Shown here: one piece after another, positions 1-64,000 of the stretch
How the letters are laid out: each line of letters begins with the position of its first letter
Position numbering within the stretch: the first letter of the stretch is position 1
DNA from: Salinicola aestuarinus
GTDB lineage: Bacteria > Pseudomonadota > Gammaproteobacteria > Pseudomonadales > Halomonadaceae
Length of the DNA stretch: 64,000 nucleotides
Direction of reading: 5' to 3'
NCBI RefSeq assembly: GCF_003206645.1
Contig: NZ_PZJP01000001.1
Location: 1 to 64,000, forward strand
Program-made: the position numbers and the translations under genes
Notes under the pieces: generated by a model
What the model was told of the DNA's origin: nothing
Database searches by the model: none
The model's input: only the letters and a program-made list of their open reading frames with translations

Positions 1-462
1 GTACTTTACGGACCCAACGTCGGCTTGGCAAGCGTTGATTTCAACTTTCCGCTGCGCGTTTTCCACCACCCGGCTGACAGCCCCGCCATGGCGGCATCAA
101 CAGCCGTTGCGGTGCATTGGCTCCACGGCCTCCCGTCTCTCTATCGGTGCTATATAGAGGCACTGTCAGTGCTTTATAGAGGTACTGTCTTCTATCCAGG
201 AGGGCGGAACTGAAATAGAGCGAGCAGAGAGCCGGCTGCCTGGCGCTGCCCGGACGCGCTATCGGAGAGGCCCCCCCCTCGGCGGCGGTGTGTTGAAACG
301 CATCCCGGTGAAGCCGGGCACGTTCGTCATCGTGCGCTCAGACTCGCGACACCCTCAAGGTCACAGGGTGACGCGATGAGCGTCTCGCTCCCTATCTCTG
401 ACGCCGACAGCGAAAGGCTCGAGACGGAAGCACGAAATCCACACGGTTGGGGGGATGGGGCT
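1..462. other. Gene-free left edge
   Basis: I see no convincing gene here. Short open frames lack both a ribosome binding site and recognisable protein character, and the frame starting near 376 is antisense to the carbonic anhydrase homologue. The stretch holds a two-copy 22-bp direct repeat (147-190) and a run of eight C (271-278). It may be the upstream region of a gene to the left of the window. Confidence 0.5.
147..190. repeat. Two-copy 22-bp direct repeat
   Basis: Positions 147-168 and 169-190 repeat the same 22-bp unit head to tail with three differences; the shared core reads TATAGAGG followed by C or T and ACTGTC. The junction forms CACTG-T-CAGTG, an inverted repeat. Two copies spaced two helical turns apart would suit a pair of regulator sites, but no promoter or gene is tied to them here. 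Confidence 0.6.
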
Positions 463-999
463 TCAGGATTCGCCGTCGCGATGTTGATCCTTCACCTTCA
501 CATAATTCGCCGCCGAGTAGGCGAAGAACTCGCGCTCGGAGTCCTTGAGCTCGCGCAGGGGCTTGGCGGGATTACCGCCATAAACGTAGCCACTTGCCAG
601 CGTCCGACCCGGCGGGACCAGCGCGCCGGCGGCGACGATCACTTCACGCTCCACGGTCACCCCGTCGAGCAGAATGGCGCCCATGCCGATCAGCACCCGA
701 TCGGCGATCGTGCAGCCATGCAGCATTGCCTTGTGCCCTACCGTCACCTCTTCACCGATAGTCAGAGGAAAACCACCGGGATTGAAGTCGCTGGCGTGGG
801 TGACGTGAAGTACCGCGCCATCCTGGATACTGGTGCGGGCACCGATGCGGATGCGGTGAACGTCGCCGCGTATGACGGCCATCGGCCAGACTGAGCTATC
901 GTCGCCGAGCGCAACATCGCCGAGCACCACACTGCTCTCGTCGACGAAGACTCTCTCGCCAAGGCTCGGCGCCACGCCCTGATAGGTTCGAATCGTCAT
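463..999 (-). CDS. Gamma-class carbonic anhydrase family protein (YrdA type)
   Basis: A 178-residue left-handed beta-helix protein of the gamma carbonic anhydrase/YrdA family. The hexapeptide-repeat pattern covers about residues 15-125, and the family's metal-binding histidines are visible at H65 (in VLHVTH), H89 (in VGHK) and H94 (in LHG), with the conserved IRGD and IQDG turns before them. A purine-rich AAAGAGAGAG precedes the ATG. It lies 22 bp downstream of the NSS symporter on the same strand, so co-transcription is likely. Many bacterial members have weak or no measured carbonic anhydrase activity, so zinc binding is better supported than CO2 hydration. Confidence 0.9.
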   Translation of the reverse strand: MTIRTYQGVAPSLGERVFVDESSVVLGDVALGDDSSVWPMAVIRGDVHRIRIGARTSIQDGAVLHVTHASDFNPGGFPLTIGEEVTVGHKAMLHGCTIADRVLIGMGAILLDGVTVEREVIVAAGALVPPGRTLASGYVYGGNPAKPLRELKDSEREFFAYSAANYVKVKDQHRDGES

Positions 1000-1021
1000 G
1001 ACTCTCTCTTTCGTTGGGGTG

Positions 1022-2362
1022 TCAGATCACACTCGACAGTAGCACGACCGCCGTCAGCGGAATCGAGATGTAGCGCACGACGACCTGCCACACCGCGAAG
1101 CCAGCGGGGGAGACGCCCAGCGCGGAAGCCGCCGCCTCCTTAGGCATTTGCCAGGCGGCGAAGACCGCGATCAATAGCCCGCCGATCGGCAGGAAAATAT
1201 CCGGTGGTACTGTCGTCACCAGCGCAAAGAAGTTCATGTCGCCTAACCAGTGCACGTCCTTGAGTGACGAAAACGACAGCACAGAGAGCAGCCCCACCAG
1301 CCAGACCAGCGAGCCGATCAGCGCAGCCGCCCGCCCGCGGCGCCAGCCCCGTCCGACCAGCATTGCCACCATGGGCTCGGCGAGATTGATCGACGACGTC
1401 CAGGTGGCGACCAGCAACAGCATGAAGAACGCTCCCAGCCAGATCTGGCCACCCGGGAGCTCACTGAAGGCCACCGGCAGCGTGACGAACATCAGGCCTG
1501 GCCCTTCGGTGGGGTCGAGGCCGTGACTGAAGACCACCGAAAAGATCGCGATGCCGGACAGCAGCGCCACCGCAATGTCCAACAGCGCCACGGCAAGCAC
1601 TGCCTTGGGCAGGCTTTGATCAGACGGCATGTAGGCGCCGTAGGCCATCAGGGCACATGCGCCCACCGCCAGCGTGAAGAAGGCGTGCCCCATCGCATTG
1701 AGCACCACGGAGAGGTTGATCGCCGAGAGATCCGGGGTGAACAGCCAGCGAATCGCCTCGCCGAAGCCATCGGTCGTGACCGCATAGCCCCCGAGCACCA
1801 GCAGGATCAGATAGAGCAGCGGCATCATCACGTTGTTGAGCTTCTCGAGACCGCTTTTGATCCCCACGGCAACCACCGACATCGTGAGTAGCATGAACAA
1901 CGTGTGATTGAAGGTCATGCGCAGCGGATCGAGCAGGAAGGCATCGAAGCTTGCGCCGATCTGGGGCGCCGACTGGGCGACGAAATCCCCGTTCACCGAG
2001 CCGATCAGATACTCGATCGACCACCCCGACACCACCGAGTAGAAAGAGAGAATGAAGAACGTCGTGATGGCACCGAACAGCCCCAGCCAGCGCCAGTGCG
2101 GCGTCACCCCCGCCTCCTCGGAGAGAAAGGCCAGTGCCTGCATCGGGCTTCTTCGGCCCGCCCGGCCGATCATGATCTCCGCCATCATCATGGGGAGCCC
2201 CAGCAGCAACACGAAAACGATGTAGAGCAGCAGAAATGCCGAGCCGCCGTTCTCGCCGGTCATGTAGGGGAAGCGCCAGATGTTGCCCAATCCCACGGCG
2301 GCGCCGGTGACGGCCAGAATGAAAGCGCGGCGAGACTGCCAGCGCTCGAAGGTCTCGTTCAT
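1022..2362 (-). CDS. Sodium-dependent NSS-family symporter
   Basis: An inner-membrane symporter of the neurotransmitter:sodium symporter family (LeuT fold), about 446 residues with 11-12 hydrophobic segments. The signature of helix 1, GAAVGLGNIWRFPYMTGENGG region, is at residues 19-40 and forms the substrate and Na+ site in this family. The open frame extends 54 codons upstream, but family alignment places the start at MNETFERW (position 2362); an alternative ATG seven codons earlier is possible. No strong ribosome site decides between them. The substrate, probably an amino acid or related compound, cannot be read from the sequence. Divergent from prlC. Confidence 0.9.
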   Translation of the reverse strand: MNETFERWQSRRAFILAVTGAAVGLGNIWRFPYMTGENGGSAFLLLYIVFVLLLGLPMMMAEIMIGRAGRRSPMQALAFLSEEAGVTPHWRWLGLFGAITTFFILSFYSVVSGWSIEYLIGSVNGDFVAQSAPQIGASFDAFLLDPLRMTFNHTLFMLLTMSVVAVGIKSGLEKLNNVMMPLLYLILLVLGGYAVTTDGFGEAIRWLFTPDLSAINLSVVLNAMGHAFFTLAVGACALMAYGAYMPSDQSLPKAVLAVALLDIAVALLSGIAIFSVVFSHGLDPTEGPGLMFVTLPVAFSELPGGQIWLGAFFMLLLVATWTSSINLAEPMVAMLVGRGWRRGRAAALIGSLVWLVGLLSVLSFSSLKDVHWLGDMNFFALVTTVPPDIFLPIGGLLIAVFAAWQMPKEAAASALGVSPAGFAVWQVVVRYISIPLTAVVLLSSVI

Positions 2363-2558
2363 CGTTGGGACGTCTCTCATGAGAATGGTGAATAAAGTAA
2401 CGAGTGGGTGCGACAACGGGGGATGACGTGATGCGTGCGCGAAACCGCCGGCAGAGCCTAGCAGGGCGGATTTCGCCGGCCAATCCCGCTGGTGTGCATT
2501 GAAAGCCGGCACCAGGCCCCCCATCTAGAAGGCACTTATCGACTCGCCAGAGGTGATC

Positions 2559-4610
2559 ATGTCGCACAACCCGCTGCTCGAACATCATACGCTGCCGCCG
2601 TTCGAGGCGATCCGTCCCGAACACGTGGTGCCGGCGATCGAGACGATCATCGCCGAGAACCGCCACGCGATCGACGCGCTCACCGCGCAGGACGAGATCA
2701 GCTGGGCGACGCTCGCCGCGCCGCTAGAGGCCCTGGACGACCGCCTATCGCAGGCCTTCTCGCCGGTCTCCCATCTCAACTCGACGATGAACAGCGACGC
2801 ACTGCGCCAAGCCTACCAGCAGTGCCTGGCCATGCTCTCCGAGTACAGCACCTGGGTCGGGCAGAACACCGCGCTGTTTGCGGCATTCGAGCGCCTCAAG
2901 GCGAGCGATGAATTCGCCACGCTCGATGAGGGCCAGCGCAAATCGATCGACGATACCCTGCGCAACTTCCGGCTGGCCGGCGTCGACCTGCCGGACGACA
3001 AGAAGCGCCGGTATGGTGACATTCAGGCGCGGCTGTCTGAACTGGGTAATACGTTTTCCAATCAGCTGCTCGACGCCACCCAGGCATGGGACAAGTCACT
3101 TGATGACGCCACTCGCCTGGAAGGTCTCCCCGAAAGCGCCCTCGAGACGCTCAAGGCCTACGCCGAGGCCAAGGATCAAACCGGCTATCGCATTACGCTG
3201 GACGTTCCCAGCTTTCTGCCGGTGATGACGTTCGCCGAGGATCGCGAGCTTCGCCGCGAGGTGTATACCGCCTTCGTCACCCGCGCTTCCGATCAGGGTC
3301 CCAACGCGGGTGACAATGACAACGCCCCGATCATCGAGGAGACCCTGGCACTGCGTCAGGAGCTCGCCAGGCTGCTAGGCTTCGAGACCTACGCGGACTA
3401 CTCGCTGGAAACCAAGATGGCGGACTCGCCACAGCAGGTACTCGGTTTTCTCGATGACCTCGCCGAGCGCGCTCGCCCCCAGGCACGTGACGACGTCGCC
3501 GAGCTCAAGGCGTATGCCAGTGACAGTCTCGGCCTCGAGACCCTCGAACCCTGGGACGTGGGGTTCGTGAGCGAAAAACTGCGTCAGGCGCGCTATGCCA
3601 TCTCTCAGGAGCAGCTACGCCCCTACTTCCCTGCGCCGCGCGCGGTGGATGGACTCTTCAGCGTGGTCGGCCGGCTGTTCGGCGTCACCATGGCCGAAAA
3701 CCCCGAAGCGCCCCGCTATCACCCAGACGTGCGCTACTTCGATGTGCTCGATAACGGTCAGCCCATCGCCGGTTTCTATCTCGATCTCTACGCCCGGGAA
3801 GGCAAGCGCGGCGGTGCCTGGATGGACGTCTGCCGGACCCGCAGACTGCGAGCCGATGGCGAGCTGCAGCTGCCGGTGGCCTATCTCACCTGCAACTTCA
3901 CGCCCCCGGTGGCGGGCAAGCCGGCCCTGCTCACCCACGAGGAAGTGCTGACGCTGTTCCACGAGTTCGGGCACGGACTGCATCACATGCTCACCCGTCA
4001 GACCGTGGCCGACGTGTCCGGCATCAGCGGCGTGGCATGGGATGCCGTGGAGCTGCCGAGCCAGTTCCTGGAGAATTTCTGCTGGGAGCGTGAAGGACTG
4101 GATCTGATCGCCGGCCACGTCGACACCGGCGAGAAGATCCCCGATGAGCTGCTGGAGAAACTTCAGGCCGCGCGCAACTTCCAGTCCGCCATGCAGATGA
4201 TGCGTCAGGTCGAGTTCTCGCTGTTCGACCTGAGACTGCACCACGAGCTGAACGCGCCCAGCGCCAGCGACGTCCAGGCGCTGCTCGATGAGGTGCGCGC
4301 GCAGGTCTCGGTGGTGCCAAGCGTCGCGTTCAACCGCTTCCAGAACGGGTTCGGACATATTTTCGCCGGCGGCTACGCGGCGGGCTACTACAGCTACAAG
4401 TGGGCTGAAGTCCTCTCGGCGGACGCCTACAGTGCCTTCGAGGAGGCCGGCATCTTCGATGCCGAGACGGGCCAGCGTTTCCGCCAGGAGATCCTTGAAC
4501 GCGGCGGCTCACGCGAAGCCGCCGCGCTATTCGAGGCGTTCCGCGGCCGGGAACCGAGCATCGAACCGCTACTGCGACACTCGGGCATCGTCTCGCAGGA
4601 CGCCGCCTAG
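2559..4610 (+). CDS. prlC: Oligopeptidase A
   Basis: Cytoplasmic M3-family zinc metallopeptidase that degrades short peptides, including signal-peptide fragments. The 683-residue length matches E. coli OpdA/PrlC. The zinc site HEFGH is at about residues 468-472, followed by GLHHML, with the downstream acidic ligand region VELPSQFLEN. The frame also offers a GTG two codons earlier (2553), but AGAGG lies 5 nt before the ATG at 2559, which decides the start. It is followed 56 bp later by yheV, the same pairing as in other gammaproteobacteria. Confidence 0.96.
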   Translation: MSHNPLLEHHTLPPFEAIRPEHVVPAIETIIAENRHAIDALTAQDEISWATLAAPLEALDDRLSQAFSPVSHLNSTMNSDALRQAYQQCLAMLSEYSTWVGQNTALFAAFERLKASDEFATLDEGQRKSIDDTLRNFRLAGVDLPDDKKRRYGDIQARLSELGNTFSNQLLDATQAWDKSLDDATRLEGLPESALETLKAYAEAKDQTGYRITLDVPSFLPVMTFAEDRELRREVYTAFVTRASDQGPNAGDNDNAPIIEETLALRQELARLLGFETYADYSLETKMADSPQQVLGFLDDLAERARPQARDDVAELKAYASDSLGLETLEPWDVGFVSEKLRQARYAISQEQLRPYFPAPRAVDGLFSVVGRLFGVTMAENPEAPRYHPDVRYFDVLDNGQPIAGFYLDLYAREGKRGGAWMDVCRTRRLRADGELQLPVAYLTCNFTPPVAGKPALLTHEEVLTLFHEFGHGLHHMLTRQTVADVSGISGVAWDAVELPSQFLENFCWEREGLDLIAGHVDTGEKIPDELLEKLQAARNFQSAMQMMRQVEFSLFDLRLHHELNAPSASDVQALLDEVRAQVSVVPSVAFNRFQNGFGHIFAGGYAAGYYSYKWAEVLSADAYSAFEEAGIFDAETGQRFRQEILERGGSREAAALFEAFRGREPSIEPLLRHSGIVSQDAA

Positions 4611-4666
4611 TATCGCGACAACGCCCGGCAAACGGCGTCAGGCCGGTTGCCGGCATCGAGGAGACC

Positions 4667-4924
4667 ATGACTCAGACCCCCAAACGCTTCATCGCCGGTG
4701 CGATCTGCCCCCGCTGCGCCGCCATGGATCGCGTGCGCTCCTGGGAGCAGAACGGCATCCGCTACCGCGACTGCGTCAGTTGCGACTTTTTCGAGCAGCT
4801 GCCGGTCGAGGACGAAACGGGCCAGGAGCTACCGACCCGCGTCAATCGCGAGCGAGAGGCTGCCCGCCCGGCCAGTGAGGAGATCTCGCCGGTGCGGATT
4901 CTCGATCCCAAGACACGCCACTGA
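4667..4924 (+). CDS. yheV: YheV family putative zinc-ribbon protein
   Basis: An 85-residue protein of the YheV (DUF2387) family. A zinc-ribbon pattern is formed by CPRC (residues 14-17) and CVSC (about 37-40); the C-terminal half is polar and ends in a conserved PVRILDPKTRH. An SD-like GAGGAG sits just before the ATG. It directly follows prlC and is probably co-transcribed. Function is not established; the family is usually found downstream of prlC. Confidence 0.88.
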   Translation: MTQTPKRFIAGAICPRCAAMDRVRSWEQNGIRYRDCVSCDFFEQLPVEDETGQELPTRVNREREAARPASEEISPVRILDPKTRH

Positions 4925-4956
4925 TCGGCAGGCGACGTCAGCGAAACGCGACACGC

Positions 4957-4992
4957 AACGGCGGCGACGCTCACTCGGGAGTCGCCGCCGTT
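4957..4992. terminator. Hairpin between convergent yheV and HAD genes
   Basis: AACGGCGGCGAC (4957-4968) pairs perfectly with GTCGCCGCCGTT (4981-4992) across a 12-nt loop. The hairpin ends one base from the stop codon of the convergent HAD gene. The U-tract is poor on both strands, so it may act as a weak bidirectional terminator or an RNA 3' end stabiliser. Confidence 0.5.
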
Positions 4993-4993
4993 G

Positions 4994-5665
4994 TCATTCC
5001 CTGCTCTCGGTCACGACTCGGCGCATCAGACGCTCAAGGTCGTCGTCGCGCCAGTCGGGAACCCCCTCCACGTCTGAATCCATCGCCTTGCCGGGGCGCG
5101 CGATAAAAGCCGTCTTCATCCCAGCGGCGTTCGCCCCCAGCAGATCCCAACCGTGAGCCGCGATCATCACCATCGCTTCGGTCGTCACTCCCCAGTGATC
5201 CGCCGCGTGGCGATAGGGCGCCGGGTCCGGCTTGTAGCGCGAGACGCTCTCGACGCTCAGCACGGCATCGAAATGCGCGATCAGCCCCGCCTGGGTGAGC
5301 TGGTCCCGGGCGGCGTCGAGCGCACTGTTGGTCAGCGCGGTCAGGGTATGGCCCTCGCGTCCGAGTCTCTCGAGGGTCTCGGCGGCGCCCGCGTGGGCCG
5401 GCATCGTCAGCACTCGCTCGACCAGTTCCTCCTCGTCCGCCGCGGTCACCTCGATCCCCCGGGCCGCGCCAAGCTGGCGGAGCGCACGTCGGGCCAGCGT
5501 CGCAAAGGGTTCGAAGCGGTCGGTCAGCGTCGTGGTCATCCACGCCTCCTGGAGCGTGAGAAACCACATCGGCCGCAGTGCAGCGTCGCCGAACCGTCGT
5601 GAGAAAAGCGGATCGAGTGCCGCCGTGTCGAGCAGCGTTTCGTTGACGTCGAATACCAGATACAT
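4994..5665 (-). CDS. Haloacid dehalogenase type II family hydrolase
   Basis: A 223-residue HAD-superfamily protein with the type II (L-2-haloacid dehalogenase-like) arrangement. Motif I is DVNETLLD at residues 6-13: the nucleophilic Asp is kept and the second Asp of phosphatases is replaced by Asn, as in the dehalogenase branch. Motif II is LTNSA, motif III is the SRYKPDPAPY lysine region, and motif IV is MIAAHGWDLLGANAAG. The family cleaves C-halogen bonds through an aspartyl ester, but many members are uncharacterised. The substrate is unknown and dehalogenase activity is an inference. Confidence 0.85.
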   Translation of the reverse strand: MYLVFDVNETLLDTAALDPLFSRRFGDAALRPMWFLTLQEAWMTTTLTDRFEPFATLARRALRQLGAARGIEVTAADEEELVERVLTMPAHAGAAETLERLGREGHTLTALTNSALDAARDQLTQAGLIAHFDAVLSVESVSRYKPDPAPYRHAADHWGVTTEAMVMIAAHGWDLLGANAAGMKTAFIARPGKAMDSDVEGVPDWRDDDLERLMRRVVTESRE

Positions 5666-5780
5666 CGTCTCGACTCCCTGTCGATGAGCAAGGTCTCTCA
5701 GTGTAAGAACGGATGCGGATGCACGCTCGATGACTGACCGTCATGTCCGGCGGAGGGCGCCGGGCATGGCGCGTTGGCGG

Positions 5781-6452
5781 TCAACGCCACAGGGTCAGCG
5801 ACTGCGCCAGAACATCACGCAGCACGCTGAACGAAGGCAGCCAGGCGAAGAGATGGACCGAGGTGAGGATCAGCATCAGCGTGCTGCCGGGCGCGTGCCA
5901 GTCAAAAGGCTTGAGCGCGGTGCCGAAGGAGCGCTTGAGGCGCGCGCCGGTGAGATCGACACTGTAGAGCTCATCGAGGGTGAGATGGATGAGAAAGCCG
6001 AGCGTCAGCGCCAAGCCGTGAAGCCAGGCAAGGGGCGCGGGCTGATGCAGCAGAGTGAAACTCGCCGCCGTGGCGCCAAGCCCGCTCAGCGTCGCCGCCA
6101 GCAGCGAGTGCCAGAGACCGCGATGGACGGTGAAGCGCGCGAAGACGGCACTCGCCACATAGCGAACGCCGAGATAGGCCCCGCCGCAGGCGGCGAAGAG
6201 CATCGCCGGTGTCACCCGATGCTGTAGCACCAGAACCGTCATCACCACGGCAATCAGGGCGAGTATCTGAAAGATCAGTCGCACCGCCCGGGAGTTGTCG
6301 GCATCGATATCCGGCAGAATGCCGCCGAAAGCGATCAGCCCAGCGATGGCGCAGGCCTGCCAGAGCCCATACAGCGACGCTTGCCAACCCGCCTGAGAGA
6401 CGAGCAGACCGCCGACGCTGGCGACTCCGAAGTGCGTGCGAAAATTGGCCAT
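5781..6452 (-). CDS. YdjM-type membrane-bound metal-dependent hydrolase
   Basis: A polytopic inner-membrane protein of 223 residues from the COG1988/DUF457 family (E. coli YdjM is the LexA-regulated relative). Conserved polar motifs are PDIDAD near residue 50, HRGLWHS near 116 and HLTLDELYS near 163, which are the presumed metal ligands, set between hydrophobic helices. The ATG at 6452 (MANFRTHF) is preferred over an in-frame TTG three codons earlier. No clear operon partner. Substrate and reaction are unknown. Confidence 0.85.
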   Translation of the reverse strand: MANFRTHFGVASVGGLLVSQAGWQASLYGLWQACAIAGLIAFGGILPDIDADNSRAVRLIFQILALIAVVMTVLVLQHRVTPAMLFAACGGAYLGVRYVASAVFARFTVHRGLWHSLLAATLSGLGATAASFTLLHQPAPLAWLHGLALTLGFLIHLTLDELYSVDLTGARLKRSFGTALKPFDWHAPGSTLMLILTSVHLFAWLPSFSVLRDVLAQSLTLWR

Positions 6453-6647
6453 CGGCGCCAACGCCCCATAACTGGATAAATCAACAGATTATGCGGCCTG
6501 CGACTTAGCGAAAACAATAGCTTAGGCAGAACATTCCTGTCGGCGGCGTGCCGTCACCGAACGCGGTGGGTTAACGGCCCCCCCACACTGTCGGACCTGG
6601 GAATGCCAGCCTCGTCGACAGGGGCTGGCAACGCCCCTGAAACGCAA

Positions 6648-6670
6648 CGGCCCCGCCAGAAGCGGGGCCG
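6648..6670 (-). terminator. Intrinsic terminator after sodC
   Basis: CGGCCCCGC (6648-6656) and GCGGGGCCG (6662-6670) form a 9-bp GC stem with a 5-nt loop. Read on the minus strand the stem is followed by TTGCGTTTC, a T-rich tail, 45 bp beyond the sodC stop codon. Confidence 0.65.
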
Positions 6671-6714
6671 GGAGCGGTGCCGATATCGGCGACCGGCGTC
6701 GAGGTGCTGCGAGC

Positions 6715-7242
6715 TTATCCGAGGGTGCCGCAGGCGACACGACTGCCGCCGCCACCCAGCTTGGGCTCATCCGAGTAGTTGTCGCCGCCTTGATGCACGA
6801 TGAAGGCGTGCCCAGCGAGATCGTCCTCGGTCAGCCGCGGTGCCAGCACCGGCGTGGTGGCGTTACCGTCGGCGTCGACCATCAGCGCCGGCAGATCGCC
6901 GAGGTGGCCGTCATCGCTGTAGGGCCCCTGGTGAGTCTCATTGCCCTGGGGATCGAAGTGGCCCCCGGCGGCCCCGGCCGGTGTAATCTCACCGTCGCTC
7001 TCGCTGGGTTCACAGCTGGCGTGGGTGTGCATGTGGAATCCGTGGATGCCGGGCGCGAGACCGGCAAGATCCGGTGTCAGCAACAGACCGTGCTCGGTCT
7101 CCTCGGCCGTGACCGTCCCTAGGCTGTCGCCCACGCCATCTTGAGAGACGCTATGCAGTTCGACGGTCGTTTCCGCCTGCGCCAACCCCGATACCGCAAG
7201 AAGCAGGCCCGCGCTCAATCCCATCAGTCCATTGCGTTGCAT
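6715..7242 (-). CDS. sodC: Periplasmic Cu/Zn superoxide dismutase
   Basis: Converts superoxide to oxygen and hydrogen peroxide in the periplasm. The 175-residue precursor has a signal peptide ending AQA at residue 23. Copper ligands H70, H72 and H150, the bridging H95 and zinc ligands H104, H113 and D116 are visible, as are the disulfide cysteines C76 and C171 and the GGGGSRVACG C-terminal signature. The start at 7242 is set by AAGGAG 7 nt upstream; the frame is open 14 codons further but without a ribosome site. Monocistronic, with a terminator behind it. Confidence 0.96.
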   Translation of the reverse strand: MQRNGLMGLSAGLLLAVSGLAQAETTVELHSVSQDGVGDSLGTVTAEETEHGLLLTPDLAGLAPGIHGFHMHTHASCEPSESDGEITPAGAAGGHFDPQGNETHQGPYSDDGHLGDLPALMVDADGNATTPVLAPRLTEDDLAGHAFIVHQGGDNYSDEPKLGGGGSRVACGTLG

Positions 7243-7329
7243 GTGCCATCTCCTTGCATGAGTGTCACGTTTCAACGTAGTCAAACGATGGCTTCCCTGC
7301 GATGAGACATTGGCACGGTACGCGCCGCA

Positions 7330-8334
<1,005 letters not shown>

Positions 8335-8404
8335 GATGAGCGTCCAGAAGAAGTGTTATGGCATGGTAGACCACACCCACGACGCTATTGTATTACGTGC
8401 GCCG

Positions 8405-8536
8405 TCATTGACGACGCTGGCGCCAGAGATCCCAGGCGATACCGCTGGCGATACCCGCGCCGATGCCCAGCGCCCACTCGGCCGTTGCTGCCCAGACGCC
8501 AAGTCCCACGACGATGCCGATCAACGATCCTTGCAC
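8405..8536 (-). CDS. Small Gly/Ala-rich membrane protein (hypothetical)
   Basis: A possible 43-residue protein with one or two hydrophobic stretches, GIVVGLGVWAATAEWALGIG followed by a glycine-spaced GAGIASGIAWDLW and a basic tail WRQRRQ. The GTG start at 8536 is preferred because a G9-AGAG purine run lies 5-7 nt upstream; the frame is open to an ATG at 8641, but the added N-terminus looks non-protein-like. I recognise no family beyond a glycine-zipper look. The ribosome site is a homopolymer, so slippage would alter its spacing. It could be spurious. Confidence 0.4.
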   Translation of the reverse strand: MQGSLIGIVVGLGVWAATAEWALGIGAGIASGIAWDLWRQRRQ

Positions 8537-8641
8537 GATCTCTCCCCCCCCCTCTTGCGTGCCCCATGACGACCCCGCCGGACCGCGAGCATGGTACAAA
8601 GCCGAAGCGTTGCACTCCTCAGACCTCGTCGGCGCCCGCAT

Positions 8642-9090
8642 GCACTGGACACGCCCAGACGCAGCCGAATCTCAGCGGCAGGACATTAGCCGTCGTGCAG
8701 CGGCAGTGACGCGCGGGTGAAGCTGTTGGATAGGTTGCGAGAAGCGAGAAGCGAGAAGCGAGAAGCGACAGGAAGGGTCATTCGAAGGGCCGGCAAGCGC
8801 GCGAATCTGGCATGCCGGCAAGTGCCCACTCCCACAATCCCTTGCGGTCGTTGCCTCCTGGCTAAGTGAGCCAGCTCAGAATGGACCGGTGTCTTGACCT
8901 GTCCAAGGTTTTTATCGTTATCAAACTATCACTTCTACTTATGGGATGACTTTTTACCGATAGTTCAATGGTTTATAGGTGAATCCGCGTTCAACTACGC
9001 CCCAGTTATTTTTGCCTGGCTCCGTTACCCGTGCCTCGCTGGCGCGTCCGGCGCCTCGTGTCCGCCCAGTGGCTGGGGGCGCGGAGACAG
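8642..9090. other. Gene-free stretch with AT-rich patch beside tRNA-Sec
   Basis: No credible gene. It contains a heptamer repeat (8737-8771) and, at about 8900-9020, a patch clearly poorer in G+C than the rest of the window (for example TTTTTATCGTTATCAAACTA). One end of the patch has GGACCGG...CTGTCC, hinting at a degenerate inverted repeat. The composition suggests a remnant of foreign DNA, but I cannot name an element. Confidence 0.5.
8737..8771. repeat. Tandem heptamer GCGAGAA, four copies
   Basis: Four exact head-to-tail copies of GCGAGAA (8737-8764) and a diverged fifth (GCGACAG). The tract is non-coding and lies between the small membrane protein and tRNA-Sec. It is a simple slippage-prone microsatellite. 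Confidence 0.85.
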
Positions 9091-9114
9091 ATGGCGGAAG
9101 AGATGGCGGAAGAG
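9091..9114. repeat. 12-bp tandem duplication of the tRNA-Sec 3' end
   Basis: ATGGCGGAAGAG occurs twice back to back (9091-9102, 9103-9114). The second copy is the last 11 nt of tRNA-Sec, CTCTTCCGCCA on the minus strand, so the tRNA terminus including CCA is exactly duplicated immediately downstream of the gene. This is what integration or excision at a tRNA 3' end can leave, though slippage is an alternative. Confidence 0.85.
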
Positions 9115-9199
9115 AGTGGGAGTCGAACCCACCAGGGACCGCTGGCAGCCCCTCCAGGAGTTGAAGTCCTGGCGCCCCACCGGGGGACGATTCTCTTCC
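9104..9199 (-). tRNA. selC: tRNA-Sec (anticodon UCA)
   Basis: A 96-nt selenocysteine tRNA with encoded CCA. The anticodon loop CTTCAAC carries UCA and is closed by a 6-bp stem CCAGGA/TCCTGG. The long acceptor arm (GGAAGAGA paired to the 3' TCTCTTCC region), the large variable arm and the T loop GTTCGACTC are all typical of bacterial tRNA-Sec. It begins 49 bp after the selB stop on the same strand with no terminator between, so selA, selB and selC may share one transcript. It delivers selenocysteine to the UGA of the formate dehydrogenase encoded upstream. Confidence 0.96.
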
Positions 9200-9248
9200 A
9201 CTGGCGACACCCGTCGCGCTGACATCTTGCACGAGATGACCCGCGTCT

Positions 9249-11189
9249 TCAGTCGAACAGCATATCGCCTTGAATCACTCGGTGACCATCGCCGATGCGC
9301 CGCGTGAAGCCGATTCGATCGAAAAACTCGAGAATCGCCACCGCCAGTTTGCGCCCGCACCCCACCCGATCGCGAAACGCGGCCGCCGTCGCTCCCTCGG
9401 CAAAGGCGGCGTCCAGCTCGCGTATCTTGTCGGCAAACGTCACCACCGTCTCGGTGAGAAAGAAGTGGTCGCGGCGCAACTGATAAACCTCGCCAAGCAG
9501 CGCGACGTCACGCAACAGCCGCCGCGTCTCGCCCTCCTCCCAGCCAAGGGTCGTTGCGAGATCGCGTACCCGAGGCGGCTCATGCGGCGACGCCTCGAGC
9601 AGCGGCCGCACCCGCCGCCAGCGCCCTGCCTCTTCCTCGCCGAGCGCCGCGCGGTGGTCGGGAAGCGCGATGAAGGGACCGTGCTGAATCATCGCGCCGG
9701 CCGCCTTCCAGCGCTCGAGCAGTGGACGAAAGAGCGCGGGCGGGAGTGCCGGCACGCTCATGCGCCGTAGCCGATCGATCTCCACGCCGCGCATGGCGGG
9801 TTCCTGCTGATGAATCTCGGCGAGCCGGGCCGTGACCAGGGTTTCGAGCTCGGAGAGTCGCGCCGATGTGAACGCCTGCACCGCCGTGCCGCCAGCGATT
9901 ACCTGCCACCCTGCGTCGAGCGCCGCCTCTCGCACCGCCTCAAGCTCCAGATCGACGTTGGCCGCCAGCGCGTCGAGAGCCACCCCCTCGGGAGGGTCGA
10001 TCGTCGGCCACATCCGAGCGAGACGTATCGACGCCGCGCCTTCGGCGGGCAACTGCTCGAGCGCCGCGAGCCAGGCCAGCCGGGGCGGCTTGCGTGCCCC
10101 CCGGCGCGGCGGCGAGACGTCGAGCACACGCGCCCCGCCCAGGGTCAGGCGGGCGCCAGGGTCGCGCAGCACGACGGGGTCACCGTGGGCGGCCTGTAGC
10201 GGATCATCGAGCACGAGCTGAGCCAGCGCCGACGCACCCGGCCTGAGACTGTCCCCCTCGAGCAGCGAGACACGCCCGGTGACGTGGGCGCTGGCATGAT
10301 GCAGGTAAACTCGAGTCCAGTGCTTGAGCGGCGACGCTTCGGGCAGCAGCCGCAGGCTGACATCCAGGCGCTGGCGATCAGCGATGCGAGACGCCGCGCC
10401 GACCACCCACTCGCCGCGCTCGAGACGCCCGCGCTCGATATCGCTGCCGCTTAGATTGATCGCGCAGCGCTCGCCGCGCCGTGCCGCCGTCACGTCCCGG
10501 TTCTGACAGCGAAGACCGCGCACGCGTGCCGCCAGCCCCGAAGGCAACAGGCGCACCCGCTCGCCAAGGCTGATGTGGCCTGCGCGGACCGTGCCGGTGA
10601 CCACGATCCCGGCGCCGCGCTTGACGAAAACCCGGTCGACGGCAAGACGAAAGCCGCCTTCGGCATCGGCCGGCGCCATCGCCGCGGCGGCCGCCCAGAG
10701 CGTGTCACCGAGCGCGCTGACGCCCTCGCCACTGACGCTCGATATGGCAAGGACCGGCGCGCCGGCGAACGGCGTCGCGCTCAGCCAATCGTCGATCTCG
10801 CCGCGCACCTCGGCGACCCGTGCCGGCTCGACGCGGTCGATCTTGGTCAGTGCGACCCAGGCCCGCGTCACGCCAAGCAGCTGGAGAATGCGCGTGTGCT
10901 CGATCGTCTGCGGCATGATGCCGTCGTCGGCGGCGACGACCAGCAGCATCGCCTGGATGCCAGCCGCGCCGGAGAGCATGTTGGCAATGAAGCGCTCGTG
11001 TCCCGGCACGTCGATGAAGCCGAGCGTCACCCCGGCGAGTGCCGGAGGCGGCTCGGGATAGGCATACCCCACTTCGATCGTCAGTCCGCGCGCCTGCTCT
11101 TCCTTGAGACGGTCAGTAGAAACGCCGGTGAGTGCATGAATTAGTGCGGTCTTGCCATGATCGACGTGCCCCGCAGTGCCCACGATCAT
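9249..11189 (-). CDS. selB: Selenocysteine-specific elongation factor SelB
   Basis: GTPase that brings Sec-tRNA-Sec to the ribosome at UGA codons marked by a SECIS hairpin. G1 is GHVDHGKT at residues 7-14, G3 is DVPGHERF, and G4 is TKID within VALTKIDRV. EF-Tu-like domains II and III follow, and winged-helix domains that bind the SECIS RNA occupy roughly residues 380-646, ending in CGRKLAVAILEFFDRIGFTRR. The 646-residue length is close to the family norm (E. coli 614). The start overlaps the selA stop as ATGA, so the two are translationally coupled. Confidence 0.96.
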   Translation of the reverse strand: MIVGTAGHVDHGKTALIHALTGVSTDRLKEEQARGLTIEVGYAYPEPPPALAGVTLGFIDVPGHERFIANMLSGAAGIQAMLLVVAADDGIMPQTIEHTRILQLLGVTRAWVALTKIDRVEPARVAEVRGEIDDWLSATPFAGAPVLAISSVSGEGVSALGDTLWAAAAAMAPADAEGGFRLAVDRVFVKRGAGIVVTGTVRAGHISLGERVRLLPSGLAARVRGLRCQNRDVTAARRGERCAINLSGSDIERGRLERGEWVVGAASRIADRQRLDVSLRLLPEASPLKHWTRVYLHHASAHVTGRVSLLEGDSLRPGASALAQLVLDDPLQAAHGDPVVLRDPGARLTLGGARVLDVSPPRRGARKPPRLAWLAALEQLPAEGAASIRLARMWPTIDPPEGVALDALAANVDLELEAVREAALDAGWQVIAGGTAVQAFTSARLSELETLVTARLAEIHQQEPAMRGVEIDRLRRMSVPALPPALFRPLLERWKAAGAMIQHGPFIALPDHRAALGEEEAGRWRRVRPLLEASPHEPPRVRDLATTLGWEEGETRRLLRDVALLGEVYQLRRDHFFLTETVVTFADKIRELDAAFAEGATAAAFRDRVGCGRKLAVAILEFFDRIGFTRRIGDGHRVIQGDMLFD

Positions 11190-12631
11190 GCCGACGTCCA
11201 GCAGCGCGGCAGCGACTCGAGCTGACGGGCGAAGACCGCCTCGTCCGCCTCACTTGCCAGACAGCGCAGATCGAGCCACAGCGCGCCCTCGTGAAGCCGG
11301 CCGATGACTGGCCGGTCGAGGGCGCGCAGCGCCCGTTCCAGACGCACCAGGGCCCCGCTATTCGCGGCCCGCAAGACCAGCGCATGACTCTCGAGTCGAT
11401 CCACCGGCAGCGAACCGCTGCCGAGCTGACTACGACAAGCCCCCACGCTCACCGCGGCAATCCCATCAAGCGCCACCGCGACTGCCGGTCTGAGTCGCTC
11501 GGCCTGAGCGGCAATCTCTGCCGCTGGCCGGGTCAACAGGCGCAGTGCCGGAACGTCGCGCTCGGGGGCGTCGCTGTCGCGATAGAGCCTCAGGGTCGCT
11601 TCCAGCGCGGCAAGGGTCAGTTTGTCGCAGCGCAGCGCGCGCTTGAGTGGATGCTGCTTGAGCTGAGCGATGGCCTCACGCCTGCCCACTAAGACCCCTG
11701 CCTGCGGTCCGCCGAGCAGCTTATCGCCGCTGAAGGTCACCAGGTCCGCTCCGGCAGCGATCGCCTCCGCCGGCTGCGACTCGTGCGGCAGCGCCAGGGC
11801 GCGAAAATCGGTCAGCGCCCCGCTACCCAGATCGATCATGAAAGGAATGCCGTGCGCGTGGGCGATCTCGGCAAGTTCGCTCTCGGCAACGCCACTGGTG
11901 AAGCCGGTCACCGCGTAGTTGGAGGTGTGGGCCTTGACGATGATGCCGCTCGCCGCGTTCAGCGCCTGGCGAAAATCGCGTGCATGGGTACGGTTGGTGG
12001 CGCCGACTTCCACCAGACGGCAACCGGCGGCCGTCATCACATCCGGCATGCGGAAGGCGCCGCCGATCTCGATCATCTCGCCACGGGAGATGATGGCCTC
12101 TCGCCCGGCCCCCAACGCGGTCAGCCCAAGCAGCACGGCGGCGGCGTTGTTGTTGACCACGGTGGCCGCCTCGGCGCCGGTCATCTCGACGAGAAGATCT
12201 TCCACCAGCCGGTCGCGATCGCCGCGGCGACCGGCCTCGAGGTCGTACTCCAGCGCGATCGGATGGCGTGCCGCCTGCACCACGGCGTCGATTGCGGACT
12301 CCGCCAGCGGGGCGCGCCCGAGATTGGTATGGATCACTGTGCCGGTGAGATTGAACACCGCCCGCGCGGCAGGCCGAACCCAGCGATCGACACTGTCCTG
12401 GATGCCCCGGATCAGCGCGACCTCATCGAGAGTCTCGGGCGCCGCCGGGGAGGCCAGCCGGCGACGCCACTCGGCTAGCGTCTCGCGAATGGCGCGGGTC
12501 AGCACGCGTTCGCCGTGGGCCGAGCGCGTCTGCTGGAGATCGCCATGCGCCAGCAGGGTAGTCACCCCCGGCAGATCGCGACGCAGGTCGGTGCGGGTGG
12601 CATCCATCTTGGCAGCATCAGTCTCGGACAT
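11186..12631 (-). CDS. selA: L-seryl-tRNA(Sec) selenium transferase SelA
   Basis: PLP enzyme converting Ser-tRNA-Sec to Sec-tRNA-Sec with selenophosphate. The 481-residue protein (family about 463-475) carries the PLP lysine in TFSGDKLLGGPQAG, and the conserved NLTGTVIHTNLGRAPL and VVNNNAAAVLL blocks. The frame is open 27 codons upstream but the family start fits MSETDAAK at 12631. No strong ribosome site is visible. The selenophosphate donor gene selD must be elsewhere. Confidence 0.96.
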   Translation of the reverse strand: MSETDAAKMDATRTDLRRDLPGVTTLLAHGDLQQTRSAHGERVLTRAIRETLAEWRRRLASPAAPETLDEVALIRGIQDSVDRWVRPAARAVFNLTGTVIHTNLGRAPLAESAIDAVVQAARHPIALEYDLEAGRRGDRDRLVEDLLVEMTGAEAATVVNNNAAAVLLGLTALGAGREAIISRGEMIEIGGAFRMPDVMTAAGCRLVEVGATNRTHARDFRQALNAASGIIVKAHTSNYAVTGFTSGVAESELAEIAHAHGIPFMIDLGSGALTDFRALALPHESQPAEAIAAGADLVTFSGDKLLGGPQAGVLVGRREAIAQLKQHPLKRALRCDKLTLAALEATLRLYRDSDAPERDVPALRLLTRPAAEIAAQAERLRPAVAVALDGIAAVSVGACRSQLGSGSLPVDRLESHALVLRAANSGALVRLERALRALDRPVIGRLHEGALWLDLRCLASEADEAVFARQLESLPRCWTSA

Positions 12632-12714
12632 GATTGACTCGACAGATCGAGGGAGGGCCGGCGGCGACGCCGAGCGCGACTCGCATCCAGCGTCGCGTGG
12701 CCATCGACACAAGA

Positions 12715-12740
12715 GACCCGAGGTGGTTGGACCTCGGGTC
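12715..12740 (-). terminator. Hairpin between fdhE and selA
   Basis: GACCCGAGGT (12715-12724) pairs perfectly with ACCTCGGGTC (12731-12740) across a 6-nt loop. On the minus strand the stem is followed by TCTCTTGTGT, an indifferent U-tract. It lies 24 bp after fdhE and 84 bp before selA and could end or attenuate the fdo transcript, lowering selAB relative to fdoGHI. Confidence 0.55.
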
Positions 12741-12763
12741 GACGGTGGGCGCGGTCCAGCGCA

Positions 12764-13747
12764 TCAGCCCGGCGCGGGCTCGCCAAGCACGAGCAGCGGG
12801 TTAAAGGCGCGCCGCGCCAGGTCGCGGTCGGCGATCATCATGTCCAGCGCCAGACTCGCCAGATCGTCGGCAACCGGGTCGGCGCCGGCCTCCCACTCCC
12901 GCTGCACGACCTTGAGATAGCTGTGACAGCGGTCGCAGGTCTCCGCGTTCACCGGCAGTACGCGCTCACCGGAGTCATCCTCCAGGCCGCAGTAGCCCAG
13001 CGTCTTGCTGTCACCGCATTCCACGCAGCGGGCGCGCTCGGCGTACCACTCGGTCGCGCAGAGCCCACAGTGAAGATAGCGCACCTTGGAGCGTGCCATG
13101 CCGATCTGGATGACGCTTGCCACCGCCGGCGAACCGCAGCAGGGGCAGAACCGGCGCATTGTCTCGCCGGGGCGCCCCGGCGGGCGAGGCAGCATCCGCG
13201 CCTGCCGGGTCCAGGCCACCTGCAGCGCCGCCCCTACCAGCGGCGCCATCGCCATCGATTCGGCGTCGAGCGCACGCCCTTCGAAGATCGCGGTGACGAG
13301 TTCGCGACGCGCTGCCAGTGGCCGCGACTTCAAGCCCTCGAACCAGCTCCGCTGGGGCTCACCAATGCGCGCGTCGAGTTCGCCGATCAGCGCGTCCAGA
13401 TCCTCGTTCCACGACAGGTCGCGCCAAAGCCCGTCGACCGCGAGCGGTGGCACGCCGTGCTGGATCGCCACCTCGGCGCTATCGATCATCGAAGGGCGCG
13501 ACTGCATCGCGACCCGATGCTGGGCCTCGACCACTCCGGCCATGAAGCGCAGGTAATCCGCCATCGCCGGCAGTCGCTCGGCGAGTTGATGGAGCCGCTG
13601 CGCGCGCTCGACGAACCGCTTGCGCTCCGCCAGCACCACCATCGGCGGGGCACCGGGTGACGGTGGCGCTTCGCCGAAGGCATGCTCGCCGGTGGCGTCG
13701 ACGGTCGCGTGCGGGATATCGCGAGAGCTATCGTCAGTGTCGTTCAC
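12764..13747 (-). CDS. fdhE: Formate dehydrogenase accessory protein FdhE
   Basis: Cytoplasmic maturation factor for respiratory formate dehydrogenases. Four CxxC-type pairs typical of FdhE rubredoxin-like iron sites are visible: CPCCGSPA, CGLCATEW, CVECGDSK and CDRCHSY. I place the start at GTG 13747 because AGGAGG lies 12 nt upstream. An ATG at 13786 is in frame but lacks a ribosome site. The chosen start gives 327 residues (E. coli 309) and a 14-bp overlap with fdoI. Confidence 0.93.
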   Translation of the reverse strand: MNDTDDSSRDIPHATVDATGEHAFGEAPPSPGAPPMVVLAERKRFVERAQRLHQLAERLPAMADYLRFMAGVVEAQHRVAMQSRPSMIDSAEVAIQHGVPPLAVDGLWRDLSWNEDLDALIGELDARIGEPQRSWFEGLKSRPLAARRELVTAIFEGRALDAESMAMAPLVGAALQVAWTRQARMLPRPPGRPGETMRRFCPCCGSPAVASVIQIGMARSKVRYLHCGLCATEWYAERARCVECGDSKTLGYCGLEDDSGERVLPVNAETCDRCHSYLKVVQREWEAGADPVADDLASLALDMMIADRDLARRAFNPLLVLGEPAPG

Positions 13748-14378
13748 GGCGCTCGTTTTCCTCCTTCTCGCGGGCCCAGAGGCCATGGTGGTGACGGGCC
13801 CAGGCGCGGGTGACCCAGCCCCTTGTCATCGCGCGCACGGAGCCCTTGACCCACAGCGCGGCGTAGATGTGCACGACGATGGTGACGATGGCGACAAACG
13901 CCGACAGCGCGTGAAGCAGACTGGCAAAGCGGATCAGCGGAATCGGAAAGTATCCCGCGAACCAGGGCCGCCACATGATCACACCGCTGATCAGCAGTAC
14001 GGCGATGGAGACCACCAGCGCCCAGTAGACCAGCTTCTGGCCGGGGTTGTACTTGCCGATCTCGGGCAGCTTGTCGTCCCGGTTGTTGAGCACGTCACCA
14101 ATCTGGCGCATCCACTGCACGTCATTCCCGCCGAGCAGGTTGTTACGCACGTGGCGTACGGCCATGGCGTAGAACAGCAGCACCAGCACCACCCCGATGA
14201 AGGGGTGGAGAATGCGCGCCCAGACGGGACCGCCGAGGGTATGCGTCAAGAAGAAGAACGCCGGATGGAAAAACGCCAGCCCAGAGAGGGCGAGCAGCAG
14301 AAACGCCATCGCCATGGTCCAGTGGTTGGCCCGATCCAGCGGCGAATAGCGCTGCAGGCGGTTGTGCGAGGTTTTCAT
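13734..14378 (-). CDS. fdoI: Formate dehydrogenase cytochrome b556 subunit
   Basis: Inner-membrane diheme cytochrome b subunit that passes electrons from the FeS subunit to quinone. The 214-residue protein has four transmembrane helices. Candidate heme histidines sit in [28 protein letters not shown] and [10 protein letters not shown]. The start overlaps the stop of the preceding FeS-subunit gene by ATGA. It belongs with FdoI/FdnI by length and by context in an fdoGHI operon. Confidence 0.95.
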
Positions 14379-15385
14379 CGGTCACCCCCGGGCGGGTGGC
14401 GCTGCGCATCGCTGGACGATCGCGAGGAACGCGTCGCATCGTAGCCGAGTGAGTGCGGGTCGGCGCCGGAGGAGGCGTCATGCCCGGCGTCCCCACCGCG
14501 ATTCGCCGGCGGAGTCGCGTCGTCCGGCGCCTCCTCCGGCTCCTCTTTCGGTCCCTTGGTGACGTAGTGGATCACCCCGGCGAAGGCGGTGATGCCGATG
14601 ATCGCGGACATGATCGGCTTGGTGATCCCTTTCCACGCCCCGACGAGCGGCGAGATGCGAGGATCCTTCGGGAGTCCCGCATAGCGGTTGGGGTCGTCGG
14701 CGTGGTGCAGCACGTACATCACGTGGGTGCCGCCGACCCCTGCCGGATCGTAGATTCCCGCATCGCGGAACCCCCGCGCCTTGAGATCGCCGACACGCTT
14801 CTCCGCCCGCGCCAGCATGTCCTTCTTGCTACCGAATTCGATGCAGTTGGTCGGGCAGGTCTTGACGCAGGCAGGTTCCATCCCCGCGTTGACCCGATCC
14901 GAGCAGAGCGTGCACTTGTAGGACTTGTTGTCCTTCGGCGAGATCCGCGGGATGTCGAAGGGGCAGCCGGTGATGCAGTAGCCGCAGCCGATGCAGTGGT
15001 TGGAGTCGAAGTCGACGATGCCGTTAGCGTACTGCACGATCGCCCCCGGTGCCGGACAGGCCGTGAGGCAGCCAGGCTCCGCGCAGTGCATGCAGCCATC
15101 CTTGCGAATCAACCACTCCAGATCGCCGTCGCTCGACTCGTACTCGGTGAAACGCATCACGGTCCACGACTCCGCAGTGAGATCCCGCGGATTGTCGTAC
15201 GTGCCGTGGCAGTCGCCGACGTCGTCGCGAAGATCGTTCCACTCCATGCACGCGACCTGGCACGCCTTGCAGCCGATGCACTTGGAGACATCGATCAGCT
15301 TGGCCACCTCTTCGACATCGTTGCGCACCTGCGGCGGCGGGGTCGTGGTGGCGGAGCGGGCGATGATGTTCTGGGAATTATTCAT
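14375..15385 (-). CDS. fdoH: Formate dehydrogenase iron-sulfur subunit
   Basis: Electron-transfer subunit with four 4Fe-4S sites: [11 protein letters not shown] (near residue 37), [24 protein letters not shown], and [11 protein letters not shown] completed by CVKTCP. A C-terminal membrane anchor (about residues 258-280, [12 protein letters not shown]) is followed by a 60-residue polar tail rich in Glu, Asp, Ser and Pro that is longer than in E. coli FdnH/FdoH. The ribosome site GAGGAGG overlaps the fdoG stop, giving tight coupling. Confidence 0.95.
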
Positions 15386-15394
15386 AGGCCCTCC

Positions 15395-18300
15395 TCACGC
15401 CTTCTCGACGCGAACGGTGAACGACTTGTACTCCGGCGTCTGGGTATTGGCGTCACCGACGAAGGGGGTCAGCGCATTGACCAGATACCCCTTCTTGGCG
15501 ACCCCGGTGAACCCCCAGTGCAGCGGAATGCCAACGTGATGGACCTGCTTGTCGCCGATCATCATCGGCCGCATTCGCTTGGTGACGACCGCCACCGCCT
15601 TGATGAAGCCGCGGTTGGAAATCACCTTGACCCAGTCACCCGCCACCACACCGATGTCGGCGGCGAGCCCTTCACCGATCTCGACGAACTGCTGCGGTTG
15701 CACGATGGCATTGAGCTCGGCGTGCTTGGTCCAGTAGTGGAAGTGCTCGGTCAGGCGATAGGTCGTCGCCGCATGCGGGAAATCCTCCGGTCTGCCAAGC
15801 GCAGCCCGGTCGCCGTCGAAGATCCGCGCCGCGGGATTGTTGCGCGCGCGCTCCTTGCCCGGATGGAGCAGGTTCTGCGGCACCGGCGATTCGAACGGTT
15901 CGTAGTGCTCGGGGAAAGGCCCGTCGACCATGCTCTGGGCGGCGAAGAGGTGCCCCACCCCCTCGGGCTGCATGATGAACGGCATTTGCCCACGGGACGG
16001 CGGCGACTGAACCGGGAAGTCCGGCACGTCGGCGCCGATCCAGCGGCTCTGTTCGCTGCTCCACCAGATGAACGCCTTGTTCGGCCCCCAGGGGCGACCC
16101 TGCACGTCGGCGCTGGCCCGGTTGTAGAGCACGCGCCGATTCATCGGCCATGCCCAGGCCCAGCCCAATGTGTTGCCGGTCCCGTAGGGGTCCGAGTTGT
16201 CGCGCCGCGCCATCAGGTTGCCGTCTTCGGTCCAGCAGCCGGTAAAGATCCAGCAGCCGGCCGCCGTCTTGCCATCGGCGGTCAGCTCGGCGAAGCCGGG
16301 AAGCTGCTCGTTGGCGCGCCGGGTGACATTGCCCTCCTCGTCGGTCAGGTCCTCGAGCGCCCGACCGTTGAACTCGCGGGCAAGCTCCTCCGCCTTCGGC
16401 TCACTGGGAATCCTGTAATCCCAGGTCAGGTTGACGATGGGGTCCGGGAAGACACCGCCCTCATCGAGATAGAGCTGCCTCACCTTCATGAACAGCTCGC
16501 CCATGATCCGGGTATCCGGTCGCGCCTCGCCCGGGGGCGGCTGCGCGGCCCAGTGCCACTGCAGCCAGCGAGCGCTGTTGACGATGGAGCCATCGTCCTC
16601 GGCGAAGCAGCAGGTCGGCAGCCGGAAGACTTCGGTATCGATCTGGCTCGGATCGACATCGTTGTATTCGCCGTAGTTCTTCCAGAACTCGCTGGTCTCG
16701 GTATTGAGGGGGTCCATCACCACCAGGTACTTCAGCGATGACAGCGCGCGGGTCACCTTGGCGCGATCCGGAAACGACGCCAGGGGATTGAAGCCCTGAC
16801 AGAAGTAGCCGTTGAGTTCGCCCTTGGACATCCGCTCGAATGTATCGAGCACGTCATAGAGCGGGCGCTCGAGCTTCGGCAACCACTCGTAGCACCAGTC
16901 GTTGCCCTCGGTCGCGGCATCGCCGTACCAGGACTTCATCAGACTGACGTGGAACTTCTCGTAGTGCTGCCAGTAGGAGATCTGCCCTTCGACGGTGGGC
17001 TGCTTGGCCCGCTTGTCGATGTAGGCGGCGTAATCCTGCTCCTTGGCATTGGCAAGCGACATGTAGCCCGGCAACAGCTGCGAGAGCAGACCAAGGTCGG
17101 TCAGCCCCTGAATGTTGGAGTGTCCGCGCAGTGCGTTGACGCCCCCGCCCGGCAGTCCCATGTTGCCCAGCAGCAGCTGGACCATCGCCGCGGCGCGAAT
17201 GATCTGCGAGCCAATGGAGTGCTGCGTCCAGCCGAGCGCATAGAGGATCGTCATGGTGCGATCCGGCACGGCGGTGGCGGCGATCTTTCTCCAGATGCGA
17301 TCGATAGTGTCCACCGGAATACCGGTGATGCTGGAGACCATGTCGGGCGTGTAGCGGGCGTAGTGCTCGCGGACCAGCTGATACACGCAGCGTGGATTCT
17401 GGAGCGACTCGTCGCGACGCGCGAAACCGTCGTCGCCCATTTCGTACATCCAGGACTGCTTGTCGTAGCTGCGCGCCGACTCGTCGTAGCCGGAGAAGAT
17501 ACCGTCCTCGAAGCCGAAATCCGCACGCACGACCAGGGCCGCGTCGGTGTAGTTCAGGACGTACTCGTGCTGGATCTGGTCGGTCTCGATCAGAAAGCTG
17601 ATCAGCCCGCCGAGAAAGGCGATATCGGTGCCGGTGCGGATGAACGCCTTGTCCTGCGCCACGGCGCCGGTGCGCGTGAAGCGCGGGTCGATGGTGATCA
17701 ACTCGGCATTATTGTGCTCGATCGCCTCCGTCACCCAGCGGAAACCCACGGGATGCGCTTCGGCGGAGTTGCCACCCATCGAAAGAATCAGATTGGCATT
17801 GCGGATGTCGACCCAGTGATTGGTCATCGCACCGCGACCGAATGTTGGGGCAAGACCTGCCACCGTCGGTCCGTGTCAGACGCGCGCCTGGTTATCGAAC
17901 GCTACCATGCCGAGATTGCGCACCACCTTGTGAGTGATGTAGCCGGCTTCGTTGGAGGAGCCGGAGGCCGCGAGAAAGCCGGTCGTGGTCCAGTGGTTGA
18001 CCGTCTCACCCTGCGAGTTGCGCTGGACGAAGTTGGCGTCGCGGTCGTCCTTGATGTGGCGGGCGATGCGATTCAGTGCTTCATCCCAGGTGACACGCTG
18101 CCATTGATCGCTGCCGGCGGCGCGAATCTGGGGATACTCGAGGCGCCCCTTGCTGTGGACGAAGTCGAGCAGACCGGCGCCCTTGGGGCAGAGCGAGCCG
18201 CGAGAGACCGGATGATCCGGATCGCCCTCGATGTGGAAGACGTTCTGCTCGACGTTTCTCGCGCCATCCCCGTTGCTGTAGATCAGGATGCCGCAGCCGA

Positions 18301-18469
18301 CCGAACAGTAGGTGCAGGTATTGCGGGTCTCTTTGGCGTGGGTCAGCTTGAACTGACGAATCGACGCCTCGGCGGGTTCGGGCGCAAAGCCCATCATCGC
18401 CAGGCTCGATGACGCGAGTCCCGCTCCGCCCAGTTTGAAAAACTGGCGCCGCGTGACATTGATAGCCAT
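15395..18469 (-). CDS. fdoG: Selenocysteine-containing formate dehydrogenase, major subunit
   Basis: Catalytic Mo/W-bis-MGD subunit that oxidises formate to CO2. A single 1024-residue frame is interrupted by one in-frame TGA at 17876-17878 (residue 198). The context QARV-U-HGPTVAGLAPTFGRG equals the selenocysteine site of E. coli FdnG, and a SECIS hairpin follows. A twin-arginine signal (RRQFFKL, residues 6-12) shows periplasmic export; a 4Fe-4S motif CTYCSVGC is near residue 53. GAGGAG precedes the ATG by 5 nt. Conventional gene calling would give two pieces (to 17876 and from 17863), but this is not a frameshift or pseudogene. Confidence 0.97.
17836..17878 (-). promoter_or_regulatory. Bacterial SECIS element with Sec UGA codon
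   Basis: Directly 3' of the UGA (17876-17878) the RNA can fold: GACCGA (17866-17871) pairs with UCGGUC (17836-17841), and an upper stem GGCA/UGCC (17858-17861 with 17849-17852) closes the apical loop GGUCU (17853-17857). The loop matches the SelB-binding loop of the E. coli fdhF and fdnG SECIS elements. This is the signal that recodes UGA as selenocysteine. Confidence 0.92.
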
Positions 18470-18530
18470 GGTCGCTCCTCGTTGGTCTTCTTCTCATGGA
18501 CACCTCATTCGAGCCGGGCGCCCTAGTTTC

Positions 18531-18539
18531 GTTATAGCA
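18531..18539 (-). promoter_or_regulatory. Candidate extended -10 promoter of the fdo operon
   Basis: On the minus strand TGCTATAAC, an extended -10 with TATAAC, lies about 60 bp before the fdoG start. No good -35 hexamer is visible, which is usual for extended -10 promoters. I see no clear FNR or NarL site. Confidence 0.4.
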
Positions 18540-18666
18540 AACCGTCACGCCCGCTGCCTTACCTGGGGACGCCTAATTCCGCTTGTGGGACCAAAGTCGC
18601 ATGGGCATCCGTTCGCGCTGCCCCCGCCGACGCTTGCCGCGGAACGATCTGTTGCCTCAACGAAAC

Positions 18667-18694
18667 GACGCCCGCCTCAATCGAGGCGGGCGTC
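18667..18694 (-). terminator. Terminator after the TAXI-TRAP operon
   Basis: Perfect 12-bp inverted repeat GACGCCCGCCTC / GAGGCGGGCGTC with a 4-nt loop, 40 bp beyond the TRAP permease stop on the minus strand, followed there by GTTTCGTT. It separates the transporter operon from fdoG. Confidence 0.75.
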
Positions 18695-18734
18695 GAAAAA
18701 TCGCTGACGAAGACCCTTCGTCGACGAGCTGGCG

Positions 18735-20963
18735 CTAGCCGTGACGCGCCGTGGGAGTCGGGTCTTCGGGTGAGGATTTGGCTTTGGCTTTGGCTTTGGC
18801 CAACCCGAAGAGCACCAGCGTGATGGCGCCACCGATGATGTCACTGGTCAGACCCGGGAAGATCAGCGTCAGCGCCCCGACTGCCGCCAGCAGACGCCAG
18901 AACGGATTCAGCGGTCGACGCAGATACCCCTCGACCGCGATCGCCAACAGCAGCACCCCGACCACGCCAGTGACGATGACCCAGAGTGTATTGCCGAGGG
19001 TGGCATCGATCATCAGCATGCTGTGGGCGAAGACGAACATGTAGGGCACCACGAACCCGGCTACCGCGAGCTTCATCGCCTGAAAGCCCGTGGCGTTGGG
19101 CGAACCGCCGCTGATACCGGCACCGGCGTAGGCGGCCAGCGCCACTGGCGGCGTCAGGTTGGCAAAGAGCCCGAAGTAGAAGACGAACATGTGCGCCACG
19201 AAGATCGCCGTCTCGCTGCTGCCGGCGAGTTCGCGGAACAGCGGCAGGTTGAGCAGGATCGGCGCGGCCATGGTGCTGGTAATGATGTAGGTCGGGATGC
19301 TGGGCAGCCCCATGCCGAGCACGATCGACGCGACCATGGTCAACGCCAGCGTCACCACCAGCTGGAGCATCGGAATGGGAATCTGCTGGCCGAGTGTCAC
19401 CACCGCGTCCGCCGCCTCCAGCGCCACGCCGGTCAGCGTGGCGACGCCCACGATGATCCCCACCGCGCCGCAGGCCACGGCGACCGGAATCGCGTTGCGC
19501 ACGCCGTCTACCATGGCATCGCGACAGTCACCGACATCCATCTTTTCCGCCACCATGCCGAGCTTCGCCCGCAGGGCGTTGATGATCACCGGCAGCGCGA
19601 TGATCGCGAACAGCGTCCAACGCCAGGTCGGGAAGTTGGGCAGCGGGTTACCGCCAATCAGTGCGCGAAGTTGCGGCTCCAGAATCAGAAGGACCAGTGC
19701 CACGCTCAGCCCCAGGGTGACGCGACGTGTCCCGCAGATCAGTACGGTGGCGGCGATCGACCAGAAGGCGGCGAAGAACGGGGCGCGACCGTCGAACAGC
19801 AGCCATAGCAGCACCGCCATAGGCACCAGCAGGTGCCCACGCTTGAGCATGACCTCCTTGAGCGGAGTGAGCTGCGAGCGGGGAATGCCCTCGAGCCCGT
19901 TACGCATGGCGCGCAGGTGCACCTGGAACAGCACGCCGAGGTAGTAAAGCAGTGCCGGAATGATCCCCGCCAGGATCACCTGGGTATAGGGCACGGCCAG
20001 CACCTCCGCCATGATGAACGCCGCCGCTCCCATGATCGGCGGCAGAATCTGCCCGCCGACGCTCGCCGACGCTTCCACCGCCCCGGCGAAATTGGGCTTG
20101 TAGCCGGTCCGCTTCATCAACGGAATGGTGAAGGCACCCGTGGTCACGACGTTGGCAATCGCCGAGCCGTTGATCGACCCGAGGAAGCCACTGGCGATAA
20201 CGGCGACCTTGGCCGGGCCGCCACGAGAGTGCCCGGCAATCGCCAGCGCCAGATCGTTGAAGAGCTGGCCAAGCCCCGACTTGCCCAGAAAGGCACCGAA
20301 CAGAATGAACAGAATGATGTAGCTGGCCGACACGCCGATGGCGGTGCCCAACAGCCCCTCGGTGATAAACACGAGGTGGGAGACGATCTGCCGGCAGGTG
20401 GCCAGCACGATCGCCTCGTTGATCTGCGGGTAGAACGAGAGCTTGGCGTAGAAGCCGTAGAGCAGGAACAGCGTCGCCAGAATCGTCAGGCCCCAGCCGG
20501 TAACGCGGCGCGTGGCATCGAGCACCAGGGCGATGGCGACGAAACCCACGATCATGTCGGTCTGGTTGATGCGCCCCGCCGACGCGATGACGCGATCGGA
20601 GACGACGAGCATGTAGAGGCCGATACCGAAGGCGATGAGGGCGATCAGCGCATCGCCCCAGGGCACCCGATCGCGCGCCCCCTTGCGAGTCAGCGGGTAG
20701 AGAATGAAGGCCAGCCCCAGCAGCGTGTAGAGGTGGATGCTGCGCTGGGCAACGTCGACCAGCGGCCCGGAAAAAGAGGTATAGAGATGGAAGAGCGCCA
20801 GCGCGACACTCAGCACCGTCACGAACTGGATCACCGCCTTCGGCAGGCGATCTCTGACCAGACTCTCACGGTCGAACTTCTCCAACGCCTGCTTCACCGC
20901 CGGATCTTCCGATCCGTCGGCTGCAAGCGTCACTGTCTTCTCTGTCATTTCGATGTCATCCAT
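18735..20963 (-). CDS. TRAP transporter fused permease (4TM/12TM, TAXI type)
   Basis: Inner-membrane permease in which the DctQ-like small subunit is fused ahead of a DctM-like large subunit, the form used with TAXI receptors. Roughly 742 residues with about 16 or more hydrophobic segments. DctM-type motifs include GSINGSAIANVVTTG, GGQILPPIMGAAAF and GMGLPSIPTYI. The C-terminus carries an AKAKAKAK repeat. The frame opens with GTG at 20981, but ATG 20963 or the ATG of MTEK a few codons later are more natural starts; none has a strong ribosome site. Third gene of the receptor-DUF1850-permease operon. The substrate is unknown. Confidence 0.92.
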   Translation of the reverse strand: MDDIEMTEKTVTLAADGSEDPAVKQALEKFDRESLVRDRLPKAVIQFVTVLSVALALFHLYTSFSGPLVDVAQRSIHLYTLLGLAFILYPLTRKGARDRVPWGDALIALIAFGIGLYMLVVSDRVIASAGRINQTDMIVGFVAIALVLDATRRVTGWGLTILATLFLLYGFYAKLSFYPQINEAIVLATCRQIVSHLVFITEGLLGTAIGVSASYIILFILFGAFLGKSGLGQLFNDLALAIAGHSRGGPAKVAVIASGFLGSINGSAIANVVTTGAFTIPLMKRTGYKPNFAGAVEASASVGGQILPPIMGAAAFIMAEVLAVPYTQVILAGIIPALLYYLGVLFQVHLRAMRNGLEGIPRSQLTPLKEVMLKRGHLLVPMAVLLWLLFDGRAPFFAAFWSIAATVLICGTRRVTLGLSVALVLLILEPQLRALIGGNPLPNFPTWRWTLFAIIALPVIINALRAKLGMVAEKMDVGDCRDAMVDGVRNAIPVAVACGAVGIIVGVATLTGVALEAADAVVTLGQQIPIPMLQLVVTLALTMVASIVLGMGLPSIPTYIITSTMAAPILLNLPLFRELAGSSETAIFVAHMFVFYFGLFANLTPPVALAAYAGAGISGGSPNATGFQAMKLAVAGFVVPYMFVFAHSMLMIDATLGNTLWVIVTGVVGVLLLAIAVEGYLRRPLNPFWRLLAAVGALTLIFPGLTSDIIGGAITLVLFGLAKAKAKAKSSPEDPTPTARHG

Positions 20964-21041
20964 CGGTAGGTTTGCGATCACACCGGGGCGCGGGCGATCG
21001 CGGTTGTTGTTATGGCTGGCTTGCCGACTCGGCCGAACGCC

Positions 21042-21551
21042 TCAGCGTCCCGCGAGCCAAGTTCGCATCAATGCCGGTGTCGCGCGCCAGAGCGGGGCAC
21101 GCACGACGACGAATTCAAGAATCGGGGGGGGCGCAGAATGCGACAGCGGTATGACGCGGCCGTTGTGAATCAGTCGATAGTGCTCGGCGGCAGCGGCCTG
21201 AACCAGCAGCGGGTCGACGATGCGGTCGATCCCCGTCATCACGACCCAGCCGTCCGCCAGATGCGTCTCGGTGCCGGCGCTGGCCGGCACGCCTGCGCCG
21301 AAGGTCTTGAACCGGGTGCCGGTGATCTCGATGGCCCCCGCGTCAGTGACCGAGAACCACTCTTCCCAGTCCTCTTTCTCGACCGAGTGCATCCAGCGCA
21401 GCGTGAACTGGGTGCCGCTACCACCGGGCAACGCCAGACGCCAGGCGGATCCCTCTTTCACCACCAGCCAGGGCAGTGGATAGACGACGACAGCCGCGAT
21501 GATGACGAGCATCACCACGACTGCCAGGGTCTTGCCTTTGAAACGCTTCAC
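21042..21551 (-). CDS. DUF1850 domain protein
   Basis: A 169-residue protein with an N-terminal membrane anchor (about residues 8-26) and a DUF1850 domain marked by LRWMHSVEKEDWEEWF and GTRFKTFGAGVP. DUF1850 proteins are regularly encoded between TAXI receptors and fused TRAP permeases, exactly the arrangement here (37 bp after the receptor, 78 bp before the permease), so a helper role in that transporter is likely but undefined. The start is GTG. The coding region contains a C8 homopolymer (21124-21131) that could cause slippage. Confidence 0.88.
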   Translation of the reverse strand: MKRFKGKTLAVVVMLVIIAAVVVYPLPWLVVKEGSAWRLALPGGSGTQFTLRWMHSVEKEDWEEWFSVTDAGAIEITGTRFKTFGAGVPASAGTETHLADGWVVMTGIDRIVDPLLVQAAAAEHYRLIHNGRVIPLSHSAPPPILEFVVVRAPLWRATPALMRTWLAGR

Positions 21552-21588
21552 AACGACGCTTTATACCCACGCGCGGTCATCACGGCCC

Positions 21589-23025
21589 TCAGGACTGGGG
21601 ATCTTCATCCTGAGCGTTCTCTTCACCGTCATCTCCCTCGACATCGACGTTGTCTTCAGGGGTATCGGCGCTAGTCGCTTTCTCCGGCTCGGCCGTTGCA
21701 CCGTCGGCAGCGGTCGTCGCCGCCTCGGCATTGGCTTCGCTGGAGGGCTCGGCGCCGGTGCCATCGGTACCGCCCTGATTGGCGTCTTCCACCGCGTTCA
21801 CGTCGGCGGCACCGGCCGCCTCGCCGCTGTCGCCGGCGGCTGTCATCTCGCCTGCAGCGTCATCCGCGGCAGCATCGTCTTCGGCCGCCTCCGGCAGCGT
21901 GGCGTAGAAGGACTCGGCGCCCGGATTCAGCGGCACCACGAGATGAGTCCCCATCGTGCTCGGATCGAACTGACGCAGCGCGCCGACGGAGACCTTGTCG
22001 GACTCCAGATAATCGTGGAAACGGTGGGTCAGATCCTCGGCAACGTCTTCACGCATGTCGCCGCTGACGATCAGCAGGTTACGAATCGCCACGGTATTCA
22101 CCGCCGTGTCGAGGTCATAGCGCTCGGCCGCATCGGCGGGGATTTCGTAGGTCTCGTAGTAGGGGTACTTCTCGAGCAGCGTGTCGGCGACATCGCCCGC
22201 CACCGGCACGAAGGTCACGTCGGTGCTCTGCATCAGCCCGGTAATGCTGGAGTTGGGCACGCCGGAGGTGAAGAAGGCGGCATCGAGGTTGCCGTTACTC
22301 ATCTCGGTGACGCTGTCGGCGTAGCCGGTGTGGCTCACCTGCGCGAGATCGTCGTAGCTCAGCCCGGCGGATTCGATCACCTTGGCTGCGCTCTGTTCGA
22401 CGCCCGAGCCCACCTTACCGACGCCAACGCGCTTGCCGGCGAGATCATCGATGCTGTCGATGCCGCTGTCGGCGGTCGCCACCACCTGCACCACATTGGG
22501 ATAGAGTCCCGCCAGTGCCTGGATGTCGGCCGGATTACCGTCGAACTGGTTCTGCCCTTTCACCGCATCATAGGCGACATCGCTCATCACGATGGCGATC
22601 TGGTTAAGACCATCGGTGATGTTGTTGATGTTCTGCACCGAGGCGCCGGTCGCCACGACCTGCACGCCGCCGACCACGTCGCTCGCCTCGAAGACGCCCT
22701 TCAGCGCACCGCCGATCGGATAGTAGCTCCCCCCCGTGCCCCCGGTACCGAAGATGAGGTTGACCTGCTCGGCGGCCGCCTCGCCGCCGCTCGCCATCGA
22801 CTCGTCTTCTTCAGCCGACGCGTCCGCGGTGTCGCTCTGTGCGACGTCATCGGATGACGACTCGCTGCCCCCGGCGCTGGTGTTCTCGCCGCTGCTCTGC
22901 TCGGCGCTCTGGGTCTGCGCCTGCGTCTCTTCCTGAGCCTGCTCGTCGTTATCGTCACCACAGCCTGCCAGCAGTGCGCCGGAAAGGCCCAGGGCCGCGA
23001 CCGTCATTGTCGTGCGTAGCTTCAT
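21589..23025 (-). CDS. TAXI-family TRAP solute receptor with acidic tails
   Basis: Substrate-binding lipoprotein of a TRAP transporter. The 478-residue precursor has a lipobox LLAGC (Cys at about 22), then a 60-residue Glu/Gln/Ser/Asp-rich linker. The TAXI domain spans about residues 85-370 (start LIFGTGGTGGSYYPIGGAL, with KVGSGVEQSA and FFTSGVP). After it come about 105 residues of Ala/Glu/Asp/Gly-rich low complexity with almost no basic residues. TAXI receptors usually end near 320-350 residues, so both tails are additions. ATG 23025 is preceded by GAGGTG. The substrate is not predictable. Confidence 0.92.
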   Translation of the reverse strand: MKLRTTMTVAALGLSGALLAGCGDDNDEQAQEETQAQTQSAEQSSGENTSAGGSESSSDDVAQSDTADASAEEDESMASGGEAAAEQVNLIFGTGGTGGSYYPIGGALKGVFEASDVVGGVQVVATGASVQNINNITDGLNQIAIVMSDVAYDAVKGQNQFDGNPADIQALAGLYPNVVQVVATADSGIDSIDDLAGKRVGVGKVGSGVEQSAAKVIESAGLSYDDLAQVSHTGYADSVTEMSNGNLDAAFFTSGVPNSSITGLMQSTDVTFVPVAGDVADTLLEKYPYYETYEIPADAAERYDLDTAVNTVAIRNLLIVSGDMREDVAEDLTHRFHDYLESDKVSVGALRQFDPSTMGTHLVVPLNPGAESFYATLPEAAEDDAAADDAAGEMTAAGDSGEAAGAADVNAVEDANQGGTDGTGAEPSSEANAEAATTAADGATAEPEKATSADTPEDNVDVEGDDGEENAQDEDPQS

Positions 23026-23138
23026 GTTCACCTCGTCTGACCACTCGTATTATTCGTGGATCCGGCGACGCGCGCCGGATCGAGTGCACCAAGAGTAAGG
23101 AACGGCCACCCGTGATACCACGGCCAACCCGACAACTA

Positions 23139-23150
23139 AGACTAAAGTCT
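23139..23150. promoter_or_regulatory. 12-mer AGACTAAAGTCT, candidate regulator site
   Basis: Five-base arms AGACT and AGTCT flank an AA centre. The site lies 114-125 bp before the TAXI receptor start and touches the stop codon of the upstream antiporter gene. The identical 12-mer recurs at 33944-33955 ahead of tctC, in the same position relative to a receptor-led operon. Confidence 0.4.
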
Positions 23151-24402
23151 AACCTTCTGGAGTGGCCGCTCCCGCATCGCCGGGCACGACCCGCCGGACC
23201 AGCGCGCCGATGGTCAACCCCTGAGTCACGATCGAAAACAGCACGATGAGATAGGTGACATTGAGCAGAATGTCACGGGATTCGCCGGCCGGCATCGACA
23301 GTGCCAGCGCGACCGAGATCCCGCCGCGCAGGCCGCCCCAGGTCAGTACGCGGATGGAGCCGGTTCGAAAGTGCGAGCGTGCCAGCAGCGCCGGTCCCGA
23401 GACGACGAGGCCGCGCACCGCCAGCAGCAGCGCGATCAGCGGTAGCGCCACCAGCAGATAGTTCCAGTCGAACGGCAGCACCAGCAGTTCGAGCCCGATG
23501 ATCACGAACAGCAGCGCGTTGAGGATCTCGTCGATCAGCTCCCAGAAGTCATTGAGATGTTCGCGGGTACGGCTCGACATGGCGTGCGTCCAGGCGTGGT
23601 TGCCCACCACCAGACCCGCCACCACCATCGCGATCGGGCCGGAGACATGCAGATGCGTCGCCAGGGTGTAACCGCCCAGCACCATCGCCAGCGACAGCAG
23701 GACCTCGACCTGATACTGGTCCACCCGGCTCATCAGCAGATGGACGCCGTAGCCGAGCACCAGCCCGAAGAGCGCGCCGCCGCCGGCCTCCTCCGCGAAC
23801 AGGGTGATGGCGTGCCAGCCCGCCAGCGACTCACCGCTCTCGGCGGCGCCGACCAGCAGCGTGAAGAGCACGACCGCCACGCCATCGTTGAACAGCGACT
23901 CGCCGACGATCCGCACCTCCATGTCCTCCGGTGCCCCGGCGCCGCGCAGGATACCCAACACCGCTACCGGATCGGTCGGCGATATCAGTGCCCCGAAGAC
24001 CAGGCACCAGGGCAGCGCGACGGGCGCCCCCATCACGTCCAGAAGCCAGTGTGACGCGAAGCCGATCAGCAGCGTACTGACGAGGACCCCGAGCGTGGCG
24101 AGCAGCCCGATCGACAACCAGTAGCGCTTGAGCTTCTTGACGTCGACGTGCAGCGCCCCGGCGAAGAGTAGAAACGAGAGCATGCCGTTCATCAGCAGGC
24201 TGTCGAAGTCGAGCGCTTCGACCCAGCCACGGGTGACGGCAGCCGGCGCCCCCAGCCCCAACCCGGCGAGTCCCTGGATCGCCAGCGAGAGTAGCAGCGC
24301 GATTACCATGACTCCGATTGTCGCGGGCAGGTGGACGTAGCGTTCGTTGAACCAGGCCAGACAGGCGGTCAGGGTCAGAACGATGGCAGCGAGTTCGAGC
24401 AA
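23149..24402 (-). CDS. CPA1-family Na+/H+ antiporter (NhaP type)
   Basis: Sodium/proton antiporter of the inner membrane, 417 residues with about 12 hydrophobic segments. Family motifs visible are LISPTDPVAV, GESLFNDGVAVV (the ion-binding Asn-Asp pair) and LTWGGLRGG. The start is TTG at 24402, chosen because AAGGAG lies 6-7 nt before it and no ATG is available nearby. It fits sodium extrusion in a halophile. The leader carries a tandem ACCCACA repeat ending in the ribosome site. The substrate preference (Na+, K+, Li+) is not certain. Confidence 0.92.
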   Translation of the reverse strand: MLELAAIVLTLTACLAWFNERYVHLPATIGVMVIALLLSLAIQGLAGLGLGAPAAVTRGWVEALDFDSLLMNGMLSFLLFAGALHVDVKKLKRYWLSIGLLATLGVLVSTLLIGFASHWLLDVMGAPVALPWCLVFGALISPTDPVAVLGILRGAGAPEDMEVRIVGESLFNDGVAVVLFTLLVGAAESGESLAGWHAITLFAEEAGGGALFGLVLGYGVHLLMSRVDQYQVEVLLSLAMVLGGYTLATHLHVSGPIAMVVAGLVVGNHAWTHAMSSRTREHLNDFWELIDEILNALLFVIIGLELLVLPFDWNYLLVALPLIALLLAVRGLVVSGPALLARSHFRTGSIRVLTWGGLRGGISVALALSMPAGESRDILLNVTYLIVLFSIVTQGLTIGALVRRVVPGDAGAATPEG

Positions 24403-24413
24403 GTCACTCTCCT

Positions 24414-24472
24414 TGTGGGTAACGGATGTGGGTAGCTGACAATGTGGGTGGCTGAGAATGTGGGTGGCATCT
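24414..24472. repeat. Tandem TGTGGGT repeats in the antiporter leader
   Basis: TGTGGGT occurs at 24414, 24427, 24443 and 24459. The last three belong to 16-bp units (24425-24440, 24441-24456, 24457-24472) that differ at few positions. In the transcript these read ACCCACA four times, the last immediately abutting the AAGGAG of the antiporter gene. The placement in a 5' leader suggests regulation, but it may be simple slippage. Confidence 0.75.
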
Positions 24473-24576
24473 GGGGGCCTGACTCCGGGGACTGGCGTGA
24501 GTCACGAGAGAGCGCCACTGTGGCGGATCATCGGCGGCTAGCCGGAGGCATCGCGGATTGGCCAGACCCCAGACGC

Positions 24577-24600
24577 AAAAGGACCCGCCTGAGCGGGTCC
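24577..24600 (-). terminator. Intrinsic terminator after metK
   Basis: GGACCCGC / GCGGGTCC (24581-24588, 24593-24600) with a 4-nt loop; on the minus strand the stem is followed by TTTTGCGTCT. It lies 27 bp after the metK stop. Confidence 0.8.
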
Positions 24601-24626
24601 GTTCAACGCGACATGGCGCGGCGACT

Positions 24627-25847
24627 TCAGAGGCCGGCGGCGGCTCTCAGCGACTCGGCCCGATCCGTCTTCTCCCACGGGAAGGCGGTAAAGGTCTCGG
24701 TCTGGGTCTCGCCGTTGACGTCGGTCCAGGTATAGCTCGACTCGAACGGCTCGCGACCGAAGTGGCCGTAGGCCGCCGTCAGCCGATACATCGGATGAAG
24801 CAGATCCAGCATCCGGGTGATCGCGTGCGGGCGCAGGTCGAAGTGCTCGCGCACCAGATCGATGATCCGTGCTTCGTCGATCTTGGCGGTGCCGAACGTG
24901 TTGATCGATACCGAGGTCGGCTCGGCGACACCGATCGCATAAGACACCTGGATCTCGCACTTGTCGGCGAGGCCGGCGGCGACCAGATTCTTGGCAACGT
25001 AGCGCCCGGCGTAGGCCGCGCTACGATCCACCTTGGAGGGGTCCTTGCCGGAGAAGGCGCCACCACCGTGCCGCGCCATGCCGCCGTAGGTATCGACAAT
25101 GATCTTGCGCCCGGTCAGGCCGCAATCCCCGACCGGGCCACCGATGACGAACTGGCCGGTCGGGTTGATATGGAATCGGGTGCCTTCGTGAAGCCACTGG
25201 GCCGGCAGCACGTCACGGATGATCAGGTCCTCGACCGCCTTGCGCAGGTCTTCCTGCGAGATGTCAGGGTCGTGCTGGGTAGAGAGCACCACGGCATCGA
25301 CGCCGGTGGGCTGGCCGGCTTCGTCGTAGGTAAAGGTGATCTGACTCTTGGCGTCAGGACGCAGCCAGGAGAGCGTGCCGTTCTTGCGCAGCTCGGCCTG
25401 GCGCTCGACCAGACGGTGCGAATAGTGGATCGGCGCCGGCATGAAGGAGTCGGTTTCGTTGGTGGCGTAGCCGAACATCAGGCCCTGGTCACCCGCGCCC
25501 TGATCCTCGGGCTTGGCGCGATCCACGCCCTGCGCGATATCCACGCTCTGCTTGCCGATCAGGTTGATCACGCCGCAGGTCTCGCCATCGAAGCCGACTT
25601 CCGACGAGGTGTAGCCGATATCGAGAATGACCCGGCGCACCAGATCTTCCAGATCAACCCAGGCGCGGGTCGAGATCTCGCCGGCAACGATGGCGACGCC
25701 GGTTTTCACCAGCGTCTCGCACGCCACTCGCGCCTGCTTGTCCCGCGCAATGATTGCATCCAGCACCGCATCGGAGATCTGGTCGGCGATCTTGTCGGGG
25801 TGCCCCTCGGAAACGGATTCAGACGTGAATAGAGAGTATTCGCTCAT
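24627..25847 (-). CDS. metK: S-adenosylmethionine synthetase
   Basis: Makes S-adenosylmethionine from methionine and ATP in the cytoplasm. The 406-residue length is close to family norm (E. coli 384). Signatures are [16 protein letters not shown] at the N-terminus, [12 protein letters not shown] and the phosphate loop [19 protein letters not shown]. The frame is open 29 codons further upstream, but homology fixes the start at [10 protein letters not shown] (25847). Monocistronic with its own promoter candidate, a leader of about 130 nt and a terminator. I see no known SAM riboswitch consensus in the leader. Confidence 0.97.
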
Positions 25848-25986
25848 GGCGTACGGAAGTCCCTTACGTTCTCTGGTGGCGACTCGCGACGGCGACCCGC
25901 AAGGCATTCGACGCGCCGGCGCCGGGAAAAACACGGTGAGTCAACGGCGACGGGCGTCCGCGCGACGGTCGCCGGGCGGGGCGGAA

Positions 25987-26015
25987 ATTCTACACAGTCC
26001 ATCGCTGACTGCCTA
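25987..26015 (-). promoter_or_regulatory. Candidate sigma70 promoter of metK
   Basis: Minus-strand TAGGCA (26010-26015) and TAGAAT (25987-25992) are separated by 17 bp, 4/6 and 5/6 matches to the sigma70 boxes. The transcript would start near 25980, about 130 nt before the metK ATG. Confidence 0.45.
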
Positions 26016-26193
26016 TCGTCCAGACCGAGGGTGAGCGATGCCCGGCGTTGCCGTTACTTCATCGGCTGTCCGGCATCAGATCTTGAACTAGCCTTGGTGA
26101 GGATCCCGATCGCCGAGAGGTAGCGGCTCTGACAGTCAGTCCGTCTGAGCGAGCTTGTCGGCGGCCAGCGAATTGCGTTTCAGGAGACACGAC

Positions 26194-27315
26194 ATGACAC
26201 AGTCACACGACATGGCACGGTCAAAGGTGCGTTATGCGGTGGTGGGTGGCGGCGAGATCTCGCAGCGCGCCTTCATGCCGGGTATCGCTCGCAGCGAGAT
26301 CTCCGAGATGACCGCCCTGGTCACCGGTGACCCGAAAAAAGCCGAGGTGCTGGGCGAGCGCTATGGCCTCAAGGTCTACGGCTACGACGACTACGATACG
26401 CTGCTTCGCTCCGGCGAGATCGACGCCGTCTATGTCGCCACGCCCAACTTTCGCCACCACGACGACAGCATCCCGGCACTCGAGGCGGGGATTCACGTGC
26501 TGCTCGAAAAACCGATGGCGACATCGGTCGCCGACGGCGAGGCGATGATCGAAGCCGCCGAGCGCGGCGGCGCCAAACTGATGATCGCCTACCGCCTCCA
26601 CCACGAGCCGGGCACGCTCGAGATGATCGACCATATGCGCCGCGGCACCATCGGCGCGCCGCTGGCGTTCTCGTCGCAGCTAACCCAGGACCTGCATCCT
26701 GCGAACCACCGCGCCAAGCACGGCTACTGGGCCGGGCCGGTACCGGACATGGGCGCCTATCCGATCAACGCGGTTCGCCACCTCTTCGGCCAGGAACCGA
26801 TCGAAGTCAGCGCCATGGGGGACGATCGTCCCGGGCGCGACTACGACTGCACCGACAGTGTCAGCGTCAGCCTGCGCTTCCCCGAGGGCCGTCTGGCGCA
26901 GTTTTTCGTCAGCTACTCCGCCAGCGGGCTCAACGCCCTGAACGTCGTCGGCGAGAAAGGCACACTCTTTTCCCGGCCCTGTTACGCCTTCGGCCCCGAT
27001 GTCTCGATTACCTACGAACTCAGCGTCGACGGTCAGACCCAGTCGCACTCGGCAGGCGCCGTGGAACAGTTCGGCGGTCAGATCGACTACTTCTCGCAGT
27101 GCATTCTCGACGGCGTCGAGCCCGAAGCCGACGGTATCGAAGGTCTTCGCGACATGCGGATTCTCGAAGCGATCGAACGCGCGCTGGACAGCGGCCAGCC
27201 ACAGCCCCTGGAACCGCTGGCCTACCGCGACCGCATGCGCCCGGACCAGGTGAGACGGTTCGCAACGGTCGAGCGCCCCGAGGTGGTCAGCGTCGCGACC
27301 ATCACCGGCGACTGA
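26194..27315 (+). CDS. Gfo/Idh/MocA family NAD(P)-dependent oxidoreductase
   Basis: A 373-residue dehydrogenase. The Rossmann motif VVGGGEISQ is at about residues 13-21, and the family EKP motif appears as LLEKPMA near residue 105, with the C-terminal alpha/beta domain from about 130 (LHHEPG, ANHRAKHGYW, MGAYPINAVRHLFG). AGGAGA lies 7 nt before the ATG at 26194, which decides the start. Such enzymes oxidise or reduce sugars, inositols or sugar acids; the substrate is not readable here. It stands alone between metK (divergent) and tkt. Confidence 0.9.
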   Translation: MTQSHDMARSKVRYAVVGGGEISQRAFMPGIARSEISEMTALVTGDPKKAEVLGERYGLKVYGYDDYDTLLRSGEIDAVYVATPNFRHHDDSIPALEAGIHVLLEKPMATSVADGEAMIEAAERGGAKLMIAYRLHHEPGTLEMIDHMRRGTIGAPLAFSSQLTQDLHPANHRAKHGYWAGPVPDMGAYPINAVRHLFGQEPIEVSAMGDDRPGRDYDCTDSVSVSLRFPEGRLAQFFVSYSASGLNALNVVGEKGTLFSRPCYAFGPDVSITYELSVDGQTQSHSAGAVEQFGGQIDYFSQCILDGVEPEADGIEGLRDMRILEAIERALDSGQPQPLEPLAYRDRMRPDQVRRFATVERPEVVSVATITGD

Positions 27316-27518
27316 GCCGACACGGCTACCGGCGGTTGGAGAGCAGCCCTGTATCCGCTGCCTGACGGTGCTTATACTGACCCCAAGTATGGCGTCCCGC
27401 CGATGTGCCAGCGGGTCGCGCCAGCCGCGTTCGCGCCGCCGACTTCATTGCCCGGTTCGAGGTAACGGTGCCGGGCGCAACGCGGTCATTCATTCCGATT
27501 CAGGAGATCCGATAGCCA

Positions 27519-29513
27519 ATGCCATCTCGTCGTCAGTTAGCCAACGCCATCCGCGCGCTCTCCATGGACGCCGTCCAGCAAGCCAACTCCGGCCATCCCG
27601 GCATGCCGATGGGCATGGCCGACATCGCCGAAGTGCTCTGGAACGACCATCTGAAGCACAACCCGGGCAACCCGGACTGGGAAGATCGCGACCGCTTTAT
27701 TCTCTCCAACGGCCACGGTTCGATGCTGCACTACTCGCTGCTGCATCTCACCGGCTACGACCTGCCACTGGAAGAGCTCAAGAACTTCCGCCAGGTCGGC
27801 TCGAAGACGCCCGGCCACCCCGAGCATGGTTTGACCCCCGGCATCGAGACCACCACCGGCCCGCTCGGCCAGGGTCTCGCCAACGGCGTCGGCATGGCGG
27901 TCGCCGAGCGCGCGCTCGCCGCCCAGTTCAACCGTGAGGGACACGAGATCGTCGATCACCGGGTCTGGGTCTTCGCGGGCGATGGCTGCCTGATGGAAGG
28001 CGTCAGCCACGAAGCGTCCTCGCTGGCGGGCACGCTCGGGCTCGGCAACCTCACCGTGTTCTATGACGACAACGGCATCTCCATCGACGGCGAGGTCGAG
28101 GGCTGGTTCACCGATGACACCGCCAAGCGTTTCGAAGCTTACGACTGGCACGTGGTACGCGACGTCGACGGCCACGACGCCGAACAGATTAGCCGCGCGA
28201 TCGAAGAAGCCAAGTCGGTGACCGACAAGCCCTCGCTGATTATGTGCAAGACCGTCATCGGCTTCGGTTCCCCCAACAAGGCAGGCAAGGAAGAGAGCCA
28301 CGGTGCCGCCCTGGGTGAAGACGAAGTCGCGGCGGCGCGCAAGGAGCTCGGCTGGGAGTCCCCCGCGTTCACGATCCCCGACGAGTACTACCAGGCGTGG
28401 AATGCCCATGAGCGCGGCCAGAAACTCGAGGCCGAGTATGACGCCAAGCTCGCCGCCTATGAGAAGGCCCACCCCGAACTCGCCCAGGAGCTGAAGCGTC
28501 GCTACAGCGGTGCACTACCGGAGAGCTTCGATGGTGATGCCCTGGTCAAGCGCGCCCAGGAGAAGTCCGAGAAGCTCGCCTCGCGCAAGGCGTCTCTCGC
28601 CGTGCTCAACGAACTCGGCCCGGATCTGCCGGAGCTGTTTGGCGGCAGCGCGGATCTCGCGCCTTCGAACCTGACGCTGTGGAAAGGCGCCAAGGCGATC
28701 AGCAAGGAGGACTTTGACGGCGACTATCTACACTACGGCGTGCGTGAGTTCGGCATGGGCGCCATTGCCAACGGCATCGCGACCCACGGCGGATTCATCC
28801 CCTACGACGCCACTTTCCTAGTGTTCATGGAATACATGCACAACGCCGTGCGCATGTCGGCGCTGTCGCACACCCGGATCATTCACGTCTACACGCACGA
28901 CTCCATCGGCGTGGGCGAGGACGGACCGACCCACCAGCCGATCGAGCAGCTTGCCGATCTGCGCAACCTGCCGGGGCTGGCGACCTGGCGCCCCTGCGAC
29001 GCCACCGAGACGGCGGCGGCCTGGGTCGAGGGCCTCAAGCGTGAGACCGGGCCGACCGCGCTGATCTTCTCGCGTCAGGATCTGCCGGCGCAGTCCCGCG
29101 ACGACGAGCAGCTCAAGCAGATTCGCCGCGGCGGCTACGTCCTCAAGGACGCCGAGGGCGGCAAGCCCGAGCTGATCCTGATCGCCACCGGCTCAGAAGT
29201 GGGTCTGGCAATGGACGCGGCAGCGGAACTCGAGGGCAAGGGCCGCAAGGTCCGTGTCGTTTCCATGCCCTGCACCACTGAGTTCGATCAGCAGGACGCC
29301 GGCTACCGCGAATCCGTGCTGCCGAGCAGCGTGCGCCAGCGGCTGGCGATCGAAGCCGCGATCCCCTCGACCTGGTACAAGTACGTGGGCCTTGACGGCG
29401 ACGTCATGGGCATGACCACCTACGGCGAGTCCGGCAAGGGTGGCGATCTGTTCAAGCACTTCGGCTTTACCGTCGATAACGTTGTCGAGCGCGCCGAGAA
29501 GCTGCTGGGCTGA
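27519..29513 (+). CDS. tkt: Transketolase
   Basis: ThDP-dependent transfer of two-carbon ketol units in the pentose phosphate pathway. 664 residues, the usual bacterial length. Visible are [12 protein letters not shown] at residues 24-35, the ThDP/Mg motif [13 protein letters not shown] with the downstream NDNGI-equivalent [11 protein letters not shown], and [26 protein letters not shown] is 12 nt before the ATG. A TATACT at 27373-27378 may be its -10. A strong terminator follows. Its neighbourhood with epd, pgk and fba resembles the glycolysis/pentose cluster of other gammaproteobacteria. Confidence 0.97.
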
Positions 29514-29541
29514 TCCCCGCTGGGGCTTTCGCGCTGAACCT

Positions 29542-29573
29542 AACGCCCGGCTTCCTGCCGGGCGTTTTGCGTT
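29542..29573 (+). terminator. Intrinsic terminator after tkt
   Basis: AACGCCCGGC (29542-29551) and GCCGGGCGTT (29557-29566) form a 10-bp stem with a 5-nt loop, followed by TTGCGTTT. It lies 29 bp after the transketolase stop. Confidence 0.85.
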
Positions 29574-29647
29574 TCGTGCCTGCCCCGCATCGCGACCGTT
29601 CTTGGAAAGCTAGTTTCTCACTGCCAGCGACCGTAAACTGGCCAGGT

Positions 29648-29670
29648 GTCGCCAGATTCGATCTGGCGAC
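29648..29670 (+). other. 10-bp hairpin just upstream of the FMN riboswitch
   Basis: GTCGCCAGAT (29648-29657) pairs perfectly with ATCTGGCGAC (29661-29670) over a TCG loop, ending 3 nt before the first riboswitch helix. It has no U-tract, so it is not a terminator. It could protect the leader's 5' end or stack on the aptamer. Confidence 0.6.
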
Positions 29671-29673
29671 GCG

Positions 29674-29864
29674 TTCTCAGGGCGGGGTGAAAGTCCCCAC
29701 CGGCGGTGATGACGCGAGACTTTCGGAAGGATATCCGGGCCTGGCTCGAGATGACGACCTGGATGATCGCGTTGAAGCCCGCGAGCGCTCGAGGCCACAG
29801 GCCACGAGGTCAGCAGATTCGGTGTGACTCCGAAGCCGACGGTTAAAGTCCGGATGAAAGAGAA
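29674..29864 (+). promoter_or_regulatory. FMN riboswitch (RFN element)
   Basis: The conserved RFN core is clear: AGGGCGGGGTGAAAGTCCCC with ACCGGCGGT at 29679-29707, and the 3' part GTCAGCAGATTCGGTG, CCGAAGCCGACGGTTAAAG and TCCGGATGAAAGAGA to 29863. The P1 helix pairs TTCTC (29674-29678) with GAGAA (29860-29864). It precedes the lumazine synthase gene by about 150 nt, so FMN is expected to repress that gene. I see no U-tract terminator in the expression platform, so control of translation is more likely. Confidence 0.95.
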
Positions 29865-30012
29865 CGGTTTTCTCAGCCAGCGACGACGCGGCCAGTCGCC
29901 GAGCACACTCGCGAGTCAGCGGGCTCGACGACGCCCTATCCCGCCCCGCCGAGCGGACCGAAGCCCTGATTCTGGTTCCCGTGACGACTGTCACCGACTC
30001 AAGGAAACGACC

Positions 30013-30510
30013 ATGAATCAGCCCAGTCCCCTAACGCTATCCGCATCGCCCCGCGGCGCGCGTATTGCCTTCATCCGCGCCGACTGGCACGGCGATATCG
30101 TCGAAAATTGCCACGCGAGCTTTCTCGCCACCCTCGCCGAGCACGGTTTTCCCACCGATCAGGTCGAGACGTTCACTGTCCCGGGCGTGTTCGAAATCCC
30201 GCTGCAGGCGAAGCTGCTGGCGAAAAGCGGGCGCTATGGCGCCATCGTCGCGTCGGGTTTTATCGTCGACGGTGGTATCTACCGCCACGACTTCGTCTCC
30301 ACTGCCGTCATCGATGCCATGATGGCGCTGCAGATGGAGCAGGAAGTGCCGGTCATTTCCGCCGTACTGACACCGCATCACTTCCACGAGCACGACGCCC
30401 ACCTGCAGTTCTTCCGTGACCATTTCCTCAGCAAGGGCCGCGAAGCCGGCGAGGCGTGTCTGAAGACGCTGGAAAACCTGGCTCAGGTGCGCAAGCTCAG
30501 CGCGGATTGA
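30013..30510 (+). CDS. ribH2: Type II 6,7-dimethyl-8-ribityllumazine synthase (RibH2-like)
   Basis: Penultimate enzyme of riboflavin synthesis, joining the pyrimidinedione with dihydroxybutanone phosphate. The 165-residue sequence resembles the type II (decameric, Brucella RibH2) branch: IAFIRADWHGDIV at the N-terminus, TVPGVFEIPLQAK, GFIVDGGIYRHDFV with the active-site His, and LTPHHFHEHDAH. AAGGAA is 7 nt before the ATG. It stands alone behind an FMN riboswitch, so it is probably a second lumazine synthase besides one in the rib operon elsewhere. The type II assignment rests on recall of family patterns. Confidence 0.88.
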   Translation: MNQPSPLTLSASPRGARIAFIRADWHGDIVENCHASFLATLAEHGFPTDQVETFTVPGVFEIPLQAKLLAKSGRYGAIVASGFIVDGGIYRHDFVSTAVIDAMMALQMEQEVPVISAVLTPHHFHEHDAHLQFFRDHFLSKGREAGEACLKTLENLAQVRKLSAD

Positions 30511-30552
30511 GCGACACCGCGCTGGACGTTGTGTCACGAGTGGACAAAGAGA

Positions 30553-30585
30553 AGCCCCCGCCATCGATGATGGCGGGGGCTTTTT
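30553..30585. terminator. Intrinsic terminator after ribH2, possibly bidirectional
   Basis: AGCCCCCGCCATC and GATGGCGGGGGCT form a 13-bp stem with a 3-nt loop, followed on the plus strand by TTTTCC. On the minus strand the tail is TCTCTTTG, so it may also end the tctCBA transcript, whose stop is 120 bp away. Confidence 0.85.
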
Positions 30586-30701
30586 CCTATCGGACGCCGG
30601 GTGTCAGCGACGTCCTGCAGCCAGGGTGCGGAGCCATGGCCAAACCGGCTGTGGACAAGATAAGCCGGATTGCGCTTTCGCCTTAGCGCCTCTCGGCTTG
30701 C

Positions 30702-32204
30702 CTAGCTCTGCATACTGGCATGGCGGCGATTTCGAATATTGACGTAGATCGCGAAGGCCAGCGACATGGCGATCAGCACCCAAAGCATCATCGCAATCGG
30801 GCTCTTGGTGAAGAAGATCGAGAAGTTGCCGTAGGACTCGAGACTCTTCACGAAGTAGATCTCTGCCGACTTGCCGAGGATGAAGCCGATAATCAGCGGC
30901 ACCGTTTCCAGTCCGATCTTGTGGGCGACCCAGCCGAAAATCCCGAACAGCAACAGCGTCCACACGTCGAACATGATGCCGTAGTTGATCGCGTAAGCCC
31001 CCACCACACACATCATGATGATCAGCGGGTAAAGAATGTACTTGGGTACCTCGATCACCTTGGCGATGGGCTTGATCGCCAGGTACATGATGGCAAACAT
31101 CAGCAGGTTGGCGGCCAGCAGACCGATGATGATGAGATACCAGGTATCCATGTTGTTGCCGATGAACAGCGGCCCGACCTGGATCCCCTGCAGGGTGAAG
31201 GCACCGATCAAAATCGCGGTAGTCGAATCCCCCGGTATCCCCAGCGATAGCAGCGGCACCAGCGCACCGCCGGTCAGTGCATTGTTGGAGGCTTCTGAAG
31301 AAACGATACCCTGCGGCGCGCCCTTGCCCATCTGGGAGGAGTCCCGCGAGAAATTCTTCTCCTGGCTGTAAGCCAGCACCGAGGCTGCGCTACCGCCGAC
31401 ACCGGGCAGCATGCCCACAAAGGTGCCGATGCTCGACGAGCGCACCAGATTGATGAACTGACCCTTGAAGACGGTGAAGGAGAACTTCTTGCCGTTCTTT
31501 AGTGAGATACGGCCCTGGTTCGAGTCATTCTTGAAGCTCTTTTCCGCGTCCAGCAACACCGTCGTCAGACCGAAGATCCCGATCAGTACCGGCAGCAGTG
31601 AGAAGCCATCGATCAGGTAGTACTCCATCCAGTCGAACATCAGGCGTGTTTCGCCGTTGCCGCCATCCATGATCGAGTAGGTGCCGATCAGGCTCAACCA
31701 GACGCCGAGCACGCCGCTGAAGATCCCCATCAACAGGTTGGAACAGAGCGAGGCGATGACCGTCAGCGCCAGCAGGATGATCAGGAATTTCTCGACGTTG
31801 GAGAACTTGATCGCGAAGTCGGCGAGGATCGGCGCAAAGAAAAACAGCACCGCGGCACTGAAGAGACCGCCGAAGATCGATGCAACGATACCGGTCTTTA
31901 GCGCGCGCTCGCCCTCGCCGCGCTGTGCCATGGGATAGCCGTCGAACGTGGTGGTAATCGACGACGGCGTCCCGGGAATGTTGAGCAGAACCGCCGGTAC
32001 CATGCCGCCGGAAATCCCCCCGACGTAAAGACCCAGCAGAAGTGCAACGCCGTTCTCGAGACCGAAGGCATAGGTCAGCGGCAGACACACCGCCACCGCC
32101 ATGGTAGCCGTCATGCCAGGGATCGCGCCGAAGATGATGCCAACCAGCGTACCGGCGGCGATCAGGCCGAAAAACATCGGCGTGAGGTGAGACAGAATGT
32201 CCAT
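30702..32204 (-). CDS. tctA: Tripartite tricarboxylate transporter, large permease TctA
   Basis: Large membrane subunit of a TTT transporter, 500 residues with about 11-12 hydrophobic segments. The TctA signatures are FGAIPGMTATMAVAVCLPLTY near residues 25-45, GGISGGMVPAVLLNIPGTPSS near 63 and GIPGDSTTAILIGA near 330. It follows tctB by 18 bp, with CGGAGA before the ATG. It imports carboxylates using a receptor (TctC) and a proton or sodium gradient. The substrate could be citrate or another carboxylate and cannot be fixed from sequence. Confidence 0.94.
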   Translation of the reverse strand: MDILSHLTPMFFGLIAAGTLVGIIFGAIPGMTATMAVAVCLPLTYAFGLENGVALLLGLYVGGISGGMVPAVLLNIPGTPSSITTTFDGYPMAQRGEGERALKTGIVASIFGGLFSAAVLFFFAPILADFAIKFSNVEKFLIILLALTVIASLCSNLLMGIFSGVLGVWLSLIGTYSIMDGGNGETRLMFDWMEYYLIDGFSLLPVLIGIFGLTTVLLDAEKSFKNDSNQGRISLKNGKKFSFTVFKGQFINLVRSSSIGTFVGMLPGVGGSAASVLAYSQEKNFSRDSSQMGKGAPQGIVSSEASNNALTGGALVPLLSLGIPGDSTTAILIGAFTLQGIQVGPLFIGNNMDTWYLIIIGLLAANLLMFAIMYLAIKPIAKVIEVPKYILYPLIIMMCVVGAYAINYGIMFDVWTLLLFGIFGWVAHKIGLETVPLIIGFILGKSAEIYFVKSLESYGNFSIFFTKSPIAMMLWVLIAMSLAFAIYVNIRNRRHASMQS

Positions 32205-32222
32205 CGTGTACGTCTCCGAAGA

Positions 32223-32666
32223 TCAGGGCAACGTGATGCGAAACAGTTGCGCCAGCACGTACCATGCAAGCGTCGGCGCGATCAGCGCGTTCAGAACGAC
32301 GATCAGCAGCAGTCGTCGCGAGAAGTGATCGATATAGAGCAGCGACAGGGCCAGCACGAAGACGATCGAACAGATCAGAAAGCTGTAGCCGGTGTTGGGA
32401 AAGACATCGCTGAGCTCGCCCATCATGTAGAAATAGATCGTGGTCAACACGATCGTGCCGAAGAAGCGCTTGCGATCGAACTCGCCGCTGCGGCCGGCCA
32501 GAACCCGCCCGGCGTTCTTGATGCCGGGCACCACATGGCGATAGCGCGTAAGCAGGATCACGCCCAGCAGGACCACCAGAATCCAGGTCACGATGCGCGG
32601 AAAAAAGAGATTCGACTGTCCGAAGTCAATGCTGACATCGAACAGAGATAACCAGTGGCTTTCCAT
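32223..32666 (-). CDS. tctB: Tripartite tricarboxylate transporter, small permease TctB
   Basis: Small membrane subunit of the TTT transporter: 147 residues with four hydrophobic segments (around residues 22-40, 75-92, 98-112 and 120-140). Poorly conserved family; the assignment rests on topology, size and position between tctC and tctA. AGGAGA is 8 nt before the ATG at 32666. Confidence 0.88.
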   Translation of the reverse strand: MESHWLSLFDVSIDFGQSNLFFPRIVTWILVVLLGVILLTRYRHVVPGIKNAGRVLAGRSGEFDRKRFFGTIVLTTIYFYMMGELSDVFPNTGYSFLICSIVFVLALSLLYIDHFSRRLLLIVVLNALIAPTLAWYVLAQLFRITLP

Positions 32667-32751
32667 GGAAAGCGTCTCCTACGTCGACACCTCGTCGACA
32701 GCAGCAGGGAAAGAAGGGGCGTCGGCCGGTAGGTAGCCGACGCCGAACGGA

Positions 32752-33804
32752 TCAACCCTGAAGGTTGTCGATGATGGCTTCGTACTCGTCGTTTTTCTGC
32801 TTGATCGACTCGACGGCCTCGGCGGCAGGCTTGAAGTCAGGCACGAAGAACGCGCGCTTGAGCTGCTCGTTGACTTCGCCTTCCTCAAAGACTTCGGACA
32901 GCGCGGTGTCGATGCAGTCGACGGCGGCCTGATCCATGTCCTTGTTGTAGAGGAAGAAGAACTCTTTATCGAAGGTGAAGCTGTCGTCGCTGTCAGCGCT
33001 CATCGGCATGTTGACGCCGGCGTACTGCGTCAGCTGTTCGCGAGTCGTGTCACCCATGCCTTCTTCGTTGGTCTGGGCGATGGTCTCTTCCGGCGAGGTC
33101 AGCCAGATGAAACGCATGGATTTCTGATCGTCTTCGGGCAGGTTGGTGTACTGCTCGTTGGCCTGTACCGATCCGTTGATCACATCCACCGCGCCGTCGA
33201 ACAACAGCTGGTTCTTGTCGGCCTGCGAACCGGTGTTGACTGCGACGATGTTGCCTTCCTGACCCGGATGCTCGAGGCGAACCGCGTTCTTGAGCGCGGA
33301 GAAGCCCAGCTCGGAGACGCCGCCCGGCTGAATCGCCACGCGAATCCGCTCACCGTTGCCGGCGGCTTCGATGATGTCGTCCATCGTCTGATAGTCAGAG
33401 CCCTTGGGCACCAGGTAGGCATTGCCCGGGTTGATGGCGAAGGTGGGGCCGACGGTATAGTTCTCGAAGATATCGGGATAACCGTTCACGCCGTAGAGGT
33501 TGCCGAGGTAGCTGCCATCGTGGAAGACCATGATGGTGTTACCGCGACGGTCGCGCTCGAGCGCGCGGAAGGCGCCCATGACGCCCACGGCATCGACCTT
33601 GGCGTTGATGTCGAGGTGGTCGGCGAGCTGGTCGACGACGATGCTGGATGCCTGATAGGTGTCGCCGCCGGTCGAGGTCGAACCGATGACCACTCGCAGA
33701 TTGCTCGGCAGCGGGCAGTCGTCCTGCGCTTGAGCGGTCGCGGTCACGCCGAGTGCGGCAGTGGTCAGAGCAACGACGCAGGCCTTGCTGAAAATCGTAG
33801 TCAT
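32752..33804 (-). CDS. tctC: Tripartite tricarboxylate transporter, periplasmic receptor TctC
   Basis: Periplasmic substrate-binding protein of the Bug/TctC type, 350 residues with a Sec signal ending AQAQ at about residue 26. The mature part shows the two-lobe pattern, VVIGSTSTGGDTYQASSIVV at the pocket and IQPGGVSELGFSALKNAV later. The longer frame to 33927 is rejected; the ATG at 33804 has AAGGAAG upstream and starts the signal peptide. First gene of tctCBA, 85 bp before tctB. The usual Bug pocket sequence is diverged, so the ligand may be unusual. Confidence 0.9.
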   Translation of the reverse strand: MTTIFSKACVVALTTAALGVTATAQAQDDCPLPSNLRVVIGSTSTGGDTYQASSIVVDQLADHLDINAKVDAVGVMGAFRALERDRRGNTIMVFHDGSYLGNLYGVNGYPDIFENYTVGPTFAINPGNAYLVPKGSDYQTMDDIIEAAGNGERIRVAIQPGGVSELGFSALKNAVRLEHPGQEGNIVAVNTGSQADKNQLLFDGAVDVINGSVQANEQYTNLPEDDQKSMRFIWLTSPEETIAQTNEEGMGDTTREQLTQYAGVNMPMSADSDDSFTFDKEFFFLYNKDMDQAAVDCIDTALSEVFEEGEVNEQLKRAFFVPDFKPAAEAVESIKQKNDEYEAIIDNLQG

Positions 33805-34072
33805 GATACGTCTTCCTTCACCGTGGTCTCGCTTCAGTGCGCAGACGGCCGCATCGAAGCGAATTGGAATGATAGCGTTATCATCAGTCTCGTCAGCGAA
33901 GGTAATGAAGGCGACTTTGTCAGACAATTCAACTTAGGTCTGCAGACTAAAGTCTTACAACAAAAAAAGGACGCCAGGCAGACACCTAGCGGTAATCATC
34001 GGCAGAACGGCGGGAAGATCAAGGGCAAAAAATTGAAGTTGATGAGAATCGGTGCCGCGGACACCGGGCGGG
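33805..34072. other. tctC upstream region
   Basis: Intergenic stretch between the tctC start and the aldolase terminator. It is relatively AT-rich near 33930-33970 and contains the palindromic cluster described separately. No gene is seen. A promoter for tctC is expected here, but I could not pick a convincing -35/-10 pair. Confidence 0.4.
33938..33955. promoter_or_regulatory. Overlapping palindromes with shared 12-mer upstream of tctC
   Basis: GTCTGCAGAC (33938-33947) is a perfect 10-bp palindrome and overlaps AGACTAAAGTCT (33944-33955), giving three GTCT/AGAC half-sites. The 12-mer is identical to that at 23139-23150 upstream of the TAXI receptor. The distance to the tctC start is 140-151 bp. 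Confidence 0.45.
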
Positions 34073-34100
34073 CAAAAAAAGAGCCCGCTGTCGCGGGCTC
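34073..34100 (-). terminator. Intrinsic terminator after class I aldolase
   Basis: GAGCCCGC / GCGGGCTC (34081-34088, 34093-34100) with a 4-nt loop; on the minus strand seven T follow the stem. A textbook terminator 48 bp after the aldolase stop. Confidence 0.9.
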
Positions 34101-34147
34101 TCGGATCGACTCGACGCCACTTGTCGTCGACCTGCCTGACATCACCC

Positions 34148-35200
<1,053 letters not shown>

Positions 35201-35256
35201 GATGCGGTTCCTCTCTTCTCAAGATGGCGAGTCCGCGCGAGATAGCGTGCTCGTGC

Positions 35257-35273
35257 GAACGTCCTGTACGTTC
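35257..35273. promoter_or_regulatory. 17-bp inverted repeat upstream of the aldolase gene
   Basis: GAACGT-CCTGT-ACGTTC is a perfect 6-bp inverted repeat with a 5-nt centre, 57-73 bp before the aldolase ATG. The position suits an operator or activator site near the promoter. The regulator is unknown. Confidence 0.4.
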
Positions 35274-35703
35274 TGATGACGTCTTGCGCGCCACTGACGG
35301 ATCAAAGTGTGCGCGACTGAATGTTCACGTCTCGAGACGCGTCATCGCGCAGTCTCGAAAAAGGTCGTGAGGGGCCGCCCACGCCGCCCGAAGCCTCAGG
35401 TGACGCTGGGCACGCCGACAATCGACGGGTGCCGAGGCAGGGTTCGACCGAGACCTGCCGTTGCCGTTCCACGCCCTGGCGTGCGACGGCGCCGCCCAAG
35501 AATAAGCGACATTGCGCCGCAGTTCACCCACTCCCGGCGCGACGTTACGTCATCGCAACACAGCGTCCGGATCGGAAAGCCTGCCACGAATCGGCAGTGG
35601 GATACGGTTGAAAATCGTCAGCGAAAGGTGTCCATCCTGCGTGGCGACCCTGACCCGCTCGGCTTTGTTAAGATGCAGGACTCGTCATTTCAAGGGGTGA
35701 CTC
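35274..35703. other. Gene-free region between fbaB and lrgA
   Basis: About 430 bp between divergent genes. Short open frames occur but have Arg/Pro-rich shadow composition and no ribosome site. It should contain the lrgA promoter; TAAGAT at 35669-35674 is a possible -10 without a matching -35. I see nothing else in it. Confidence 0.4.
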
Positions 35704-36072
35704 ATGCAGGTGCTGCGCGGTTTTCTCTGGCTGCTGGTCGGCCTGCTGTTCGGCCAGAGCGTAGTGCCATGGCTTCCGGTCGCCCTCCCCGCGGGCGTGG
35801 TGGGGATGCTCGCGCTCACCCTCGTCTTCTTGCTGCGTGGCGGTATCGACGCCGACATCGCCGCCGTCAGCCAGCCGCTGATCGGCATGCTGGCGCTCCT
35901 CATCATGCCGGGGGTCGTCGAGATCTTCTTCGTGGCCGGCCGCTTCGCCGATCAGGCCGCAGCAATCCTCGTCGCCCTGCTCGTCGGGACGCTGGCGAGC
36001 GTCGCCTCCACCCTGTGGCTGCTCAAGCGCTGCCTGCCCGCCACCGAGGCCGACACGAGTACGGCGCCATGA
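35704..36072 (+). CDS. CidA/LrgA family membrane protein
   Basis: A 122-residue inner-membrane protein with four hydrophobic segments, of the LrgA/CidA (holin-like) family. Characteristic residues include the PLPAGVVGML-like stretch LPAGVVGMLAL near 30 and LIMPGVVEIF near 65. It overlaps the next gene by ATGA. In Gram-positive bacteria LrgA acts with LrgB in murein hydrolase control or pyruvate transport; in proteobacteria glycolate/pyruvate export or uptake has been proposed. Confidence 0.87.
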   Translation: MQVLRGFLWLLVGLLFGQSVVPWLPVALPAGVVGMLALTLVFLLRGGIDADIAAVSQPLIGMLALLIMPGVVEIFFVAGRFADQAAAILVALLVGTLASVASTLWLLKRCLPATEADTSTAP

Positions 36073-36797
36073 ACGACGCCGTGATCACCCTCACCGAGCT
36101 GCTCACGCGCTGGTTCGACACGCCGATCGCGGCGATCGCGCTGACTCTTGCCGCCTATTTTCTCGGCATGCAGGTGTTCAAACTGCTGGGCCGCCCCAAC
36201 TGGTGTCCGGCGATGCTGATCGCTGCGCTGCTCATCGCCGCCGTGATCGCCTTGCTGCCCGTGGGAATCGACGACTACCAGCGCGGCGCGGCCTGGCTGA
36301 TGCTGCTGCTCGGGCCGGCGACAGTGGCCCTCGCCGTGCCGCTCTATCAGCAGCTGGGCCAGATCCGTGCGCTGTGGAAGCCAATCGTGATGACGCTGCC
36401 GCTGTCCGCCACGCTGGCGTCCCTCTATGCGGTGCTGATCGCCTGGGCGATGGGCGCGCCTCCCGAAGTACTCGCCTCGCTGGCGCCGAAGTCGGTCACG
36501 TCGCCGATCGCGCTTAGCCTGACCGAAGAGCTCGGCGGCTCGACGGCCTTGCTGATGGGCGCACTGATGCTGACCGGTCTCACCGCGATCTTCGCCGTCG
36601 AGTGGCTATGCCGGTTGATGGCGATTCGCGATCACCGCCTGATCGGTCTGGCGCTGGGCATCAACGGCCACGCGCTGGGGACCGTGCGCGCCTTCGAGAT
36701 CAGCCACCAGGCCGGCGCCTTCGCCTCTCTGGGGCTGAGTCTCACCGGGGTATTCACCGCCATCGTGCTGCCGGTGGCGTGGCATCTGCTGTTCTAG
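36069..36797 (+). CDS. LrgB family membrane protein
   Basis: A 242-residue polytopic protein with about seven hydrophobic segments, the usual LrgB partner of LrgA. Family motifs are VALAVPLYQQLGQI, the LAPKSVTSPIAL signature near residue 140 and GINGHALGTVRAFE near 195. It starts within the ATGA overlap with lrgA. The pair is probably one transport system for pyruvate, glycolate or similar small acids, by analogy only. Confidence 0.9.
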   Translation: MNDAVITLTELLTRWFDTPIAAIALTLAAYFLGMQVFKLLGRPNWCPAMLIAALLIAAVIALLPVGIDDYQRGAAWLMLLLGPATVALAVPLYQQLGQIRALWKPIVMTLPLSATLASLYAVLIAWAMGAPPEVLASLAPKSVTSPIALSLTEELGGSTALLMGALMLTGLTAIFAVEWLCRLMAIRDHRLIGLALGINGHALGTVRAFEISHQAGAFASLGLSLTGVFTAIVLPVAWHLLF

Positions 36798-36883
36798 ACC
36801 GCCCTCGCCTCCCGATGTCATGCACTACGCTGAAGGCTGATCCGACGGAAGATTCCGATTTTCGATGGCCAGGAGGCCGCTAC

Positions 36884-37645
36884 ATGACGATTGCCAGCGA
36901 CAGCGGACAGGGCAGGCCCACTCTGGTACTGATGCATTTTTTCGGCAGTTCCCACCATGAGTGGCAAGAAGTGATCGACGATCTCGAACCTGACATCCGT
37001 GTCGTCACGCTGGACATGCCGGGGTTTGGCGCTGCCAGTGACGTGCCGGGGTTCGACGGCGTGTCGATGACCCGCCACGTCATCACGCACATCGAAGCCG
37101 CGGGGCTTACCGACGTGGTGCTGGTAGGCCACTCCTTTTCCGGCCGCATCGCCATGACCGTCGCCGCCGAACAGCCGGACTGGCTGCGGGCACTGGTACT
37201 GATCGCTCCCTCGCCGCCCGGGCCCCAGCCGGTGAGCGACGAGGAGCAGCGCTTTCAGCTCGATTTCGACTTCAGCGAGGCCCAGGCCAGGGAATTCATC
37301 GACGGCGCCTGCCGCGTAGCGCTCGATCCAGCGCGCCACCGGCAGGCCGTCGAGGATGCAGTCAACGCCAACCCGTCGGCGTGGCGCGCCTGGCCCAGCG
37401 AGACCTACGCCGAGGACTGGCGCGAACGCGTGGGCCAGCTGAGTCTCCCGAGCTGGGTACTGGTCGGGGACGGTGATCCGTCGCTGCCACCCTCGGTGCA
37501 GCGCGAGTCCGTCATGCCACACCTGAGCAACGGCTCTCTCGAGATCTACCCCGGTTACGGCCATCTGCTGCCGATGGAGATGCCGGAAACCCTGGCCGAG
37601 CGCCTCAACGCCATCGCCGCCCAGGCCGCTTCCGGCCGCGTCTGA
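36884..37645 (+). CDS. Alpha/beta-fold hydrolase
   Basis: A 253-residue serine hydrolase. The oxyanion segment is HFFGSS near residue 18, the nucleophile elbow LVGHSFSG near residue 80, the acid is in GDGDPS and the catalytic His in YGHLLPMEMPE near the C-terminus. AGGAGG lies 7 nt before the ATG at 36884, which I prefer to the ATG at 36815 that has no ribosome site. The substrate is unknown. Convergent with the aconitase-X-like gene, with a CGCCGGCG inverted repeat between them. Confidence 0.87.
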   Translation: MTIASDSGQGRPTLVLMHFFGSSHHEWQEVIDDLEPDIRVVTLDMPGFGAASDVPGFDGVSMTRHVITHIEAAGLTDVVLVGHSFSGRIAMTVAAEQPDWLRALVLIAPSPPGPQPVSDEEQRFQLDFDFSEAQAREFIDGACRVALDPARHRQAVEDAVNANPSAWRAWPSETYAEDWRERVGQLSLPSWVLVGDGDPSLPPSVQRESVMPHLSNGSLEIYPGYGHLLPMEMPETLAERLNAIAAQAASGRV

Positions 37646-37660
37646 CCCGGCGCCGGCGAC

Positions 37661-38659
37661 CTAACTCGCCGGCGATACGGCGGCCCGGATCATCGGCGCC
37701 CGTCCCGTGAGCGCCGCACAAAGGCCGAACCATTCGGGTACCTCGTACCACAAAGCGCCGTCGCCATCCTCCAGGCGCAGCCAGGCCCCGCCGCCGTCAG
37801 GTAACGTGGGCGATCTCTCCCTGACCGCACCGAATGCCGCCAGCGCAGTCGATCTCGTCTCGCCAGCCGCGCCGTCGAATGTCGTCGGTACCGCAACCCG
37901 AGCGCCGAGCGCCGCCAGCCGCGATAGCGCCGTCTGGCTGCCTTGCCCCGCGGTCTCACCGCCGGGAACGCTCTCACCGAGATGCACCCCAAGCACGTCG
38001 ACGAGATGCCCCACATCATGCAGCGCCGCCAGACGTATCAGGATCTCCATCGCCGCCCGCGTCCCGGCGCCTTCGTTACCGTCCAGTCGGTCACGGTCGC
38101 GTGACGACAGCGTCACCGCATCGTTGGCGGCCTCTCGCGCCGCCGACTCGAACGCCAGCGCCCCGCCGCCGGTGACGTTGGCGAGCCCGGCGAGCCGGGG
38201 ACCGGTGAGTATCAGCCGTGCATCCGCCTCTAGCGTTAGCGTGTGGGAAGAGGCCGCCAGCGCGAAGTGCAGGGAATCGAGCACCACCAGAGCCGGGCCC
38301 CGTTCGCGCAATGTGCGCGCAACCAGTACCGCCAGCGCGATCGACAGATCGATGCGGTCGAGCACGATCAGCGCCGGTGCCACATCTGACTCGATCAGGT
38401 CGAGCAGCGCCGCGGTGACGGCGTCCGCCTCTGCCGCAAGCGCCTCTCCCCCCGCGCCGGCAGCGATCAACAGCGCCCGCTGCGCGAGCGTCTCGCCGAA
38501 GGCGACGTGGTGTGGCGCGCTCACCCGAGCCGAGCGCCGATCGACCTGCGTCGAGAGATCCAGCCGGGACACGCTCAAGGTGCGTCCGGTGGCGTGCACG
38601 ACCACGCCCCGCCCCGAAGCCGGTGGCGTGAGCATCAGTGATTCGAGACGGCGTGTCAC
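37661..38659 (-). CDS. Aconitase-X-like protein, swivel domain plus truncated catalytic part
   Basis: A 332-residue protein of unusual build. Residues 15-130 resemble the AcnX small swivel domain (DUF126): DRRSARV...HHVAFGETLAQRALL, then LIESDVAPALIVLDRIDL. Residues 183-265 resemble the start of the AcnX large subunit (DUF521): RLDGNEGAGTRAAMEILIRL and GARVAVPTTFDG. The large subunit is normally about 400 residues, so its C-terminal two thirds are missing, and only one Cys remains (near 313). AcnX enzymes dehydrate hydroxyproline or mevalonate phosphate. Activity here is doubtful. The start is GTG with AAGGA 9 nt upstream. Assigned by motif reading only. Confidence 0.55.
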   Translation of the reverse strand: MTRRLESLMLTPPASGRGVVVHATGRTLSVSRLDLSTQVDRRSARVSAPHHVAFGETLAQRALLIAAGAGGEALAAEADAVTAALLDLIESDVAPALIVLDRIDLSIALAVLVARTLRERGPALVVLDSLHFALAASSHTLTLEADARLILTGPRLAGLANVTGGGALAFESAAREAANDAVTLSSRDRDRLDGNEGAGTRAAMEILIRLAALHDVGHLVDVLGVHLGESVPGGETAGQGSQTALSRLAALGARVAVPTTFDGAAGETRSTALAAFGAVRERSPTLPDGGGAWLRLEDGDGALWYEVPEWFGLCAALTGRAPMIRAAVSPAS

Positions 38660-38794
38660 GATGGGGCTTCCTTGATTCAGTCGTCGGCGATGTCGCTTCC
38701 GCCAGGAGCGTCACGCATCGGCGCACGCAGCCTGCGGCAATCTCAACGATACGCTAGCATGCGTCGTCTTCTAGCACTCGAACGGGGGAGCGAC

Positions 38795-39847
38795 ATGACC
38801 TACCGCGTCGCCATCAACGGCTATGGCCGCATCGGCCAGAGCGTACTGCGGGCGCTGGTCGAGCGACCGGAACTGCCACTCGAAGTCGTCGCCATCAATG
38901 AGCTCGCCGATCTCGATACCCTCGCCTACCTGACCCGCCACGATACGACCCACGGCCGCTTCCCAGGCCGCGTCGAGACCCGGGAAGGCAAGCTTGAGAT
39001 CGACGGCCGACCGATATCGGTGTTCGCCGCCGCCGAGCCCGCAGACCTCGACTGGCAGGCAGCCGGGGTCGACCTGGTGCTCGAGTGCTCCGGCAGTTTC
39101 AAGGATCGCGCCACCGCCGAACATCATCTGGCGGCGGGTGCGCCACGCCTGCTCTTCTCGCAGCCGGCCGAGGCGGACGTCGATGCCACCGTGGTCCATG
39201 GCGTCAATCACGACGTGCTTCGCCCCGAGATGCGCATCGTCTCGGCGGCCTCCTGCACCACCAACGCACTGATCCCGATTCTCACGGCGCTCGACGCGGC
39301 GTTTGGCGTCGAGCACGGCGTCACCACCACCATCCACTCGGCGATGAACGACCAGCCGGTGATCGACGCCTACCACCACAGCGACCGGCGGCTGACCCGC
39401 TCGGCGCTGCAGTCGATCATTCCGGTGGATTCCGGACTCGCCCGCGGCATCGGCCGGCTGATGCCGCATCTCGCCGAGCGTTTCGAGTGCCTGCACGTGC
39501 GGGTGCCGACGATCAATGTCTCCGCCATGGACCTGGCGATCACCCTGGGCCGCGACGTGACCGCCGCCGAGGTCAACGCCTGCCTGCGCCGGGCCAGCCT
39601 TGCCGGCTTCGCCGGGGTGCTCGGCTACACTGACGAGCCGATGGTCTCGGTCGACTTCAACCACGATTCACGCTCGGGTATCGTTGATGCTACCCAGACC
39701 CGCGTGGCCGGCGGCCGCCTGCTCAAGGCGCTCTGCTGGTTCGACAACGAGTGGGGGTTCGCCAACCGCATGCTCGACGTCGCCCGCCACTGGCTCGAAC
39801 TCCCGTCGCCCTCCGTCCCACTCCATCGCAAGGAAAGGATCTTATGA
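38795..39847 (+). CDS. epd: Erythrose-4-phosphate / glyceraldehyde-3-phosphate dehydrogenase
   Basis: NAD-dependent phosphorylating-type aldehyde dehydrogenase fold of 350 residues. The Rossmann motif is [10 protein letters not shown] (7-16), the catalytic Cys154 is in ASCTTN and the His in TTIHSAMND. Segments such as IHSAM.DQ.VIDAYH and [10 protein letters not shown] resemble E. coli Epd more than GapA, and the position before pgk is that of epd. GGGGGAG precedes the ATG at 38795; the frame is open 41 codons further without a ribosome site. Its role may be pyridoxal phosphate synthesis or glycolysis/gluconeogenesis. Confidence 0.9.
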
Positions 39848-41007
39848 CCGTAAGCAAGATGACCGAGCTGGACCTCTCGGGAAAGCGCGTGCTGATTCGC
39901 GAGGATCTCAACGTCCCCGTCAAGGATGGCAAAGTCACCAGCGACGCGCGCATTCGCGCCTGTCTGCCGACCATTCGCGCCGCGCTCGACGCCGGCGCCC
40001 GCGTGCTGCTGATGAGCCACCTGGGCCGCCCCACCGAGGGCGAGCCGGCGGACGAATTCACCCTTGCCCCGGTCGCGGAACACCTGGCGACGCTGCTCGG
40101 CCAACCCGTGCGTCTGGAGAAGGACTACCTCGACGGCAACGTCGACGTGAGTGATGGCGACGTCGTGCTGCTGGAGAACGTGCGCTACAACAGCGGCGAG
40201 AAAAAGGACGACGAGGCGCTCGCCAAGACCTACGCCAAGCTCTGCGACGTCTTCGTGATGGATGCCTTCGGCACCGCCCACCGCGCCCAGGCCTCGACCC
40301 ACGGTGTTGCCCGCTTCGCCGACAAGGCCTGCGCCGGCCCGCTGCTCGCCGGCGAGCTCGAGGCGCTGGAGAAGGCGCTCAGCGCCCCGGCGCGACCGAT
40401 GGCCGCGATCGTCGGCGGCTCCAAGGTCTCGACCAAGCTCGACGTGCTCGAGGCGCTTTCGCAGAAGTGCGATCAGCTGATCGTCGGCGGCGGCATCGCC
40501 AACACCTTCATCGCCGCTGCCGGTCACAACGTCGGCAAGTCGCTCTATGAAGCCGATCTCGTCGACAAGGCGAAGGAGCTGATGGGCCGGGTAAAGATCC
40601 CGCTGCCCACCGACGTGGTCGTGGCCACCGAGTTCTCCGAATCCGCCGAGGCGACGGTCAAACCGGTCGATCAGGTCAACGACGACGAGATGATTCTGGA
40701 TATCGGGCCGGAAACCGCGCAACACCTCGCCAGCCTGCTCAAGACCGCCGGCACCATTCTCTGGAACGGCCCGGTGGGCGTGTTCGAGATCGACCAGTTC
40801 GGCAAGGGCACCGAGACGATCTCTCGGGCGATCGCCGAGAGCCCGGCGTTCTCCATCGCCGGCGGTGGCGACACCCTGGCGGCGATCGACAAGTATGGCA
40901 TCGACGAGGAGGTCTCCTATATCTCCACCGGCGGCGGCGCCTTCCTCGAGTATGTCGAAGGCAAGACCCTGCCCGCCGTGGCGGCGCTGGAAGCGGCGTC
41001 GCACTGA
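39844..41007 (+). CDS. pgk: Phosphoglycerate kinase
   Basis: Interconverts 1,3-bisphosphoglycerate plus ADP with 3-phosphoglycerate plus ATP. 387 residues, the standard length. The N-domain signature [15 protein letters not shown] is at 15-29, SHLGRP near 58, and the nucleotide-binding GGGDTLAAI near 340. The ATG lies in an ATGA overlap with the epd stop and has AAGGAAAGG upstream, so translation is coupled. A bidirectional terminator follows. Confidence 0.97.
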
Positions 41008-41142
41008 CGTCGGCCAGCACATCGGGGCGATTCGGCGGGGCCCTGCCGAATCGCCCGGTCGACGCCCCGCAGCGCCCCTGACTCGGCCGCCGCGCTGGGA
41101 CGACACAGACGCGTCGAGCAGACACAAAACGAGCAGGCACAA

Positions 41143-41169
41143 AAAAGCCGGCCCCTGGGGCCGGCTTTT
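41143..41169. terminator. Bidirectional terminator between pgk and tRNA-Ser
   Basis: AAAAGCCGGCCCC and GGGGCCGGCTTTT form a 13-bp inverted repeat with a single-base centre. A-run and T-run flank it on both strands, so it can end pgk on the plus strand and tRNA-Ser on the minus strand. Confidence 0.88.
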
Positions 41170-41174
41170 CCGAA

Positions 41175-41266
<92 letters not shown>

Positions 41267-41447
41267 GAATCACGATCCGCGTCGTCGCGTTCTCCCGTGG
41301 TGGTGACCACTACCGGGTCAACCCGACGCCGCATCGCGCGGCGTACTATACAGAAAACGCCCCCGGATTGGGAAGGCGTGATCGTGTTCGACATCGACGC
41401 GAGCGACCGATGCCACCTGGCAACCGCCCCTCTCGCGCCGGGCAGGC

Positions 41448-42530
41448 TCAGCCCGGGTCCATTCCCTCGTGCCGACCCTCGCGCAGATGCGCATAACTCG
41501 CCGCGTAGCGGGCGAACTTGTGCGCCCCGCTGACGTAAGGGGCATAGCGCGGCGGGTCGTCATCGCGAGTGCAGATCGGCAGCACCTCGACAACGGCGTC
41601 ATAGTCGAGATCGAAGAAGAACGGCAGCGAGTAGCGCTCGCGACCGCTGGCGTTGACCACCCGATGCAGCGTCGACACGTAGCGGTCGTTGGTCAGCGTC
41701 TGCACAAGGTCGCCGATATTGACGACGAAGGCTCCCTCGATCGGTGGCGCACTGATCCAGCCGCCGTCGCGATGGCGAATCTGCAGCCCGCCCACGGCGT
41801 CCTGAGCGAGAATGGTCAACAGCCCATAGTCGGTGTGCGCACCGATGCCGATCTCCTCTTCTTCGATCACGCCCGCCTGAGAGGGATAGTGCAGCAGCCG
41901 CTGGATCGCCATGGGCCGTTGCTGGTGGGCGGCGAAATGGTCTTCCGCCAGGCCGAGACTCAGTGCGATGGCCCCCACCAGACGATGCCCCAGCGTGAGC
42001 ATCTCGGCATGGTAGCGCTCGAACACTGCCTGGAACGCCTCGGGCTTCGCCGGCATGCGGTTGGGACCGAAGAACGGCGACACCTCGGTCTCGTCGCCCC
42101 CCAGATCGAAGCACTCCTTGAAGTCGCGACTCTTGTCGGGGTCGACGTTTTCTCCGAAAAGTGGGGTATAGCCGCGCAGCGCGAGTCCCGAACCCACGAT
42201 GTGGAGTGCGTCCTTCTCCGCCAAGGGCCGCGCGAAGAATCGGGCCGCCATCTCGAACGCTCTGGCCACAAGCTGCGGATCGACCCCATGCCCCCGAACG
42301 TAGAAAAACCCGGTCCGCTCGCAGGCGTTGCCGATCGCGTCGGCCACCCCCATCGGATCGCTGCGATCGATCAACGGACCGATATCGATGACGGGGATGT
42401 CCGCCGGAGGCAAGACTCGGCTCGTCAACGCCGGCGCCAGCGTCGACGCCGCGCCAGCGCTCGCCTCATCGACGTCTGCGTGATCCCGCCAACCCGCCCG
42501 ATCGTCGAGGGGCGATAGGTCGCCGCACAT
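41448..42530 (-). CDS. 2-oxoglutarate/Fe(II) oxygenase, isopenicillin N synthase family
   Basis: A 360-residue double-stranded beta-helix oxygenase. An N-terminal DIOX_N domain (about 45-165: IPVIDIGPLID, GFFYVRGHGVD) precedes the catalytic domain. Iron ligands are H and D in GAHTDYGLLT and the distal H in STLHRVVN; RYSLPFF supplies the Arg-x-Ser co-substrate site. The first 40 residues are extra and Ala/Asp-rich; no ribosome site supports the ATG at 42530, so a later start is possible. The substrate is unknown; such bacterial proteins are often named by homology to ethylene-forming enzyme without that activity. Confidence 0.9.
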   Translation of the reverse strand: MCGDLSPLDDRAGWRDHADVDEASAGAASTLAPALTSRVLPPADIPVIDIGPLIDRSDPMGVADAIGNACERTGFFYVRGHGVDPQLVARAFEMAARFFARPLAEKDALHIVGSGLALRGYTPLFGENVDPDKSRDFKECFDLGGDETEVSPFFGPNRMPAKPEAFQAVFERYHAEMLTLGHRLVGAIALSLGLAEDHFAAHQQRPMAIQRLLHYPSQAGVIEEEEIGIGAHTDYGLLTILAQDAVGGLQIRHRDGGWISAPPIEGAFVVNIGDLVQTLTNDRYVSTLHRVVNASGRERYSLPFFFDLDYDAVVEVLPICTRDDDPPRYAPYVSGAHKFARYAASYAHLREGRHEGMDPG

Positions 42531-42667
42531 AAACGGGGTCCTTGTTATCGATGCCGAAAAAAACCACCGCGCCGGACAGCGACGCGTCAGACCCGTCGCT
42601 GGCGGGGGAAGACGATCGCTCGGACGTCACTTCGCCTAGCGGTCGATCTGACTGCCGCGGTGACCGC

Positions 42668-43090
42668 TCAGTCGGCACGCCGCGATGGTTTCTCACCCAC
42701 CGCGCATTGACCGCCTTCACAGGGCGCGCAGCGCTGACGACCCGTCAGCCAGCCGGAAATCCGATAGCGGCGCGGCGCGAACCAGCGATAGACGCGATCC
42801 GCCACCGGCCGGATCAGCGGCCAGCGCAGCGGCGCGGTGAGCCAGCCGCGCCCCACCAGCGACCAGGCACGGTGGGTCACATCCAGCCCCTGCAGCGCTT
42901 CGCCGCGGTAGTATCCCTGCAGAATTGCGCTCGCCTGCTCACGATCGACATCCGGCCAGCGGTGACTGAAATCCTCGGCCTGGATATCCTCGAAGCGGAT
43001 ACGCCGGTGGCGGTCCAGACGCCGCAGATGCGTGATCTCGTGGACACAGAGCGGGCAGGCGCCGTCATAGAACAGGGTGAGGTCGGTCAT
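42668..43090 (-). CDS. DCC family (DUF393) thiol-redox protein
   Basis: A 140-residue protein of the DUF393/DCC family with the family signature YDGACPLC at residues 8-15, a CxxC-like redox site. The C-terminus adds a second Cys cluster, CAPCEGGQC (about 121-129), not part of the core domain. GGAGGAG lies 4-5 nt before the ATG. Function unproven; a thiol-disulfide exchange role is proposed for the family. Confidence 0.87.
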   Translation of the reverse strand: MTDLTLFYDGACPLCVHEITHLRRLDRHRRIRFEDIQAEDFSHRWPDVDREQASAILQGYYRGEALQGLDVTHRAWSLVGRGWLTAPLRWPLIRPVADRVYRWFAPRRYRISGWLTGRQRCAPCEGGQCAVGEKPSRRAD

Positions 43091-43265
43091 GGACTCCTCC
43101 GTCGCGGGATTGTCGGTGCGTTCAAGCGCTGCGCGTCAGGTCGACGAGGCTTGCCGCGAACGGCCGCCAGCGTCATGCTATTGGGCGAAAGTCTAACCTC
43201 GACGCCGCGCCTCACGGGCCCCAGCGTCGTTCAACGCTCTTCGCCACCCAAAGCGTAACGTCCTC

Positions 43266-44207
43266 TTGAGCACCATTCTCGGCGCCATCGTACCCATCTT
43301 TCTGGTCATCGGCATCGGCTATCTGGCCGTGCTCAAGCGCGTGGTCGACAAATCCCATATTCAGGGGATGGGCCGCTACGTCATCAACATCGCGCTGCCG
43401 GCGCTGGTGATCCAGGCGCTGCTCGCTCGCCCGCTCGACGAGGTTTTCAACGTCCCCTACCTGCTGGTCTACGGCCTGGGCTCGGGCGTTGCGTTTGCCG
43501 CGATGTTCGCCTGGTTGAGCGTGCGCTCGGCGCGGTCGCTGGTTCAGCGCGCGATGTTCTCGCTCGGCGTGTCGGCCTCCAACAGCGGCTTCATCGGCTA
43601 TCCCGTGGCCGTGCTGGTGATCGGCCCCACCGCGGGCATCGCGATGGCGCTCAACATGCTGATCGAGAACCTGCTGGTGATCCCCACGGCGCTGGTACTG
43701 GCCGAACTGAGCAAAGGAGCGAGGGGCGGTATCTGGAAGACAATGAAGCCGGTGGCGCTGCGCATCCTGCGCCACCCGCTGATCCTCGCCATCGTCGTGG
43801 GAACGCTGCTCGCCGCCCTCGATCTGCATCCGCCCGGCCCGTTGGAGAAGATGCTCGACATGCTCGCCGCCTCCTCCTCTCCGGTGGCACTGTTCGTGAT
43901 CGGCGGCACGCTCTGCGGGCTTCGCGTGCGCGGCATGGCCAAGGCGGTGTCGCAGATCGCGCTAACCAAGCTGATACTGCACCCGCTCTGCGTGATCGGG
44001 ATGATTCTGCTGGTACCGGGGATCGATCCGGTCTTCGCCGCCGCGGCGATCCTGTTCGCCTGCGCCCCGATGCTCTCGATGTATCCGCTGCTGGGCCAGC
44101 GCTACGGCTTCGCCGAGATGGGGACGGCGGCGATGGTCATGGCAACCGTGCTCTCGTCACTGACACTGGCCGTTGGCATCTGGCTCTCTCACGCCTGGCT
44201 CCTGTAA
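43266..44207 (+). CDS. AEC family (auxin efflux carrier-like) transporter
   Basis: A 313-residue inner-membrane carrier with about ten hydrophobic segments in two five-helix repeats. NIALPALVIQALLARP near residue 40 and SNSGFIGYPVAVLVIG near 105 are AEC-like. The start is TTG at 43266, needed to keep the first helix, and no good ribosome site is visible, so it is uncertain. Bacterial AEC members export or import carboxylates such as malate; the substrate here is unknown. Confidence 0.88.
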   Translation: MSTILGAIVPIFLVIGIGYLAVLKRVVDKSHIQGMGRYVINIALPALVIQALLARPLDEVFNVPYLLVYGLGSGVAFAAMFAWLSVRSARSLVQRAMFSLGVSASNSGFIGYPVAVLVIGPTAGIAMALNMLIENLLVIPTALVLAELSKGARGGIWKTMKPVALRILRHPLILAIVVGTLLAALDLHPPGPLEKMLDMLAASSSPVALFVIGGTLCGLRVRGMAKAVSQIALTKLILHPLCVIGMILLVPGIDPVFAAAAILFACAPMLSMYPLLGQRYGFAEMGTAAMVMATVLSSLTLAVGIWLSHAWLL

Positions 44208-44232
44208 CGCGAGGTGCCGTGAGGCACCCGCG
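44208..44232. terminator. Hairpin between convergent AEC and quiC genes
   Basis: CGCGAGGTGCC and GGCACCCGCG (44208-44232) pair with one A-C mismatch around a GTGA loop, right at the end of the AEC gene. No U-tract, so a weak terminator or 3' end stabiliser. Confidence 0.4.
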
Positions 44233-44267
44233 CCGCTGACAATAGGCCGCAGCCAAGCGTCACGCCA

Positions 44268-45077
44268 TCACCCCTGCTCGCCCAGCACGCGGTCGAGCTT
44301 CTCCTTCCCCTCGAGGGCCGACATGCCCGTCGGCATCACACTGAGAATATCGCTGAAGATCTCCAGCGAGATCGGCCCGGCGTAGCCGGTAACCGCCAGC
44401 GCCGTGAGAAAGCCGGGCACGTCGAGCGCGCCGTCTCCCGGAAAGGCGCGACGGTGCCGGCTGAGATTCTGTAGATCCTCTCCTTTGGGGTCTGGCGCAT
44501 CGGCCAGCTGCACCAGGCCGATCTTGTGCGCGGGAATACCCGAGAGGGTCTCGAGCTCGAGCCCCATGGCCAGCACGTGGAAGCTGTCCAGCACCAGCGT
44601 GAGCGCGGGGTGATCGACACGCTCGACGACCTCCCAGGCGGTGCGGTAGTCGTCGATGTAACGGCCCCAGGCGAGCGCCTCGTAGGCCACGCTCATCTGC
44701 CGCGTCGTCGCAAGCTCGGCGAGATCGTGCAGCGTGTCCGCGGCTGCCGCGGGGGAAGGATCGGCGGAGGCCAGCGTGGTGCTGCAGGCCAGCAGCCGCG
44801 TGCCACCGAGCTCGGCGAGCCGGTCGAAGTGGCGCTCCGCTTCACCCAGCATTTTGCGGTGGGCGTCGCGGCGCTGCGACTCGGCGTCGCGGAAGGGCTG
44901 TAGCGCAACCACGTCGAGCCCGAGATCACGACAGTGCTCGCCGATGCGCCGCGGCGAGTGGCTGTCCGCCATCAGATCGTCGAGGAAGATCTCGACGCCG
45001 CCAAACCCCGCCCGGGCGATCGCCTCCAGCTTGGGCATCAGTTCGCCGCTCAGACAGAGCGTTGCCATCGCGCGCAT
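44268..45077 (-). CDS. quiC: 3-dehydroshikimate dehydratase-like TIM-barrel protein (QuiC N-domain type)
   Basis: A 269-residue xylose-isomerase-like TIM barrel. ATLCLSGELMPKLEAIARAG, FGGVEIF, VVALQPFRD, SVAYEALAWGR and LVLDSFHVLA follow the N-terminal domain of the bacterial QuiC 3-dehydroshikimate dehydratases that make protocatechuate; metal ligands would be the E of YEAL, the D of LDSFH and the E of SLEIF. The second, HPPD-like domain of the large QuiC proteins is absent. GAGGAG is 6 nt before the ATG at 45077. Divergent from a DASS carrier. Another sugar epimerase-like activity is possible. Confidence 0.8.
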   Translation of the reverse strand: MRAMATLCLSGELMPKLEAIARAGFGGVEIFLDDLMADSHSPRRIGEHCRDLGLDVVALQPFRDAESQRRDAHRKMLGEAERHFDRLAELGGTRLLACSTTLASADPSPAAAADTLHDLAELATTRQMSVAYEALAWGRYIDDYRTAWEVVERVDHPALTLVLDSFHVLAMGLELETLSGIPAHKIGLVQLADAPDPKGEDLQNLSRHRRAFPGDGALDVPGFLTALAVTGYAGPISLEIFSDILSVMPTGMSALEGKEKLDRVLGEQG

Positions 45078-45169
45078 GGGGGTCTCCTCTTCGAATGGCG
45101 ATACGCGTTCAAGCGTAGACGCTACGCGCGCCGGTGCCTCCCGCGGCCCCTGGAGACCCGAAGGCGCCC

Positions 45170-45178
45170 TGCTATACT
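45170..45178 (+). promoter_or_regulatory. Extended -10 promoter for the DASS carrier
   Basis: TGCTATACT is an extended -10 with TATACT (45173-45178), about 50 bp before the ATG. TGGAGA at 45151-45156 is a 16-bp-spaced weak -35. Confidence 0.5.
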
Positions 45179-45227
45179 CCGCAGCCTTGCGATCCGCGCC
45201 TTTCACCGTTCGATACGAGGGTTTCCG

Positions 45228-46604
45228 ATGCCGTTTTGCGCGTTCTCTCTGCCCTGGCGCCAGGCCGCTTCGCTCGTCGCCACCGGGACGGCGCTCGCGC
45301 TGCTGCTACTGATCCCCGCCGGCTCGTTTCTCCAGACCGGCGTGATCGTCGCCCTCGGCATTGGACTCTGGGCAACGGGCTGGCTGCCGCAGTGGCTGAC
45401 GGCGCTGATCTTCTTCACGCTCTGCATGGTGGCGAAGGTCGCGCCGGCCTCGGTGATTTTTGCCGGCTTCGAGTCGGCGGCGACCTGGCTGGTCTTCTCG
45501 GGCATGGTGATCGGCGCGGCGATCCATCACACCGGGCTCGGCGATCGCGTGGCCGCCACGCTCGGCCCACGGCTCGCCACCGGCTATCCCCAGGCGGTGA
45601 TCGGCGCCGGACTGCTGGGTCTCATCGCCGCGTTCTTCATGCCATCGGCGATGGGCCGGATCGTGCTACTGGTGCCGGTACTGCTGACGCTCATCGGGCG
45701 CCTCGGCTATGCGGAAAACGATCCGGGCCGCCACGGCATCCTGCTCGCCGGCATCATGTCCTGCTTTCTGCCGACCTTCACCATCCTGCCCGCCAATGTG
45801 CCCAACAACGTCCTGATGGGCGCCAGCGAAGCCGTGCTCGGTTACTCGCCGAGCTATGGAGAATATCTATTGCTCCACTTTCCGATTCTCGGACTCCTCA
45901 AGTGGATGCTGATGATGGCCGTGATCCTGTGGCAGTTCCGCGGCGGCCCACCGACGTCGATCCCGCCGGCGCGCGCAGGCCATCGGCCACCAGAGGTCGC
46001 CACCATGGCGGCACTTCTCGCTTTCGCCGTGGGCATGTGGATGACCGATGCCTGGCACGGCATCTCACCGGCGTGGATCGGCATGCTGGTGGCACTGGTG
46101 TGTCTCTTTCCCGGTAGCCGCCTGATGCCGGAGAAGCCGCTGTCGACCATGAGCCTTGAACCGTTCGTCTACGTGGCGGGGATCGTCAGCCTTGGCGCAC
46201 TGGCCCACGAAAGCGGCCTCGGTGAAGCGCTGGCCGGGCGGCTGGTCGAGGTGCTGCCACTCGCCGACGGCGCCGATGCCGGCAACTTCGCCTGGCTTGC
46301 CGTGATCGCAACGACCCTGGGCCTGCTGGTGACGCTGCCCGGCGTCCCCGCCGTGCTGACGCCGCTGGCCCCGCAGCTCGCCGACGTCACCGGCTGGTCC
46401 GCCGAGGCGACGGTGATGTCGCAGGTGCTCGGCTTCTCGACCGTCGTGCTTCCTTATCAGTCGCCGCCGCTGGTCATCGGTCTGCTCACTTCCGGACTGA
46501 GCATGCGTCATGCCGTCCGGGTGACCCTGCCGTTGGCGTTGATCACCGTCGGACTGCTATGGCCACTGGACTATCTATGGTGGCAATGGCTCGGCGTCAT
46601 CTAG
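45228..46604 (+). CDS. SLC13/DASS family anion:sodium symporter
   Basis: A 458-residue inner-membrane carrier with about 11-12 hydrophobic segments, of the divalent anion:sodium symporter family. PSAMGRIVLLVPVL near residue 137 and the late LPYQSPPLVIGL near 410 mark the two pseudo-repeat substrate motifs. The start at 45228 has ACGAGGG 7 nt upstream and an extended -10 promoter. Because it is divergent from the QuiC-like gene it may import shikimate, quinate or dicarboxylates; that is inference from location only. Confidence 0.88.
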   Translation: MPFCAFSLPWRQAASLVATGTALALLLLIPAGSFLQTGVIVALGIGLWATGWLPQWLTALIFFTLCMVAKVAPASVIFAGFESAATWLVFSGMVIGAAIHHTGLGDRVAATLGPRLATGYPQAVIGAGLLGLIAAFFMPSAMGRIVLLVPVLLTLIGRLGYAENDPGRHGILLAGIMSCFLPTFTILPANVPNNVLMGASEAVLGYSPSYGEYLLLHFPILGLLKWMLMMAVILWQFRGGPPTSIPPARAGHRPPEVATMAALLAFAVGMWMTDAWHGISPAWIGMLVALVCLFPGSRLMPEKPLSTMSLEPFVYVAGIVSLGALAHESGLGEALAGRLVEVLPLADGADAGNFAWLAVIATTLGLLVTLPGVPAVLTPLAPQLADVTGWSAEATVMSQVLGFSTVVLPYQSPPLVIGLLTSGLSMRHAVRVTLPLALITVGLLWPLDYLWWQWLGVI

Positions 46605-46723
46605 GCTACTAGCCACAGGGGGGCGCCTGGATCTGCGCGGCCTCGCGTGGCACCGTCGCATCCAGCGGCCGGCGCCGGGCGTATCACGCTCCGGCTACCG
46701 GCGAAGACGAAGGGGAGAGACCC

Positions 46724-47743
46724 ATGTTGATCAAGATCACCCGACCCAGCGACCTGCGCGAAAGCGACGTCACGCCGGAGTCGGTCTACCTGACCCGCCG
46801 GCGTTTCATGGGCGGGCTTGCCGGTATCGGCGCAGGGCTCGCGTTGACGGGGCGGGCGCGCGCCGCCACGGCCGACTACGCCGACGTTCCCGCAGGCAGC
46901 CCGCCCGATTGGCTCGCGCCGAAGCTCGCCGATGCCGAGCCACGGGTCGTAGCCCCCGCCGACCCCGAGCTCGACAAGCTCACCCCGTTCGACGATGCCT
47001 CGAACTACAACAACTTCTACGAGTTCGGCACCGGCAAGAGCGACCCGTCACGGCGCGCCGATCGTCTGGAGACCCAGCCCTGGAGCGTGGTGATCGACGG
47101 CGAGGTCAACAATGGCGGCCGATTCGCGCTGGAGGACCTCGTGACCCCGTCCCGGGTGGAAGAGCGCATCTATCGGCTGCGCTGCGTCGAGGCGTGGTCG
47201 ATGGTCATTCCGTGGCTCGGCATCTCGCTGGGTGACGTGATCCAGCGTGCCGACCCCACCTCGAGGGCGAAGTACGTGCGTTTCGAGACCCTGGTGCGCC
47301 CTGAACAAATGCCGGGCCAGGACTCGTCTTTCGCATTGATCGACTGGCCCTACGTCGAGGGACTACGACTCGACGAGGCGATGCATCCGCTGGCGATTCT
47401 CGGGGTCGGCATGTATGGCCGTGAGCTGCCCAACCAGAATGGCGCGCCGTTTCGGCTCGTGGTGCCGTGGAAGTACGGCTTTAAGAGCATCAAGTCGATC
47501 GTGCGTATCTCGCTGGTGGAGCAACCCCCGGTGAACTCGTGGCAGGCGATCGCGCCCAACGAGTATGGCTTCTATGCCAACGTCAATCCGAATGTCGACC
47601 ACCCGCGCTGGAGCCAGGCCACCGAACGGCGTCTGCCCAACAGCCTCTTCAGCCCCAACATCATCGACACCCGGATGTTCAACGGGTACGAAGAGGAGGT
47701 CGGCAGCCTCTACGCCGGCATGGACCTGACGAAGCAGTACTGA
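46724..47743 (+). CDS. msrP: Periplasmic protein-methionine-sulfoxide reductase, catalytic subunit
   Basis: Molybdopterin enzyme that repairs oxidised methionines in periplasmic proteins. The 339-residue precursor has a Tat signal (RRRFMGGLAG near residues 26-35) and the sulfite-oxidase fold with the Mo-ligand Cys in YRLRCVEAWSMVIPW, near residue 148. GGGGAGA precedes the ATG. The stop overlaps the start of msrQ by one base (TGATG), so the pair is co-expressed. Confidence 0.96.
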   Translation: MLIKITRPSDLRESDVTPESVYLTRRRFMGGLAGIGAGLALTGRARAATADYADVPAGSPPDWLAPKLADAEPRVVAPADPELDKLTPFDDASNYNNFYEFGTGKSDPSRRADRLETQPWSVVIDGEVNNGGRFALEDLVTPSRVEERIYRLRCVEAWSMVIPWLGISLGDVIQRADPTSRAKYVRFETLVRPEQMPGQDSSFALIDWPYVEGLRLDEAMHPLAILGVGMYGRELPNQNGAPFRLVVPWKYGFKSIKSIVRISLVEQPPVNSWQAIAPNEYGFYANVNPNVDHPRWSQATERRLPNSLFSPNIIDTRMFNGYEEEVGSLYAGMDLTKQY

Positions 47744-48465
47744 TGGCACAGGTATCGAGGGAGAGCGACGTGAGCGTGACGGAAGCGCCGACAGCGGGAC
47801 GGACGTCCACCCGGCGGTCGACGTCGAAATCCGCCAGGGCAAGGCGACAGCCGCTGCTGACGCTGTGGCGCCTGCTCGTCTTCGCCGTCGCACTGACACC
47901 ACTCGCCTACTGGTCCGCCCAGGTGGCACTCGGCAATGCCGGGCCGGAGCCGGGTCGGTACCTGCTGCTCAACATCGGCCAGGCGACGCTCTGGATGCTC
48001 TTTGCCACGCTGTCGCTGACGCCGCTGACGAAGCTCACCCGCTGGAAGGGCTTCGCCCTCATCCGCCGTCAGCTCGGGCTCTGGACGCTCGCCTACGCGG
48101 TGTCCCACCTGCTCTGCTATGCCTTGTTCATTCTCGGTCTCGATCTCTCGCGGCTTGGCAGCGAGATTATCCGCCGGCCTTATATCATCGTCGGCATGCT
48201 GGCTCTCACCGGCCTCGTCGTCATGGGCGTGACCTCCAATCAGTGGTCGATGCGCCGGCTGGGCAAGCGCTGGAAGACGCTGCACAAGCTGGTCTACCCG
48301 GTATTGGCGCTCGGGCTGCTGCACTTCTTCTGGGTGGTGCGTGCCGACATGGAGCAGTGGAGCCTCTATGCCGCCACCGGCGCCCTGTTGATGATCCTGC
48401 GCTTGCCGGTCGTGGCTCGGCAGCTGCCGAGACTGCGCCAGCGCACCCAGCGGCGCCCGGCCTGA
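47743..48465 (+). CDS. msrQ: Heme-binding membrane subunit MsrQ
   Basis: Inner-membrane b-type cytochrome that passes electrons from the respiratory chain to MsrP. About 240 residues, six hydrophobic segments from residue 38 on. Heme-ligand histidines are expected in AVSHLLCYA, TLHKLVYP and GLLHFFWVV. The N-terminal 35 residues are an Arg/Ser/Thr-rich extension not needed for the family; a later start such as the GTG at codon 11 cannot be excluded. Confidence 0.93.
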   Translation: MAQVSRESDVSVTEAPTAGRTSTRRSTSKSARARRQPLLTLWRLLVFAVALTPLAYWSAQVALGNAGPEPGRYLLLNIGQATLWMLFATLSLTPLTKLTRWKGFALIRRQLGLWTLAYAVSHLLCYALFILGLDLSRLGSEIIRRPYIIVGMLALTGLVVMGVTSNQWSMRRLGKRWKTLHKLVYPVLALGLLHFFWVVRADMEQWSLYAATGALLMILRLPVVARQLPRLRQRTQRRPA

Positions 48466-48726
48466 ACCCGCGCCGCGCGTCGGCTCGACAGACCGGCTCG
48501 TCGAAAGCCCCTTGGATGGAAAGCCCCTGTCGACTGACCGCCCTGCGTTGACCGTTCGCGCTTTCCACTGCCCCCCCCTCCTTTCTCCTCATCGCTCGAG
48601 AGCCGCTAGACTTTCGTCGATGGGCACGGCGCCTGACCCGCGCCGTCGGTTACGCTCGTCCCCCCCCCCTATCGGGATCGATGTCACGGTCCTCGGGGTT
48701 CCTTTGCACGCAGCCGGAGAATTGTC

Positions 48727-49713
48727 ATGAGCAAGCGTATCCTCGCTTACCGCCGTCTCGACGATCAGCAGCTCGAGCAGCTTCGCGAGAAGTATCACGT
48801 CGACTATTTCGGCAAACTCGAATCCCCCGACGACCCGGCGTTTCTCGAAGCGCTCGGCGAAGCCCACGGGCTGATCGGCGCCGGGGTCAAGATCACCCCC
48901 GAACTGCTCGACGCCGCACCCCATCTGGAGGCGATCGCGAGCATCTCGGTGGGCGTGGACAGCTATCCCGTCGACGAGCTGACCCGCCGCGGCGTGCTGC
49001 TCTGCAACACCCCGGACGTGCTCACCGAGACCACGGCCGACACCGGCTTCTCGTTGATCATGGCCAGTGCACGGCGCGTGGTGGAGCTGGCAAACAGGGT
49101 CAAACGCGGCGAGTGGCAGGCGAGCATCGGTCCGGAACTCTTCGGCAGCGACGTCCATGGCAAGACCCTGGGCATGGTCGGTTTCGGCCGGATCGGCCAG
49201 GCGATCGCCCGACGCGGCGCGCTGGGTTTCGGCATGCAGGTGCTCTACTCGAACGCCTCGCCCAAACCGGAGATCGAGCAGGAACTTGGCGCGCGGCGCT
49301 GCGAATTCGAGACGCTGCTGGAGAGTGCCGACTTCGTCTGTACCATCGTGCCGCTGACCGACGAGACTCATCACCTCATCGGTGCCGAGGCGTTCGCACG
49401 GATGAAACAGAGTGCGATCTTCATCAACCTCGCCCGCGGTGCAGTAGTCGACGAGCCGGCGATGATCGAGGCGCTGCAGAGCGGACAGATCCGCGCCGCC
49501 GGGCTCGACGTCTTCGAGCAGGAGCCGCTGCCGTCGTCATCGCCGCTCACGCAGATGGAGAACGTCGTGGCGCTGCCGCACATCGGCTCGGCCACCATGG
49601 AGACGCGCACCGCCATGGCCCAGCGCGCCGTCGACAACATTCTGCTCGCCCTCGACGGTCAGCGTCCGCTCAGCCCCTTCAACGTCGAAGCCTGGGGTAA
49701 GCGTCTGACATGA
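48727..49713 (+). CDS. ghrB: D-isomer 2-hydroxyacid dehydrogenase (GhrB / 2-ketogluconate reductase type)
   Basis: NAD(P)H-dependent reductase of 328 residues. The cofactor motif is GMVGFGRIGQAIA near residues 149-161; catalytic residues follow the family: Arg in NLARGAVVDE, Glu in DVFEQEPL and His in LPHIGSA. GhrB-type enzymes reduce glyoxylate, hydroxypyruvate and 2-ketogluconate. CCGGAGA precedes the ATG. A C10 run (48660-48669) lies upstream. Next to the LacI-TRAP operon on the same strand, it may act on the imported sugar acid. Confidence 0.9.
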   Translation: MSKRILAYRRLDDQQLEQLREKYHVDYFGKLESPDDPAFLEALGEAHGLIGAGVKITPELLDAAPHLEAIASISVGVDSYPVDELTRRGVLLCNTPDVLTETTADTGFSLIMASARRVVELANRVKRGEWQASIGPELFGSDVHGKTLGMVGFGRIGQAIARRGALGFGMQVLYSNASPKPEIEQELGARRCEFETLLESADFVCTIVPLTDETHHLIGAEAFARMKQSAIFINLARGAVVDEPAMIEALQSGQIRAAGLDVFEQEPLPSSSPLTQMENVVALPHIGSATMETRTAMAQRAVDNILLALDGQRPLSPFNVEAWGKRLT

Positions 49714-49893
49714 GTCGCGACCGCCCATCATGGGTGGCGGGAGCCACGCCATCGTGCCAGGCGCGGGGCCTCGCTAAGGTCGGCGAGGCGACGCTGAGGT
49801 CGGTTCAGAGCGCTTGCTGTAGTTTCCCTACACTCTCTTCCACCAAAGGCGGATAGGCGCCGACGCCTGACGGGACTAGTCTCGGCGGATTCT

Positions 49894-49909
49894 TTTGGAT
49901 CGATCCAAA
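49894..49909. promoter_or_regulatory. LacI-family operator palindrome
   Basis: TTTGGATCGATCCAAA is a perfect 16-bp palindrome with the central CG typical of LacI/GntR-type operators, 15 bp before the start of a LacI-family gene. It is probably the site through which that repressor controls itself and the coupled TRAP genes. Confidence 0.75.
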
Positions 49910-49924
49910 TCAGGGAATCCGCCG

Positions 49925-51013
49925 ATGTCTCAGGAACGCGATGCTGACCGGTCGCCCGCCCTACCGCGTACCGAGCGCTGGCACACTCGCGTCACGCTCA
50001 AGGAGATCGCCGCTCACGCCGGCGTTTCCCGCTCGACCGTGTCGCTGGTCATGCAGGAGAGCCCTCTGGTAGCGGAGACGACACGGCAACGGGTTCGCGA
50101 GAGCGCCGAGACACTGGGCTACGTCTACAACCGGGGCGCGGCGACGCTGAGAAGTGCGCGGACCGCGACCGTTGGCGTCATCGTTCACGACGTCGCCAAC
50201 CCCTTCTTCGGCGCCCTGGTTGCGGGCATCGACGAGGTGCTGGAACCCGCAGGTTACGTGCCCTTTCTTGCCAACAGCGACGACAGCCAGGAACGTCAGG
50301 CAAGGTTCTTGAGTCGCCTGCGCGAACAGCGGGTCGACGCGCTGCTGCTCTGTCCCGCCGAACACACGCCCGCCGCGCTGATCGACCAGCTCGGCGAGTG
50401 GCAGCTGCCCTGCGTACAGATCATGCGCCACGTGGGAGAGACGCCTCTAGGCGACTATGTGGGCGCCGATATTCGCCGCGGCGTGGGCGAGGCGGTCGCT
50501 CATCTGGTGACTCTCGGCCACCGGCGCATCGCCCTGCTCGCCGGCGAGAGCGATCACTCCGCCGATCGCGAGCGTCTCGATGGTTATCGCCAGGCCATGC
50601 GGGCCGCGGAACTCGACGCCAACCTGATGCTCTCCCGCGGCGGACTCTCCCGCCGTGCCGGACGCGAGCGGACGCTCGCGCTGTTCGCGCAGACGCCGGC
50701 ACCGACCGCTCTGATCTGCCATAACGACCTGGTCGCGCTCGGCGCGCTCCTCGCGCTGCGCCATCTTGGCCTGCATCCCGGCATCGACTGCGCCGTGGTG
50801 GGTATCGACGACGTCGAAGAAGCCACGCTGACCGAGCCGGCACTCACCAGCATCGCCACGCAGCCGAGAGCCTGCGGCCGTGCCGCTGCCGAGCTCGCGC
50901 TCACTCGGATCGCGTCGCCCCTCGGGGCCCCGCGCCAGATCGTGCTACCGGCCACACTGCACGTTCGCGAAACCACCGCTGTCCCGCCTGTCGACGCCAA
51001 GGAGTCTTCATGA
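49925..51013 (+). CDS. LacI family transcriptional regulator
   Basis: A 362-residue repressor. The DNA-binding HTH plus hinge is VTLKEIAAHAGVSRSTVSLV with VAETTRQRVRESAETLGYV, about residues 23-75, and a periplasmic-binding-protein-like sensor domain fills the rest (TVGVIVHDVANPFFG near 90, VGIDDVEEATL near 300). It starts 15 bp after a palindromic operator and its stop overlaps the dctP start (ATGA), so repressor and transporter form one operon with likely autoregulation. The ligand is probably a sugar acid, by its LacI/GntR-like build and context. Confidence 0.93.
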   Translation: MSQERDADRSPALPRTERWHTRVTLKEIAAHAGVSRSTVSLVMQESPLVAETTRQRVRESAETLGYVYNRGAATLRSARTATVGVIVHDVANPFFGALVAGIDEVLEPAGYVPFLANSDDSQERQARFLSRLREQRVDALLLCPAEHTPAALIDQLGEWQLPCVQIMRHVGETPLGDYVGADIRRGVGEAVAHLVTLGHRRIALLAGESDHSADRERLDGYRQAMRAAELDANLMLSRGGLSRRAGRERTLALFAQTPAPTALICHNDLVALGALLALRHLGLHPGIDCAVVGIDDVEEATLTEPALTSIATQPRACGRAAAELALTRIASPLGAPRQIVLPATLHVRETTAVPPVDAKESS

Positions 51014-52011
51014 GTCAACGCTCACTTACCTTTCAGCTCCTGCAAATCGCGCGGTTCGCCACAGTGACGCTATTCCTGGCGAGCGCTGCGGCACCGACGG
51101 CGATGGCCCGCGAGCTGATCTTCGCCCACGGCGCCACCGAAGAGACCGCCTATCACTTGAGCGCGATGCGCTTCGCCGAGCTGCTGGAAACGAAGAGCGA
51201 CGGCGACCTCACCGTGGGGCTCTACAGCAACGGCGTGCTCGGCCACGAGACGGAGATGTTCGAGCAGCAGACCGCCGGCGCACTGGACCTCTCCATCGTC
51301 AATCCCGGGCTGATCTCGGAGTTTTCGCACACCGCCAGCATCTTCTCGATCCCGTTTCTGTATCGCGACATCGACCACTGGGAGCACGTGCTCGACGGAG
51401 AGGCGGGCCGCGAGATCGCCGAGCGCATCGAGGCGGAAACCGGGGTCAAAGTGCTCGCTTACTACGGCGGCAGCACGCGCCAGATCGTCAGTACCCGGCC
51501 GCTGGAGACGCTCGACGATCTCGAGGGCATGAAGCTTCGTACCAACCCGACTCGTCCCACCGTCACCGCCTGGGCGGCGCTCGGCACGCAGCCCACGGTG
51601 ATGGCCTACCGCGAGATCTATACCGGGCTTCAGCTCGGCGCCATCGACGGTCTGCTCAACGAAGCCGAGTGGATCCTGCGCATGCGCTTTCACGAGGTGG
51701 CGCCGCACATCGGGCTCTCCGGCCACGACATCACCGTGCGCCTGCTGACCCTGTCCGGGGAGACCTGGGCATCGCTGACCCCGGCGCAGCAGCAGGCCGT
51801 GCAGGCTGCCGCCGACGAGAGCGAGCAGTACGCCCGCGACCTGCAGATCCGGCTCGACCGGGAGTCGCGGGCGCAACTGAAAGCCGAGGGCGCCACCTTC
51901 TACCCCATGGATCGCGAGCGGATGCAGACGCTCGTCGCCGCGCCGCTGGGTGAGGTCATCGATGACATGGGATTGCGTGACATCTACCGCCTGATCGTCG
52001 AGACGGAGTGA
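51010..52011 (+). CDS. dctP: TRAP transporter receptor DctP
   Basis: Periplasmic solute-binding protein of a TRAP transporter, 333 residues with a Sec signal ending AMA at about residue 33. DctP-type features include FAHGATEETAYHLSAMRFAELL at the mature N-terminus, the GLKLRTNP-like GMKLRTNPTRPTV carrying the carboxylate-binding Arg, and ALGTQPTVMAYREIYTGLQLGAIDGL. It overlaps the LacI gene by ATGA. The conserved Arg supports an acidic ligand, consistent with a sugar acid. Confidence 0.93.
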   Translation: MSQRSLTFQLLQIARFATVTLFLASAAAPTAMARELIFAHGATEETAYHLSAMRFAELLETKSDGDLTVGLYSNGVLGHETEMFEQQTAGALDLSIVNPGLISEFSHTASIFSIPFLYRDIDHWEHVLDGEAGREIAERIEAETGVKVLAYYGGSTRQIVSTRPLETLDDLEGMKLRTNPTRPTVTAWAALGTQPTVMAYREIYTGLQLGAIDGLLNEAEWILRMRFHEVAPHIGLSGHDITVRLLTLSGETWASLTPAQQQAVQAAADESEQYARDLQIRLDRESRAQLKAEGATFYPMDRERMQTLVAAPLGEVIDDMGLRDIYRLIVETE

Positions 52012-52021
52012 GGAGAGAGCC

Positions 52022-52639
52022 ATGACATTCGCAACGGCGCTGGGCCGTATCAACCGACAGCTGGAACGAGCGCTCAACGTCGTGCTGCTGTTTCTGCTGG
52101 CCAGCTTCATCGTGCTGATCGTCTATCAGATCGTCAGCCGCAACCTAGGCTTCTTGCCGCGGATCTACTGGACTGAAGAGCTCAGCCGCTTCGCCTTCCA
52201 GTGGATGATCCTGCTCGGCACCGCCATCGGCGTGCTGCATGCCGATCACTTCGTGCTGGAGGCCTTTCCCCGCGGTTCGCGGGCGGATCGCCTCACCCGT
52301 GTCATTCGTGACGTCGCCTGCTGCGTCGTCGGGGCGATCTTCGTCCTCTTCGGCTTCGACTTTCTGCTCTCCGGCTTCCAGCGAACCGCCAGCGCGTCGC
52401 AGCTGCCGATGGTCGTGACCTACTCGGCGTTCTTCGTCTGCGGACTGCTGATCGTCTCCTTCAGTCTGCAGCGCCTTCTGCTCACCGCCGCTCATGGCGT
52501 CGACTCCATGCAGCGCGAGCTGGACACGCCGTCCGAGATCGACGAACTCGGCACGGCGCCGCCGACCCAGGAGCTCACCACCGCCTCGACGACCCGTTCC
52601 CCGCGCAAGCCCCATTCCCCGCAGGAGTCCCAGCCATGA
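52022..52639 (+). CDS. dctQ: TRAP transporter small permease DctQ
   Basis: Small four-helix membrane subunit. Of 205 residues the first 155 form the DctQ domain (IVYQIVSRNLGFLPRIYWTEELSRFAFQWMI is split over helices 1-2), and the last 45 are a Thr/Pro/Ser-rich polar tail longer than usual. GAGGAGAG precedes the ATG. Its stop overlaps the dctM start by ATGA. Confidence 0.92.
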   Translation: MTFATALGRINRQLERALNVVLLFLLASFIVLIVYQIVSRNLGFLPRIYWTEELSRFAFQWMILLGTAIGVLHADHFVLEAFPRGSRADRLTRVIRDVACCVVGAIFVLFGFDFLLSGFQRTASASQLPMVVTYSAFFVCGLLIVSFSLQRLLLTAAHGVDSMQRELDTPSEIDELGTAPPTQELTTASTTRSPRKPHSPQESQP

Positions 52640-53943
52640 TGCCCACCGACTGGTTGCCGCTGCTGCCGTGGCTGCTGTTCGCGCTGCTCGGCGTTCTGAT
52701 CGTCGCTGGCGTGCCGATCGCGATGTCGCTGGTGCTGACGTCGTTTTCGATCATCCTGCTCGACCCGCGCCTGACGCCCTGGATCCTTTTCCAGCGCATG
52801 TACTACGGTATGGATTCGTTCGTGCTGCTGGCGGTGCCGCTGTTTCTGCTCGCTGGCAACCTGATGAACGCCGCACGTATTACCGACCGGTTGATCACGC
52901 TCTGCCTGCATCTGGTCGGCCACGTCAAAGGCGCGCTCGCCCACGTCAACGTGCTGGTGAGCATGCTCTTCGCCGGCGTCTCCGGCTCCTCCACCGCCGA
53001 CAGCGCGGGGATCGGCACGGTGCTGATCCCGGCGATGAAAAAGGAGGGCTACCCGGCGCACTTCAGCGTCGCGGTGACCGCCGCCTCGTCCGTCATGGGG
53101 ATCATCATCCCGCCGTCGATCAACATGATCGTCTGGGGGGCGCTCACCAGCACCTCCATCGCCGGGCTGTTTCTGGGGGGGATCGTCCCCGGCATCCTGA
53201 TCGCCGCCGCTCAGCTCGCCATGAATCTCGGCTACGTGCGCCGCTACGACGTGCCGACGCGAAAGCGCGCCACGCTCAGACAGCTTGCCAGCTCCGGCAA
53301 GGATGGCCTGCTGGCTGCCGGTATCCCGGTGCTGATCATCGGCGGCATCACACTCGGTCTGGCCACCCCCACGGAGGCGGCGGTGATGGCGGTGCTCTAT
53401 GCGCTGCTGCTCGGCTCGATCGTCTACCGTGAACTGACCTTCAAGAGCGTGCTCGACGCCTCCACCGATACCGTCAGACTCTGTTCGCTGTCACTGTTCA
53501 GCCTGGTGGGCGCGGCGATCTTCGGCTATCTGATCAGCTTCTATCGCATCCCGCCGCAGCTGATGTCGGGCGTGGCGATCACCGATCCCACGACCCTGCT
53601 GATCGTCGCCACCATTGTCATGCTGCTGGTCGGCACCTTCATGGACTCGCTGCCGGCAATGGCGATCCTCGCGCCGATTTTCCAGCCGCTGGCCGCGCAG
53701 GCCGGGGTCGACCCGCTGCAGTTCGGCGTGATCAGTGTGATGGCCCTGGGTCTGGGGTTGATCACGCCGCCCTACGGCCTCTGCCTGATGATTTCCGCCA
53801 AGATCGGCGGGATCCCGCTGTTCAAGGCACTGGGGACGACGATGATCTATCTGGTGGTGATGCTCGCGGTAATCGCCTTGCTGATCTTCTTCCCCGACCT
53901 GATTCTCTACCTGCCGCAGACCTTCGGTCCGGATGCCGGCTGA
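52636..53943 (+). CDS. dctM: TRAP transporter large permease DctM
   Basis: Large membrane subunit that carries substrate with Na+. 435 residues and about 12 hydrophobic segments. DctM signatures are LAVPLFLLAGNLMNAA near residue 63, FAGVSGSSTADSAGIGTVLIPAM near 113 and IIIPPSINMIVWG near 156. Coupled to dctQ. Nothing terminator-like is obvious directly after it. Confidence 0.95.
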   Translation: MMPTDWLPLLPWLLFALLGVLIVAGVPIAMSLVLTSFSIILLDPRLTPWILFQRMYYGMDSFVLLAVPLFLLAGNLMNAARITDRLITLCLHLVGHVKGALAHVNVLVSMLFAGVSGSSTADSAGIGTVLIPAMKKEGYPAHFSVAVTAASSVMGIIIPPSINMIVWGALTSTSIAGLFLGGIVPGILIAAAQLAMNLGYVRRYDVPTRKRATLRQLASSGKDGLLAAGIPVLIIGGITLGLATPTEAAVMAVLYALLLGSIVYRELTFKSVLDASTDTVRLCSLSLFSLVGAAIFGYLISFYRIPPQLMSGVAITDPTTLLIVATIVMLLVGTFMDSLPAMAILAPIFQPLAAQAGVDPLQFGVISVMALGLGLITPPYGLCLMISAKIGGIPLFKALGTTMIYLVVMLAVIALLIFFPDLILYLPQTFGPDAG

Positions 53944-54099
53944 TCATGAGCTCGCTGCCGCCACACCCCGGCTGCCTCGCTCGGGTTGGCGGCCAAAAGC
54001 CCCGGGAGGCGCGAATGTGACGAGGAAAATGGCGCCGCTGGCATCTTGCCAAGCCATCCCTGCGTGGCTAGAGTGAGTCGACGGAGATTTAAAACAGTG

Positions 54100-54136
54100 T
54101 TCCGTAACTCCACTGCCACGTAGAGGCGTTACGGAA
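54100..54136. promoter_or_regulatory. 9-bp inverted repeat upstream of the HAD phosphatase
   Basis: TTCCGTAAC (54100-54108) and GTTACGGAA (54128-54136) are exact inverted copies 19 bp apart, about 95-130 bp before the HAD gene. The spacing puts the centres 28 bp apart, near three helical turns, so two protein dimers or a looped dimer could bind. The element sits in a comparatively AT-rich patch likely to hold a promoter. Confidence 0.5.
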
Positions 54137-54231
54137 ACCTGCGTTAGGGTACCGAAGTTTTTCGGTTGCGGGCCGATAGTCAAAGTGTCCGCCGTTCCCA
54201 CTCACCGACCGCGCCCTCGAGGCGATCCACC

Positions 54232-54912
54232 ATGCCCGATCCCCTCTGTCTGCTGTTCGACTGCGACGGCACCCTCGTCGACAGCGAGCCGTTGCTGGCC
54301 GACGTGATGGCCAAATATCTCAATCGCGCCGGCTTGCCGTTTACGCCGGACGACTATCTCGAACGCTTTCGGGGTGCTCGCTTCGCGTCCATCGTCGCGC
54401 AGCTGGAAAAGCGATACGGCGCGCTAGACGACGCAGTTCGCCAGCGCACGGAGACCGACATGCGTGCCGAGATGCACGAGCGCATGCTGACCGAGCTCAC
54501 GCCGATCGAGGGCGTGATCGACACGCTCGACACGCTGGGTTCGCTGCCGCGCTGCATCGCCTCCAACGGTCCCGATTACAAGATTCGGCGAGCGCTAGAC
54601 AGCACCGGGCTTCGCGGCTTCTTCGACGAGCGCATCTACAGCGCCTATAGCGTGGGCAGCTGGAAGCCGGACCCGGGGTTGTTCCTCCACGCCGGTCGCG
54701 ACATGGGTTTTTCCCCGAGCGATTGCGTGGTGATCGACGACGCCGAGGTCGGCGTGCGTGCCGCCCTGGCCGCCGGCATGCGCGTGGTGCACATCAACCG
54801 ATTTCCCCAGCACGAGCGCACGCCCGCCGGTGCCGTCACGATCCACCACATGCGCGAGCTCCCCGCCGCGCTCGCCAGACTCAGCCCGGCGCTCGCCGTG
54901 GGTCACCGCTAG
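54232..54912 (+). CDS. HAD superfamily phosphatase (YieH-like)
   Basis: A 226-residue HAD-IA phosphatase. Motif I is FDCDGTLVDSE at about 9-19, motif II is ASNGPD, motif III is the Lys of SWKPDPGLFLH and motif IV is VVIDDAEVGVRAALAAGM. The whole course resembles E. coli YieH, a 6-phosphogluconate phosphatase, including RFRGAR and IASNGPDYKI. This would suit the nearby sugar-acid genes, but HAD phosphatases are promiscuous. The ATG at 54232 starts the family core; the frame is open 22 codons upstream. Confidence 0.87.
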   Translation: MPDPLCLLFDCDGTLVDSEPLLADVMAKYLNRAGLPFTPDDYLERFRGARFASIVAQLEKRYGALDDAVRQRTETDMRAEMHERMLTELTPIEGVIDTLDTLGSLPRCIASNGPDYKIRRALDSTGLRGFFDERIYSAYSVGSWKPDPGLFLHAGRDMGFSPSDCVVIDDAEVGVRAALAAGMRVVHINRFPQHERTPAGAVTIHHMRELPAALARLSPALAVGHR

Positions 54913-55007
54913 GCGTCGATCGCCCCGCCCCCGCCGCACGCCGAATGCGTGAATGCACCGCGGGGGCCGCGTTATCATGCGGCTTCGTCGAACGCACCGG
55001 AGCCAAC

Positions 55008-55382
55008 ATGTCATCGCTACAGGATCAACTTCGCGGCCTGGTCTACTCCACCGAACACGGCGAGACTTGCCCGACCTGCCGCCGCCCGCTCGCCGAGTGC
55101 GAGTGTGCCGCCCAGGCCGAGTCGGCGCGCATCGCCGCGCTCGACGGTATTGTCCGCATTCGCCGGGAGACCAGCGGCCGCAAGGGCAAGGGCGTCACCA
55201 CCGTGAGCGGCGTGCCCCTGGCCGACACCGAGCTCAAGGCGCTCGCCAAGACGCTCAAGAAGCGCTGCGGTACCGGTGGCGCGGTCAAGGAGGGGGTGAT
55301 CGAGATTCAGGGCGACCATCGCGACGTACTCAAGGCCGAACTCGAATCGCAGGGTTTTCAGGTCAAGCTCGCCGGAGGCTGA
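55008..55382 (+). CDS. yciH: SUI1/eIF1-like translation factor YciH
   Basis: A 124-residue SUI1-domain protein. A short N-terminal zinc-binding-like segment CPTCRRPLAECECA (residues 21-34) precedes the SUI1 core from about 48: IRRETSGRKGKGVTTVSG, LKKRCGTGGAVKEGVIEIQGDHRD. YciH relatives affect start-codon selection fidelity, and in E. coli repress some mRNAs under stress. The four N-terminal Cys are typical of the bacterial family. Confidence 0.93.
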   Translation: MSSLQDQLRGLVYSTEHGETCPTCRRPLAECECAAQAESARIAALDGIVRIRRETSGRKGKGVTTVSGVPLADTELKALAKTLKKRCGTGGAVKEGVIEIQGDHRDVLKAELESQGFQVKLAGG

Positions 55383-55495
55383 GCCCTGCAGGCGGGGCGG
55401 AACGTCTCGCGCCCCGCCCTGTCTGAGACTCGTGATGTCCTACTCTGCGCCGGGCGCTGCGCCCGGCCGTCGCCCCCGTCTCGAGGAAGCCCGCC

Positions 55496-55948
55496 GTGAG
55501 TTACCCGCTACGCTCTCTTCTTGCCACTCGCCCCGTCCGCACCAGCACGGCGGCAGGGCTGGCCCTGCTGATCGCAGGCTGTGCCAGCGGGCCGCAGTTC
55601 GAAACGCTCTCCGCCCGCGTCGTCTCCGAGTCGCCGGCGCCGCTTGCCCCGGATGCCACGCTCGAGGTTCAGCTCGAGAACGCGAGCACCGGCGACGTCC
55701 TGGCCAGCAGCCGGGTCGAACACCTCGGCGCGTTTCCCCTGCCGGTCACGCTGCGGTATGCGCCCCAGTCGATCCGGTCAGACGATCTCTACCAGCTCGA
55801 CGCCCAGATTCGACGTGATGGACGCATCGTCTATCTCTCACCGGAGCCGCTGGCAGTCTTCGGCGCCGACGCGCCGGAAACGCTCGATATTCGCGTCGAG
55901 CCCACCGGCACTGGCGCGATCGAGCATTCGTCCACTGACGATACCTGA
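55496..55948 (+). CDS. YbaY-like outer-membrane lipoprotein
   Basis: A 150-residue lipoprotein with lipobox LLIAGC (Cys near residue 29) and a domain resembling the YbaY/YscW-like family: LAPDATLEVQLENASTGDVLA, FPLPVTLRYAPQSI and YQLDAQIRRDGRIVYLS. GTG is the start with GAGGAAG upstream; no ATG is in frame nearby. Residue +2 after Cys is Ala, which suggests outer-membrane sorting. Function of the family is not settled. Confidence 0.83.
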   Translation: MSYPLRSLLATRPVRTSTAAGLALLIAGCASGPQFETLSARVVSESPAPLAPDATLEVQLENASTGDVLASSRVEHLGAFPLPVTLRYAPQSIRSDDLYQLDAQIRRDGRIVYLSPEPLAVFGADAPETLDIRVEPTGTGAIEHSSTDDT

Positions 55949-56069
55949 GGTTTTCTGCGTGCCGAGAGAGCCCTGGCACTTGCCGGACGCCACGGCGCGA
56001 ACCACTGTGTCTTGACGGATGTCAGCCGATTCCGGCGCAACAGCGCCGATTTGACCCTAGGGAGAGAGC

Positions 56070-57059
56070 ATGGAAACGCGCAAGCTACCCGGTACGAACC
56101 TCGAGATGTCGCGCATTGGCCTGGGCACCTGGGCGATGGGCGGGCGCATGTGGGGCGGCACTGACGACGCCAACGCCGCGCGCACGATTCACGCCGCGAT
56201 CGACCGTGGTGTCACGCTGATCGACACTGCCCCCGCCTACGGCTTCGGCCACTCGGAGGAGGTGGTGGGCAAGGCAGTGGCCGACAGCGATCAGCGCGAC
56301 CGGCTGGTGCTCGCGACCAAGGCGGGCCTGGAGTGGTCGGAGAGTGGCGGTCCGGCACGCAACGCGACCGCCCAGCGTCTGGAGAAGGAGCTGGACGACT
56401 CGCTGCGCAGGCTCAGGACCGACCGTATCGATCTCTATCAGATCCACTGGCCGGACCCGCTGGTGGCGGTCGAGGAGACAGCAGAAGCGATGGCGCGCTT
56501 TTATCGCGCGGGCAAGATCCGTGCGATCGGCGTGAGCAACTTCTCTCCCGAGCAGTGCGACGCCTTCCGCCAGGTGGCTCCGCTGCACACGGTTCAGCCG
56601 CCCTACAATCTGTTCGAGCGGGACATCGACCGCGAAATCCTGCCCTACGCCGAGCGTAACGACCTCACGCTACTCACCTACGGCGCGCTATGCCGCGGGC
56701 TGCTCACCGGCAAGATGCGCACCGGTTACACCTTCAACGGTGACGACCTGCGCAACAAGGACCCGAAGTTTCAGTCGCCACGCTTCGCGCAGTACCTTGC
56801 TGCCGTCGACGCCCTTAGAGACGTCGCGGCGCGTCACGACAAGACGGTCCTCGAACTCGCCGTGCGCTGGATTCTCGACCGCTCGCCGAACATCGTTGCC
56901 CTCTGGGGGGCACGCAAGCCGGAACAGGTGGAGCCGCTGGACGGTATCACCGGCTGGTCACTCAAGGACGAGGACATGGCAACGATCGATGCCATTCTCA
57001 GCGAGCAGATCACCGATCCCGTCGGGCCCGAGTTCATGGCCCCGCCCACTCGTGGCTGA
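56070..57059 (+). CDS. Aldo/keto reductase
   Basis: A 329-residue NADPH-dependent reductase. The catalytic tetrad is D (LIDTAPAY), Y (TAPAYGFG), K (LATKAGLEW) and H (YQIHWPDP). The C-terminal cofactor region is NIVALWGARKPEQVEP. AGGGAGAGAG lies just before the ATG. Family members act on varied aldehydes, ketones and sugars; the substrate is unknown. Convergent with the sirtuin gene. Confidence 0.93.
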   Translation: METRKLPGTNLEMSRIGLGTWAMGGRMWGGTDDANAARTIHAAIDRGVTLIDTAPAYGFGHSEEVVGKAVADSDQRDRLVLATKAGLEWSESGGPARNATAQRLEKELDDSLRRLRTDRIDLYQIHWPDPLVAVEETAEAMARFYRAGKIRAIGVSNFSPEQCDAFRQVAPLHTVQPPYNLFERDIDREILPYAERNDLTLLTYGALCRGLLTGKMRTGYTFNGDDLRNKDPKFQSPRFAQYLAAVDALRDVAARHDKTVLELAVRWILDRSPNIVALWGARKPEQVEPLDGITGWSLKDEDMATIDAILSEQITDPVGPEFMAPPTRG

Positions 57060-57075
57060 ACGCGGAAACGGCGCG

Positions 57076-57987
57076 TTATCGCGCTGACGATCCCGCGTCG
57101 ACGCGGTCCGGGGGTCCGGCGGTTTCCGCCGGGCCCTTTGGCATCTGCCCGGCGAGTCCGGTGACGAGCGCGTCGAGCGTCGGTGCGACCGGCGCGGCAA
57201 CCTTCAACGTAAATAGATCATCGGCGCGGGTCGCCCCCAGATTGACGCAGGCGATGGGCTGGCCGGCGCGAGCCGCATGCCGCGCAAAACGAAACCCCGA
57301 GTAGACCATCAAGGAAGACCCCACCACCAACATGGCGTCGGCGGCGTCGAGCGCCGCAAAGGCAAGCGCCGCCCGGGGTTTGGGGACATTGTCGCCGAAG
57401 AAGACCACGTCGGGCTTGAGAATGCCGCTCCGGCAGCGCTGGCAGGCCGGCACCTCGAACGTCGAAAAGTCGTAGCCGTCGAGATCGGCGTCACCGTCCG
57501 GGCCGACCTCGGCGCTCAGCGCCAGCCAGGCGGGATTGCGTCTCGCGAGCTCGTCATGCAGCGCATGGCGCATCATCGTTGCGCCACAGCTCATGCACTT
57601 GACGGTATCCGCCTGACCGTGAAGATCGGTCACCCGACGCGAACCGGCGCGCTGGTGTAGCCCATCGACGTTCTGGGTCACCAGTCGGGTGATCCGCCCC
57701 TCCCGCTCGAGCGTGGCGAGTGCACGGTGCGCCTGCCCCGGGTGAGCGCTCGCCAACGCCCGAAACCCCACCAGACTGCGCGCCCAGTAACGTTTTCGCA
57801 CCTCGAGGCTGCCCATGAACTTCTGGTGACTGACCGGCGGCGGTCGTTTCCAGTCGCCGCGGGCGTCGCGATAATCGGGAATACCGCAATCAGTGCTGAC
57901 CCCTGCGCCTGTCAGCACGAAGAGCTTTGGATGGCGCACAACGAAATCAGTGAGCGCCTCGACCCCCACCATCGACTCGTCAGACAT
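57076..57987 (-). CDS. SIR2-family NAD-dependent protein deacetylase
   Basis: A 303-residue sirtuin, probably class II (SIRT4-like). Motifs: GAGVSTDCGIPDYRD near residue 27, TQNVDGLHQRAG near 108 and the catalytic His in DLHG. Zinc ligands are CMSC and CQRC, and NAD-binding continues with FFGDNVPK and VVGSSLMVYSG. The Gln/His/Asn core set is intact, so lipoamidase or deacylase activity is expected. The start may be at MSDESM or the Met five codons later. Confidence 0.93.
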   Translation of the reverse strand: MSDESMVGVEALTDFVVRHPKLFVLTGAGVSTDCGIPDYRDARGDWKRPPPVSHQKFMGSLEVRKRYWARSLVGFRALASAHPGQAHRALATLEREGRITRLVTQNVDGLHQRAGSRRVTDLHGQADTVKCMSCGATMMRHALHDELARRNPAWLALSAEVGPDGDADLDGYDFSTFEVPACQRCRSGILKPDVVFFGDNVPKPRAALAFAALDAADAMLVVGSSLMVYSGFRFARHAARAGQPIACVNLGATRADDLFTLKVAAPVAPTLDALVTGLAGQMPKGPAETAGPPDRVDAGSSAR

Positions 57988-58076
57988 GCTTTATCTCATT
58001 GATTGAGGTTAAATAACGCCACTTACACCTTCGTAACACTGATCCTTTTGCGCCCCGGCCTTGGGAGCGATGGCGA

Positions 58077-59162
58077 ATGCCGGACACGACACTGGACCCT
58101 GAGCAGCGGCGCCGTCAGAGCGGCGCCAAGCTGGCGCGGCGACTCTACCTGCCACGCACGCTGGGCTTGATCGTCGGCGGCACCTGCGTGGCCGGCACCC
58201 TCCATACGCTGTCGACGCCGCTCTGGATCTGGATCTCGCTGGGCCTCGAGGTCGCGCTTTGGTCGCATATCGCTTACTGGCGCGCGCGCAGGCATGAATC
58301 ACCCTATCACGCCGAGCGTCAGAACCTGTGCGTCGACTCGCTGCTGGTGGGCCTGTGGCTGGCGGCGATGCACTTCAGTGTTTTGCCCAGCGTCGCGTCC
58401 GCGACAATGGTCAGTCTCGACAACATCGCCGTCGGCGGCCTGCGTCTTCTCGCCATGGGCCTGGGCAGCATGGCGGTCGGCGCGCTGTTCGGCATACTGA
58501 TGATCCGGCCGGAGTCGATCATTCTCGATGCCTCGCCGGAAGTACTGTTCACCAGCCTACCGCTGGTGCTGATCTATCCGCTGGCGGTGGGCTATGTCAG
58601 CTACCGCCAGGCGAGGCAGCTCGTCCGCCAGAAGCGCGCGCTGAGATCACTCAGCCGCACCGACGGCCTGACTGGCCTGCTCAACCGCCGCATCTGGAGA
58701 GCCCAGCTCTCCGCGACCCTGCTCAAGCCCTCCAAGGCCACCATCGCGCTGCTCGACATTGATCATTTCAAGCGGATCAACGACGAGCACGGGCACGATG
58801 TCGGCGATGCGACGCTTTGCAGCGTCGCCGACGCGCTGACCGAAACGTTCCCGCCACCGGCCGTGGTGTGTCGCTACGGCGGTGAAGAGTTCGGCGTGCT
58901 GTTGCCCGACACCGGGCTCGATGAGGCAGTCGCGACGCTAGCCCACTGGCAGCGTCGGTTGGCGCGCCATACGCCGCCCGACGCGCTCATGCGTATGCCC
59001 ACCTGCAGTATTGGCCTTGCTGTGCGTCATCCGCGCTTCGAAGATCACGATAGCTGGCTGGTCGCCGCCGACCGCGCGCTTTACGCGGCCAAGCATTCTG
59101 GACGCGACCGAATTGAAGTATCCAGCCAGTCGGCGTCGCAGTTGGCACTCGACCTCAGCTAG
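58077..59162 (+). CDS. Diguanylate cyclase with MASE2 membrane sensor
   Basis: Makes cyclic di-GMP. 361 residues: a MASE2 membrane domain of about five helices (residues 22-180, opening RLYLPRTLGLIVGG) followed by a GGDEF domain (about 195-355) with active-site YGGEEF and the metal segment DIDHFKRINDEHGHD. No RxxD inhibitory site is present five residues before GGEEF. The arrangement resembles AdrA/DgcC. It is divergent from the sirtuin gene and may control biofilm traits. Confidence 0.92.
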   Translation: MPDTTLDPEQRRRQSGAKLARRLYLPRTLGLIVGGTCVAGTLHTLSTPLWIWISLGLEVALWSHIAYWRARRHESPYHAERQNLCVDSLLVGLWLAAMHFSVLPSVASATMVSLDNIAVGGLRLLAMGLGSMAVGALFGILMIRPESIILDASPEVLFTSLPLVLIYPLAVGYVSYRQARQLVRQKRALRSLSRTDGLTGLLNRRIWRAQLSATLLKPSKATIALLDIDHFKRINDEHGHDVGDATLCSVADALTETFPPPAVVCRYGGEEFGVLLPDTGLDEAVATLAHWQRRLARHTPPDALMRMPTCSIGLAVRHPRFEDHDSWLVAADRALYAAKHSGRDRIEVSSQSASQLALDLS

Positions 59163-59214
59163 AATTGCGGCATCATTCATGTCGCCTCGCGTCACACTCC
59201 AAGGACAATCGCTC

Positions 59215-60132
59215 ATGGCCTGGTTGGAATACCTGCTGCCGCTGATTTTCCTGGCCCCACTGGGTGCCGCCGCGCTGGTCGCGATCTCGCTTCGCGACAT
59301 CAGTAGTATCGAGCTGCGCTCGCCCCACAGCGGTGAGCCGATCCTCGAGATTGCCCAGCTTCACCGCAACCGGCTGGAGCGCGCTCGGGGAACCTTCTTC
59401 CTCGATGCCACGCTCGCCCCCACGCTGACGCTGATGCCGCTGGTCTACGGGATGGGCCGGATTCTCTTCGCCGAAGAGCAGAGCTGGCTCGAGTGGTCGC
59501 TCTACGGGGTCGTGAGTACGCTGCTGGCGATGATTTTCGGATTTTTGATCCTGCGGGACGTGCAACGGGTTCGTCGCCTGACCCGAAGCCTCGCCTGCGA
59601 GCTGGCCGTCGGTCAGGCGCTCGATCATCTCATCCGTCCTCAGGCAGCCCCCTACTTCGTCTTCCACGACTTCCCCGCGGACAGCTACAGCATCGACAAC
59701 GTGCTGCTCACGCCACAGGGCGTTTTCGTCATCCAGACCATGGCGCGAGATTTTCCGCTGGAGCTCGACGGCACCCCCAACAAGACCGTGGCGGTGGAGT
59801 CCCAGCGGCTGCGGTTTCCCGGCTGGAGCGAGCGCCGCGCGCTCGGCAAGGTACGCATGGCAACGACATGGCTGCGCCACTGGATGGCGCGCCACACGCA
59901 GCTGACCGTGCCGGTGTTCGGCGTGCTGGTCCTGCCCGGCTGGTCGATTGACGATGAAACCGACCACCTCGGTCGCGAACGGGACCTCTATGTGCTCGAC
60001 GGCGTCGACCTCGCGACCAAGCTCACGGCGATGGCCCCCGAGACCCTCGACGACGCCGACCGCCAGCGCCTGGTGGAGCAGCTCGACAAGCGCTCGCGGC
60101 GCTATCGCCGCACTCGGACTTCGCCCCGCTGA
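59215..60132 (+). CDS. NERD-like membrane-anchored protein with altered active site
   Basis: About 305 residues: one helix at 5-25, a pair at about 68-110, then a domain like the NERD (nuclease-related) fold at 150-235, seen in DNVLLTPQGVFVIQ and TTWLRHWM. NERD proteins usually have an acidic residue before the strand and an E-x-K motif at its end; here that spot reads IQTMA, so the catalytic Glu and Lys look replaced. AAGGAC is 8 nt before the ATG at 59215. It is downstream of the GGDEF gene by 52 bp. Function unknown, probably not a nuclease. Confidence 0.65.
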   Translation: MAWLEYLLPLIFLAPLGAAALVAISLRDISSIELRSPHSGEPILEIAQLHRNRLERARGTFFLDATLAPTLTLMPLVYGMGRILFAEEQSWLEWSLYGVVSTLLAMIFGFLILRDVQRVRRLTRSLACELAVGQALDHLIRPQAAPYFVFHDFPADSYSIDNVLLTPQGVFVIQTMARDFPLELDGTPNKTVAVESQRLRFPGWSERRALGKVRMATTWLRHWMARHTQLTVPVFGVLVLPGWSIDDETDHLGRERDLYVLDGVDLATKLTAMAPETLDDADRQRLVEQLDKRSRRYRRTRTSPR

Positions 60133-60184
60133 CGTTGTCGCTCACGCCTCATCCTTCCCTTTCGTTTCCCATCAAGGAGAAACC

Positions 60185-61153
60185 ATGTCCGTCTCCGACG
60201 CCCCCTTCGACGTGCTGACCTTTGGCGAAGCGATGGCGCTTTTCGTCGCACAGGAGAGCGGCCCGCTCGATGGCGTGAGCCACTTCGAACGGCGCACCGC
60301 GGGTGCCGACACCAATGTCGCCATCGGCCTGGCGCGACTCGGCTTCGGCGTTCGCTGGCTCTCCCGCGTGGGCGCAGATCACAACGGCGCCTTTTTGCAG
60401 CGCGCGCTGGAAGCCGAAGGCCTCGACTGCCGACACGTCGTCGAGGACGAGGCGCATGCCACCGGCCTGGTGTTCAAGGCGCGCGCCGTCGACGGCGCCG
60501 ACCCGCATGTCGAGTATGTTCGTCGCCACAGCGCCGCGAGCTGTCTGAACCCGGCGGATGCCGATGACGTCGCTATCGACAGCGCCCGCCACCTTCATGC
60601 CACCGGTATTCCGCCGGCGCTCTCCGACAGCGCCCGGGCACTCTCGCTGACGCTGTTCGAGCGCGCCCGAGCGGCGGGACTATCGATCTCCTTCGATCCC
60701 AATCTGCGACCCACGCTCTGGCCGAGCGAAGCCGTAATGAAAGAGACCCTCAATGCGCTCGCGGCGAAGGCCGATCTGGTCATGCCGGGACTCGCCGAGG
60801 GTCGGATACTGACAGGGCTGGACACCGCCCACGACATCGCGGGTTTCTACCTGGAGCGCGGCGCAAAGGCCGTGGTGGTCAAACTCGGCCCGGAAGGCAG
60901 CTACTACCGCACCGCCGATACACAGGGCAGCGTCGAGGGCTCGCCGGTCAAGGAGGTCATCGATACCGTCGGCGCCGGGGACGGCTTCGCCGTCGGGGTC
61001 ATCAGCGCGCGCCTCGACGGTCTCGACTGGCCCGCAGCCCTGCACCGCGGCAACCTCATCGGCGCGCGTCAGGTTCAGGTGACCGGTGACATGGAAGGCT
61101 TGCCGACTCGTGACGAGCTGACGGCCATGGAGCGCAGCGGCGAGGCGATCTAG
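60185..61153 (+). CDS. kdgK: 2-dehydro-3-deoxygluconokinase
   Basis: PfkB-family kinase of 322 residues that phosphorylates 2-keto-3-deoxygluconate at the last kinase step of uronic and aldonic acid breakdown. The N-terminal FGEAMALF and GGA-like GADTNVAIGLARLG, plus the C-terminal anion hole/catalytic Asp motif DTVGAGDGFAVG, are intact. AAGGAG is 5 nt before the ATG. Specificity within the family is by resemblance to KdgK; other keto-sugar kinases are possible. Confidence 0.87.
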   Translation: MSVSDAPFDVLTFGEAMALFVAQESGPLDGVSHFERRTAGADTNVAIGLARLGFGVRWLSRVGADHNGAFLQRALEAEGLDCRHVVEDEAHATGLVFKARAVDGADPHVEYVRRHSAASCLNPADADDVAIDSARHLHATGIPPALSDSARALSLTLFERARAAGLSISFDPNLRPTLWPSEAVMKETLNALAAKADLVMPGLAEGRILTGLDTAHDIAGFYLERGAKAVVVKLGPEGSYYRTADTQGSVEGSPVKEVIDTVGAGDGFAVGVISARLDGLDWPAALHRGNLIGARQVQVTGDMEGLPTRDELTAMERSGEAI

Positions 61154-61173
61154 CGCGGGGCCCTCTGACGGGC

Positions 61174-61743
61174 CTATCGACTGAATCCCGCCAGCACCGC
61201 GGGTTTGAGCGACGCCAGCGGCTCGCCGGAAACGCCGCTCAGGACGATCAGACGCGTATGGCGGCCGTCGTGATAGCCGAGCCACAGCGGCAGCGCGACC
61301 GGCCGGCACGTGGCGGGCTGCACGCGCAATCCCCAGCGCCGGGGACGCGCCAGCCGCTCCCAGAGCCAGAGTGTCTCGAAGCTCGCCGCGGTGGGGCAGT
61401 CGCCGCCGCAAAGCCAGTTCTCGTCGCCGCAGGCGGCTTCGTCGAACGCCAGTGCCTCGGGCCAGAGCAGCGCGCGGGGCGTCAGCGAGCTGGCCAACAG
61501 CCAAGCCGCGGGCGCTGGCTGCGCGGTCTCGCCGGACCGCCCGATGGCGACCGCCCACAGCGAAAGCCAGGCGGGCTCGAAGCGCGCGGCACCGAAGCGG
61601 GCAAGCCGTTGGCGAGCCCCCGACTCGTCTAGCCGGCGGGCCAGCCGCTCGGGGGCCGCAACGCTTTCATTCGCCGGGGTCGCCGCCGCCCTCTCGGCGG
61701 CGTTGGCCAAGCCGCTTCTCCTCAGGCTCGTCAGCCCCCTCAT
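61174..61743 (-). CDS. Uncharacterised protein coupled to an SSS symporter
   Basis: A 189-residue protein I do not recognise. It is Ala/Leu/Arg/Trp-rich, without clear membrane segments, and its middle and end (AWLSLWAVAIGRSG, WLWERLARPRRWGLRVQPA, HTRLIVLSGVSGEPLASLKP) look like a real folded protein. The ATG at 61743 lies in an ATGA overlap with the symporter stop, so the two are translationally coupled. A role tied to the symporter is an inference from this arrangement only. Confidence 0.7.
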   Translation of the reverse strand: MRGLTSLRRSGLANAAERAAATPANESVAAPERLARRLDESGARQRLARFGAARFEPAWLSLWAVAIGRSGETAQPAPAAWLLASSLTPRALLWPEALAFDEAACGDENWLCGGDCPTAASFETLWLWERLARPRRWGLRVQPATCRPVALPLWLGYHDGRHTRLIVLSGVSGEPLASLKPAVLAGFSR

Positions 61744-63368
61744 TGGGCGTTGGCCCATAGCTGCAGCGCGCCGAGGGCGGCGAGGCTGACGAAGAACCAG
61801 ACGATCAGCCCGATACAGCGACGGCGGGTGACTCTGGCATCGTCGCCGATGATCCGAGCATCAGCGCTGCGCCCCTTGAGCAGGGCCTGCATGTCGGGAG
61901 CGGTCTCGTCGATCACCACGTCGGAGAGCTGCTCACGGCTCGGCGCCGGCGCGGTCAAACTCACCGCGTAGCCCACGCCCACCGATACGATTAGCCCGAC
62001 CGCGTTCTGATAGAGCCAAGAGATGCCGAGCTGCGAGGCGGCCCAGACCGCGGCCATGCCGACGATCATTCCCGCCACCGCGCCCCGCCCGTTGCTGCGG
62101 TGGGTCATCACCGCCAGCAGAAAGACCCCCAGCAGCGCGCCATAGAACCAGGAGCCGATGCGGTTCACGGCTTCGATCACCGGCCCGAGGTTGCCGGCAA
62201 AAAATGCGAATGCCGTGGCATAGAGCCCCCAGAAAACGGTCGCCCAGCGAGAGGCGCGAAGATAGTGTCGCTCGCTCGCGTCGGGTTTGACGTAGCGCGC
62301 GTAAAAGTCGCGGATCGTGACTGCCGAGAGCGAATTCAGCGCGGAGTCGAGACTCGACATTGCCGCGGCGAATACCCCGGCGATCACGAGCCCGGTAATC
62401 CCTACCGGAAACGCCTCCACCACATAGCGCGGGAAGAGCTCATTGAGATTCTCCGGCGCGATGAGTCCGTGCTGCTGGTAATAGGTGGCGAGCATGACGC
62501 CGATGAACAGGAACAGCAGCATCTGCGGCACCAGCAGATAGCCGCCGATCAGTAGCGAGCGCTGTCCCTCAGCGATGGACGGGCTGGTCAGCACGCGCTG
62601 GATCTGGCTCTGATCGGTCCCGAAGTAGGCAACGTGCATCACAACGCCGCCGATCAGGCCGGCCCAGATCGAGTAGGTCACGGTGGGGTCGAGAGAGAAA
62701 TCGAGCGTATCGAAGAGCCCGTTGGCGGCGCCGTACGCGAAGACGTCGCTCCAGCCGCCGGGCAGGCTGGTGACCATCAGCACCATACTCAGTATCGCGC
62801 CGAGCCAGAGCACGAACATCTGCACCACGTCGGTCCAGATAACGGCGCTAATGCCGCCGAGCACGGTATAGCTCACCGCGATCACCGCCATCAGCACGAT
62901 GGTCACGTTGACGTTCCAGCCGGTGACCACCGCGAGTACGAGTGCCGGGGCGTAGAGCACCACGCCGGTGGCGAGCCCGCGCGCGATGAGAAACAGGAGC
63001 GCTGCCAGTGAGCGGGTGAGCGGACCGAACCGACGTTCGAGCAGCTCATAGATGCTGTAAATGCCGGCGCGGTGGAAGATCGGGACCAGCACCACGATCA
63101 GCACCGCCATCGCCAGCGGCACGTTGATGAAGGTGGCCAACCGCTCCAGGCCGCCGTCAAAGCCCCACCCCGGCGCCCCGATGAAGGTAATCGCACTGGC
63201 CTGGGTCGCCATGACCGACAACCCGATGGCCCAGCCGGGAATCTTCCGCCCACCAAGGAAATAGTCTTGCGTGCTCTCCTGATCCTTGCCGAAGCGCGCG
63301 CCCAACCAGGCGATCCCCGCGACGTAGACGATCAGGACGAGGGTATCTACCAGCGTGAAGTCACCCAC
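61740..63368 (-). CDS. Sodium:solute symporter (SSS family)
   Basis: A 542-residue inner-membrane symporter with about 13-14 hydrophobic segments. SSS features are SVMATQASAITFIGAPG near residue 50 and GVFAAAMSSLDSALNSLSAV near 335, which includes the Na+-site Ser/Asp residues. The start is GTG at 63368 with GAGGTG just upstream. The substrate may be a sugar, amino acid or carboxylate; SglT-like sugar symporters look similar. It is coupled to the uncharacterised downstream gene. Confidence 0.93.
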   Translation of the reverse strand: MGDFTLVDTLVLIVYVAGIAWLGARFGKDQESTQDYFLGGRKIPGWAIGLSVMATQASAITFIGAPGWGFDGGLERLATFINVPLAMAVLIVVLVPIFHRAGIYSIYELLERRFGPLTRSLAALLFLIARGLATGVVLYAPALVLAVVTGWNVNVTIVLMAVIAVSYTVLGGISAVIWTDVVQMFVLWLGAILSMVLMVTSLPGGWSDVFAYGAANGLFDTLDFSLDPTVTYSIWAGLIGGVVMHVAYFGTDQSQIQRVLTSPSIAEGQRSLLIGGYLLVPQMLLFLFIGVMLATYYQQHGLIAPENLNELFPRYVVEAFPVGITGLVIAGVFAAAMSSLDSALNSLSAVTIRDFYARYVKPDASERHYLRASRWATVFWGLYATAFAFFAGNLGPVIEAVNRIGSWFYGALLGVFLLAVMTHRSNGRGAVAGMIVGMAAVWAASQLGISWLYQNAVGLIVSVGVGYAVSLTAPAPSREQLSDVVIDETAPDMQALLKGRSADARIIGDDARVTRRRCIGLIVWFFVSLAALGALQLWANAQ

Positions 63369-63458
63369 GGCTCACCTCGCATTGTTGTTATCGACATTGC
63401 AAGCGTAGCACGCGGTCGCGTGGCCCAAGGCGGGCCTCGACCAAGGTGGGGCACCCAC

Positions 63459-63484
63459 GAAAAACCCCGGCCAGAGGCCGGGGT
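63459..63484 (-). terminator. Intrinsic terminator after betT
   Basis: ACCCCGGCC and GGCCGGGGT form a 9-bp stem with a 3-nt loop (63464-63484); on the minus strand TTTTTCG follows. It is 20 bp beyond the betT stop. Confidence 0.87.
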
Positions 63485-63503
63485 GACGGAGTGACGGCGC
63501 GGA

Positions 63504-64000
63504 TCAGGCCGGTGGCTGTTCGGGACTGTCAGGCATACTGATTGTGCTTGGGTCCTCCCGGTTCATATGCAGGAACTGCAGGTGGCGTTCGTACTGATCG
63601 AGGATGTCATCGATCACCTGTGCCTGCGTATAGCCGGTCAGATCGTAGCCCTGACTCCCCTCCAGCAGATACACCTCCAGGCGATAGTAGCGGTTGCTGC
63701 TGCGCGGGGTGCGCATGGCGAACGACGGCGTCGAGAACGGGTGCGTCCAGATCTGATAGGTAAAGTTCTGCTCGCTGCCGAGATCGACGTAGATCGACAG
63801 GTAGTCGTCGTCGTTCTGGGTCCCCTCGGAGATATCCACCTCGACGCCCTGTTTGACCAGCTCGTCACGCACCGCTTCCATCGCCGGCCGACCGGTCTCG
63901 CCCAAAAAGCGGTTGGCCTCCTTGCGATCCGGGAAGGACATCGCCCGCTTCAAGCGGCGGCGCCAGTCATAGCTCTGCTCGCGACCACCCGCCGCCATGC
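63504..64000 (-). CDS. betT: BCCT transporter BetT, C-terminal end (partial)
   Basis: The last ~165 residues of a BetT-type choline/betaine carrier cut by the window edge. The segment is the cytoplasmic C-terminal domain of long BCCT carriers: YDWRRRLKRAMSFPDRKEA, AMEAVRDELVKQGVEVDI, QNFTYQIWTHPFSTPSFAMR and the family-typical end VIDDILDQYERHLQFLH. The Met near 63998 is internal, not the start. In long BetT proteins this tail is linked to osmotic regulation of uptake. It is followed by a terminator. Confidence 0.88.
   Translation of the reverse strand, partial: MAAGGREQSYDWRRRLKRAMSFPDRKEANRFLGETGRPAMEAVRDELVKQGVEVDISEGTQNDDDYLSIYVDLGSEQNFTYQIWTHPFSTPSFAMRTPRSSNRYYRLEVYLLEGSQGYDLTGYTQAQVIDDILDQYERHLQFLHMNREDPSTISMPDSPEQPPA

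Follow-up and report, generated by a model that had tools for sequence, protein, structure and literature searches.

Members of the aconitase superfamily commonly consist of four domains, and in the type-I form of aconitase X (AcnX) these are arranged in the order 4-linker-1-2-3, with the swivel domain placed first (PMC8184944). Domain 4 is there assigned to residues 1–149, the linker to residues 150–156 and domain 1 to residues 157–336 (PMC8184944). Among the open-licence papers listed in our literature searches, none dealt with a truncated form of AcnX in its title or in the opening of its abstract. In this work, we describe a short AcnX gene from the salt-loving bacterium Salinicola aestuarinus, which is present in a stretch of 64,000 nucleotides that is referred to below as the window.

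The short gene occupies positions 37661–38659 on the minus strand and it encodes a protein of 332 amino acids from a GTG start. A ribosome-binding site, AAGGAAG (38667–38673, minus strand), is read directly 7 bases 5′ of this codon and the ORF is open through all 332 codons, as the first-pass annotation of this stretch had noted in describing a gene with a good ribosome site and no internal stop. A scan for a promoter and terminator of this gene gave no match. Its divergent neighbour is an epd/gap-type dehydrogenase gene (38795–39847, plus strand), whereas on the other side it converges with an alpha/beta hydrolase gene (36884–37645, plus strand; start codon presumed), whose stop codon is 15 bases from that of the AcnX gene. 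An antisense ORF of 322 codons (37707–38675, plus strand) covers nearly the whole AcnX gene in the window.

Domain content and lost active-site residues

The two Pfam families of concern here are PF04412 (AcnX) and PF01989 (AcnX_swivel_put). Residues 183–264 of the window protein match positions 2–81 of the 400 positions in the AcnX profile with a score of 40.4 bits, which is over the cut-off of 31.5, and residues 37–115 match the swivel profile with an E value of 8e-5 and a score of 22.8 bits, under its cut-off of 27. Both families are matched at E<0.1 by all 11 of the short forms that we have identified in this genus, the best values being 1e-23 and 9e-28. When the profile of the short family was compared with that of full-length AcnX, the probability was 100 (E 1.2e-68) and the alignment reached the TGRAP motif and a few residues beyond. 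In the domain-order comparison, the short-family profile gave an E value of 2e-46 with a weak match for the tail (i-Evalue 0.4), and in the family membership test the window protein scored 85 bits vs 700. Based upon its match to both PF04412 and PF01989, the window gene is an evolutionary member of the AcnX superfamily, and these comparisons confirm the presence and order of the two domains, as well as the truncation, to a degree well beyond chance. An AlphaFold2 model from an alignment of two sequences only (the window protein and that of S. halophilus CECT 5903) had a pLDDT of 36 and a pTM of 0.29, values too low for the model to be of use in judging the swivel beta-barrel and the Rossmann-like fold of domain 1.

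The window protein thus contains domain 4, a linker and domain 1, and domains 2 and 3 are absent. Domain 4 corresponds to residues 1–138 (38246–38659, minus strand), the linker of 45 residues to positions 38105–38239 (minus strand), and a shrunken domain 1 to residues 186–324 (37688–38104, minus strand), close to the end of which is the C-terminal motif LCAALTGRAP (37694–37723, minus strand). The chain numbering appears to be 10 ahead of that used in PMC8184944, as judged from Asp203 and Ile206, and on this basis the window protein ends about 10 residues short of the end of domain 1. As the first-pass annotation had described, the swivel domain precedes no more than the beginning of the AcnX catalytic part, and the Pfam matches, which are limited to the initial fifth of the catalytic profile, bear this out. 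It had also considered the domain order to be new. However, swivel-first is the usual type-I order (PMC8184944) and the structure 7cnq aligns with the window protein across both the swivel and the domain-1 parts; hence, the unusual feature of this protein is its truncation and not its order.

The window protein is 65% identical to the short form from genome G010 and to the nine other short forms its identity is 39–41% in one alignment and 37–39% in another. All 11 of these proteins end soon after the LC tail motif. The segment extending from a conserved GA or GG to the LC motif is 52 residues long in the full-length enzyme from the Salinicola genome G001. Nine of the 11 short forms have 24 residues there, whereas the window protein has 38 and that of G010 has 36. 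Because an internal deletion of equal size is shared by nine of the 11 short forms, including the divergent G007, a single event is favoured and the truncation probably arose once; the clade formed by the window and G010 would then have gained residues later, or may have undergone a deletion of its own.

The consequences for the active site were examined using 15 residues named in PMC8184944. All 15 are kept in each of the four full-length rows (G001 and three canonical enzymes), whereas Asn233, Cys273, Glu292, Asn294, Cys508, Cys510, Lys530 and Tyr534 have no counterpart in any of the 11 short forms, among them the Fe-S cysteines (Cys273, Cys508, Cys510) whose loss had been anticipated in the first-pass annotation. 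In the row for G007, the Cys508 and Cys510 columns are occupied by stray tail residues, none of them a cysteine. Ten of the 11 also lack Ser293, the exception being G010, which has a serine in that column within a gappy stretch. In the window, domain 1 lacks equivalents of Asn233, the Fe-S ligand Cys273 and Glu292-Ser293-Asn294, and the domain 4 equivalents of W35, S70, C71 and T72 are replaced. For the six residues of domain 4 and early domain 1, none is retained in the window, all six are in G009, and some are in the other short forms. When residues 240–596 of the G001 protein were used as a query for domains 2–3 against the 18 Salinicola genomes, only two were matched, viz. G001, by its own gene, and G013, by a canonical enzyme at another place; at E 0.001, none of the 11 genomes with a short form gave a match. 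A search of the own genome for the missing part of AcnX likewise gave no match elsewhere at E 0.001, and a split enzyme with its remainder encoded elsewhere is unsupported by these searches.

Distribution of the short and full-length genes

A protein search of 58 genomes, including the own genome, found a match in 15. A match to epd is present in all 18 Salinicola genomes (in pieces in G014), and beside it 11 genomes contain the short form (G000, G002, G003, G006, G007, G008, G009, G010, G011, G012 and G017), one (G001) contains the only full-length AcnX at this locus, of 596 residues, one contains pieces only, and five (G004, G005, G014, G015 and G016) show no AcnX match. Apart from the window, the short form occurs in the assembly of S. 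halophilus CECT 5903 (L017) and in nine further genomes. The gene order fba, lrgA, lrgB, hydrolase, (AcnX), epd, pgk is kept in 17 of the 18 genomes, and epd is the divergent neighbour in each of the 12 that have an intact AcnX gene at the locus. The suggestion that this gene is not a recent deletion in one strain is upheld by this survey of homologues, as the short form is common to 11 of 18 genomes of the genus and most pairs are under purifying selection (see below). The pieces of AcnX were seen beside epd in G013 (L066 6740–6897), where the stretch retrieved contained the AcnX piece, epd and pgk, but no match to the hydrolase, lrgAB or fba; other genes, one of them DNA methyltransferase-like by eye, lie in their place. 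In G014 (L067 6902–9213; completeness 93%), the matches to epd and pgk are broken into several pieces that lie in different frames, possibly through sequencing error.

When the short-family profile was compared with 275 genomes of the family, 26 were matched, of which 13 are Salinicola. In 10 of the 13 others the genes were inspected, and these are full-length (561–615 residues) and located mostly in clusters that by eye resemble those for hydroxyproline catabolism. The matches outside this inspected set are from G099, G075 and G245. In G099 and G075, frames of about 158 residues are matched in the swivel part only and are possibly small subunits of type-II AcnX, and in G245 (completeness 86%) the matches are in two short frames, possibly of a broken gene. 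A second group of full-length AcnX in the family (L098 5692–7539, L103 6500–8269) has an enlarged, dissimilar linker, and its clusters contain transporter-like and proline-racemase-like genes by eye. In larger samples, the AcnX family was matched in 16 of 369 genomes of the class and 44 of 398 genomes of the phylum, with 10 and 37 of these, respectively, over the cut-off. Except for Salinicola G000 and G008, the matches over the cut-off span nearly the entire profile; those below it (6 in the class and 7 in the phylum) are weak, cover positions of about 280–390 and come from frames of 471–841 residues. No truncated AcnX was thus found outside Salinicola in these 369 and 398 genomes, which are samples of larger groups.

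The genomes G001 and G009 provide information on how the two forms are related. Over 15 kb, examined in windows of 300 bases, they are mostly 91–99% identical, but their identity drops to 52–85%, with an unaligned stretch, at about 7,800 to 9,600 of L020, a region that takes in the 3′ half of AcnX along with a portion of the hydrolase gene. Identity dips again at 2,100–3,000 of L020. The full-length protein of G001 and the short form of G009 have the same linker and are about 97% identical over residues 1–235, the switch point being inside the AcnX gene near codon 210–240. The full-length and short 3′ halves have thus been exchanged, most simply by homologous recombination. As to the direction of the exchange, the indications differ. 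In a tree of the N-terminal half, G001 and G009 branched outside the other ten (support 80/93, below the starred level), and this placement, together with the intact active-site residues of that half, argues for its origin in a full-length lineage; the deletion of shared size, in contrast, speaks for a short form that is long established in the genus.

Selection on the short genes and the linker

The dN/dS ratios (Nei-Gojobori) for the short forms range from 0.28 to 0.58 in nine pairs, vs 0.08–0.23 for epd. For comparison with a null expectation, the same substitutions were placed randomly by base type in 1000 replicates per pair, and the number of amino-acid changes was below the null in eight of nine pairs at P<0.01; the pairs overlap in their species, and recombination has an effect on those that include G009. 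The less affected pairs, each consisting of two short forms, are the cleaner G017/G003, G000/G010 and G006/G002, for which none of the 1000 replicates was as low, and G006/G011 (P 0.009). In contrast, the pair G002/G008 did not differ from the null (P 0.105). All six gaps in the four pairs that were aligned as DNA are multiples of three. The open reading frame alone is weak evidence, since only 0.3–4.6 stops are expected per pair under the null. The third-position G+C of AcnX is below that of epd in 10 of the 11 short-form genomes. In most pairs, the short genes are under weak purifying selection.

The linker is 45 residues long in all 12 genes of the locus (the short forms and G001), and in this form it is absent from the canonical enzymes aligned. 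A search of the 275 family genomes with the linker recovered the 12 known genes, all at E<2e-23; another 23 matches, with E values of 0.008–0.1, were taken as noise; its sole match in the PDB had an E value of 0.5. The pooled pN/pS of five pairs was 0.17 for the linker, compared with 0.42, 0.39 and 0.59 in the other regions. In three of six pairs the linker was more conserved than the rest of the protein (P 2.5e-7, 0.0015 and 0.00017), but not significantly so in the other three (P 0.81, 0.17 and 0.46).

Interpretation and relationship to known systems

The reading that we prefer, and to which we give about even chances, is that this gene is a genus-specific, non-catalytic two-domain derivative of type-I AcnX, kept for a putative binding role. 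Homology, synteny and the deletion of shared size suggest that a single lineage was stripped of domains 2 and 3 together with the Fe-S part of domain 1; most of the Salinicola species sampled now have this short allele. With neither the Fe-S ligands nor the Lys/Tyr of domain 3, the short form should be incapable of the known reaction, and its dehydratase activity would have been lost, to judge from published mutants. In most pairs weak purifying selection retains the gene, acting in some pairs most strongly on the 45-residue linker, and the swivel barrel and the half of domain 1 may now form a putative binding protein whose contact surface would be the linker. Against a function are the weakness of the constraint, with dN/dS above that of epd, the absence or breakage of the gene in six of 18 genomes, and the low third-position G+C in 10 of 11 genomes, as in a fast-drifting gene. 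The pair G002/G008, the three of six pairs in which the linker does not stand out, the scan that gave neither promoter nor terminator and the poor structure model also count against it.

The main rival, which has a substantial chance of being correct albeit short of even, is that the short gene is a slowly decaying remnant, without useful function since its truncation, in which shortness, a high G+C content and only mild deleterious effects or a partial constraint against misfolding would keep the frame open. The absent and broken genes and the dN/dS values fit this explanation, as do the eroding catalytic residues of domain 4, the long branches of the window pair (1.01) and of G007 (0.59), the few stops expected under the null, and the pair G002/G008, which does not differ from the null. 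Against simple decay are the shortage of amino-acid changes in the four cleaner pairs, the gaps in phase in the pairs checked and a linker of constant length in 12 of 12 genes. We consider it possible, though doubtful, that the gene is a pseudoenzyme in transition, whose linker gained a binding role in a full-length enzyme located outside the hydroxyproline operon, so that the catalytic half became dispensable and was lost, with short and full-length alleles still being exchanged between species by homologous recombination.

A minimal enzyme, in which domain 4 and half of domain 1 catalyse an Fe-S-independent reaction on a proline-like compound, appears improbable. Ser70 of domain 4 is the general base in AtAcnX (PMC8184944) and a serine is present in this column in seven of 11 short forms, but it is gone from the window, G010, G003 and G017, the Fe-S ligands and the Lys/Tyr are missing in all 11, and the gene is outside any hydroxyproline cluster. 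The retention of parts of domains 4 and 1 would suit a regulatory paralogue, as proposed in the first-pass annotation, or a dominant-negative one, acting on a full-length AcnX of the same genome; this is very improbable and that proposal is not sustained, as domains 2–3 are unmatched at E 0.001 in all 11 short-form genomes. Hardly any credence is given to an assembly or annotation artefact, or to the antisense ORF being the true gene despite its 322 open codons in the window, as the short form recurs in the S. halophilus assembly and nine further genomes, and of the 10 other short forms only G007 has this antisense frame open over the length of the gene, with G010 coming close.

If the short gene is indeed a conserved two-domain form without the Fe-S site, occupying a locus at which a closely related species has the full-length allele, it would provide a natural experiment in the change of an Fe-S enzyme to a non-enzyme, and a warning against labelling such short genes as dehydratases. 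If it is only in slow decay, it would be an ordinary remnant.

Among the known systems, the small subunit of type-II AcnX (TkAcnX S, 7cnr_B; AF0055, 2hi6) is a stand-alone swivel domain that is matched by the short-family profile, but it works with a separate large subunit (PMC8184944), whereas the search of the 11 genomes with a short form turned up no remainder of a large subunit. The likeness to type-I AcnX (NCBIfam NF051439; PF01989 and PF04412) is greater, as the swivel domain is first and is followed by domain 1, with the tail of the short form aligning to the TGRAP motif of domain 1 and clear homology over both parts. Unlike type-I AcnX, the short form ends near the end of domain 1 without domains 2–3, it has an internal deletion that removes the Fe-S ligand region, its linker is of 45 residues vs 7 in AtAcnX (PMC8184944), and its gene adjoins epd outside a hydroxyproline operon. 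The full-length AcnX of G001 has the same position and linker as the short forms but differs from them in its 596 residues and in keeping all 15 active-site residues, on account of which it is probably active.
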